DNA of 34,572 nt from a virus: positions 1 through 34,572 of the IMG/VR virus record IMGVR_UViG_3300042539_001813; one strand, written 5' to 3'. This document shows, piece after piece, positions 1-34,572 of the stretch. The stretch's first letter is position 1. Every line of letters starts with the position of its first letter. A program made the position numbers and the translations under genes. Below the pieces are notes generated by a model. It was not told the DNA's origin and ran no database searches. It saw nothing but the letters and a program-made list of their open reading frames with translations.

Positions 1-3000
1 CAGAGCTTTACCAAAATCAGTTACCTGTTGCGCAGCGGTGTAGGCGGCCGTGTTGGTTGTGGCTGTCAGTGTCCGCACGACTGCGGACGGCGAAACGCCT
101 GGGTTGATGATGTCGATCTCGTAGGATTCCGAGGTCTCGCCAACGGGGGTTTCAGTAAAGCTCTGCCACTCGGTGCCGATGCGGCTTGAGCGAATCCAGT
201 TGATGGTTAGATCCTTGTTCGCTTTTCTGCCGCCGCCGACGTGCACGGGAGCAAACGGACGCAGCCCGATTCCGGTGTTAGTGAAGACAAACGCAGTCGC
301 ATCTAGGATCGAAGTGCCGAAGGTAGGCGTCTTGTAATAGCGCGCCAGATCGAGCTCAGCGGTCTCGTCATCGGTTCTAAAGACATTGGTTAAAACCACG
401 AACCGCTCACCGGTTGTGTGGGTGTCGGTGCGAGTTCCCCTTCGTCCACGTAGCAGTCCGCTTAACGTGTAGGAGTAATCGGCATTCAGCGTTGCGTTTC
501 TATACTGCAATATCTCATCGCCCACCAAACAGCCATTTGAGCCGTTTAGAACCTGGAGCATAGATTTGCTTTCGAGCTCGTCTGCGCTATTAATCATCAC
601 TACGCGAACCGTGTTGATCTCGTCGAAAACGTTGTCATAAAAGGCGCTTAACGCTGTAGTTGCTTTGCCAAGCACACATGACTGTGTGATGGTTTCGTAC
701 TCGTAATACGCTTCGTTATCCGTGCTCTTGAAAACAGCGGCCCCTCGCCACGGTGACTGATACCCGTTGGCGGCGATGTAAAAGCCACCGGTATTGTCGC
801 TGTCTCGCAGAATTGGGATATCTAAAAATACGGCGTTTGTGACACTCTTGGGATATAGAAGGTCATTCGGAACCGTTGTGAGTCCGGCAATCGGCGTTTG
901 AGCATAGAGGCTATTGGTGTCGAGTGACCCCTCGAATTCAAGCATATTACCTTTGAGACTTTTCTTTGTGATGCGAATAGTGTTGCCGTCAATGGTCACC
1001 AAATCGGTGGGCTCGACTGCCGAATAGTGGCGAGTGGTTGTGAATTTGGTAGACGTCCTGCCCGCCCAGCTTGTGTAGAGAGCAATCTCGGCCACCACCT
1101 TAGCCTCGCCAGGCGTGAAGACAGCGGGTACCTCGATGATTATTTGATTCAAAGAATTCGTCGTAAAGCGAGACGCAACTTGCGCACCTTGCTGGAGCTC
1201 GATGTCTTGATCCGAATACTTCAGGGTAATGCTTGTGGGCAAGGCAATCTCATCGGCTCGCGTAAATGGCAGACGAGTAGGAACCTCGGAGCCTACGTCA
1301 TGGGCAGCCAAATCCTCGAGGTCAATCGTGGTCGAGTCAGCGAGACTTCTAGAAACAAACTTTAGTTTTCCACCGCTCTCCACCGCGTCAAATTGATAGG
1401 CGTTCATTAACGCTTCCATGACGCCACGCCCCGACCCCGTGCCAGTAGCCATAAAGCCTCGAACACCGCCAGTGAGTTTTGTGGTTTCGATATCAGTTGC
1501 ATCAAGCCCCACGAGAGCGCACTCAGCCGCAACCACGGACGCGAGTGGAGCCTTATCTAACTGGAGCGTGTCCCCCACCCTCCAGCGATAAATTGTGATG
1601 CCATTTTGACTGGCGGGAAGGGCGCTGTAATACCAACCCGGAGCAATCGAAGACTCGTAGCCACCGGACGGGCCCTTTGTGCTAGGCGCGCCGGTATAGT
1701 CGAGGTGACGCTCTAACTGCAAACTAGCCGCACTATAAACGTCAATGCCATTAGTATCCCACCAACAGATAAACTCATCAGTAACCGCCGAGTATTGGAC
1801 GTTTTGCAAGACCGACATTCCAAAGTCGACAACTCCCGAACTGATAAATTGACCGGTCGAGCCATCAAAAATTAAGTAATTACGCGCCGTGTCCGCGTTG
1901 TTAAGGAACGCACCAAAGCCCACGATCCGATTGCGTTTAGTGTCAAAAGCATAATTGCTTCTTGGAGCCCCAATAGTATTAAAGGCATTTCCAGCGCCGT
2001 CTTGAGGGGTCGCCAATAGCGATGGCAGTTCGTATTCAACGAGCTTGGTGTAGCTAAAGGCGTCGTAAAACGCTACGGTGTCTGTCCCATATTCGGTCCA
2101 CACCATTACAACATTTGCGACGAGAGCACCGTTCGATATGGCAAGCGAATCGGAATAAAGAGGGTGCGTTTGAACGGTGCGCGAAAATGGATCAATGCTA
2201 TAAAAATTGTCAACAAAAGCGCCTTGATTGAATACAAGAACCTGTTCTGCAATTGGATTCCAGCGCAATAGATAGAGCGTATTAGAGGTGAACGCCGATT
2301 TTGTAATTGTTACGGTATGCTTAAAAACAAAGCTGTCCGCATCAAAAAAGTGAAAGTAATCAAAATAAACACCTACGCGAGTGTCTCTGCACGACAACAC
2401 AATTTCTCGCGTCACAGGAACATAGCAGAGCGTGTCGTAGGTGTAGGTTGAGTCGTTGGGTTGGATTTTTGGGAATATGTATTCAATTTCGCGTGTTGCG
2501 GGATTGAACACGAAAGGAGAATCGTTGAGCTGAGCGCCAACAAATAAGCGGTCGGTATTGGGGTCAACCACAATATATTGACCGCCGATGTCTGGAACGC
2601 CGCTTGCGGGCGAACCAGAGACTTGATAAATTATTTCTGGCTGCGGATAGTTGATGTCGGCGATTGTCGCGACTTCAAATTTGAATTGCGGAATACGTGC
2701 ACCATAATCATCCAGCTTTAAGCCCTGGAAAACTATATAAGCCTCTCCCCGATACGCCGGTGCGTCGCCCTCAATAGATTGACTGTACGGATCAGGGGTC
2801 TGTGTCTCGGTTCCGTCATAAACACGAATGTCATCAGCTTTGTCGAGTCCGGAGATGATCACCGGCAGCTCGCCCTCCCCCAGTTGAGACTGTGTTGTTT
2901 GGTCCTCTGGGGTTCGCCGATCCCAAATCAGTTTTCCATCCGCCCAGATTCGACGTATGCCAGAGATGGGCCCCTGGCAAATGCTTATTGCGACATCAAC

Positions 3001-3309
3001 CGAGTAGCTGTACGTTGTTTGCTCAGGCCCGCCGCCCTTGCCACCTTCCTTTTTTTCCGTTTCCTTGATTTCCGTGGCCCAGATAATGTTTCCCGACACG
3101 CCATAGACGCCATAAATTCTTGGGATCGTTTCGCCATAGGCACTCGATTGAACCTGGCGATCATTTAGACGCGGGCCATCGGGTAATTTTGGGGGGAATA
3201 GGGCGCCGCCCGCAGCAGTGCCGATTGAAAAACCGTAAGCAGCACCCTGTGGCCCGCCAATGGCAAAGCCAATGGCTGCGCCGGCAAGTCCCATAGCAAG
3301 CTGAGCCAT
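1..3309 (-). CDS. Giant phage tail-tip (baseplate hub) protein, GTA megatron-like, C-terminus off the left edge
   Basis: The frame is open from an ATG at 3309 down to base 1, giving at least 1103 residues. The start begins MAQLAMGLAGAAIGFAIGG, a Gly/Ala-rich N-terminus usual for tail-tip proteins, followed by a module with YGETIPRIYGVYGVSGNIIW and a KLDDYGARIPQFKFEV segment. Residues about 240-540 look like beta-propeller blades (VDPNTDRLFVGAQ, then VFNPATREIEYIFP). A Phage-tail_3 (PF13550)-like domain follows, with RWRVGDTLQLDK, DATDIETTKLTGGVRGF and later NAVFLDIPILRDSDNTGGFY, as in RcGTA gp15 and lambda J-type hubs. The role is inferred to be tail-tip assembly and host-surface contact during adsorption. 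Its ATG overlaps the stop of the NlpC/P60 gene by one base (TAATG), so it is the last visible gene of the tail-tip block. Family recognition is from motifs only. Confidence 0.88.
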   Translation of the reverse strand, partial: MAQLAMGLAGAAIGFAIGGPQGAAYGFSIGTAAGGALFPPKLPDGPRLNDRQVQSSAYGETIPRIYGVYGVSGNIIWATEIKETEKKEGGKGGGPEQTTYSYSVDVAISICQGPISGIRRIWADGKLIWDRRTPEDQTTQSQLGEGELPVIISGLDKADDIRVYDGTETQTPDPYSQSIEGDAPAYRGEAYIVFQGLKLDDYGARIPQFKFEVATIADINYPQPEIIYQVSGSPASGVPDIGGQYIVVDPNTDRLFVGAQLNDSPFVFNPATREIEYIFPKIQPNDSTYTYDTLCYVPVTREIVLSCRDTRVGVYFDYFHFFDADSFVFKHTVTITKSAFTSNTLYLLRWNPIAEQVLVFNQGAFVDNFYSIDPFSRTVQTHPLYSDSLAISNGALVANVVMVWTEYGTDTVAFYDAFSYTKLVEYELPSLLATPQDGAGNAFNTIGAPRSNYAFDTKRNRIVGFGAFLNNADTARNYLIFDGSTGQFISSGVVDFGMSVLQNVQYSAVTDEFICWWDTNGIDVYSAASLQLERHLDYTGAPSTKGPSGGYESSIAPGWYYSALPASQNGITIYRWRVGDTLQLDKAPLASVVAAECALVGLDATDIETTKLTGGVRGFMATGTGSGRGVMEALMNAYQFDAVESGGKLKFVSRSLADSTTIDLEDLAAHDVGSEVPTRLPFTRADEIALPTSITLKYSDQDIELQQGAQVASRFTTNSLNQIIIEVPAVFTPGEAKVVAEIALYTSWAGRTSTKFTTTRHYSAVEPTDLVTIDGNTIRITKKSLKGNMLEFEGSLDTNSLYAQTPIAGLTTVPNDLLYPKSVTNAVFLDIPILRDSDNTGGFYIAANGYQSPWRGAAVFKSTDNEAYYEYETITQSCVLGKATTALSAFYDNVFDEINTVRVVMINSADELESKSMLQVLNGSNGCLVGDEILQYRNATLNADYSYTLSGLLRGRRGTRTDTHTTGERFVVLTNVFRTDDETAELDLARYYKTPTFGTSILDATAFVFTNTGIGLRPFAPVHVGGGRKANKDLTINWIRSSRIGTEWQSFTETPVGETSESYEIDIINPGVSPSAVVRTLTATTNTAAYTAAQQVTDFGKAL

Positions 3310-3716
3310 TATTTTACTCCCGCAAATTTGTAGACGGAGACGATGCGCTCTCGCCAGGTGCTGTCTAAATCGTGCTCAACGACTTTGCGAGCGTTCGCAA
3401 AAGCGTGGATCATCCCTCGGTCGGTGCGAATGCCAAGATGTTGCGGACGGCCAAAATAGGAGAACAAAATAACGTCCCCCAGTTGCGGCTCTCCTTCCAC
3501 CATTTGAAGGTTTTGATTAAGGCTATTGAGCATCGCGTAGCTGTTGGGGCGTCTGGCATACCCGGTCTCTTCATAATCTATGAGGCCAAGATCGTTGCCA
3601 ACATTAAGAATCAAACCCGCGCAGTCGATTCCAGCAACAGTTCTGCCCTGGTGTCTAAAACGAACGCCAAGATACTTCCTTGCCTCTTCGACAATCTTTT
3701 CTCGCATGGTAATCAT
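3309..3716 (-). CDS. NlpC/P60 cysteine peptidase of the tail tip
   Basis: This 135-residue protein matches the small NlpC/P60 hydrolases found next to phage and GTA tail-tip genes (RcGTA gp14 position). The catalytic Cys is seen in GIDCAGL (Cys32) and the His in RPQHLGI (His93); a later MIHAFANARKVVEH segment carries further conserved histidines. LGDVILF before the His is the usual strand. The family cleaves peptidoglycan stem peptides, so the protein is expected to sit at the tail tip and open the cell wall locally during DNA entry. The start ATG overlaps the upstream stop by four bases (ATGA) and the stop overlaps the next start, so the three genes are translationally coupled. An internal Met4 is a less likely start. 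Confidence 0.93.
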   Translation of the reverse strand: MITMREKIVEEARKYLGVRFRHQGRTVAGIDCAGLILNVGNDLGLIDYEETGYARRPNSYAMLNSLNQNLQMVEGEPQLGDVILFSYFGRPQHLGIRTDRGMIHAFANARKVVEHDLDSTWRERIVSVYKFAGVK

Positions 3717-4801
3717 CGCCCGCTGCGCATGACTCTATTTAATCCCGGTACATGCGGATGACCCCGGAAATTCACCGCGTTGGAAAATTTAGCCACGCAA
3801 TCTTCTTTAAAGCGCTTAGTGCAACCGGCGATGGCCGTGTAGGTGTCACCCACAGCCACTGGCAGCGGGAACTCTAGTTGCACAATAAACAGTGTCGGTG
3901 CCGACTCTTTGATCTCCATGCTTAAGCCCACCGCCTCGCCACTGGTCATCTGAATTTTCCCGGCAGCAAAATAGCCAACAGTCCCTTGCGGCGCAACAAC
4001 ACCACCACTTGTATAAGTACCAAACGACGTCGTGTTAATGTTGACCGTGAACGTATTCGTAGCCACGGTCTGGACGACCCCATAAAGACCGTTTATTTGC
4101 GTCATGCCTAAAACGCTGTGAAAAAATACGTATTGACCAGCCAGCAGGCCGTGTGCGGCTGAAGTCACGGAAGCTGCTCCCGCCTTCGTAATACCCGTGA
4201 TTGTTTTCCCAGTAGGCCCAGCTTCGGTTCGGCCCGAATCAAACAAAACAATCTGATCAGCCGAGATTGCGGTAATAGTCCCGGTCACGGTGTACGGAGT
4301 AAGATCGACGCCACACTGCGCGCTCCCCAATTCAATCGTGCAAGTGGGCGAATACACTCTGTTTCTTGATTGAGTAAAAGCGCTGCTTAAGCCACGAAGC
4401 TCAGTTTCAAATTTTCCGTTTTGAATTTGAATGTCACCAAACCGGCCTCGGTTCAGAATGTCTTTGCCTTGAGAAAGGTCTTTCCAGTTGACCTGAAAAA
4501 TCTCAACCTCGGCGTAGTCCCAAGCTCCGTTTAAAAGGTCTTGAGGATCGATCAGAGAACTATCAAGTAGACCTCTTGCCTGGGAGTTATCCGGGGCCAG
4601 CTTGGTTTGCGTCTCATACGCGCTTGGCAGAAAACCAGACTGCGACTGATACGTTAAGCCTTCAAAAATAACGTCCTCGTCGTGGTCCGTGAAGCCTAAA
4701 GTAATTTGAGGAGAACGCTGTAGAGTGACCTTAAAACAAACGCAAGTCGAGGTCGTGTCACCTTGCAGATGAGTAAGCAACCCAGCGGGAATGATTTTCA
4801 T
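3713..4801 (-). CDS. DUF2163/BR0599-family tail-tip protein with an inserted FCCH-like module
   Basis: The N-terminal half (MKIIPAGLLTHLQGDTTSTC, LGFTDHDEDVIFEGLTY, then FQVNWKDLSQGKDILNRGRFG) is the DUF2163 signature, corresponding to RcGTA gp13, a hub protein that links the distal tail to the tip. CTIELGSAQCGVDLTPYTVTGTI and the final CTKRFKEDCVAKFSNAVNFRGHPHVPG with paired cysteines are the BR0599 C-terminal domain; this ending is very typical. Between them, residues about 200-270 form a separate Gly/Thr-rich module (ITGITKAGAASVTSAAHG, then GMTQINGLYGVV) resembling the ubiquitin-activating E1 FCCH-type domain that recurs in phage tail proteins. The family is normally about 290 residues, so this module accounts for the extra length. 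ATGA overlap with the peptidase gene. Confidence 0.92.
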   Translation of the reverse strand: MKIIPAGLLTHLQGDTTSTCVCFKVTLQRSPQITLGFTDHDEDVIFEGLTYQSQSGFLPSAYETQTKLAPDNSQARGLLDSSLIDPQDLLNGAWDYAEVEIFQVNWKDLSQGKDILNRGRFGDIQIQNGKFETELRGLSSAFTQSRNRVYSPTCTIELGSAQCGVDLTPYTVTGTITAISADQIVLFDSGRTEAGPTGKTITGITKAGAASVTSAAHGLLAGQYVFFHSVLGMTQINGLYGVVQTVATNTFTVNINTTSFGTYTSGGVVAPQGTVGYFAAGKIQMTSGEAVGLSMEIKESAPTLFIVQLEFPLPVAVGDTYTAIAGCTKRFKEDCVAKFSNAVNFRGHPHVPGLNRVMRSGR

Positions 4802-5728
4802 TTATTCCCTCACTTCTTGCAACGTGACGCTTGGCCCGGCAATTAAGCGGTTGTCGTAGGGTCCGCCTAGAATCATTTCCCAGTCAATCTCATCATTAGC
4901 AAAGTGAACGGGCACGTAAAAATCACCAGACCAGGTGAGTGCTTCGGTGGGCTGCGGGTACTTACGGGCCGAGCCAGGCCCAGTGACAGTCAGTCCTGTC
5001 GTGTTGGTGCTGATGTAAAGCTTGTTGGAGGCAATTGAAGAGATGCTGTGGCTTAAGTTATTAAGCACGGTCGATGACGTACCCGTGACACTCTGAAGAT
5101 AGACGCGACCGCCCGTGGTGAAAAGGCTTGTAAACGAAGTGCCGCTAAAAGTGAGCTCCGTTGGATTGCCCACAGTAATTGCGGTTGGGGAAGCCGAGGC
5201 GTCATAAACAAAGGTCACAATGCCGGTTGTGTAGGAGGCTGCGTAATTGCCGGGCGCTGCGCCCGAGGTCTGTACCACCCCACCCCGCTTCAACGCAATC
5301 GCCGATTTGGGTCGAGTAATTCTGCGGTCGTAGGTGCGAATCGCATTGATGGTGGAATATCTAAGATTCAAGGAATAGCTTGGAACTCCATAACCAAAAC
5401 CAATGGTCCCAACCGGTGCGCTGTTTTGCCACCCTTGCAGATTCCCTCTGGCGTAATCGACTGTTTGATCTTTGGGGTCTTGCATCAAAAAGCCGAAAGC
5501 GCCGCCGTCTGTCGCTTCGTGGAGCGCTTCTATCTCGAGCCACTGCGCCACCTCCATCGGGGCAACACCTAAGTCATACTGACGCAGTGTTCGGGCCCAA
5601 TTGACATTGACCGATTCATAGCCGTTTCCTCCCATGACGCGAGTGTTACTACGCATATTTTTTCCGCGAATCCCCGCCCGAATAACAGATTCAGGAAGTA
5701 TCAAGTCGTCATAGATTGTTATGGTCAT
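4802..5728 (-). CDS. DUF2460 distal tail protein with an extra central domain
   Basis: The first 130 residues (YDDLILPESVIRAGIRGK, SRVMGG-like turn, WARTLRQYDLGVAPM, EALHEATDGGAFGFLMQDPKD) and the last 40 (FYVPVHFANDEIDWEM) are the DUF2460 family (PF09343; RcGTA gp12), which forms the distal tail ring joining tail tube to hub. The usual length is about 210 residues; this one is 308. The extra residues lie around 180-265 and are a Ser/Thr-rich beta segment (PTELTFSGTSFTSLFTTGG, then KLYISTNTTGLTVTG) placed after the YAASYTTGIVTFVYD strand. The ATG start overlaps the tape-measure stop by four bases (ATGA), and its own stop abuts the DUF2163 start. Confidence 0.92.
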   Translation of the reverse strand: MTITIYDDLILPESVIRAGIRGKNMRSNTRVMGGNGYESVNVNWARTLRQYDLGVAPMEVAQWLEIEALHEATDGGAFGFLMQDPKDQTVDYARGNLQGWQNSAPVGTIGFGYGVPSYSLNLRYSTINAIRTYDRRITRPKSAIALKRGGVVQTSGAAPGNYAASYTTGIVTFVYDASASPTAITVGNPTELTFSGTSFTSLFTTGGRVYLQSVTGTSSTVLNNLSHSISSIASNKLYISTNTTGLTVTGPGSARKYPQPTEALTWSGDFYVPVHFANDEIDWEMILGGPYDNRLIAGPSVTLQEVRE

Positions 5729-7698
5729 GTGTTTCGTCCAATCGCTCGTTGAATAGCCTGGCCTGTCGCTGCTGCGATTTGCATCTGAGATCTGCGATCA
5801 GAGGCGCCATTGATCGTGAAGCTGTTGTTAACCGTGATTTGATTGCCCGCTTGCCCGGCAAGTTGATTGTTGGGAATAATCGTCCCGCCGCTTCGTGGGG
5901 TAACGAAGAGCTCCGGCCCACGCTCGCCCACCAGATAGGTCTTATCTGGGAATACGTCTCCGCCGGTGGCGCGGGCTCCGAATAGCGTTGAGAAAAAAGC
6001 CCCCATTCCACTGCTGGCTCCACCCGAGGCGCCGGACAGAATGCCGCCCAAGGCGTCTTGCAAAGGTTTGGTGACCAAATTGCGCATAATGATTCGGATT
6101 AAGTCCTGCTCAATCCCCTTCAAAAGGCTGCGCAAATTGCCGCCACTAATCACCGCATCCTCGAAAGCAGTGCCAATAACATCACCAAATCTCTTGGCGA
6201 TGTCCTCCATCTGCTTGAGTTGATCGGGAGCCTGTACCGGAAAAATCTTGTCGAAGGCGTTCATTCGCGCTTCCGCAATTTTTTCCTCTACCTCGGCAAC
6301 GCCATACCCAGCCGCGATCAGCCGCTCACGCAAATTCAAAAGTCGTGCCTCTTCGTCAGCCAATTTTTGAGCGGGCGAGGCGGTTTCGTCGTAGAGCGTC
6401 TTCCACTCGCGATTTAGCGCGAGCGCTTCCTCAAGTTGCGTCATGGAAGCCTCTTGCTCTTCACGTCGGCGTATTAAGACATCAGCCAATTTCTGCGACG
6501 CTTCAAGCTGCTGCATCGTGGCGCCCGCGAGAAACACTTCGGCTACGGCGAGCTCCTCGTCAGACATCGTTAGTTTCTGGACGGCCAGCGCCTGGCGCTC
6601 GATGAGCTTTTCTGCGTCGTCGTTAAGGGTTACTTTTTTAGTATCGCCAGCCAGTGCTGGAGCATCTTTTTTTGTTTCTACTTTCTTGCCACGTGCCTCG
6701 GAATCCATACGCCGTGAGATCTGATCACTCATATCGCCCGTCGCTTTGGCAAGCGCTTCAACCTGAGCCAGTTCCCGAAGGTAGGCTCCGCGCCGTTCCA
6801 ATGATTTGGCAGCCAGGCTGTCTTTCTCGCCTCGGGCAATCAGCTCCCTGTAAGAGTCATCGATTGAACGGATTTCGCCTTGTATATTGCCGAAGGGGTT
6901 GGTTAGCCCAAGCTTGAGCATGTCTTGAAACTGCAAGCCGTGTTTTCGGGCAAGCAAGAACTCGTTGGCCAACTGAGTCACATACGGGATTAGGCTATTG
7001 CCAATTTCAATTGCGGCGCTATTGGAGGCGGTCTTGATACGGTCAAGATTGTCATTAAATTCATTTGCCCGGCGGGCGGCGTCCGGCAGGATTACCCCGC
7101 CCAGACGCTCTAATTCGTTTCCCATTTGGGCTAAGCCTTCGCGGCCATTATTTAGGAACGTGATCATCCCGGCGCCAGACCGCCCGAACAGCGCCACGGC
7201 TAACGCACTCTTGTTGGCACCATCTTCGTATTGAGCGAACTTGTCTGCGACCTCGGCAAGTATCTGGTCAGTCGCTTTAATGTTGCCATTGGCATCTTTA
7301 ACAGACACGCCAATGGCGTCGAAGGCTTTCTGCGCTTCGCCGGTACCCCGTGCCGTCTCAGCAATTGAGCGGTTAAACTTAATGATATTAGTTGCAAACT
7401 CTTCGGTCGAGACGTCACTAAGTTTGGCAGCGTATTGAAGCTTTGATAAAGAGTCCGTCGTGATACCGGTGCGCTCGGATAAGTTGTAAAGCGCATCGGC
7501 TGCATCGATAGCCCCTTTAATCCAACCGGCAAACATCTGAGCCGAAAAATAGGCCGCAAGCCCTCCGACCAGCGTGCGAGCGTCTCGCGAAATGGAATTA
7601 AAGCTCTTTTGCGCTTGGTAGGCAGCCTTTTCCATGCCGGAGCGAAACTGCGCCGTCTCTGCGACCAAGGAGACAACAAGATTTCCAAGAGCACTCAT
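5725..7698 (-). CDS. Tail tape measure protein
   Basis: This 657-residue protein lies directly after the G/GT chaperone genes, the fixed position of tape measures. The N-terminus (SLVAETAQFRSGMEKAA, then AYFSAQMFAGWIKGAIDAAD) and the segment LSERTGITTDSLSKLQYAAK are typical. The middle is long-helix, charged sequence (about 270-520). The C-terminus has the glycine-rich GARATGGDVFPDKTYLVGERGPELFVTPRSG element, here in the order seen in lambda H-like proteins. It sets tail length and is ejected ahead of the DNA. At about 0.15 nm per residue, a general rule for siphovirus tape measures, it predicts a tail near 100 nm. The ATG overlaps the T stop by four bases (ATGA). Confidence 0.95.
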   Translation of the reverse strand: MSALGNLVVSLVAETAQFRSGMEKAAYQAQKSFNSISRDARTLVGGLAAYFSAQMFAGWIKGAIDAADALYNLSERTGITTDSLSKLQYAAKLSDVSTEEFATNIIKFNRSIAETARGTGEAQKAFDAIGVSVKDANGNIKATDQILAEVADKFAQYEDGANKSALAVALFGRSGAGMITFLNNGREGLAQMGNELERLGGVILPDAARRANEFNDNLDRIKTASNSAAIEIGNSLIPYVTQLANEFLLARKHGLQFQDMLKLGLTNPFGNIQGEIRSIDDSYRELIARGEKDSLAAKSLERRGAYLRELAQVEALAKATGDMSDQISRRMDSEARGKKVETKKDAPALAGDTKKVTLNDDAEKLIERQALAVQKLTMSDEELAVAEVFLAGATMQQLEASQKLADVLIRRREEQEASMTQLEEALALNREWKTLYDETASPAQKLADEEARLLNLRERLIAAGYGVAEVEEKIAEARMNAFDKIFPVQAPDQLKQMEDIAKRFGDVIGTAFEDAVISGGNLRSLLKGIEQDLIRIIMRNLVTKPLQDALGGILSGASGGASSGMGAFFSTLFGARATGGDVFPDKTYLVGERGPELFVTPRSGGTIIPNNQLAGQAGNQITVNNSFTINGASDRRSQMQIAAATGQAIQRAIGRNT

Positions 7699-8254
7699 GA
7701 TTCAGTTTTCTTTCTAATGACTCGGTTAGCGAACATCGCTCGCAAAACATTTGAGGCTTTCTGTTTTGGTTTTTCAGGCTCGTTTTGCAGCTTGAAAAAA
7801 GCCATCCATTCCGTGAGCTCGGCACTCGACATTCGTGAAAGCATTTCCCCGACCGGCATGCCGAGCTTGAGCGCCAAGGAGAAATAAAATCTTCTCTCGG
7901 GCCGGGATTCTAGTTTTTTGCGAGGTCGTCCAAATCGGTCTGAGTGAGCCGATTCAATCTTTGCGCGACTTTGATGCAACGATCTAGTGCAGCCGAAGAT
8001 TTTCTCCCCAGTGCCACTAAATCATCCTTTGCAAAAAGGGAATTGCCGCCCTCATCGACGGCAGTGGCAAGCAAAAGCTTTGCGCGAATATTGTCCATAT
8101 TGGACTTATCTGCAATGAGCGATTGCTCCCACGCATCGCGCATGGCTCCGGTCATCGAGGCGATGATTACGTCACCGCCCCATTCAGGAACCGAGACCAC
8201 TTCTTTTTTCAGGTCATCTTTTTCGAGGATAGCCTCACGAGTTAGGATGGCCAT
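7695..8254 (-). CDS. Tail assembly chaperone GT, -1 frameshift fusion
   Basis: Shifting -1 at A_AAA_AAC (7919-7913) joins G residues 1-113 to the downstream frame, giving a 186-residue product. The junction reads DLDDLAKKLESRPERRFYF, and the T part (SLALKLGMPVGEMLSRMSSAE, then ELTEWMAFFKLQNEP) matches the short T domains of siphoviruses, which often carry this LTEW-type helix. The T frame has no credible start of its own: its only upstream Met (7979) lies inside G. GT would bind tail tube through T and tape measure through G. The T stop overlaps the tape-measure ATG. Confidence 0.82.
7910..8254 (-). CDS. Tail assembly chaperone G (unshifted product)
   Basis: A 114-residue protein (MAILTREAILEKDDLKKEVVS, VPEWGGDVIIASMTGAMRDAWE, ending DLDDLAKN) of the phage tail assembly chaperone type, placed between tail tube and tape measure. 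It is expected to coat the tape measure during tail assembly and not enter the virion. The last two sense codons before the TAG lie within a slippery heptamer, so a fraction of ribosomes should continue in the -1 frame to make GT. The start ATG lies four bases after the tail-tube stop. Confidence 0.85.
   Translation of the reverse strand: MAILTREAILEKDDLKKEVVSVPEWGGDVIIASMTGAMRDAWEQSLIADKSNMDNIRAKLLLATAVDEGGNSLFAKDDLVALGRKSSAALDRCIKVAQRLNRLTQTDLDDLAKN
7913..7919 (-). promoter_or_regulatory. -1 ribosomal frameshift site of the G/GT chaperone
   Basis: On the minus strand the zero-frame codons are GCA AAA AAC TAG, which contain the heptamer A_AAA_AAC in correct X_XXY_YYZ phase, directly before the G stop codon. 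The downstream T frame is exactly -1 to G. G/GT frameshifting here is a well established feature of long-tailed phages. A stimulatory downstream structure was not worked out. Confidence 0.8.
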
Positions 8255-8257
8255 TGA

Positions 8258-8680
8258 TTAGGTCTCCACAATCGTGCCAGTAATTTCAATTGTCACGTTG
8301 CCCTCGATCACACCGTCAACCGCTCCGGCAATTGAAAAGTTGGTTACAAACCCTGCGAAAGTCCACGTGCTCACAGGCGAACCATCGACGAAAAACAGTT
8401 TAAAGTTTCTCTTGGTTCGATTTGCCCGGATGGTACGGAGTAATGCGTGTTGAGTATCGTTGGGAATGTAATGAATGACAAAGCTTAACTGGCCTTCGTC
8501 AGCCAGGCCCATTCGCTTTTCTTTGCCTGTGCTGGATAAATCGGTCACGTCGATTACCGCCGCAGAGCCTCCTGGGCCGGTGAACGATTTGATTTCCTTG
8601 ATCGTTGTAAAGACTTCAGGTGAGGCGCCATTTCCGATTTTCAGTAATGTGCCTTGTGCTTCCAGTGCGTTTGAAGACAT
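8258..8680 (-). CDS. Major tail tube protein
   Basis: A 140-residue protein from the internal ATG at 8680, which is preceded by AAAAGGAG seven bases upstream; the longer frame to 8722 reads through a terminator hairpin and is rejected. MSSNALEAQGTLLKIGNG, IKEIKSFTGPGGSAAVIDVT, DLSSTGKEKRMGLADEGQLSF and the C-terminal GVIEGNVTIEITG form the usual beta-rich tail tube fold of phages such as lambda V N-domain. It polymerises into the hexameric tail tube. Its own strong ribosome binding site fits the high copy number needed. It sits just before the G/GT chaperones. Confidence 0.88.
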   Translation of the reverse strand: MSSNALEAQGTLLKIGNGASPEVFTTIKEIKSFTGPGGSAAVIDVTDLSSTGKEKRMGLADEGQLSFVIHYIPNDTQHALLRTIRANRTKRNFKLFFVDGSPVSTWTFAGFVTNFSIAGAVDGVIEGNVTIEITGTIVET

Positions 8681-8699
8681 TTGATACTCCTTTTGAACG

Positions 8700-8737
8700 A
8701 AAAAAAACCGGCCCGTGCGCAAGGCAGGAACCGGTTT
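8700..8737 (-). terminator. Rho-independent terminator upstream of the tail tube gene
   Basis: Read on the minus strand, AAACCGG (8737-8731) pairs with CCGGTTT (8711-8705), with an inner GG/CC extension after a small bulge, followed by a run of eight T. It lies between the DUF3168 gene and the tail tube ribosome binding site, inside the late operon. Confidence 0.75.
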
Positions 8738-8786
8738 GGGGGAAAGCGAAGCGGCGTTTCAGCCGTTCGCGGAAATTAGTTTTTGA

Positions 8787-9134
8787 TTAAATGTTTTTTT
8801 GCCAGACGTAGAAGTCCATGACCACTCGGTAGACCTTTACTTCTGACTCATAAAGGTCAGTGTCAAACTGAAGCGTTCCTTTAAAGGCGGCGGACTCCAT
8901 TGCACCGCGAACCGAGTCCGATAATGTTTTTGCGCCGTCGTAAGTAAGTGCGTAGCAGTCGACCTGCATGCGCACCTGGTCAATGCTTGCGCTCGTATCC
9001 AAGACGTTAAAGGGGGTTCCCGCAATACGCGAATAAACAATGGCGGGATAAGTTGGGTTTTCAGGCATCTGCAACGGATAGCAGCGGTTGGAGACCAGCG
9101 CTTTTAGCGCATTGAAGATAGAGGTCTCAATCAT
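8787..9134 (-). CDS. DUF3168 tail completion (terminator) protein
   Basis: This 115-residue protein begins MIETSIFNALKALVSNRCYP and contains LQMPENPTYPAIVYSRIAG and QVDCYALTYDGAKTLSDSVR, the clear DUF3168 pattern. Members cap the tail tube at its head-proximal end (lambda U-like role) before joining to the head. The start overlaps the HK97 gp10-like stop by four bases. A terminator follows it, and the tail tube gene then starts afresh. Confidence 0.92.
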   Translation of the reverse strand: MIETSIFNALKALVSNRCYPLQMPENPTYPAIVYSRIAGTPFNVLDTSASIDQVRMQVDCYALTYDGAKTLSDSVRGAMESAAFKGTLQFDTDLYESEVKVYRVVMDFYVWQKNI

Positions 9135-9628
9135 TTTTTAAACCTCAGCTTTTTCACCTGGTTTTCAATCGCAATACCAAGCTGCCTTGTAATCGCTTCT
9201 AAGGCCTGCTGCTTCGATCTTTCAAAGCCATCTCTGAAAAGTGGTCGTCTGACCATCTTCTTCGTGCCAAACTCCAGAAAGCGCCAGTAATAGGCGTCGC
9301 CAAAAGTAAAATAGTTCTTGCCCGCACGGCCCGAGCGTCGGTTTGCACGTGTGTTGGCATATTGCTTTTTCGTTCGCTTCATCAAGACTGCGTATTCCGA
9401 GCGGCCCATTGTTGTGCCCCGGCGGGAGCGCGCAATCACTACGTTTTTTTCGAGGTTTCCGGTCAACCGAGTGGCGCGGGCGTTTTCCTTAACACTTGCT
9501 TGAACCACCCGCGCGCCTTTTGAGACTGCGCTGTTTAATGGCCTACCCCGAACCGCCAGTGGGAGTTCTAAGAGCGCCTTTTGAAGCTCGGCAAGCCCCT
9601 TGATATTTACGGTCACAGGCGGGCTCAT
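9131..9628 (-). CDS. HK97 gp10-like head-tail connector/tail completion protein
   Basis: A strongly basic 165-residue protein with the HK97-gp10 features: KGLAELQKALLELP near the N-terminus, a central SEYAVLMKRTKKQYANTRAN stretch, YYWRFLEFGTKKMVRRPLFRDGFE, and a basic helical end. The DAYYWRFLEFGT and RPLFRPAFE-type motifs are the family hallmarks. It acts at the head-tail interface. Both its ends overlap neighbours by four bases, so it is translationally coupled within the connector block. Confidence 0.93.
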   Translation of the reverse strand: MSPPVTVNIKGLAELQKALLELPLAVRGRPLNSAVSKGARVVQASVKENARATRLTGNLEKNVVIARSRRGTTMGRSEYAVLMKRTKKQYANTRANRRSGRAGKNYFTFGDAYYWRFLEFGTKKMVRRPLFRDGFERSKQQALEAITRQLGIAIENQVKKLRFKK

Positions 9629-9936
9629 GGGGTCACCACGAGGAGCTCTAAGCCCTCGCGCCTTCCAAGTTCCATGACGTAGGCGACGTCATATTTTTTG
9701 GACTCAAATAGCACTTTATTAAGTACGCTGATATCGGACCGGTACCGGATCACGATTTTGAATTGAGCCTGTGGGACGACTTGGGAAGCCATAAAAGTTT
9801 CTTTTCCGCCAATTGGAACCACTTGCGCAGATACAGTAGCCAATAGTGTGTCCACATAGGTCATCTCTCCGTAAGAATTTTGAGTTGGAACGCTGGTGTA
9901 AATATCAACCCGACGATCAAGTTTCGCGGCATCCAT
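9625..9936 (-). CDS. Phage head-tail joining (stopper) protein
   Basis: From ATG at 9936 the protein is 103 residues: MDAAKLDRRVDIYTSVPTQN, TYVDTLLATVSAQVVPIGGKE, IRYRSDISVLNKVLF, ending AYVMELGRREGLELLVVTP. This is the head-tail joining (PF05521, SPP1 gp16-like) family, which closes the portal channel and provides the tail docking face. This start, with CGGAG seven to eight bases upstream, begins one base after the previous stop; the longer frame to 10110 would overlap the connector gene by 170 bases with a non-family N-terminus. Confidence 0.92.
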   Translation of the reverse strand: MDAAKLDRRVDIYTSVPTQNSYGEMTYVDTLLATVSAQVVPIGGKETFMASQVVPQAQFKIVIRYRSDISVLNKVLFESKKYDVAYVMELGRREGLELLVVTP

Positions 9937-9937
9937 C

Positions 9938-10504
9938 TCAGACTCCGAAAAATCGATAGGGATCAAGAAGTCCGTCTGCAAAGTCGTGTGGCACTCGCGC
10001 CTTTTCGCCGGAAATGGAGCGCATCTGATCGTAGAGATCACCAACGGCAAGCAGGATCCAATGACGTATCGGAGCGGGCACGTCGGCTCCGGTTGCCCCA
10101 TAGCCCGCAACGTAGGTCACGGTCATCGCATTAGCAATGTTCGTCGTTGGGAAGGATTTGCCGTTTGCTGGGATGACCCAGCCAGGCTCGCTTACCTTGT
10201 CAAGAAAGTAGTCTGCGGAATTGAGTACCACTGGTGTGCCCGTCAGGTCCGTGTAGAGGATCTGACTCACAGAGACCACGGGCGGCATTGACAAGGGGAT
10301 CGCACTGGGAAACTCATCTAACGTAAGTTTCCAAGTCGTATTGATTAGGGTCCGCTCGGTCCGGTTTTCCGCTGCCAGGCGGGCAACCGAAATCAGTGAG
10401 GTGATGTAAGTGTCATCAGCAGAGTGATCCACTCGTAAATGAGTTTTTGCCTCGGAAAGTGAAACGGGCTCAACGGCAGGTTGAACGAATCGAAATGGGT
10501 TCAT
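9938..10504 (-). CDS. HK97 gp6-like / phiE125 gp8-like head-tail connector
   Basis: A 188-residue adaptor: VEPVSLSEAKTHLRVDHSAD, DTYITSLISVARLAAENRTER, WKLTLDEFP and the ending HWILLAVGDLYDQ identify the phiE125 gp8/HK97 gp6 family. These proteins form the ring that binds the portal and receives the stopper protein. The start ATG shares a base or two with the stop of the 938-residue protein (TAATG-type junction at 10504-10506). Usual length for the family. Confidence 0.94.
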   Translation of the reverse strand: MNPFRFVQPAVEPVSLSEAKTHLRVDHSADDTYITSLISVARLAAENRTERTLINTTWKLTLDEFPSAIPLSMPPVVSVSQILYTDLTGTPVVLNSADYFLDKVSEPGWVIPANGKSFPTTNIANAMTVTYVAGYGATGADVPAPIRHWILLAVGDLYDQMRSISGEKARVPHDFADGLLDPYRFFGV

Positions 10505-13320
10505 TAAGTGTTCCTCAAGATAGTGGTCTTTTGTGAGGCGCGAGAGGTATTCAGTTGTTCTGGCCTGGTCGTATTTAAGGCGCCAGGTCGGGTGTACAAC
10601 AGATCCTTGGGCGCAAAACCTACTCCGGCGGGCGCTTCGACAACCACATAAACCGCAATCTGAGCCGAGGTCGAACCGTTAATTTGATTGACATTTTGTC
10701 CAAGCAATTTGCCTGGGATAACAATAAAACCAGAGCCAGAGGCGTTTTGTTGGTTAAGGCTCAGGCCCAAGAGCCGATGCACCTGTGTAATGGCACCGGT
10801 GCTTACCGTGCTGGGCTGGGCGGTGTTGGCGCCCGTCAGAAAATAACTAATCGTTACTGCTGCGCTGGTGCTGGCGTTGGCCTGGCTGGCATTTGCCCCC
10901 GACAAAACGTGTGTCTGGCTAACCGCTCCAGTCGTTGATGTATTGAGTTGGGCGACGTTTTGGCCCCCCAAAGCATCGGATTGCGACACAGCGCCTGTAC
11001 TTGTCTGGTTAACCTGCGTGGTCGAGCTCGCGCTTAGCAGATGTGTTTGACTAATCGCGCCTGTGGTACTTGTATTGGGCTGGCTAACCCCATTCCCGGT
11101 GAGTAATAAAACCTGCTGAATTGATCCAGAGTCGGACGCGTTGTCCTGCGCAACCGAGTTACCAGCAAGCTCGTGGGTTTGCGAAATGGCCCCCGTACTG
11201 GACGTGGCAGTTTGGGCGACACTGTTGCCGGTTAGGTTCCGAACAGCCGCCGTAAATAACCAGCCTGTATTACTGGTGTTTGTGCTGTTTGCGCCTGCGT
11301 ACCACGCGGCGCCTCCAGTAGCGGCCGTGCGTGTCAGGGCAAGATAGTCACAATCAACGATGCCCGACGCTTTTGAGAAAGTCGTTGTCAGCGACGCGCT
11401 AGATGACTGAACGGTGGCAAGATTCCCAGAGGTTCCTCTGAGACTAAAATTTTCAAAAGTAAACGTCCTTGATGTTTGAAATGTAATAGACGCGTTTGCA
11501 GTTGTATTTCTCAAATCATAGATCGCAGCGGTTCCGCCTGCTTCAAAATCAATGATAGAGGTTGTATTTATGTCGAAAGCGGGCCATGAGGGGTTCGGTG
11601 TTCCGACAAGTTCTAGGTCTGAGCCTGCAGAGCTCGTAATACGGATTGTGCCGTCGTTGTAATCAGGGAAATCAAAATTGCTAATAGCCGAACCGTTAAT
11701 CGTGTCACCAGTGCCACGAAGCACGAGTTCGCCACCGCCGAACAGTATGCCGCGCTTTACGTTAGTAGTTGTCGTGCCAATTTCTAAAATCGTGTTGCTA
11801 GATTGATAACCATTGAGATCGTAATATCCGGTATAAGGTTGAATAATCGCCGCTTCAAGATTGGCAAGTAATTTTACTTTTCCTACAGGACTTGAATCAT
11901 TTCTTGCACGGATGTAAATTGGCCACGTTGCGCATGAACGACCAGCAGCATCAATCTCCGCACCGTCCCTAAAGACTGCTCCAGAGGTCCCAGAAGTCGT
12001 AATGCCGCTACCGAGGATCAACTTGTCTTTAATAAAATAAAGTGTGCTTGCGTTTAGCGTGAATGCTGACGTCCGCGCACTGCAATTGAGTGTTCCCGCA
12101 CGAGGCCTAGCACCAGCCCCCGATAGGCTTGTCGCGCCGGTGAGTTGATCAATGATGAGCGTATCTTGCGGTAAAGGGAAATTTGCTGAAGAACCTCCCC
12201 CTCCACTACTGAGCGCAAAGATGTTTGCCGTGTTCCAGTTAACTGCTCCCGTCCCTACGAGATAGACTGTTTTTGGAGCTGTCGGTGTCAGGCCGATGTT
12301 GTTTCCATAATCACCAATGTCTGTTCCCGACCATGTCGCGCCCCCGCCTAGAGTTAGGCCTAGGAAATCGACCGATGTCAAACTTACTGTGGCCGCATTG
12401 ATGACGGGCCACGTACCCGCTTCTTCGGTGAAAACCGACGCCAAAATGACACGCCGCAAATTATCGCGACCAGTAGCCGTGAACGTACCGTTGACTGTGA
12501 CCGTCGCGCCTACATAAAACAATACTGATTGAGTGCTGTAGTTCGCCCCGATTTCTGTAATTGTAAAGTTGTTACATGTAAAACTGCTTTCAACATCAAC
12601 CTCTGTCGCCTCCGCAGTCGTTTCCAAGTTGTAGAGCGTTGCACCCTGCGGATCGATTGTGCCGCCCGCAACTTTTACGCTGATTGTTGACGTTCCTGCG
12701 TTAAATGTCGTTCCAGTTGGATTGATGCGCAGACCTGCAGCAGTACCTAAAAGCGAGACCGTTGACGAACCCAAATTGATGGTTTTTGTACCGGAGCCGA
12801 ACGCTTGAAAATCAAAAGTCGTGAGGCTGTAATTGCCAGTATTGAACGTGCCCCCGCTGATATAGAAGCGACCACCACTACCACTGTTCTGCGCAAAATT
12901 GCCTGCAAGGGTGTACGTCCCGGACATAAACTCAGTTGTTTGAACGGTACCAGTAAAGGTGCGCCCGCCTTGGTCGAACGTGTGCGTGCCCGTACCGCGC
13001 AACTGAATTTTAAATGCACCACTCCACGTGATGTTAGAGCCGTTGAGCGAAAAGTTCCCATACACCTGCAGGATTTGCGAAGTGCTTCCAGCCATCGTCA
13101 ACGTGCCATCTAACCCGCTGACGGTTAGACTTGCGCACGCCACAGTGCCGCTGATCGTGATCGTGAATGCGCCGGTGCCTACATTTGAGCTCTCATCAAT
13201 GATGACATCATCAGAAGATGTGGGTGCGGTCTCGCCACCCGAGCCACCACTGCTAGCCGCCCAGTTCGTTGTGGTGGTGCTCCACGTGCCGGTGCCGCCA
13301 ACCCAATAGCGATTCGCCAC
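10504..13320 (-). CDS. Large beta-rich repeat protein in the head module (candidate head fibre/adhesin)
   Basis: A 938-residue protein starting at GTG 13320 with GGCGGA upstream. It begins MANRYWVGGTGTWSTTTTNW and continues as Gly/Thr/Ser-rich short beta strands (FTITISGTVACASLTVSGLD and many alike) to about residue 690, as in right-handed beta-helix or adhesin-like proteins. Residues 696-893 are nine tandem 22-residue repeats. A 45-residue tail (APKDLLYTRPGALNTTRPEQ, then LNTSRASQKTTILRNT) ends it. No signal peptide or transmembrane segment is visible. The N-terminal opening is one I know from phage structural proteins of unclear role. Its place between capsid and connector genes suggests a head surface fibre or decoration rather than a tail fibre; that is inference. 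Confidence 0.8.
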   Translation of the reverse strand: MANRYWVGGTGTWSTTTTNWAASSGGSGGETAPTSSDDVIIDESSNVGTGAFTITISGTVACASLTVSGLDGTLTMAGSTSQILQVYGNFSLNGSNITWSGAFKIQLRGTGTHTFDQGGRTFTGTVQTTEFMSGTYTLAGNFAQNSGSGGRFYISGGTFNTGNYSLTTFDFQAFGSGTKTINLGSSTVSLLGTAAGLRINPTGTTFNAGTSTISVKVAGGTIDPQGATLYNLETTAEATEVDVESSFTCNNFTITEIGANYSTQSVLFYVGATVTVNGTFTATGRDNLRRVILASVFTEEAGTWPVINAATVSLTSVDFLGLTLGGGATWSGTDIGDYGNNIGLTPTAPKTVYLVGTGAVNWNTANIFALSSGGGGSSANFPLPQDTLIIDQLTGATSLSGAGARPRAGTLNCSARTSAFTLNASTLYFIKDKLILGSGITTSGTSGAVFRDGAEIDAAGRSCATWPIYIRARNDSSPVGKVKLLANLEAAIIQPYTGYYDLNGYQSSNTILEIGTTTTNVKRGILFGGGELVLRGTGDTINGSAISNFDFPDYNDGTIRITSSAGSDLELVGTPNPSWPAFDINTTSIIDFEAGGTAAIYDLRNTTANASITFQTSRTFTFENFSLRGTSGNLATVQSSSASLTTTFSKASGIVDCDYLALTRTAATGGAAWYAGANSTNTSNTGWLFTAAVRNLTGNSVAQTATSSTGAISQTHELAGNSVAQDNASDSGSIQQVLLLTGNGVSQPNTSTTGAISQTHLLSASSTTQVNQTSTGAVSQSDALGGQNVAQLNTSTTGAVSQTHVLSGANASQANASTSAAVTISYFLTGANTAQPSTVSTGAITQVHRLLGLSLNQQNASGSGFIVIPGKLLGQNVNQINGSTSAQIAVYVVVEAPAGVGFAPKDLLYTRPGALNTTRPEQLNTSRASQKTTILRNT
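10642..11235 (-). repeat. Nine tandem 66-bp coding repeats (22 residues each)
   Basis: Residues 696-893 of the large head-module protein divide without gaps into nine units of exactly 22 residues. The consensus starts LTGxxVAQxNxSTTGAxSQ; units 1, 3 and 5 are the most alike and units 8 and 9 the most diverged. The invariant positions are Leu1 and Gln8, with Gly3 and Gly/Ala15 nearly so. Confidence 0.9.
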
Positions 13321-13333
13321 TTTCCGCCTTTAA

Positions 13334-13714
13334 TTATGTGGGTTGCTGGGATGTATAAACCAGGACGGGGAAATTCACCGCGTTGCCAATAGTAATTATC
13401 TGGCCACTCGTTTCTTCGGTAACCCACAACACCTTGCTGTTGACGGTATCAACAAACGCGATATGTGAGGCTGTCCCGGTGGCATTTGCGCTTGCGTCGC
13501 TCTTGCCTGCTGCGGTGGTAAGCGTTCGATTATTGCCGGACGTGCCAAGCGTAAAGTCCGTCGAGGTCATTGCGACTTCGGCCAAAATGTCTCCATTTAC
13601 CGTTGCATACGAGTTACCAAATGTGTAGGCATCAATCACAGCCATTTTGTTGCAATTAGTTTTGATGTAGTTAATCCCTTGGTCTAACACATCGGGGTGA
13701 GCATATTTAGCCAT
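13334..13714 (-). CDS. Small phage head-associated protein of unknown function
   Basis: A 126-residue protein, MAKYAHPDVLDQGINYIKTN followed by TDFTLGTSGNNRTLTTAAGK and TASHIAFVDTVNSKVLWVTE. Small proteins with this layout (a short helix, then beta strands with a GRKxTVAA-like turn and an A-T-H-x-A-L/F-x-D strand) recur in siphovirus head or fibre modules; I do not know a verified function. AAGGAAT eight bases upstream supports the start. It lies immediately before the 938-residue protein (13 bases between), so the two may act together, for example as anchor and fibre. Confidence 0.75.
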   Translation of the reverse strand: MAKYAHPDVLDQGINYIKTNCNKMAVIDAYTFGNSYATVNGDILAEVAMTSTDFTLGTSGNNRTLTTAAGKSDASANATGTASHIAFVDTVNSKVLWVTEETSGQIITIGNAVNFPVLVYTSQQPT

Positions 13715-13765
13715 TTAATATTCCTTTGAAAAAGGTGTTGCCAACAATGAGCCACAAAAGACAGC

Positions 13766-14440
13766 TCAGTCTGTAAATCGGATAAGAGCCTCCTCGAGGC
13801 TTAGGCGATCAAAACAAGTAAGCGCTGTGTCGCGAGAGAGATTGAAAACATCGACGCCCTCTGTTTTGAGGTCTTGCGCTAAGTGCGGAAAGTGCGACAT
13901 CCATAGAGCGTAGGATTGGATCTTGCTAAGTGGCCCTTGGTGTTGACCAAACCAGTGAGCCTTTTGGTTCTTGCCCGGTTTGCAATCGAAACCCAAAAGC
14001 AAAATGCGCTGCGCTCCCCAAAGCCAGGCGAGATTGATTGCTTGAAAACCGCCGTTGGCGCCTTGATGAATAGTTCCGTCTCGCCCAAGACCCTTTTCGT
14101 TTCGGCTGCCTACCCTTTGAATTCCAAACCGCTCATGGGCACTTAGGTCCTGAGTCCAGAGCTCGCCTTTGAATTCCTTTTTGACTTGCGCGAAGTGGAC
14201 TTTCCACCACGGTTCGTCGCAGGCATAGAGAGCGTTTGCGAATCGAGCGATTCGCCAGGAGTCGTTGACGACAATGACACGCCAGTTGGTGCCTGTAAGA
14301 GCATTGCAGTCGTCTTCTGTGAGACTGGGGCCGCTCGCAATGACACAAACGGTGTGCCCCCACCATCGACCTGCGGTTCGGTCGATTGCGGGCCTTTGTG
14401 GCGCACCGTTAGAGGGAAATTTGGTTGTGCGAGATTGAGC
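13766..14440 (-). CDS. Conserved phage protein (glycosyltransferase/DUF115-like fold suspected) lacking its own start codon
   Basis: The minus-strand frame is open from 14440 (after a TAG at 14443-14441) to the stop at 13766, 224 codons, and is clearly coding: GRWWGHTVCVIASGPSLTED, then RVIVVNDSWRIARFANALYA, CDEPWWKVHFAQVKKEFKGE, RDGTIHQGANGGFQAINLAW and AQRILLLGFDCKPG. This conserved pattern (xxCIASGPSLT near the N-terminus, VNDxWR, HWFGxH) is one I know from phage head modules, sometimes annotated as norphogenetic protein; the fold resembles nucleotide-sugar-binding DUF115 proteins. There is no ATG, GTG or TTG before the conserved GPSLT motif. Translation therefore needs a -1 shift from the upstream ORF, a rare start (ATC or ATT), or an error or mutation has broken the gene. 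If fused, the product is 262 residues. Confidence 0.7.
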   Translation of the reverse strand, partial: AQSRTTKFPSNGAPQRPAIDRTAGRWWGHTVCVIASGPSLTEDDCNALTGTNWRVIVVNDSWRIARFANALYACDEPWWKVHFAQVKKEFKGELWTQDLSAHERFGIQRVGSRNEKGLGRDGTIHQGANGGFQAINLAWLWGAQRILLLGFDCKPGKNQKAHWFGQHQGPLSKIQSYALWMSHFPHLAQDLKTEGVDVFNLSRDTALTCFDRLSLEEALIRFTD

Positions 14441-14553
14441 CTAAAAAGCTCGTCCGCAATGTAGGCTGGCACGCTTAAACGCTGCTTTCGCGCCACACTC
14501 CCAATGCGACTATTTACAAAATTTGAGGTTGCGACAATGTCAACAAGTTCCAT
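14143..14553 (-). CDS. Short phage protein upstream of, and probably fused to, the glycosyltransferase-like ORF
   Basis: From ATG 14553 the first 46 residues (MELVDIVATSNFVNSRIGSV, RKQRLSVPAYIADELFRLNL) look real: small head-module proteins with an I-A-T-x-N-F start, an RKQRL strand and an I-A-x-x-L helix are found in this position in related phages. After about residue 46 the frame runs antiparallel to nothing known and is simply the +1 shadow of the neighbouring coding frame, so the annotated C-terminal 90 residues may not be a real domain. It is preceded, after the capsid gene, by a terminator. Confidence 0.5.
   Translation of the reverse strand: MELVDIVATSNFVNSRIGSVARKQRLSVPAYIADELFRLNLAQPNFPLTVRHKGPQSTEPQVDGGGTPFVSLRAAPVSQKTTAMLLQAPTGVSLSSTTPGESLDSQTLSMPATNRGGKSTSRKSKRNSKASSGLRT
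14416..14422 (-). promoter_or_regulatory. Candidate -1 slippery heptamer A_AAT_TTC
   Basis: Zero-frame codons of the 14553 ORF read CCA AAT TTC CCT, containing A_AAT_TTC in X_XXY_YYZ phase. It lies in the overlap just after the TAG that opens the downstream -1 frame. A -1 shift gives the junction AQPNFPSNGAPQRP and enters the conserved glycosyltransferase-like frame. No downstream stimulatory structure was established. Confidence 0.4.
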
Positions 14554-14571
14554 GCTGTCAAAACTCCAAAG

Positions 14572-14606
14572 AAAAAGGCCCGCCTGCAGCTAAGCAAGCG
14601 AGCCTT
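14572..14606 (-). terminator. Rho-independent terminator after the major capsid gene
   Basis: Read on the minus strand, AAGGCTCGCTTGC (14606-14594) pairs with GCAGGCGGGCCTT (14587-14575), 13 pairs including two T-G wobbles, around a 6-base loop TTAGCT, followed by T residues to 14572. It lies 22 bases past the capsid stop and would help keep capsid transcripts abundant relative to downstream genes. Confidence 0.85.
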
Positions 14607-14627
14607 CTTGGGTGAGCCCCTCTTAGA

Positions 14628-15815
14628 TTACAGGGAGCCGGAGATAAACGCGCCCGGACGATAGACCGTCAGAGCCAAACGCTCTTCACAGAGCAGGGTT
14701 GCCATATTTTTCTGGAAGTTGGTGCCATCTTCATAACTGATCTGAACAGCTGCATCCATCCGATCCCAGAGTTGAGCGCCCATCGAGAAATTGCCCACTA
14801 AGAACTTGTCATTAGCGATGCTATTAGTCGCAATCACACGGCGCCCCCATAACGTGGGTCCGACGGCCACGGCTGGATTGGTCCAGACGTACATGCCATC
14901 GGTTGCTTTTTGCAACTCAATTTCTTCCCAGTTTCTCGGGTTGATAATAATCGTGTCGGCAACATACTCAGACAGTGAGGCTTGAGTGATCGCACGGCGC
15001 AGCACATCAATTGGCGTATCGCCCGTAGTGGTACGGTTATAGGCCGTGAAGTTACCGGAATCCAAAATGCCACTGATGTTTCCCGAGTCGCCGTTGCCGT
15101 TGAGAAGCTGATCTTCCTCAATCAACTTTAGTCCGTACATCAGGCGACCATTCACATAGCTTTGTAGCTGAGCGCTGTCGTCTAGTACCTGACGGGAGAC
15201 CGGGATAAAGTGCGCAAGAGTTACGACCGGTGCATTGCCAAGCGTAAAGGTAATCCCTGACTCTGGCTTAGTCACGTTCTCACGAGCGGGTGAGGAATAC
15301 TGCGGCGCTGCGTTGTTGGTGAAAACGTTCTCTTTGGTGAACTGCACCATATTGCTCGTCGTCCGACCGACGGGTAGCACGTCACGAATGGTGAGCATCC
15401 GCATGGGATTGTTGATGATGCCAGGCACCCGCATATCCGGCACCAGAGGCTGATTCTGCCCGGTCGCGTTGATGATGGCAGTCTTTAACTCAATGCGGGC
15501 AAACTTGTTACGCCCTTCCTGCATGGCTTGAAAAGCCTCAGATTTGGTGAGCTGCTCGCCTATGCTGTCGGCTCTTTGAGAGGTCGCTTCTTCCTTATCA
15601 CTAACCTTGCGCTCCAACAAAATGCACTTGTCAGTAAGCTCTGCAGCTTTTGCAGAGAGCTTTTCAATTGCTGCTTTAGTTTCAGTTTCGGATCGTTTGG
15701 TTGCATCGATTTCTCCGTTTGCTTTTTCAACCCAAGACTTAAGCTCTTTGGTTGTGTTAAGAAGATTGCTCTGCGTATCCGCGAGCGCCTTGATTTCTGT
15801 AATTTGATCAGACAT
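14628..15815 (-). CDS. Major capsid protein, HK97 family, with N-terminal scaffold (delta) domain
   Basis: A 395-residue protein with the two-part layout of HK97 gp5. Residues 1-110 are charged coiled coil (ITEIKALADTQSNLLNTTKE onward) expected to act as internal scaffold and be removed by the prohead protease. The shell domain then follows: MLTIRDVLPVGRTTSNMVQF, VVTLAHFIPVSRQVLDDSAQ, LMYGLKLIEEDQLLNGNGDS, then the ISGI, IINPRNWEEIELQKATDG and VIATNSI elements, ending RLALTVYRPGAF. AAGGAA six bases upstream supports the ATG. It follows the protease gene directly. Whether it crosslinks like HK97 cannot be told. Confidence 0.97.
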   Translation of the reverse strand: MSDQITEIKALADTQSNLLNTTKELKSWVEKANGEIDATKRSETETKAAIEKLSAKAAELTDKCILLERKVSDKEEATSQRADSIGEQLTKSEAFQAMQEGRNKFARIELKTAIINATGQNQPLVPDMRVPGIINNPMRMLTIRDVLPVGRTTSNMVQFTKENVFTNNAAPQYSSPARENVTKPESGITFTLGNAPVVTLAHFIPVSRQVLDDSAQLQSYVNGRLMYGLKLIEEDQLLNGNGDSGNISGILDSGNFTAYNRTTTGDTPIDVLRRAITQASLSEYVADTIIINPRNWEEIELQKATDGMYVWTNPAVAVGPTLWGRRVIATNSIANDKFLVGNFSMGAQLWDRMDAAVQISYEDGTNFQKNMATLLCEERLALTVYRPGAFISGSL

Positions 15816-15827
15816 TGTGGTTCCTTT

Positions 15828-16541
15828 TTAAATTTGGGAATTGATTAGGTTTTCGACGATTTGACGTCGAAGATCGGTAGGCAACTCGAACGGTTGGCCA
15901 GCCTCTCGCTGGTCAAAGACACGTTTGGCTTGGCGTGCCGTAGCCATTGCCAGTGACTTTGAAAAGCCTCCAGATTCCCTCAAGAAGTTTTCAAAATCAC
16001 GAATACTGTTGACCGCATCAAGTGCGGTTTTAACGGTGACAAGATCCACGCGGGCCTCTTCGTCAGCCGGAAACGTCACAACTGAAATCTCTATCAGTTC
16101 CGAGATGTTTTTAATTACTCGAACGCTGCGACCCTCTTCTTGAACAGATTCAGTGTCGCCCTCTGAAAGCCGAAACCCGATTGAAAGGCCGTCGATTGTG
16201 CCGTGCGCCAAAGAGGCTCGCACCGCATCTGCCGTTGGGTTGCCCGCCGTTAGTTCGCCGTCGGCCTTGAGCCCTACATCATCTTCGGAAATCTTCATCC
16301 ACTTCCCTATCGGAAGATCCCAAGCCTTATGGTTGATGAACATTTTGGGCATGCGAACCACGCCAGACTGAATATCGCGCAAGATCGAGTCGTAGGCCCC
16401 TGGCAAGATTCTGTCGCCGTAGCTGTCCAGACCGTTAAACACCGACGCGTAGCCGGAAAACTTGCAGCCCAATTGTTTGTCGTCGTTGGGTTTTAATTTA
16501 ATGTCGCAGCTATTGAGCGACAGTGTTTTGCGTTGAAGCAT
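15828..16541 (-). CDS. Prohead maturation protease, HK97 gp4 family
   Basis: A serine protease of the herpes assemblin-like U35 type, 237 residues from ATG 16541. CAGGAG seven bases upstream decides this start over Met at 16580. Family motifs: GYASVFNGLDSYGDRILPGA, catalytic His71 in MFINHKAWDLPIGKW, catalytic Ser120 in IDGLSIGFR, and ELIEISVVTFPADEEARVD. It cleaves the scaffold domain of the capsid protein and itself during head maturation. The gene overlaps the portal 3' end by 32 bases, which is common at this junction. Confidence 0.96.
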   Translation of the reverse strand: MLQRKTLSLNSCDIKLKPNDDKQLGCKFSGYASVFNGLDSYGDRILPGAYDSILRDIQSGVVRMPKMFINHKAWDLPIGKWMKISEDDVGLKADGELTAGNPTADAVRASLAHGTIDGLSIGFRLSEGDTESVQEEGRSVRVIKNISELIEISVVTFPADEEARVDLVTVKTALDAVNSIRDFENFLRESGGFSKSLAMATARQAKRVFDQREAGQPFELPTDLRRQIVENLINSQI

Positions 16542-17769
16542 TTGAGGCTCCTGTGATTGAAGGCTCACCCAGTCGGGCAAGCGGCACGAGGTTGGTCTGG
16601 GCGGTCAGTAATTCGCCACCTTCTTGGGGCGGCAGATTCTCTAGTTGACGCCATTCGTTTCGGGTCATCAGGCCGTTTTGCACCGCCTTGGCCCCCGCAT
16701 CAAGTCGTTCGGCGAGCGACCCGCGCAGGATCGCGTCAAGCGAAAACTCTGCTGCATAAAGCTCACGCTGGCGAGCAGTAAGCACCCGAAGATCGATTGC
16801 CTGCTCAATTAGCTCGAGCATTGGTCGGAGCTTGAATTTGTAAAAACCCTCAATCAATTGACCGATGCCAGTGCCCCAGGTGGTAGTTTTGGCCGTGTCA
16901 TTGATCAGTACAGAGGAAATTCCGAACCAGCGGGCGATATCTTCGACGCTAAAACGCCGGGTGTCCAAAAGCTGCAAGTCGGCCGGACTCATGGAAAGCG
17001 GCTCGAACTTAGCGCCCGCCTCTAACACAAGCAGGTCGTCTTGGCCGCCCTCGATAAGGCCACGGTAGTTTTGACGAATCTTGTCTCGCTGCTCTGCGGT
17101 CAAAAGTTTGTCAATCAAAAAAACACCGGGCCGCTTGCCGCTGTTGCTAAAGGTGGACTGGGTATGGTTCTGGGCTTCAACAGCGACCGCAATGGTGTTG
17201 CGCATGTAATCCAAGCGGCTCATTCCCACGGTGCCGTTTCCCTTGTCGCGGATGTGAAGCATTGAGGATTCCGCGTAGACAACAACTTTTCCTTCGTAGT
17301 TGTACTTATAAATCACGGATTTGTCCGGCAACACCTCCACCTCTATCTGGTCGGATGAGAGCGGCCACATCTCGATGACTTCTCCCGACTCGTTGCGTAC
17401 CAGCCGGGCATACGCGTTACCTCGAAGCAAAAAGTTGAGCAGCATGTACTGCCAAAACTCCATCGGAGTATTGCGCCGGTTAGGACTGTCGTGCAGCAGA
17501 TTCCACAGTTGTGTGCCTCGGGCGAGCGTCTTGTTGCCCTCAATGTCGCCGTTACGCTCGTAGACAAATAGTGGCAAGGAGGCGATGTTGTCGGTAAGCA
17601 ATTCGACCGCCGCCCAGACTGCCGAAACTTGGAGTGCGCCATCGGTGCCATAGACAGGGGTCTTTTGATAGACAACTGAAAGCGGCTCGGTGAACTGCAC
17701 GCCGTCTTGCTGGCCGGTGGAGCCGATGTTGCCAAACCACCGCCGAATGGATTGATAAAAAGTGGCCAT
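16510..17769 (-). CDS. Portal protein, HK97 family
   Basis: 419 residues from ATG 17769, chosen because TGAGGAA lies six bases upstream and the start falls just after the terminase stop; the longer frame begins inside terminase. Motifs: LQVSAVWAAVELLTDNIASL, LPLFVYER, FWQYMLLNFLLRGNAYARLV, GMSRLDYMRNTI, SGKRPGVFLIDK, DTRRFSVEDIARWFGISSVL and RLDAGAKAVQNGLMTRNEWR, all characteristic of the HK97 portal family. Twelve copies form the vertex ring for DNA packaging and exit. Standard order TerL-portal-protease-capsid. Confidence 0.97.
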   Translation of the reverse strand: MATFYQSIRRWFGNIGSTGQQDGVQFTEPLSVVYQKTPVYGTDGALQVSAVWAAVELLTDNIASLPLFVYERNGDIEGNKTLARGTQLWNLLHDSPNRRNTPMEFWQYMLLNFLLRGNAYARLVRNESGEVIEMWPLSSDQIEVEVLPDKSVIYKYNYEGKVVVYAESSMLHIRDKGNGTVGMSRLDYMRNTIAVAVEAQNHTQSTFSNSGKRPGVFLIDKLLTAEQRDKIRQNYRGLIEGGQDDLLVLEAGAKFEPLSMSPADLQLLDTRRFSVEDIARWFGISSVLINDTAKTTTWGTGIGQLIEGFYKFKLRPMLELIEQAIDLRVLTARQRELYAAEFSLDAILRGSLAERLDAGAKAVQNGLMTRNEWRQLENLPPQEGGELLTAQTNLVPLARLGEPSITGASNASTQNTVAQ

Positions 17770-17776
17770 AAATTCC

Positions 17777-19303
17777 TCAGTGAAAGCCGAAGGCCACGGG
17801 AGCGCCAAACATACCGTCCCAGTCACCTTCTTGCTCAGTGCGCGACATCAGACTCACAGCCATTGCTAACGCAATCATGCCGTCGATACGGCCCGTGGCT
17901 TTTGTCTTTGCAAACTTGCGATTCATGGTGCTGTCTTGCACCGTCGTAGCGTTGGCAGCGCACATCGTAAGAACGGGGTGGTTACCGTGACGCAGCTTTT
18001 GGCTCAGCAGCCTAGACTCCAACTCACGAAGCGCTGGGCTCATGCTGACAAAACCCTGCCCAAAGGGTACAAATTTCTCTAACTCTTCCTCAACAAAACC
18101 CGCTCGCTCAAGCCACGGGCGTAGAAACTGAAAGTTGTAACGATCAAAAGCGATACCGGCAATTTGATATTGGTCAAATACCGTGCGCAGATAGTGAGCA
18201 ACAAACTCGTACTCGATCGACTTACCGGGTGTGGTTTGTAGTTGGCCGTCTCTCGCCCAAAGGTCGTAGCGAACTCGGTCGTTTCGGGCTTTTTCTGTAA
18301 GGCCCTCTTCGGGTAGCCAAAACGTCGGGTGTACGTCACCTTGAGCCCCAATTAGCACTAAGGCCGTGAGGTCAGCGACGCTTGATAGATCCAGCCCGCC
18401 CCAAACCGTTTGATCCTCTAAAGACTTGGGAGCTTGCCCGCAGCTCGTCCAGACGTGGTGACTAACAAAGGGGTTTCGAGCCTCAACGCGTTGGTTGAGA
18501 ATTAAATTACGGTAAGAAGCTTCGCGGCTTGGCATCCTGTGTGCCTCGGCAGCTTGCCGAACCACCTCTTCTTTATTCATAAAAACATCAAAGTGTGGAT
18601 TAGCCAATCGAATCGTAGCCTCGGCAAAAGGGTCAAGTTCAATTGGCGCCGAATGGAGTGCCACCTTGACCTTTGGGTCTGCCCCAGTTAACGCATCATC
18701 AATGAGTAACGAGAGCAAATCGGCATCGGTGGGCGCCTGGGTGCTAATTACGATTGATAAAGGCTCAGCCTGAGCGGCACTTGCCGTTTCCAGTGCTTCA
18801 AAGAGTTCGGAGCGCGGCCCCTTAACCTGCCCCAACTCATCGTGGACAACAAATACTGGCGACAAACCAAAGGCGGTGCTCGCCTCGGCAGACAACGCTC
18901 GATATAAAGTGCCCAGATCTGAGCAGAACAATTGTTTGGCCGTGTCTCGAATCGTGACCACTGCGTGCAGCTCCGGGGACATACGGACTACCTTGGCCGC
19001 TAAGGCAAACAGAACCGCCGCCTGGTCACGTGACTGAGCGGCAGAAAATAGTTGACTATTGCGTCGGGCCTCCGGACCACATAGGTGAAGCAGCAACAAA
19101 AAGGCCGAAAGAGAGGTCTTAGCGTTTTTGCGCGCCATCGACAATATAAAAGTGCGCGTCGGCGTGTCGTAAATAGTTTTGATCCAACGACGCTGATATA
19201 CCGATAAACACACGGGCTGCCCGACAAACAGCCCCTCAGGGATGACACAGTGTGTTTCAATCCATTTTATGTTTCGGTCGCCTCGTGTGCCTCGAACTCC
19301 CAA
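17777..19303 (-). CDS. Terminase large subunit
   Basis: The packaging ATPase-nuclease. The non-classical Walker A is seen in FILSMARKNAKTSL and Walker B in PVFVVHDELGQVKG; the nuclease acidic residues are in WGGLDLSSVADLTALVL, GIAFDRYNFQF and GRIDGMIALAMAV. IETHCVIPEGLFVGQPVCLS is the usual N-terminal segment. The frame stays open to an ATG at 19474, but that extension is a shadow of the TerS gene and low in family character. The TTG at 19303 is the last standard start before the conserved region, giving 508 residues and a 37-base overlap with TerS. No clear ribosome binding site was seen, so the exact start is unsure. Confidence 0.95.
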   Translation of the reverse strand: MGVRGTRGDRNIKWIETHCVIPEGLFVGQPVCLSVYQRRWIKTIYDTPTRTFILSMARKNAKTSLSAFLLLLHLCGPEARRNSQLFSAAQSRDQAAVLFALAAKVVRMSPELHAVVTIRDTAKQLFCSDLGTLYRALSAEASTAFGLSPVFVVHDELGQVKGPRSELFEALETASAAQAEPLSIVISTQAPTDADLLSLLIDDALTGADPKVKVALHSAPIELDPFAEATIRLANPHFDVFMNKEEVVRQAAEAHRMPSREASYRNLILNQRVEARNPFVSHHVWTSCGQAPKSLEDQTVWGGLDLSSVADLTALVLIGAQGDVHPTFWLPEEGLTEKARNDRVRYDLWARDGQLQTTPGKSIEYEFVAHYLRTVFDQYQIAGIAFDRYNFQFLRPWLERAGFVEEELEKFVPFGQGFVSMSPALRELESRLLSQKLRHGNHPVLTMCAANATTVQDSTMNRKFAKTKATGRIDGMIALAMAVSLMSRTEQEGDWDGMFGAPVAFGFH

Positions 19304-19719
19304 GGTTTCAGCTTTGGCCCCTTGTTGGCGTTTCGTCCGGCGCTTATTGCCTGCACTCGACTTGACGGCGTTAGGCGCAACTTCGCCGCAAAGCTGGCGA
19401 CGTTGCGGCCCATGCGGTCCGCCATTTGATGTAGTGTGTTCCAACGTTTGAGACCTTCCTCGTCTTTTGCCCACTCGGGGTCAAACTGATCGAGCTGTGC
19501 TGCAATCTGGTTGGCTGCCGTAACAGAGCGGCAGTACTCAACCAAGACTGGAAAAGATTCCGGCGCAATTAAGTCTCCACCGCGAGAGGCGATCACCAAC
19601 CGCCAAAGATCCTCCTGCGCCGGGGTTAGGTAAGACGGCGGCTCGGGGAGCGTTTGAACGGGCAGATGGGGAGGAGCCACCGAGAGTGCGGCGGCTGATT
19701 TGCGACCACGGGCTGTCAT
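19267..19719 (-). CDS. Terminase small subunit, P27 family
   Basis: 150 residues: MTARGRKSAAALSV, then PPSYLTPAQEDLWRLVIASR, FPVLVEYCRSVTAANQIAAQ, WNTLHQMADRMGRNVASFAA and KLRLTPSSRVQAISAGRNAN. The L-T-P-S-S-R near the C-terminus is the P27 hallmark. It recognises packaging sites and recruits the large subunit. The ending overlaps the TerL start. The neighbouring HNH endonuclease is the usual partner in HK97-like cos phages. Confidence 0.94.
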   Translation of the reverse strand: MTARGRKSAAALSVAPPHLPVQTLPEPPSYLTPAQEDLWRLVIASRGGDLIAPESFPVLVEYCRSVTAANQIAAQLDQFDPEWAKDEEGLKRWNTLHQMADRMGRNVASFAAKLRLTPSSRVQAISAGRNANKGPKLKPWEFEAHEATET

Positions 19720-19814
19720 AAAAATTCCCGAAAAAGAGTACGTTTATAAAAAGCGATCTTCGCGATCGGTCCCTCACGTTTTACGTGGAGACTTTTTGAC
19801 CGCCCCTCCCCGGG
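19720..19814. other. Non-coding gap between HNH and TerS, candidate cos region
   Basis: This 95-base gap holds no ORF but has two inverted repeats: GCGATC-TTC-GCGATC-like dyad near 19755-19768 and CTCACGT-TTT-ACGTGGAG near 19782-19796, followed by a C-rich run. In HK97-type cos phages the packaging site lies close to the HNH and terminase genes, so this is the best candidate here. The cut site itself was not identified. Confidence 0.3.
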
Positions 19815-20252
19815 TCAGCGTTTAGCTGCGAGGTTCCAATGATGGTTTGGGTTAAGTGGTAATCCGAGATCATTGCTCCCGACTACTGCGCCACTCTTTT
19901 CAAACCGCTGCTTGTGAGAGTCGTGGCAGTGCTTGCATAAGGCTTGGTGGTTTTGCTCCTGCCAGAAAAGCTCTAGATTATTTTTATGCGGCGTGATGTG
20001 ATCCACTACAGTAGAGGGGACAAGCTCACCCAGCATTAAGTGCATCGCGCATAACGGGTGCTCCATTAAGAACCGCCGCCGGTATCGTCGCCATATTGCG
20101 CCATATCCACGCTCTTGAGCGTTGGGGCGTTGTCGATCCTGGAGCGCTTTCTGATGTCGATACTCATTCAAATGGCGCGAGCAATAGCCGTGCGCAGCGG
20201 TGCTTTGCTGGCAACCGAGGTGCCGACAAATGACGCTGATTGACTTGTCCAT
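19815..20252 (-). CDS. HNH endonuclease next to terminase
   Basis: 145 residues. The HNH core is VVDHITPHKNNLELFWQEQN with Asp84-His85, then HQALCKHCHDSHKQ, where Cys106 and Cys109 with Cys68 likely hold structural zinc. The N-terminus has a second possible zinc knuckle (CRHLGCQQSTAAHGYCSRH). Phage HNH proteins beside terminases (HK97 gp74) are known to be required for terminase cleavage at cos. It is the first gene after the early-operon terminator, so probably the first late gene. The start ATG has only a weak upstream purine tract. Confidence 0.94.
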   Translation of the reverse strand: MDKSISVICRHLGCQQSTAAHGYCSRHLNEYRHQKALQDRQRPNAQERGYGAIWRRYRRRFLMEHPLCAMHLMLGELVPSTVVDHITPHKNNLELFWQEQNHQALCKHCHDSHKQRFEKSGAVVGSNDLGLPLNPNHHWNLAAKR

Positions 20253-20332
20253 GCTTATGACAACGAATAAAAAGACCCGGTGGAGATGCCGGCAGGGACT
20301 TGCCGATGGGGCAAGAAGGAGCTGTTACAAAC
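20253..20332 (-). other. Leader between early terminator and first late gene
   Basis: No ORF. On the minus strand a hairpin CTTGCC-CCATC-GGCAAG (20315-20299) lies about 50 bases before the HNH start. No convincing -35/-10 pair was found, so a late promoter here is expected from position only. Confidence 0.3.
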
Positions 20333-20365
20333 AAAAAAGCCCGGCGTTTTTGTGCGCAGGGCTTT
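20333..20365 (-). terminator. Rho-independent terminator at the end of the leftward early operon
   Basis: On the minus strand AAAGCCC-T-GCG (20365-20355) pairs with CGC-C-GGGCTTT (20346-20336) around an A-rich loop, followed by a T-run to 20333. It lies 70 bases past the early regulator stop and before the HNH gene, separating early from late transcription. Confidence 0.82.
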
Positions 20366-20434
20366 GATGGAGTTCTAGTACTTATCGAATTACACCGGAT
20401 TTTCCACGCCAAATGTCAGGCTGTCAAGCAATTT

Positions 20435-21010
20435 TTATTTCTCAATCATTCCCACGTCAACTAAACGTTGATCGAAATCGGCCCAGGCTTTCTTTTTAAG
20501 TGAGGTAAAGACCGAGGTTAGTTTGGCGTTGTGAACACTAACCGTCTCACGGCTCAGGCCGCACACTCTTGCAATTTCTGTGATCTCCAAGGGCACGCCG
20601 AAAAAGCGTCTCAGGAGGTTTGCCCGAACGTTCATGTAAGAAGGGCAGACTTTGAGTTCTTTCGCTAGGTTTGAGAGAAGGCCAATGGCGGCGGACCACT
20701 CTGAATTTGTGACCTCCCCAGAGCAGCAAGGCGCCTTGCAAGAGCACGGCCTGGTCTTATGGGCCATATCAGCCACGATGATTGCCTCTCCGATTAACCC
20801 GATGGTCGCCAACTCGGCGCGAATCATACCGGCCTGCGCCGCGCCCTCCAGCCCTCCAAGACCTCTTCCCTTAGCAGAAGGACCGCCAGATAGCTGGCTG
20901 ACCGCTGATTTTTGAAAGTTCTGCCCTGAGAAATTTAGCGCAAACGCAACCGCTGCAGCAGCACTTTCAAAGAGAGGCTCATCTAAATTTGAAAAATTTT
21001 CTTGACTCAT
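20435..21010 (-). CDS. Cysteine-cluster and HTH phage protein, candidate late-gene regulator
   Basis: 191 residues. The N-terminal part has a conserved KGRGLGGLEGAAQAGMIRAE motif. A Cys cluster follows, CSCKAPCCSGEVTNSEW (Cys89, 91, 95, 96), likely a metal site. The C-terminus has a sigma-like HTH at about 143-165 (ITEIARVCGLSRETVSVHNA) and a basic helical end. I know this family from phages of Burkholderiales but not a verified function. It is the last gene of the early operon and next to the early/late boundary, so it may activate or antiterminate late transcription. The ATG overlaps the helicase stop by four bases. Confidence 0.75.
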   Translation of the reverse strand: MSQENFSNLDEPLFESAAAAVAFALNFSGQNFQKSAVSQLSGGPSAKGRGLGGLEGAAQAGMIRAELATIGLIGEAIIVADMAHKTRPCSCKAPCCSGEVTNSEWSAAIGLLSNLAKELKVCPSYMNVRANLLRRFFGVPLEITEIARVCGLSRETVSVHNAKLTSVFTSLKKKAWADFDQRLVDVGMIEK

Positions 21011-22347
21011 GCGGCCACCTTTGCGGGTCGGTAGATTTCAACAGCATCAAGCAACGCTTGCTGCATGTCGCTTTTGTTTTGCAAAACCTCCATGATTCGC
21101 TCATCGATAGTTCCCAACCCAACCAGGTGGTGAATCACGACACCTTTACTTTGACCCGGTCGGTGTAAACGAGCATTGGCTTGCTCGTATAAATCCAGGC
21201 TAAAAGGCAGCCCAAACCAAACCGCTACAGAACCGCCAAGTTGGAGCCCGTCAACGCCGTGGCCGCCAGATGCTGGGTGCATCAGCAGAAGCGGGAGCTT
21301 TCCTGCTTTCCACTGATTTAGGGTGTCTTCACCGTCGAAAACGCGAGCCTGCGGGAAACGCGCAAGGATTCGGGCTTGATCGTGCCTAAAAGCCGTAAAG
21401 CAAAGCACAGGCTCCTCCTGGTCCAAAATCTCGCTTAAAGCTTCGAGCTTTTTGTCGTGAATGACGTGGATCCTTTTTGCGTCGTCGTAACAAGCCCCGT
21501 TGGAGATCTGGGCGAGCTTGCCGGCAAGAATGCCCGCCGAGGCTGCACTCAAATCCCCGCTGACCATCTCTTCGGCCATCTGGTCGTAGCGATGGCGGTC
21601 GATGTCGATAGGCACAATGTTATCGAGCCGCTCGGGTAGTGCCAGGTCGTGATCAACCGAAAACATTACGTCCTGGGCTTGCGTATAGATCCACTGAGCG
21701 GCTTCTAGTTTGGGCTTCCAGGTGTAAACGATGTGGCCGCTGCGTTTGTCCGGCACAAACCACTTTTCGCGAAACTGCCCAAAGCGAAGTCCCAGTCGTT
21801 TTCCAGAATCCAGGATGCTGATCTGTGGCCAAAGCTCAAGCAGGGAACTCGGGGCTGGGGTGCCAGTGAGTAGGTAAAGCCTTTTAATATCCCTGCGTAT
21901 CTTTTTTAACTGAAGCCAGTTTTTACTTTTATGATTTTTAAACCCCCAGTTTTCATCAATCACCACGCAATCAAAAGACCAAAATCCTTTTTGTTCGAGC
22001 TCCTTGTCCACGAGCCAGGAAAAGTTCTCCCGGTTAATGACGTAAATCTCTGCCGAACTAAGCAAGGCCGCTAGGCGCTCCTTTTCAGAGCCTAAGACCA
22101 GGGTGATTTTTAAATCCTTGGTGTGCTCCCATTTTTGCGCTTCGGTGTGCCACACGAGCTCGGCTACACGCTTGGGGGCAACGATCAAAACTCTGTTGAT
22201 GCTTTTCCTTAAACGCAGGACATCCCGCAAGACGCTGAGTGTAATAACTGTCTTTCCCGAACCCATGCGTAGAGCAATCAGTTGGTACTTGAACTTTTCT
22301 ATCCGACGCATCGCCTCGAGCTGATACGGCCTAGGTAAGAAAATCAT
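21007..22347 (-). CDS. SNF2-type phage helicase
   Basis: 446 residues, superfamily 2. Walker A is ALRMGSGKTVITL (29-33), motif Ia VLIVAPKRVAELVW, motif II VVIDENWGFKNHKS (131-134, DENW in place of the more common DExH), motif III LLTGTPAPSSLLELW, motif V/VI SLDLYEQANARLHRPGQSK. Short SNF2 proteins of this type are found in many phage replication modules, usually paired with a VRR-NUC protein, as here. The likely role is DNA translocation or remodelling during replication or recombination. The start overlaps the VRR-NUC 3' end by 17 bases. Confidence 0.93.
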   Translation of the reverse strand: MIFLPRPYQLEAMRRIEKFKYQLIALRMGSGKTVITLSVLRDVLRLRKSINRVLIVAPKRVAELVWHTEAQKWEHTKDLKITLVLGSEKERLAALLSSAEIYVINRENFSWLVDKELEQKGFWSFDCVVIDENWGFKNHKSKNWLQLKKIRRDIKRLYLLTGTPAPSSLLELWPQISILDSGKRLGLRFGQFREKWFVPDKRSGHIVYTWKPKLEAAQWIYTQAQDVMFSVDHDLALPERLDNIVPIDIDRHRYDQMAEEMVSGDLSAASAGILAGKLAQISNGACYDDAKRIHVIHDKKLEALSEILDQEEPVLCFTAFRHDQARILARFPQARVFDGEDTLNQWKAGKLPLLLMHPASGGHGVDGLQLGGSVAVWFGLPFSLDLYEQANARLHRPGQSKGVVIHHLVGLGTIDERIMEVLQNKSDMQQALLDAVEIYRPAKVAA

Positions 22348-22612
22348 CGACCCCCTCCTTTGAATTTGTCCAGCTGGCTTTGCACCCCAGTTCGTTCAGG
22401 CGCGCTAAAATGTGCAACTGCAGTGAACGCGGCTTTTTGCCCGAAGCTTTGAGTTCCAAAAAACTGATTTGATTGCCCGGTAAAACGATCATTCGATCCG
22501 GCATACCGGCTCGACCGGGTGACAGAAACTTGAAGCACTCTCCGCCCAGGGCTCGCACGCGACGAACCAGATACCTCTCCAATGTTTTCTCCGGAAAGTT
22601 CATCGGTGACAC
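22331..22612 (-). CDS. VRR-NUC domain nuclease
   Basis: 93 residues, a stand-alone VRR-NUC (PD-(D/E)XK) nuclease. Motifs: EKTLERYLVRRVRALGGECF, KFLSPGRAGMPDRMIVLPGN (the PD), ISFLELKASGKKPRSLQLH (the ExK), and an end QLHILARLNELG. Members act as structure-specific, FAN1-type nucleases; phage versions pair with the SNF2 helicase. The start is GTG 22612 (or ATG 22603); the GTG lies within one of the repeated GTGTCACC motifs. GGAA seven bases upstream slightly favours the GTG. Confidence 0.93.
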   Translation of the reverse strand: MSPMNFPEKTLERYLVRRVRALGGECFKFLSPGRAGMPDRMIVLPGNQISFLELKASGKKPRSLQLHILARLNELGCKASWTNSKEGVDDFLT

Positions 22613-22824
22613 AGTGACGTTCCGAAGGCCTTGCAGAGACCATTAGGGGAATAAGGGGTGTATTCCGCCCTAAACCACCTACACCATCCTTTTATCCCTA
22701 ATACTTTTTTAAAATAGGTGTCATAAGTGTCATCAAACCCTAGGACGGTTGCCCCGCTTGACTTTTCAGAGGGTGACACTTTTTCCATAGGTGTCACCAA
22801 AGTGTCACTAAAACAGGACTTCAT
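22600..22824 (-). CDS. Small ORF between primase and VRR-NUC
   Basis: 74 residues, no recognised family: MKSCFSDTLVTPMEKVSPSE, DDTYDTYFKKVLGIKGWCRW. Its ATG overlaps the primase stop by four bases (ATGA) and its stop overlaps the VRR-NUC start by 13 bases, the same tight pattern as real genes here. Against it, the region is rich in GTGTCA motifs and the amino-acid make-up is not convincing. It may be a filler frame over a regulatory or origin region. Confidence 0.4.
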   Translation of the reverse strand: MKSCFSDTLVTPMEKVSPSEKSSGATVLGFDDTYDTYFKKVLGIKGWCRWFRAEYTPYSPNGLCKAFGTSLCHR

Positions 22825-22880
22825 TTCGCATCATCTTGGTCGGGTGACACCTTGACGTCACCTTTGGCCGGGAGTGTCAC
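22605..22880. repeat. Cluster of GTGTCA/TGACAC motifs at the primase 3' end
   Basis: Eight copies of GTGTCA on one strand or the other, at 22607, 22718, 22727, 22773, 22791, 22802, 22844 and 22874. Most are part of a near-palindrome (A/G)GTG(A/T)CAC(C/T). Two looser relatives (AGTGACGT at 22613, TGACGTCA at 22853) lie between them. Chance would give about 0.13 copies of a given hexamer on both strands in this length. Candidate iterons or binding sites. Confidence 0.6.
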
Positions 22881-25181
22881 TAAATCCAAATCGATGTTTT
22901 GCCTTGGGATTCGTAGCAACCTGGCGCTCTTTGTCCTTCTAAATTGATCCCCGTTCAATCTCCGAATCGCGTTGGACGCGGCCATGGTCTGACTTTTAGT
23001 TGGGTTGGAAATACCCAGGCGAATCAACACATTGGTCGCGGTCGCCTCCTCCCACTGGGCTTCAGGCGCACTCCAGTCATAGCCTCCTGCAATGCGCTCC
23101 TCAATTGGGTCAGCCACCGCAAACCGTTCGTTGCACGTTTCAACTAAGTTCATTTCCTCACGGGTAAGGTAGTAAGAGGCGCCTTGCCGATACTCAAACA
23201 AAACCTCAGCCCAGAGTTGCTGTAAATCGATACCGTGGTCGAAGTCGAGTTTTTTGACTGCTAGAGGGATAAAACGTCGACTCCCCGTCGGATCAATCAA
23301 AAACTCTGAGTCATTGATCGAGGCGTAAAGCGACATCCGCCTGGGGTAAACCGATTCCGTGAGCGCATAAGGGCGGCGAATTTTGTCGAAAGGCTGAGTT
23401 ATCCACGCTTTAAGCGAGGCATGATCGGATCTCGCAAAACTTGAATTCATCTCCCCCATCTCTACCAACCAATGAGAGGTGGCCAACAACAGGGAGTCTT
23501 TGTTTTTGGTCTCGAGCACAAACCCCGTCAGAATGAAATTTCTCAGCTCGTCGGGGATTAGGGACGAAATCCATCGGGTTTTGCCAATCCCCTGAGCCCC
23601 CTGGAAAACTAAAACGAGCTGCGCAGCAATACCGTTAGGAGAAAAGGCCGCTGCAATGCATTGAGTCATCCATTTTCTGAGCACTAAGTTTTTGTACTCT
23701 TTCGGGTCTGACGAATGGATCGTTTCAAAGAACGTTTCGATCCGAGATGTACCGTCCCACGGTTTGGAATCAATCCAGGTGGCGACCGGGTTAAACGGAT
23801 TAGTGTCTGCGATTTCCCAGACATACTGCAAGATGTGTTTTGTTGAGATTCCCGCTCGGCTTGCCTCCGATAAAACCCGCGCCAAGGTCGAATTCGCTTG
23901 ATTGTCTGCTGTGTACGATCGGCCGGGAATCAAAATTTCCAGTTGCTTTGAAATGACGTTGTAGCGAACCGTGGTCTGCATATTGGCAAGCAACACTCTT
24001 GTGTTTTCAATCGTTCCCAGCGGGACTCCCTCAGAACTTAAGTGCGGAAAATTTCTAGACAACCTGGGCTTTAACCAGTTGCGGATCGTTCCGATGGGTA
24101 AAGTCAACCCAAGCTGATTAGCTTTGTCTCTGATGGCGGTTGCCAGCTTCTCTCGGTCGGTTCCAGAAATTTCTGCGCTTGCCGAAACCTTTTTAGCTAT
24201 CTTGGTTTCGAGTTCTCGAACTTCAGTAATTGATTCAATCTCAGTGAGAAGAGAGTCGATTTCGTTGATGACATCCGCCGCCCTCTCATCTCGTGTCTGC
24301 TTCAGCAAACGTCGCAAAGTAACGGGCCCGCTGCCGGACACCCGCTGCGCGCTAAAAGACGTCCACTTACGCTCGCACTCCCCTTCTACATAAGTGGACC
24401 CGGTCGACGACCAGATATCCCAAAGATCTAGCCACTCTGGGTCTCCCCGCCCCTGGTGATGGAAAGCCATCCCGACAGACAGCCACTCTTCATAAGGCAA
24501 ATCTGGACTCAGGTGCTTAAGAATTTCTTCGCGGACACGGTCGATACCCCAGTCTTCTAAAGGCAACTTCAAATTGGAAAGGGCCAGTGCTCCGGCGTCC
24601 CCCGCAATTTCTAGCTCTGAGATTTCCTCATCGAACTCCCCAGACACCAACCAGCCGATGTCTTGGGGTTCGTCGCTCAATGAATCGTGCCCCTCAATGA
24701 TGTTCGCAGTGATCGTAAAAAAACGATTGTTTTTATAAACCTCGATGTGAGGCCTTGTGCGCGAGCGATCCAAGTTGGTTCGCGCCAATATTTTGATTCC
24801 TGTACCACTTGGCGAAACTTCCGCATAACCTTTTACATGCTTCAGAACCTCTTTTGCAAGGTCGTTGAGTTCTTCAGTGTCAGGATTTCGGCAGTCATCT
24901 AGATCGATGCCGTGAAAATCTTCACCCGTAATTATGATTCCGAGACCGTCATAGTCCTCAATCAAAAACGCTGTTTCGGCTTCTTGAAAATCGCTCCAGT
25001 GACCTGGATCTGTGCTCGATGCGCGAAAGCCCGCAGCAGAGTACGGAACTTTGTCCCATTTTGTCGTGCCATCTTTCTTAGTTCGGGGCTCGTAACGCCA
25101 CAACACCCAACGCGGAATTGTTCTTAACCACTCCAAAATATTTTCAGGCTCGGTTAAAAGGAATAGGGGCTTTGTGCTCAT
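22821..25181 (-). CDS. Primase-helicase, prim-pol/PriCT-2 with VapE-type ATPase
   Basis: 786 residues with three parts. Residues 1-190 form a bifunctional primase-polymerase-like domain: FHGIDLDDC (metal-binding DLDD, 93-96), EVSPSGTGIKIL and the IEVYKNNRFFTIT strand. Residues about 222-292 match PriCT-2 (YEEWLSVGMAFHHQGRG, then LDLWDIWS). Residues 460-700 are the virulence-associated E (VapE) helicase: VFQGAQGIGKTRW (Walker A, 528-535), HWLVEMGEM (Walker B), ESVYPRRMSLYASIND and TGSRRFIPL. It should open the origin, unwind and prime phage DNA. It starts one codon into the preceding small gene (ATGA) and heads the leftward replication genes. Confidence 0.95.
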   Translation of the reverse strand: MSTKPLFLLTEPENILEWLRTIPRWVLWRYEPRTKKDGTTKWDKVPYSAAGFRASSTDPGHWSDFQEAETAFLIEDYDGLGIIITGEDFHGIDLDDCRNPDTEELNDLAKEVLKHVKGYAEVSPSGTGIKILARTNLDRSRTRPHIEVYKNNRFFTITANIIEGHDSLSDEPQDIGWLVSGEFDEEISELEIAGDAGALALSNLKLPLEDWGIDRVREEILKHLSPDLPYEEWLSVGMAFHHQGRGDPEWLDLWDIWSSTGSTYVEGECERKWTSFSAQRVSGSGPVTLRRLLKQTRDERAADVINEIDSLLTEIESITEVRELETKIAKKVSASAEISGTDREKLATAIRDKANQLGLTLPIGTIRNWLKPRLSRNFPHLSSEGVPLGTIENTRVLLANMQTTVRYNVISKQLEILIPGRSYTADNQANSTLARVLSEASRAGISTKHILQYVWEIADTNPFNPVATWIDSKPWDGTSRIETFFETIHSSDPKEYKNLVLRKWMTQCIAAAFSPNGIAAQLVLVFQGAQGIGKTRWISSLIPDELRNFILTGFVLETKNKDSLLLATSHWLVEMGEMNSSFARSDHASLKAWITQPFDKIRRPYALTESVYPRRMSLYASINDSEFLIDPTGSRRFIPLAVKKLDFDHGIDLQQLWAEVLFEYRQGASYYLTREEMNLVETCNERFAVADPIEERIAGGYDWSAPEAQWEEATATNVLIRLGISNPTKSQTMAASNAIRRLNGDQFRRTKSARLLRIPRQNIDLDLVTLPAKGDVKVSPDQDDAK

Positions 25182-25402
25182 GCTTTCCCCAAGTACGTTT
25201 TTAAATCACGAAAGTCTTCTGCTATCGATGCTTTTTGTAGCCTCGATGAGTGCTTAACCGCTTCACTTAAATCGAGAAGCGCCTTTCGCAAACCATTAAA
25301 AGAGTCCGCCAGAACTAAGGCAGCGATGACTTCTGGATCTTCTGAAATTTGCTGGGCATCATTGACGAGATCGACCCAATACTCAACACGTTGAAGGCTC
25401 AC
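25178..25402 (-). CDS. Small hypothetical phage protein upstream of primase
   Basis: 74 residues from GTG 25402 with AGGAG nine bases upstream. It is acidic and all-helical in appearance (WVDLVNDAQQISEDPEVIAA, LRKALLDLSEAVKHSSRLQK). No family recognised. The stop overlaps the primase ATG by four bases, so it is translated together with it and may be a replication accessory or early regulator. Confidence 0.7.
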   Translation of the reverse strand: MSLQRVEYWVDLVNDAQQISEDPEVIAALVLADSFNGLRKALLDLSEAVKHSSRLQKASIAEDFRDLKTYLGKA

Positions 25403-25491
25403 GGCCTCTCCTAAACGAAAAAGTTCGCCAGAGCCGCTGGCTACGGTCTACTTTTCGTCGTGTTGTTGTTTGGCGTGTTGTCTGAAAACGG

Positions 25492-25704
25492 TTACCGCAA
25501 CGCTTCCCAGTCCACATCCGAACGAATGGCGCATGGGTCGACTTCAAGACCCTTGTCTTTGGCCATACGAATCAGGCTGGGAATCCGGTCGGCGGGAACC
25601 CGGCCCCGAACCACCCAATGGCTGACCGCCTGGGGCTTGATCCGGAGCTGGCGCCCTACAAATGAGGGCCCGCCAAGCTGAGAAATGAGGTTTTTGGTAT
25701 CCAT
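25492..25704 (-). CDS. Cro-like HTH regulator (YdaS type)
   Basis: 70 residues from ATG 25704: MDTKNLISQLGGPSFVGRQL, RIKPQAVSHWVVRGRVPADR, IPSLIRMAKDKGLEVDPCAI. The HTH with Q-A-V-S-x-W and RVPADRIP is the Cro/YdaS signature. The longer frame to 25782 crosses the promoter region and is rejected. It is divergent from the repressor gene and heads the leftward early operon, the place of Cro. Its predicted promoter would place the transcript start only a few bases before ATG, and no good ribosome binding site is seen, so it may be nearly leaderless. Confidence 0.88.
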   Translation of the reverse strand: MDTKNLISQLGGPSFVGRQLRIKPQAVSHWVVRGRVPADRIPSLIRMAKDKGLEVDPCAIRSDVDWEALR

Positions 25705-25713
25705 TTCCCGATA

Positions 25714-25743
25714 ATGATACCTTAAACACCTAGTTGGTAGCAA
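25714..25743 (-). promoter_or_regulatory. Candidate leftward early promoter
   Basis: Minus strand TTGCTA (25743-25738), 18-base spacer, TATCAT (25719-25714). It points at the Cro-like gene. Matches are moderate. Confidence 0.45.
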
Positions 25744-25760
25744 CGTTGTCGGGAAAATGA

Positions 25761-25789
25761 TTGACTCAACTGTTTGTAACACGTATGGT
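25761..25789 (+). promoter_or_regulatory. Promoter of the repressor-like gene
   Basis: TTGACT (25761-25766), 17-base spacer, TATGGT (25784-25789), followed 33 bases later by the ATG. AGGAG at 25815-25819 gives a strong ribosome binding site. Confidence 0.65.
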
Positions 25790-25792
25790 TAC
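25776..25792. promoter_or_regulatory. Candidate operator inverted repeat
   Basis: GTAAC-N7-GTTAC is a 17-base inverted repeat covering the -10 of the repressor promoter. A second short dyad, GTTGGTAGCAAC (25733-25744), overlaps the -35 of the leftward promoter. Both are well placed for repressor or Cro binding. Confidence 0.45.
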
Positions 25793-25821
25793 GCTTTCAA
25801 CCATTTGTTGCAGCAGGAGCC

Positions 25822-26940
25822 ATGTCCCAATACGTTAACCTGGCCGGAAAGATCAAAAGCGCTCGAAAGTCCTTGCGCTTGACCCAACAGGAGCTCGCCA
25901 CTCGTTTAAGCGAGGTATTAGGGCGCCCAATCTCCCGGGGTCTGATCGCGCGCTGGGAGGGTACTTCGGCGGGCTCCCGCCTTGATCCGTCCCCTGAGCA
26001 GCTAAAGGCCTTAGCCAGTCTGGCCCAAAAACCCTGGGAGCAGTTTCTTTGGTTTGTGGATGACGAGATCGCCGCTGGCCGGGGCGTCGAGTACTACCCC
26101 GACGGCACTCGCAGTGCCGATCCAGCGTATTCCGACGACGAGGTTGAGGCCCTGTACGCAGAACATCAACGCGATATGGAGCGGCTAGATGCAACTCCCC
26201 CCGACCCCTGGCTTCAGCAGATGATCGATAACGCTGACGCAGGTGCGCTCCGCAATCATTTTGCGAGACTAAACATTCCGGAAAAACTTCAGGGGTCAAA
26301 TAAAATCCCCGCCATAGAGAAAGTTGTAATTCCCGAACCAAGAGCGATTCCCCGGCGCCAAGTAACTATCGCCGACCTTGGAGTGGGGGGTGTCGTATCG
26401 CCTCCAGATGCGGGGGTTGAAGAGCTGATAGAACCCTTTATGGGAGCTCGGCATCGGGCAGAGGCCTCCGAGAGAGCGGAAAAATGGATTCGGTTTGAGC
26501 CGGTCGTTCAATGGAAGCTGGAGAACGATTTGGGGCTAGAGAAAAGCGTTAAGTACTTTAACCCGATCGTGCAGTTTGGACAGTTCAAAATGCGCCCTGA
26601 TTATTTTGATGGGGAGTCGCTTATCGAATTCTCTGCAATGAAACCGCACTACCCTTATCGTTTTCTCCGCTTACAACTTAAAAAGGTTTTGGGGGAATTC
26701 CTACTTATTGAAAAGATGCAACGCCGTGTTTTCAAAAAGCTTTTCTTGCTCACGATTCTGGAGTCTCAAATCGAGGGTCAAAAACTTGATTCCGCCAAGA
26801 TTTTGGCAGGCCTCAACCCGGAGGCTGAAATCTTAAAAGAGTTTGGCGTCACGCTAAAAGTCGCTTGTGGCCCCGACGAAACAGCTGAAGTAGTGGCGCG
26901 TTGGATCAAGACCCCGCGGTCCGAAGTCGCTAATTTTTGA
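25822..26940 (+). CDS. Prophage repressor-like HTH protein with a non-LexA C-terminal domain
   Basis: 372 residues. The N-terminal HTH is at about 9-48 (KIKSARKSLRLTQQELATRL, SRGLIARWEGT). A long polar linker follows (100-200). The C-terminal domain (about 215-350) has VVQWKLENDLGLEKSVKYFN, FKMRPDYFDGESLIEFSAMK and LQLKKVLGEFLLIEKMQRRV. The spacing RPD(260)...IEF(269)SA recalls a PD-(D/E)XK nuclease fold in which the expected Lys is replaced by Ser or Ala. No S24 peptidase Ser/Lys dyad is seen. Position opposite Cro makes it the likely lysogeny repressor. How it is inactivated is unknown. Confidence 0.75.
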   Translation: MSQYVNLAGKIKSARKSLRLTQQELATRLSEVLGRPISRGLIARWEGTSAGSRLDPSPEQLKALASLAQKPWEQFLWFVDDEIAAGRGVEYYPDGTRSADPAYSDDEVEALYAEHQRDMERLDATPPDPWLQQMIDNADAGALRNHFARLNIPEKLQGSNKIPAIEKVVIPEPRAIPRRQVTIADLGVGGVVSPPDAGVEELIEPFMGARHRAEASERAEKWIRFEPVVQWKLENDLGLEKSVKYFNPIVQFGQFKMRPDYFDGESLIEFSAMKPHYPYRFLRLQLKKVLGEFLLIEKMQRRVFKKLFLLTILESQIEGQKLDSAKILAGLNPEAEILKEFGVTLKVACGPDETAEVVARWIKTPRSEVANF

Positions 26941-27173
26941 TTTCTTAGAGGCGGGAGGGGGTCGTTTCGCTGCTGCACGGACTCACCAATCCGTTAAATC
27001 GCCCTACCACGCCCCGTTTTACCAGTTCGCTAAGTAGTAAAAATCCGCCCCGTCTCACCTAGCAGCCTGGCTTTTGGGGGCTCGCTAACCCCCCTGAACA
27101 CCTACTCCCACGCCTCCCCGAAGCGCTCCTCGCGTCGTCCAGCCTTGGTATCAGAAATTTTTGAACGTTACAC
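26941..27173. other. Non-coding gap after the repressor gene
   Basis: No convincing gene. The only notable structure is GGGGG-CTCGCTAA-CCCCC (about 27077-27095), without a following T-run, so not a normal terminator. The minus-strand ORFs here have no family features. Confidence 0.4.
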
Positions 27174-27202
27174 TTGCAACTTATCAATTCCCCGAGTATG
27201 CT
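27174..27202 (+). promoter_or_regulatory. Rightward early promoter
   Basis: TTGCAA (27174-27179), 17-base spacer, TATGCT (27197-27202). It is the only good sigma-70 pair seen before the plus-strand operon that runs to the integrase. Confidence 0.6.
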
Positions 27203-27218
27203 ACCTAAAGTTGCAGAA

Positions 27219-27317
27219 ATGAGCGGTAACAAAAACGAGGCATTGAGAATGCAAAACGAACAACAAAAAACAAAGAAAACAGAGTTCTGGAGCCTTCCTG
27301 GGGGGCACAAGTGTTAG
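27219..27317 (+). CDS. 32-residue leader ORF
   Basis: Reads MSGNKNEALRMQNEQQKTKK and ends PGGHKC, very polar and Lys/Gln-rich. Its TAG (27315-27317) overlaps the GTG start of the next gene (27311), so it could couple translation. No family and only a weak ribosome binding site; it may be chance. Confidence 0.35.
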   Translation: MSGNKNEALRMQNEQQKTKKTEFWSLPGGHKC

Positions 27318-27679
27318 TCGCCGTGGCCCTTTTTGAGGTATCCGGCGACCGGTCCGCCGCCTTTTTCGACTCCCTCCAAGGCCTACTTGCTGAGGCCTCG
27401 CGCCCCCAGGAGCAGCCGAAAACGACTGACACACAGGTTGGGAACGCCCCGCCAAAAGCTACCCCCGCTCCAGAACTTCGCACTGCTCTCGGTGGGGACG
27501 AGGCCGCTGCTCCCGCCTACAGCGTCGACGCCATCCGCGCGCGGCTATCAGGCCTGAGGAGAAAAAACCCGGGATTTGACGTTGCTGGCGTTCTAAAGCC
27601 CTTCGGCGTGACCCGGGTGTCGGATCTTGATTCAAGACATTACGAAGCCTTGATGTCTCAGCTGGAGCAAACAGCATGA
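27311..27679 (+). CDS. Small phage protein of the DUF2800 operon
   Basis: 122 residues from GTG 27311, preceded by a G-run. The N-terminus (MLVAVALFEVSGDRSAAFFD) and the C-terminal RLSGLRRKNPGFDVAGVLKP, GVTRVSDLDSRHYEALMSQL form two conserved ends joined by a low-complexity Pro/Ala linker. The C-terminal helix pattern is known from phage proteins beside SSB or Cas4-like genes; function unknown. The stop overlaps the next start (ATGA). Confidence 0.6.
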   Translation: MLVAVALFEVSGDRSAAFFDSLQGLLAEASRPQEQPKTTDTQVGNAPPKATPAPELRTALGGDEAAAPAYSVDAIRARLSGLRRKNPGFDVAGVLKPFGVTRVSDLDSRHYEALMSQLEQTA

Positions 27680-28761
27680 GCCACTCAAGATTCGCGCCAA
27701 GCGCCGCTATTCGCTGGCTGACCTGCCCTGGGTCGGTTCGCGAAGAGAGCAAATACCCAGACGCACCAGGGCCCGCTGCCCAGCTTGGCACGAGGCTCCA
27801 CGAAATTGCGGCCACTGCGCTGATGACGAGCTCAGAAATATCCCCTCAGCCCGATTTAACAGAGGAGCAGCTCCAAATAGTTAAAGATTACGTTCGCTAC
27901 GTCGACGCAATGGGAACAGAACAGGAATTTAAAGGCTTTGAAGTCCCTCTGAAGTTAAGCGAGAGTGTTTACGGCACGGCTGATACGGTTTTGATTCGCG
28001 ACGGCGCCCTCGATGTCATTGATCTAAAAACTGGAAGCCAGCTTGTATCGGCCCGTGAGAATCCACAGCTTTTGACATACGCAAGCGCTGCCGTAGCGCA
28101 GCTCGGCGGTGTTTACGAAATAGAAAAAATCCGCCTTCATATAGTTCAGCCAAGCCTTAAATGGGTCGAAGTTTGGGAAACCGACCGAACCTATATCAAA
28201 ACCTGGACGTCGAAAATCGAAGCGGCCATTAAAGCGGCAGACAATCCAGACGCTCCGTTAAACCCCAGCGACGAGGCCTGTAACTGGTGCAGAGCTCGTT
28301 TTGTCTGTAAAGCGCGTGCCCACTATGCACTCGAGTTGGCGAGGCAAGAGTTTGCTTTGGTTGATCCCAGCGCCCTGTCTGTAGATCAATTGTCAAATGT
28401 TTTACTGCACAAAAAACGAGTTGAACAATGGCTTGCTGACGCCTACGCACATGCACTCAAATCCGCATTAAACGGAGTCCCGATTCCGAATTTTAGCCTC
28501 GGAGAAACTCGGTCGGTTCGGGCGTTTGCAAACGAGACGGAAGTAAAAAAGCGTTTGTTTGAAGCGGGATTTGCAGAAATCGATTTTATGGAAACAAAAC
28601 TCTTGGCTCTCACGAACATCGAAAAGTTAGTGGGCCGAAAAAAATTTGCCGAGCTTTTTAACAACGGTCTCGTTGTGAAAAAACCCGGCAAACCAGCACT
28701 GACTCCCTGCACGGAGTCTTTGCCGTCGTTGTCCTCCGCAGCCACTTTGGTCTCGGAGTAA
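27676..28761 (+). CDS. DUF2800 nuclease (Cas4/RecB-like)
   Basis: 361 residues. SRFAPSAAIRWLTCPGSVRE at the N-terminus (first Cys), LGTRLHEIAATAL (His), VYGTADTVLIRDGALDVIDLKTG (the PD-(D/E)XK core, G-T-A-D ... D-L-K) and CNWCRARFVCKARA, which gives the Cys set for an Fe-S cluster as in Cas4 and AddB-type nucleases. It is expected to process DNA ends during phage recombination or replication. CTGGAG precedes the ATG, which overlaps the upstream stop (ATGA). The next gene, DUF2815, is its usual partner. Confidence 0.93.
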   Translation: MSHSRFAPSAAIRWLTCPGSVREESKYPDAPGPAAQLGTRLHEIAATALMTSSEISPQPDLTEEQLQIVKDYVRYVDAMGTEQEFKGFEVPLKLSESVYGTADTVLIRDGALDVIDLKTGSQLVSARENPQLLTYASAAVAQLGGVYEIEKIRLHIVQPSLKWVEVWETDRTYIKTWTSKIEAAIKAADNPDAPLNPSDEACNWCRARFVCKARAHYALELARQEFALVDPSALSVDQLSNVLLHKKRVEQWLADAYAHALKSALNGVPIPNFSLGETRSVRAFANETEVKKRLFEAGFAEIDFMETKLLALTNIEKLVGRKKFAELFNNGLVVKKPGKPALTPCTESLPSLSSAATLVSE

Positions 28762-28788
28762 CTCGTTCTTCTTAGAAAGGTTCATTAT

Positions 28789-29316
28789 ATGTCAAACAAG
28801 TCCAAACCGTTAGTCGTTGTTACCAATGAGGTCAGACTAAATTTCGTCATACTGCGCCCACCTCCCGGCGAGTCCCATTCAGTTTGCGCGCTCATATCCA
28901 AAACCGACAAGGACACCTTGAAACGGCTTCAGGAAAGCATCGATGCAGCTATAGAGGCTGGAAAGTCGAAGTGGGGCAACCAGGTTCCCAAAAACTTAAT
29001 CACCCCCCTCAAAGATGGGGAGACTAAAGCCTCAAAGTACCCTGAGTTTGCAGGTTGTATGTATTTAAACGCAAAAACGAAATATCGACCCGGAACTATC
29101 GGATCTGACCGCCAAGAAATTCTTGACCTAGACGATTTGTACTCCGGAGTCTATGCTCGAATCTCGTTAAACGCATACAGCTATTCGGCCCTTGGTAACC
29201 AAGGAATCGGCTTTGGTTTAAACAACATCTTGAAAACACGTGATGGGCCCCGCTTTGCAGGACGCGACCCGATCGCTGATTTCTTCGATGACGAAACCGA
29301 GGCGGCGCTGGCGTGA
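28789..29316 (+). CDS. DUF2815 single-stranded DNA-binding protein
   Basis: 175 residues: NEVRLNFVILRPPPGES, then SVCALISKTDKDTLKRLQES, FAGCMYLNAKTKYRPGTIGS, LDDLYSGVYARISLNAYSYS and NQGIGFGLNNILKTRDGPRF. The YSG.YAR..LN.Y.Y....N.GI.F.LNN motif is the DUF2815 hallmark. The family has an OB-fold and serves as phage SSB. AGAAAGG lies about ten bases before ATG. It precedes a winged-helix gene that begins GTG inside its stop. Confidence 0.93.
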   Translation: MSNKSKPLVVVTNEVRLNFVILRPPPGESHSVCALISKTDKDTLKRLQESIDAAIEAGKSKWGNQVPKNLITPLKDGETKASKYPEFAGCMYLNAKTKYRPGTIGSDRQEILDLDDLYSGVYARISLNAYSYSALGNQGIGFGLNNILKTRDGPRFAGRDPIADFFDDETEAALA

Positions 29317-29657
29317 AGTTTGCCGGGGACAATTACGTGCACAGTCGGGACGCAATGCGTCTCACCGCACAGCTGGTTCGACTTTGGAACCTAATGAGTG
29401 ATAGTGCTTGGAGAAGCTTGGAGGAGATTTCTTCGTTGACGGGTGCTCCACCCGCCAGCGCAAGCGCTCAGCTAAGACATCTGCGCAAAACACGTTTCGG
29501 CGCACACAAGGTCGAGAAGCTTTACGTTCAAAGAGGGCTCTACCTCTATCGACTTGTGCCCAGTCCCACCGGCGCCAAACCTTGGACCCAATCAAAAAAC
29601 AACATGACTAATGAAAAAGGACTTAACTATGTTAACCGTTCAAAACAATGCGATTGA
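29313..29657 (+). CDS. Winged-helix DNA-binding protein
   Basis: 114 residues from GTG 29313 (GTGA overlap with DUF2815). The core (AMRLTAQLVRLWNLMSDSAW, RSLEEISSLTGAPPASASAQ, LRHLRKTRFGAHKVEK, LYLYRLV) is a typical phage winged helix-turn-helix of the replication module. The last 20 residues run into the start of the next gene and may be non-essential. The role may be to sense or organise replication DNA; not known. Confidence 0.75.
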   Translation: MKFAGDNYVHSRDAMRLTAQLVRLWNLMSDSAWRSLEEISSLTGAPPASASAQLRHLRKTRFGAHKVEKLYVQRGLYLYRLVPSPTGAKPWTQSKNNMTNEKGLNYVNRSKQCD

Positions 29658-29988
29658 TCGCGCTTTAAGACTTCTCGACGCTGTCGGATGTAAATACGGG
29701 GTTGTAACCCCCGACGGGCGGACCTTTGGAGCGTTACCTGCGCAGCCGCCAGCCCCTCCCTCTCGTCCGCGTAAGCGCCGACCTGCGACGAATTTTCGCC
29801 AAACCGGCTATTCCCAAAAGCTGCGGCAGATGCAAGTGGGTGATGTCGAGCGTTTTTTTCCGCCGACAGGAGCTTCCGCTCAACAAATGCAAAAGACAAT
29901 TCACGGTACATGCTGCCGTTTATGGGGCAAGGGAAGCTTCACAACCGCTGTCATAAAAGGTGCTGTTGAAGTGCTTCGCATGGCTTAA
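29629..29988 (+). CDS. Small conserved phage replication-module protein
   Basis: 119 residues from ATG 29629, chosen because AAGGA lies seven bases upstream; the in-frame ATG 29611 is less likely. Reads MLTVQNNAIDRALRLLDAVG, CKYGVVTPDGRTFGALPA, a Pro/Arg-rich linker, and a basic C-terminus with FRQTGYSQKLRQMQVGDVER and MQKTIHGTCCRLWGKGSFTT. The N-terminal pattern and the VGDVER...S...LW.KGSF-type end suggest a two-domain DNA-binding protein seen in several phages. No function known. Confidence 0.65.
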   Translation: MLTVQNNAIDRALRLLDAVGCKYGVVTPDGRTFGALPAQPPAPPSRPRKRRPATNFRQTGYSQKLRQMQVGDVERFFPPTGASAQQMQKTIHGTCCRLWGKGSFTTAVIKGAVEVLRMA

Positions 29989-30001
29989 GGCAGCTAGACA
30001 G

Positions 30002-30283
30002 ATGAATTTGAGAATCGATTTGGAGACCTACTCTAGCGCTGACCTCTCGAAATGCGGCGTCGCTAAATATGCGTCTTCCGACGACTTTGAAATTCTTTTG
30101 TTTGCGTATTGCTATGACGACGGGCCCGTTGAAGTAGTGGATTTGGCGCAGGGTGAGGTTATTCCCACCCGCGTCATTTCCGATCTCACTAATCCAAAGG
30201 TGATCAAAAGTGCGTTTAACTCTTCATTTGAGATTTTCTGTTTAAACGCGCACTTCGCAAAACAGGTCAAAGCAGATGGATAG
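30002..30283 (+). CDS. Family A DNA polymerase, N-terminal exonuclease fragment
   Basis: 93 residues from ATG 30002: MNLRIDLETYSSADLSKCGV, KYASSDDFEILLFAYCYDDG, KVIKSAFNSSFEIFCLNAHF. This is the first half of the proofreading domain, with Exo I Asp/Glu in RIDLETYS and Exo II in SAFNSSFE. In uninterrupted homologues this stretch runs straight on into the segment that starts the next ORF. It ends at TAG 30281-30283 and overlaps the next ATG by eight bases. One extra base (a +1 shift) would rejoin them. Confidence 0.8.
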   Translation: MNLRIDLETYSSADLSKCGVAKYASSDDFEILLFAYCYDDGPVEVVDLAQGEVIPTRVISDLTNPKVIKSAFNSSFEIFCLNAHFAKQVKADG

Positions 30284-32024
30284 CACGTTAAAAATCGTAA
30301 TGGACCCCTCCCAATGGCGCTGCACGCAAGTTGCGGCCATGGGTTTGGGGCTTCCTGCAAGTCTTGACGGAGTTGCCAAGGCGCTGAATCTGCCAGCGAG
30401 CCAGCAGAAAAGTTTTGGAGGCAGGGAGCTCATTCGGTTTTGGGCTATTCCATGCAGGCCGACAAAGACAAACAATTATCGGACGCGTAATCGACCCGAA
30501 GACAATTTGGAAAAATGGGCAGAGTTTAAAGAATATGCCCGGCAGGACGTTGAAACCGAGCGTGCCGTTGCAAACACACTGGCCAAGTATCAGCGCCCAG
30601 TAAAGGAGCAAAAGCTCTGGGTTCTCGATCAAAAAATGAACGCCACCGGGATCACTGTGGATTTGACACTCGTAGAGGCTGCGATCGAGGCAGACGAAAT
30701 TTATAAAACGAAGCTTTTAAACGAGGCGATGGCGATCACCGGCCTTCGCAACCCCAACTCTGTCTCCCAGCTTAAAAGCTGGTTTGAGGAGAAATACGAG
30801 CTGACCCTGGATACGCTATCAAAAGCCAAGGTTGCAGAGCTCGCGGAGGAAGTAACAGATGCCCAGGCGCTTCGGGTTTTAGAGTTGCGAGCCCAGGTCT
30901 CAAAAACATCTGTTGCAAAATATAAAGCGATGCGCGACGCCGTGTGCCCCGATGGCCGCCTTCGCAATTTGTTGCAATTTGGAGGGGCCTCTCGAACCGG
31001 GCGCTGGGCGGGACGGACCGTTCAGGTTCAAAACTTGCGAACCAACTCACTCATCGATTTGGATAATGCCCGCGAGCTCGTTCGGAGAAGAGATTTTGAA
31101 GCCCTTGAAATCCTTTACCCCTCTGTGCCCGACACACTGAGTCAGTTGGTTCGCACGGCATTTATCGCTGCGCCCGGCCATCGATTCATCATCGCTGATT
31201 TTTCGGCAATCGAAGCGCGGGTAATCGCTTGGCTCGCTGACTGTCGCTGGCGGTTAGAGGTTTTTGAAAAAGACGGGAAGATTTATGAGGCCTCCGCGGA
31301 GAAGATGTTTAACCTGCCAGCCGGGTCTGTGGATAAAAAATCTCCTTATCGCCAAAAAGGCAAGATCGCTGAGCTTGCATTGGGGTATGGCGGGGGCGAA
31401 CAGGCGCTAAAGGTTATGGGCGCTTTAAAAATGGGAGTCGCAGAAGAGGAATTGGAAGAAATAAAAAAAAGTTGGAGAAAAGCAAACTCCGAAATCTGCA
31501 AATTTTGGTATAGAGCCGAAGAGGCTTTCCACCTTGCCGTATCTAATCGAGACAAACACGACCTGGAGATTGGCGCAAAAAACACAAAATCCAGATTAAA
31601 GATCGAATTCGCCTATGAGGATGATTTTTTATTTGTCACCTTACCCGGTAAAAGAAAGCTGGCCTATTTCAAGCCCGAGGTCACCGTTGAGCAAAAAACC
31701 AGTAGCGCAAAGCTGACTTATCAGGGCATGAATCAAAAGACCCGCACTTGGCAGGTTTTGGACACTTACGGTGGCAAGCTTGTTGAAAATATCGTACAGG
31801 CCGTTGCCAGAGATTGTTTGGCTGAGTCGATGTTGGCCTTGGATAAAGAGGGCTATCGACTTTTGTTGACCGTCCACGATGAAATTGTGATTGAAGCACC
31901 CGACGGCTTTGGGGCACTCGAAGACGTGATCGGCATCATGGGAAGGTCTATCTCTTGGGCGCCCGGACTAATTCTTCGCGCTGAAGGTTTTGAAGCGCCT
32001 TTCTACCAAAAGGAAATTGGATGA
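30276..32024 (+). CDS. Family A DNA polymerase, main part
   Basis: 582 residues. It begins with the second half of the exonuclease domain (DPSQWRCTQVAAMGLGLPAS, LIRFWAIPCRPTKTN, and Exo III in EYARQDVETE, 87-91). The polymerase motifs follow: motif A ADFSAIEARVIAWLAD (307-322), motif B YRQKGKIAELALGYGGG (358-374) and motif C LLTVHDEIVIEAP. RTGRWAGRTVQVQNL is the primer-template loop. This is the compact phage type of DNA polymerase I, lacking the 5' nuclease. Alone it has an incomplete proofreading site. The stop overlaps the DUF5664 start (ATGA). It is the likely replicative polymerase. Confidence 0.92.
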   Translation: MDSTLKIVMDPSQWRCTQVAAMGLGLPASLDGVAKALNLPASQQKSFGGRELIRFWAIPCRPTKTNNYRTRNRPEDNLEKWAEFKEYARQDVETERAVANTLAKYQRPVKEQKLWVLDQKMNATGITVDLTLVEAAIEADEIYKTKLLNEAMAITGLRNPNSVSQLKSWFEEKYELTLDTLSKAKVAELAEEVTDAQALRVLELRAQVSKTSVAKYKAMRDAVCPDGRLRNLLQFGGASRTGRWAGRTVQVQNLRTNSLIDLDNARELVRRRDFEALEILYPSVPDTLSQLVRTAFIAAPGHRFIIADFSAIEARVIAWLADCRWRLEVFEKDGKIYEASAEKMFNLPAGSVDKKSPYRQKGKIAELALGYGGGEQALKVMGALKMGVAEEELEEIKKSWRKANSEICKFWYRAEEAFHLAVSNRDKHDLEIGAKNTKSRLKIEFAYEDDFLFVTLPGKRKLAYFKPEVTVEQKTSSAKLTYQGMNQKTRTWQVLDTYGGKLVENIVQAVARDCLAESMLALDKEGYRLLLTVHDEIVIEAPDGFGALEDVIGIMGRSISWAPGLILRAEGFEAPFYQKEIG

Positions 32025-32365
32025 GGGAGCACTCTAGCGTTGCATCTTTTAGCCCCGGCGTGAAGTTCGACGCCAACAAACCCCGCATGGACTTGCTCGA
32101 CGCCCATGCGATTACGCAGCTAGCCCAGGTGCTCACCTTTGGCGCTCAAAAGTACGAAGCGCATAACTGGCGAAGGGGGATTTCCAAAAGCCGCCTAATT
32201 GCTGCCGCGCTACGCCACCTGTTCGCCTACCTTGGGGGCGAAGACAAAGATCCGGAGTCGGGTCTGTCGCATGTCGCCCACGCGATGTGTTGTGCCATGT
32301 TTTTACTTGGGTTAGAGCATCGCCCCGAGCTCGATGACCGCTATCAAGAAGACCATCTTGGCTGA
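32021..32365 (+). CDS. DUF5664 nucleotide pyrophosphohydrolase (MazZ-like)
   Basis: 114 residues. KFDANKPRMDLLDAHAI, LTFGAQKYEAHNWRRGISKS, RLIAAALRHLFAYLGGEDKD and ESGLSHVAHAMCCAMFLLGL match the DUF5664 family (dATP/dGTP diphosphohydrolase N-terminal type), all-alpha and MazG-like, with the Glu/Asp/His residues expected to bind metal. The family includes MazZ of cyanophage S-2L, which hydrolyses dGTP to dGMP. Here it follows the polymerase directly (ATGA overlap), suggesting dNTP pool control. Substrate not shown by sequence. Its 3' end overlaps the excisionase start by 32 bases. Confidence 0.85.
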   Translation: MREHSSVASFSPGVKFDANKPRMDLLDAHAITQLAQVLTFGAQKYEAHNWRRGISKSRLIAAALRHLFAYLGGEDKDPESGLSHVAHAMCCAMFLLGLEHRPELDDRYQEDHLG

Positions 32366-32618
32366 ACTGTTTAGGGACCGCGCAGTCCAACCGTCTCAGG
32401 GGCCTCGCGAGGCGACGGAAATCGTTCAGCTAGCCCCCGCGCCGTTCGTAACGGTTCGGTTGGCTTCCACGTTAATCGGGCTTTCAGATGCCGCGATCCG
32501 TGGAAAAATTCGGGAAGGCAAGTGGCTCGATGGTCGGGAGTATGTCCGGGCCCCTGATGGGGGTATATTCATCTCGTTAAAAGGAGTGGAGCGTTGGGTT
32601 TGCGCGGGGTCCAAATAA
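32334..32618 (+). CDS. Excisionase
   Basis: 94 residues. The C-terminal two thirds, FVTVRLASTLIGLSDAAIRG, KIREGKWLDGREYVRAPDGG, IFISLKGVERWV, is the winged-helix excisionase pattern, with L-S-x-x-A-I-R-G-K-I as recognition helix. The N-terminal 30 residues are variable and the exact start is unsure because the frame overlaps the previous gene. It lies just before and overlaps the integrase, as usual. It should bend DNA at the att site and favour excision. Confidence 0.88.
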   Translation: MTAIKKTILAELFRDRAVQPSQGPREATEIVQLAPAPFVTVRLASTLIGLSDAAIRGKIREGKWLDGREYVRAPDGGIFISLKGVERWVCAGSK

Positions 32619-33835
32619 GGTCCAAATCAATCCGAATCAGATTTGTTTTAAACGGCACGATTGTCGAGAAAAGGCTTGTGGTCAACGGCAGTGCGTTAAA
32701 GCCCACGCCCGCTAATTTGAATTACGCTGAGCGCTTGCTCGCAGAAATCAAAGAGAAGATTCGCTTTGGCACGTTCAACATGGCTGAGTATTTCGGGGGC
32801 CATATCGAAAAAGAAAACGCCCCAACAATCACGGTGGTGGCGTTCATGTGGTACTGGCTAGAAACTCAGCGGGTGGAGGATTCCACGCGCTCGGGCTACA
32901 AAACGGCGGTCAACTTCTGGAAAAAATCATTTGACAAGATGCCGCTGGCTTCGCTTAAACATAGCGACATCACACGCGTGGCCGCAAAATATAAAGACTT
33001 AAATGGCAAGACTCTTAATAACTACGTCTCCATCTTGCGCCAATCGTTGGCCCTTGCCGTGCGTGACGAAATGATTGATAAAAATCCAGCCGAGGGCGTT
33101 CCTAAGTACAAATCTCAGGCGCCCTTGGTCGACCCGTTTTCGCGAGAAGAGTCAGACCGAATCCTTGAAGATATTCGGTCACGTTATCCGGAGCCGGTTT
33201 ACAACATGGTTGAGTTTTGGTTTTGGACGGGCATGCGCACGAGCGAGATCTTCGGGCTTCAGTGGGCTGATGTGGATCTGCTTAGCAAAACCGCAGTCGT
33301 CTCCCAGGCCAAGGTCCGAGGGAAGCTGAAGGCCACGACAAAGACCAATGTCGCCAGAACGGTGCATTTAAATAGCCGCGCCTTTGAGGCACTTAATCGC
33401 CAGCGCAAACACACGTATTTGCCCGGTGGCGGTGTTTTTGCCGACCCGCGTTACTTCGCCGAGTGGAGTGACGAGCGGGCGTTTCGACGCAGCTATTGGA
33501 CACCCACGTTTAAGCGGTTAGGCATTCGTTATCGCCGCCCTTACAACATGCGTCACTCGTATGCGACGGCGATGTTGATGGCCGGAATGACGCCAGCGTT
33601 TTGCGCGAAGCAATTGGGCCACTCTATCGAGATGTTTTTGCGCACCTACACCAAGTGGATGGACGGAGCGCAAAACGAAGTCGAAATGGGCCGCCTGGAG
33701 AAGACGTTTGCCCCAAAAACTGGCCACGAACTGGCCACGGAAATTTCTGTGCGTCGCAAGTCTTTGATTTCTAATGAGAAAAGTGTGGGGTGGCCGATGG
33801 GACTCGAAGGCGAATTGGACACTGGCGTGGAGTGA
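32594..33835 (+). CDS. Tyrosine recombinase integrase
   Basis: 413 residues from TTG 32594, with AAGGAG seven bases upstream. N-terminal DUF3596-like arm-binding segment (RSKSIRIRFVLNGTIVEKRL), a SAM-like core-binding domain (TVVAFMWYWLETQRVEDSTR), and the catalytic domain: Arg215 in WTGMRTSEIFGLQW, Lys near 248-250, Arg320 and His321 in RRPYNMRHSYAT (first His of HxxR replaced by Tyr), His343 in KQLGHS, nucleophile Tyr352 in LRTYTKW. The C-terminal 20 residues, including VGWPMGLE, are encoded by the antisense of a tRNA-His-like attachment core. It is the last gene of the rightward early operon. Confidence 0.96.
   Translation: MGLRGVQIRSKSIRIRFVLNGTIVEKRLVVNGSALKPTPANLNYAERLLAEIKEKIRFGTFNMAEYFGGHIEKENAPTITVVAFMWYWLETQRVEDSTRSGYKTAVNFWKKSFDKMPLASLKHSDITRVAAKYKDLNGKTLNNYVSILRQSLALAVRDEMIDKNPAEGVPKYKSQAPLVDPFSREESDRILEDIRSRYPEPVYNMVEFWFWTGMRTSEIFGLQWADVDLLSKTAVVSQAKVRGKLKATTKTNVARTVHLNSRAFEALNRQRKHTYLPGGGVFADPRYFAEWSDERAFRRSYWTPTFKRLGIRYRRPYNMRHSYATAMLMAGMTPAFCAKQLGHSIEMFLRTYTKWMDGAQNEVEMGRLEKTFAPKTGHELATEISVRRKSLISNEKSVGWPMGLEGELDTGVE
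33785..33808 (-). other. Attachment-site core resembling a tRNA-His 3' end
   Basis: Read on the minus strand, 33808-33786 is a T-loop (TTCGAGT), T-stem 3' half (CCCAT), acceptor 3' half (CGGCCAC), discriminator C and CCA, the specific ending of tRNA-His. The 5' part of the tRNA is absent here. The core lies inside the integrase 3' end. Confidence 0.65.
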
Positions 33836-33871
33836 CGTATGTTGACGAATCAAGGACTTATCTAACGCTGA

Positions 33872-33945
33872 TTGACGTGGAGAAACATAAAACTGGCCAA
33901 AAAAACTGGCCACGGAGGATTTAAGGTGGGGTGGCCGATGGGGCA
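33872..33945 (+). pseudogene. Relic of a second integrase C-terminal tail
   Basis: In one frame this stretch reads KLAKKTGHGGFKVGWPMG, matching the active integrase in two blocks, KTGH and VGWPMG, in the same order, with the tail between them shortened. The DNA blocks ACTGGCCACGGA and GTGGGGTGGCCGATGGG are both repeated. It suggests a remnant of an earlier related element at the same site. No catalytic part remains. Confidence 0.45.
33925..33941 (-). repeat. Second copy of the attachment core (17 bp)
   Basis: GTGGGGTGGCCGATGGG repeats exactly the sequence at 33785-33801, 140 bases away and in the same direction. The T-loop part is lost. Confidence 0.6.
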
Positions 33946-33963
33946 TAACAAGATGCCACGCCA

Positions 33964-33997
33964 AACCCGACCCTGCTTCGGCAGCGTCGGGTTTTTT
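33964..33997 (+). terminator. Rho-independent terminator downstream of the integrase
   Basis: AACCCGAC-C-CTGC, loop TTCG, GCAG-C-GTCGGGTT, then T-run to 33997. A strong hairpin of 12 pairs with one internal mismatch; it would end the rightward early operon. Confidence 0.88.
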
Positions 33998-34049
33998 CTG
34001 GCAATTTTTACAACGGAGTCGTTCAACACCCTGGAGTCTGACTTCGGGG

Positions 34050-34409
34050 TCAGTCGCACTCCAGTAGCGTGATCGGCCCCTTTACAGTGTCCACATACCC
34101 AAGATAACGACCATTTGTCCTTTTGATTTGCAGGAGTAAGGGCGGCTTATACGCCCCTGGATAAGCGACATTAAGAGTCCTAGGATCAATCTTTTCCAGA
34201 CTCGCAAACTCGACAGTCTGCATATTTCGAGGTGAGACTTTACCCTGCAAAATAACAACCGAAATTCGATTAAATAAACAGTTGTCACGATTCATTAGTT
34301 GTTCTGACAGGTCTGTCGTAGGCGCGTCTGCTGCAAAGCCCATCGTGACCAACGAGGCGCTCACGACCAGCGGTAAGCGGTATGCGATGCACAACTTTAC
34401 GGCTCGCAA
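34050..34409 (-). CDS. Exported hypothetical protein, probably host
   Basis: 119 residues. The N-terminus has a basic start and a hydrophobic stretch (LPLVVSASLVTMGFAADAPT) that looks like a Sec signal peptide with cleavage near GFA-AD. The mature part is about 90 residues with two cysteines (DNCLFN and LLECD at the very end) that could form a disulfide, and a beta-rich C-terminal half (LLLQIKRTNGRYLGYVDTVK). Family not recognised. It starts eight bases after the preceding minus-strand stop, so the two form an operon. Host gene more likely than phage; not certain. Confidence 0.6.
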   Translation of the reverse strand: MRAVKLCIAYRLPLVVSASLVTMGFAADAPTTDLSEQLMNRDNCLFNRISVVILQGKVSPRNMQTVEFASLEKIDPRTLNVAYPGAYKPPLLLQIKRTNGRYLGYVDTVKGPITLLECD

Positions 34410-34417
34410 ACGACACT

Positions 34418-34572
34418 CTAGTGAGTGACGTCCTGACCCTTAGCAGTCAGTCCGATTGACGGCGTACGTGTATCGAACTGTTGCGCCCCACTTCGCGCCT
34501 GGTCAAAAGCCAGCTCCAACTGCTCCATCAGTTCCGCATATCGACCCTCAGAAATAGCTCCGCATTGGACCA
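34418..34572 (-). CDS. C-terminal end of an unidentified gene, runs off the right edge
   Basis: The minus frame is open from the edge to TAG 34420-34418, giving about 50 residues: ISEGRYAELMEQLELAFDQA and TRTPSIGLTAKGQDVTH. No family recognised. Directly upstream of, and in the same direction as, the exported protein gene. Confidence 0.45.
   Translation of the reverse strand, partial: VQCGAISEGRYAELMEQLELAFDQARSGAQQFDTRTPSIGLTAKGQDVTH

Follow-up and report, generated by a model that had tools for sequence, protein, structure and literature searches.

The window analyzed here is a stretch of 34,572 nucleotides from an IMG/VR virus record (IMGVR_UViG_3300042539_001813). It contains, between its head and tail genes, a gene for a large, probable fibre protein. 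The preliminary description had indicated an open reading frame of 938 residues at positions 10504 to 13320, which is real but had been assigned without noticing that it is located on the minus strand; the plus strand at these coordinates is riddled with stop codons. The features of the region are listed below, together with the evidence for each assignment.

13320..10504, minus strand: fibre gene, 938 amino acids, GTG start codon at 13320, stop codon TAA.
12268..13320, minus strand: adhesin-like beta-helix domain, copy 1, residues 1-351 (AF2 model, VIA alignment, relatives).
11245..12267, minus strand: beta-helix domain, copy 2, residues 352-692 (motif repeat and relatives; AF2 confidence low).
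10642..11235, minus strand: nine contiguous 22-residue repeats, residues 696-893 (autocorrelation, unit profile, AF2 model).
10507..10641, minus strand: C-terminal tail of 45 residues, residues 894-938, a putative anchor (short Arg-Pro containing motifs).
13334..13714, minus strand: dec126, a partner protein of 126 amino acids, small beta-sandwich, putative fibre subunit or adaptor (linkage and predicted fold).
9938..10504, minus strand: gp6-like head-tail connector (PF05135, E 7e-9; phrog_442, E 2e-26).

The gene order is portal, protease, major capsid protein, a small gene, dec126, fibre gene, gp6-like connector, head closure, and tail genes. The terminase, portal, protease and capsid genes are upstream of the fibre gene, while the genes for head closure, an HK97 gp10-like protein, tail terminator, tail tube, tape measure and a GTA-like tail tip follow on its downstream side. 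This agrees with the earlier placement of the gene between a small head protein and the connector. The stop codon of dec126 is separated by 13 bases from the start of the fibre gene, and the stop codon of the fibre gene overlaps the ATG of the connector in the sequence TAATG. The fibre protein and dec126 of the window each matched no family in Pfam or PHROGs, which includes the known capsid decoration families (Hoc-like, Ig-like), and a PDB sequence search with the fibre protein as query gave no match.

Upstream of dec126, a gene with a weak Pfam match to MptE-like “ASGPSLT” proteins (14368..13766, minus strand) shares about 220 bases, read in a different frame, with the 3' part of the small head-module gene before it (14553..14143, minus strand). 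The two frames are retained in the relatives L034, L035, L036, L053, L039, L040 and L042 (L numbers denote loci of relatives), and the two genes are possibly a long overprinted pair. An extra gene is located between the MptE-like gene and dec126 in L035 (2964-3671), L036 (3450-4148) and L053 (5291-5986); that of L035 is a GT2-like glycosyltransferase according to Pfam, slightly under the cut-off. Such sugar genes adjoining a Ser/Thr-rich fibre could point to glycosylation of the virion.

The N-terminal three quarters of the fibre protein are composed of two tandem beta-helix domains, which had been missed in the preliminary description, as had the linkage to dec126. The two domains open with the related motifs YWVGGTGTW (residues 1-351) and YLVGTGAVNW (residues 352-692), and the second one terminates in the motif AAWYAGANSTNTSNTGW. 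Copy 1 has relatives at 30-38% identity in unrelated phages, and residues ~600-691 are matched by relatives at 49-60%. Relatives of the beta-helix domain were found at about 30 other viral loci, none of which carried the other genes of the window that were tested. The AF2 model of the full-length monomer had a mean pLDDT of 65.5. A beta-helix was predicted with confidence for residues ~1-340 (pLDDT mostly 76-94 for residues 1-260 and lower thereafter) and the repeats appeared as a beta-solenoid-like array, but residues ~350-690 were unreliable and the C-terminal tail was of low confidence. The pLDDT of the repeats, ~71-86, has to be read with caution since perfect repeats can yield invented solenoids and over-confident models. 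The N-terminal domain aligned with phi29 gp12 at a VIA Z of 16.3, with 307 residues aligned within positions 2-357, which exceeds the level at which caution is needed for repeats. By its predicted fold, this part of the protein is a beta-helix domain of the receptor-binding or depolymerase type, as in phage fibres and tailspikes.

The nine repeats of exactly 22 residues noted previously were recovered at residues 696-893. The autocorrelation of the array in the window was 0.39 at a distance of 22 and 0.44 at a distance of 44 residues, whereas none of 2000 shuffles exceeded 0.21. The higher value at 44 hinted at a dimeric super-repeat, which was absent across 50 proteins and was discarded. From 609 distinct units in 72 proteins, the consensus L-x-G-x-x-x-x-Q-x-N-x-S-x-x-G-A-[IV]-x-Q-x-H-x was obtained. 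Among relatives, the number of units varied from 2 to 30 with a spacing of nearly always 22, so that the earlier proposal of a stalk of variable length was substantiated by this comparison: a protein of 2191 residues (L083/L053, with 74% identity of the major capsid protein) contains ~27 consecutive units versus 9 in the window. Unequal crossing-over, which had been offered as the mechanism of copy-number change, is supported by some relatives, though not by the window itself. Unit pairs with up to 98% identity at the DNA level occurred in L055 and L137, and near-identical pairs also in L059 and L075, showing recent duplication there. The units of the window are at most 58% identical in DNA and Tandem Repeats Finder reported no array, indicating that the array is old here.

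In searches for the repeat alone, no relative was found in IMG/VR with the window's own units, a repeat alignment of 13 rows was too variable for scanning, and the arrays of two relatives returned mainly known loci in addition to L159/L160, which begin too near the array to reveal any upstream dec126. The repeat profile had no match in the PDB. Two relatives, L102 (8388-11054) and L116 (8392-10995), possess a split array with three units, a gap of ~450-465 residues and six further units, which looks like the insertion of an adhesin domain into the stalk.

The AF2 model of dec126 was a small beta-sandwich with a pLDDT of 95.6. The best Foldseek match in the PDB was a small chain of the tail-fibre entry of phage 7-7-1 (probability 1.00, TM 0.60, E 8e-3), and the top seven VIA alignments were all to neck, fibre, tail or baseplate parts of phages. 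The Z values were 8.4 for the Sf14 neck, 8.2 for the Bas63 connector, 7.7 for GP4 fibre I, 7.6 for the HFTV1 tail, 7.3 for the 7-7-1 tail fibres, 7.2 for the T4 baseplate and 6.6 for the Bxb1 tail tip; each of these is weak individually because unrelated models reach a Z of about 7-8, and the matched subunit was established for 8jou_a of GP4 alone (rmsd 2.9 over 108 residues). At the level of sequence, no dec126 member could be matched convincingly to any known fibre family. PF23140, the family of the GP4 protein gp80, was matched by none of 54 dec126 members at E values up to 5, while the true gp80 proteins of phage CSP3 and L050 matched it at 3e-33 and 6e-27, respectively. As the hhalign probability for dec126 and gp80 was also low at 8.6%, dec126 was not assigned to the gp80 family. 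The only matches of the dec126 profile in the PDB, to designed Pizza propellers, were rejected as a repeat artefact, most of them having no single stretch that passed the threshold.

IMG/VR contains homologues of dec126, and so do bacterial genomes of Halomonas, Massilia, Nitrosospira and Nitrosovibrio. Distinct dec126 loci on phage contigs and in prophages numbered 83; of the 71 that were informative, 67 had a 22-residue-repeat ORF nearby as detected with the unit profile, the remaining 4 being devoid of a scored repeat ORF; most of these loci had been found via dec126 and many are related, so that they are not independent. The repeat ORF was mostly 0-2.7 kb from dec126, and the pairing holds even when no other gene of the window is shared. 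In the reverse direction, among the small number of loci fetched only via the beta-helix domain or the capsid protein, a repeat ORF was never present without dec126. A survey of 300 genomes belonging to one order gave dec126 in two genomes and the repeat in a single one, where it adjoined its dec126. A scan of 337 alphaproteobacterial genomes, run without a positive control, yielded no repeats and two weak dec126-like sequences.

The dec126 proteins were 70-87% identical between contigs with no other window gene in common in the fetched flanks. Conversely, L039 and L040, with 71% identity of the major capsid protein, possess neither dec126 nor the fibre gene, and the same interval is occupied by an MptE-like “GPSLT” gene together with two or three genes lacking an assigned family. 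The linkage of dec126 and repeat, the similarity of dec126 between contigs with no other window gene in common in the fetched flanks, and the absence from close capsid relatives together indicate an accessory cassette that is exchanged between phages. It is very probable that the fibre gene and dec126 constitute such an accessory virion-fibre cassette, and a mobile, dispensable element is the best reading of the comparison of these loci. Some arrangements deviate: in L120 (11229-12092), a dec126 domain starts an ORF of 288 residues downstream of the repeat gene, with a second dec126 upstream at 8001, and in L042 (1-4646) the tail genes that come after the capsid-region genes are inverted, which may reflect an assembly join.

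The N-terminal part of the repeat protein varies among relatives: it may be lacking, be a YWVGGTGTW domain, or consist of other domains that have no Pfam name. The repeat gene is followed by a gp6-like connector in the window, L069 and L093, by a DnaT_2-type protein in L058, and, one gene further on, by a portal in L055. A gene for PF23148, “Podophage GP4 fiber-tail adaptor protein gp77”, follows in L050 and L097 and, with scores under the cut-off, in L101 and L131; by the strict model, 14 of 68 relatives had a gp77-like gene close to the repeat ORF and in 12 it abutted the ORF, while none was found in the window. In L108 (10848-11591), three repeats are fused N-terminally to the head-tail adaptor Phage_Mu_Gp36 (E 1.6e-28). 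L134 (4245-5084) combines 22-residue-like repeats with a gp6-like connector, below the Pfam cut-off, and may be a fusion similar to that in L108. The type of C-terminal tail covaries with the next gene: a gp77-like gene was directly downstream in 12 of 19 cases with an ENR-type tail versus 5 of 43 with other tails (Fisher p 7e-5, and 0.011 when the Nitrosospira group is left out), tail types having been assigned by a simple pattern and the p-values not accounting for kinship. This covariation suggests that the C terminus serves as the anchor and that the N terminus is the distal business end.

The earlier idea of an adhesin-like protein encoded within the head/neck operon is supported. The more specific suggestion of a head fibre is supported only in part and not in the sense of the capsid shell: the connector and gp77 neighbours, the L108 fusion and the fold of dec126 make the neck the likelier place. 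The cassette may well be neck-anchored, with dec126 as a fibre subunit or adaptor. The N-terminal beta-helix domains would bind, or cut, a surface polysaccharide; the 22-residue-repeat stalk would set the reach of the fibre; the C-terminal tail would dock on the neck; and dec126 would be the small beta-sandwich subunit or adaptor linking the stalk with the head-tail connector.

If dec126 decorated the capsid lattice, with the large protein projecting from it or arranged like the capsid spikes GhsA/GhsB of gene transfer agents, which come to mind since the tail genes are GTA-like, the cassette would form a fibre of the capsid shell. The position of dec126 and the fibre gene after the major capsid gene in the window, L053 and L058 would fit, as would the capsid-fibre density at the pentamers of phage 7-7-1 (PMC12796354). 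However, the neighbours and fusions are connector and adaptor proteins, some podovirus-like relatives place the pair after an SU10-type adaptor gene and its neighbour instead of the capsid gene, and the fold matches of dec126 are neck and fibre parts and not capsid decoration proteins, making a capsid-shell location improbable. An ordinary side fibre anchored at the tail or baseplate, with a gene that is merely upstream, is likewise doubtful: the cassette is found with tail-fibre adaptor genes in podovirus-like relatives, and dec126 also resembles chains of the 7-7-1 tail-fibre complex, the T4 baseplate and the Bxb1 tail tip, but the window and several relatives embed the cassette before the connector, far away from the tail-tip genes.

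Neck anchoring would also be compatible with a special form of the model, in which dec126 dimers polymerize along the repeats like beads on a string and the repeat number is the ruler of fibre length, as a remote analogue of GP4 fibre I. The near-obligate pairing of dec126 and repeats points in this direction, as does Burkholderia podophage CSP3 with a gp80-like gene, a repeat protein of 20/22-residue periodicity and gp77 in this order. The profile score of dec126 against gp80, 22.9, was higher than all 79 column shuffles (maximum 17.8) and the reverse profile (17.6), and the whiskers of phage Sf14 are made of small-protein dimers (PMC11821841). Against this form stand the hhalign and PF23140 results and the absence of a 44-residue super-period. 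The cultured Octadecabacter Antarctic DB virus 2 (OANV2, L033; gp8, gp9 and gp11), moreover, possesses a gp80-like gene and a weak dec126-like gene together, and AF2 predicted a self-standing solenoid-like array instead; such polymerization is therefore considered unlikely. The 22-residue repeat protein of OANV2 carries the annotation “ribonuclease E”, and no virion proteomics for gp9 or gp11 was found in the available text of the OANV2 paper. In its widest version, a widespread and mobile two-gene fibre system not described in Pfam or PHROGs in which dec126 is arranged along the repeats, the repeat number determines length and the adhesin is swapped freely between podovirus- and siphovirus-like phages, the proposal is likewise unlikely. 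The preferred reading continues to be a neck-anchored fibre with dec126 as subunit or adaptor.

Long adhesins located away from the tail tip are poorly understood. Many phages, as well as genomes of Halomonas, Massilia and Nitrosospira, carry the cassette described here, which is optional, differs in length by its repeat number and exchanges its putative binding domain. The combination of dec126 and repeat may be used as a recognizable marker for the prediction of accessory fibres, and variants in repeat number could provide a natural length series relating fibre reach to adsorption.

Phage fibres, whiskers and adaptors are already known, and neither protein of the window's dec126-repeat pair matches a family in Pfam or PHROGs; a limited search of the open-access literature found no description of the pair. 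The N-terminal domain shares its predicted fold with the beta-helices of phi29 gp12, tailspikes, PL6 and fucoidan lyases (Z ~14-16), but at an identity of only ~6-12%, and the fibre protein is far longer and modular. In Shigella phage Sf14, small proteins form fibrous neck appendages, the whiskers being dimers of gp30/gp31 on the adapter gp37 (PMC11821841), and chain K of 9c39 was the best VIA match of dec126; the identity was 11% in the aligned part, however, and the available text of that paper describes no long repeat adhesin. Alishewanella phage LSH1 contains a dispensable, unexplained “extra structural module” of several genes, gp34-36. It comprises a beta-helix domain of the depolymerase/adhesin type whose C-terminal continuation is poorly predicted, a fibril protein that matches chain g of GP4 8JOU, and an Ig-fold protein (PMC13243795). 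By this published description it is alike in make-up, although it is located after the lysis genes.

GP4 fibre I (gp80, PF23140; gp77, PF23148; PDB 8JOU) is another of the closest known modules. Its architecture, deduced from the Pfam names, the PDB title and PMC13243795, is a small beta-rich protein, a repeat protein and gp77. The cassette in the window differs by a dec126 that does not match the gp80 family in sequence, by the lack of a gp77-like gene and by a 22-residue repeat of different sequence. The predicted fold of dec126 may resemble that of gp80, and the GP4-type gene order is common to several dec126 phages and the cultured CSP3, in which a gp80 homologue (8jou_a, E 2e-48) is followed by the repeat protein and then by gp77 (8jou_D, E 3e-19), the repeat protein ending in the ENR-type tail that is also shared with dec126 phages.
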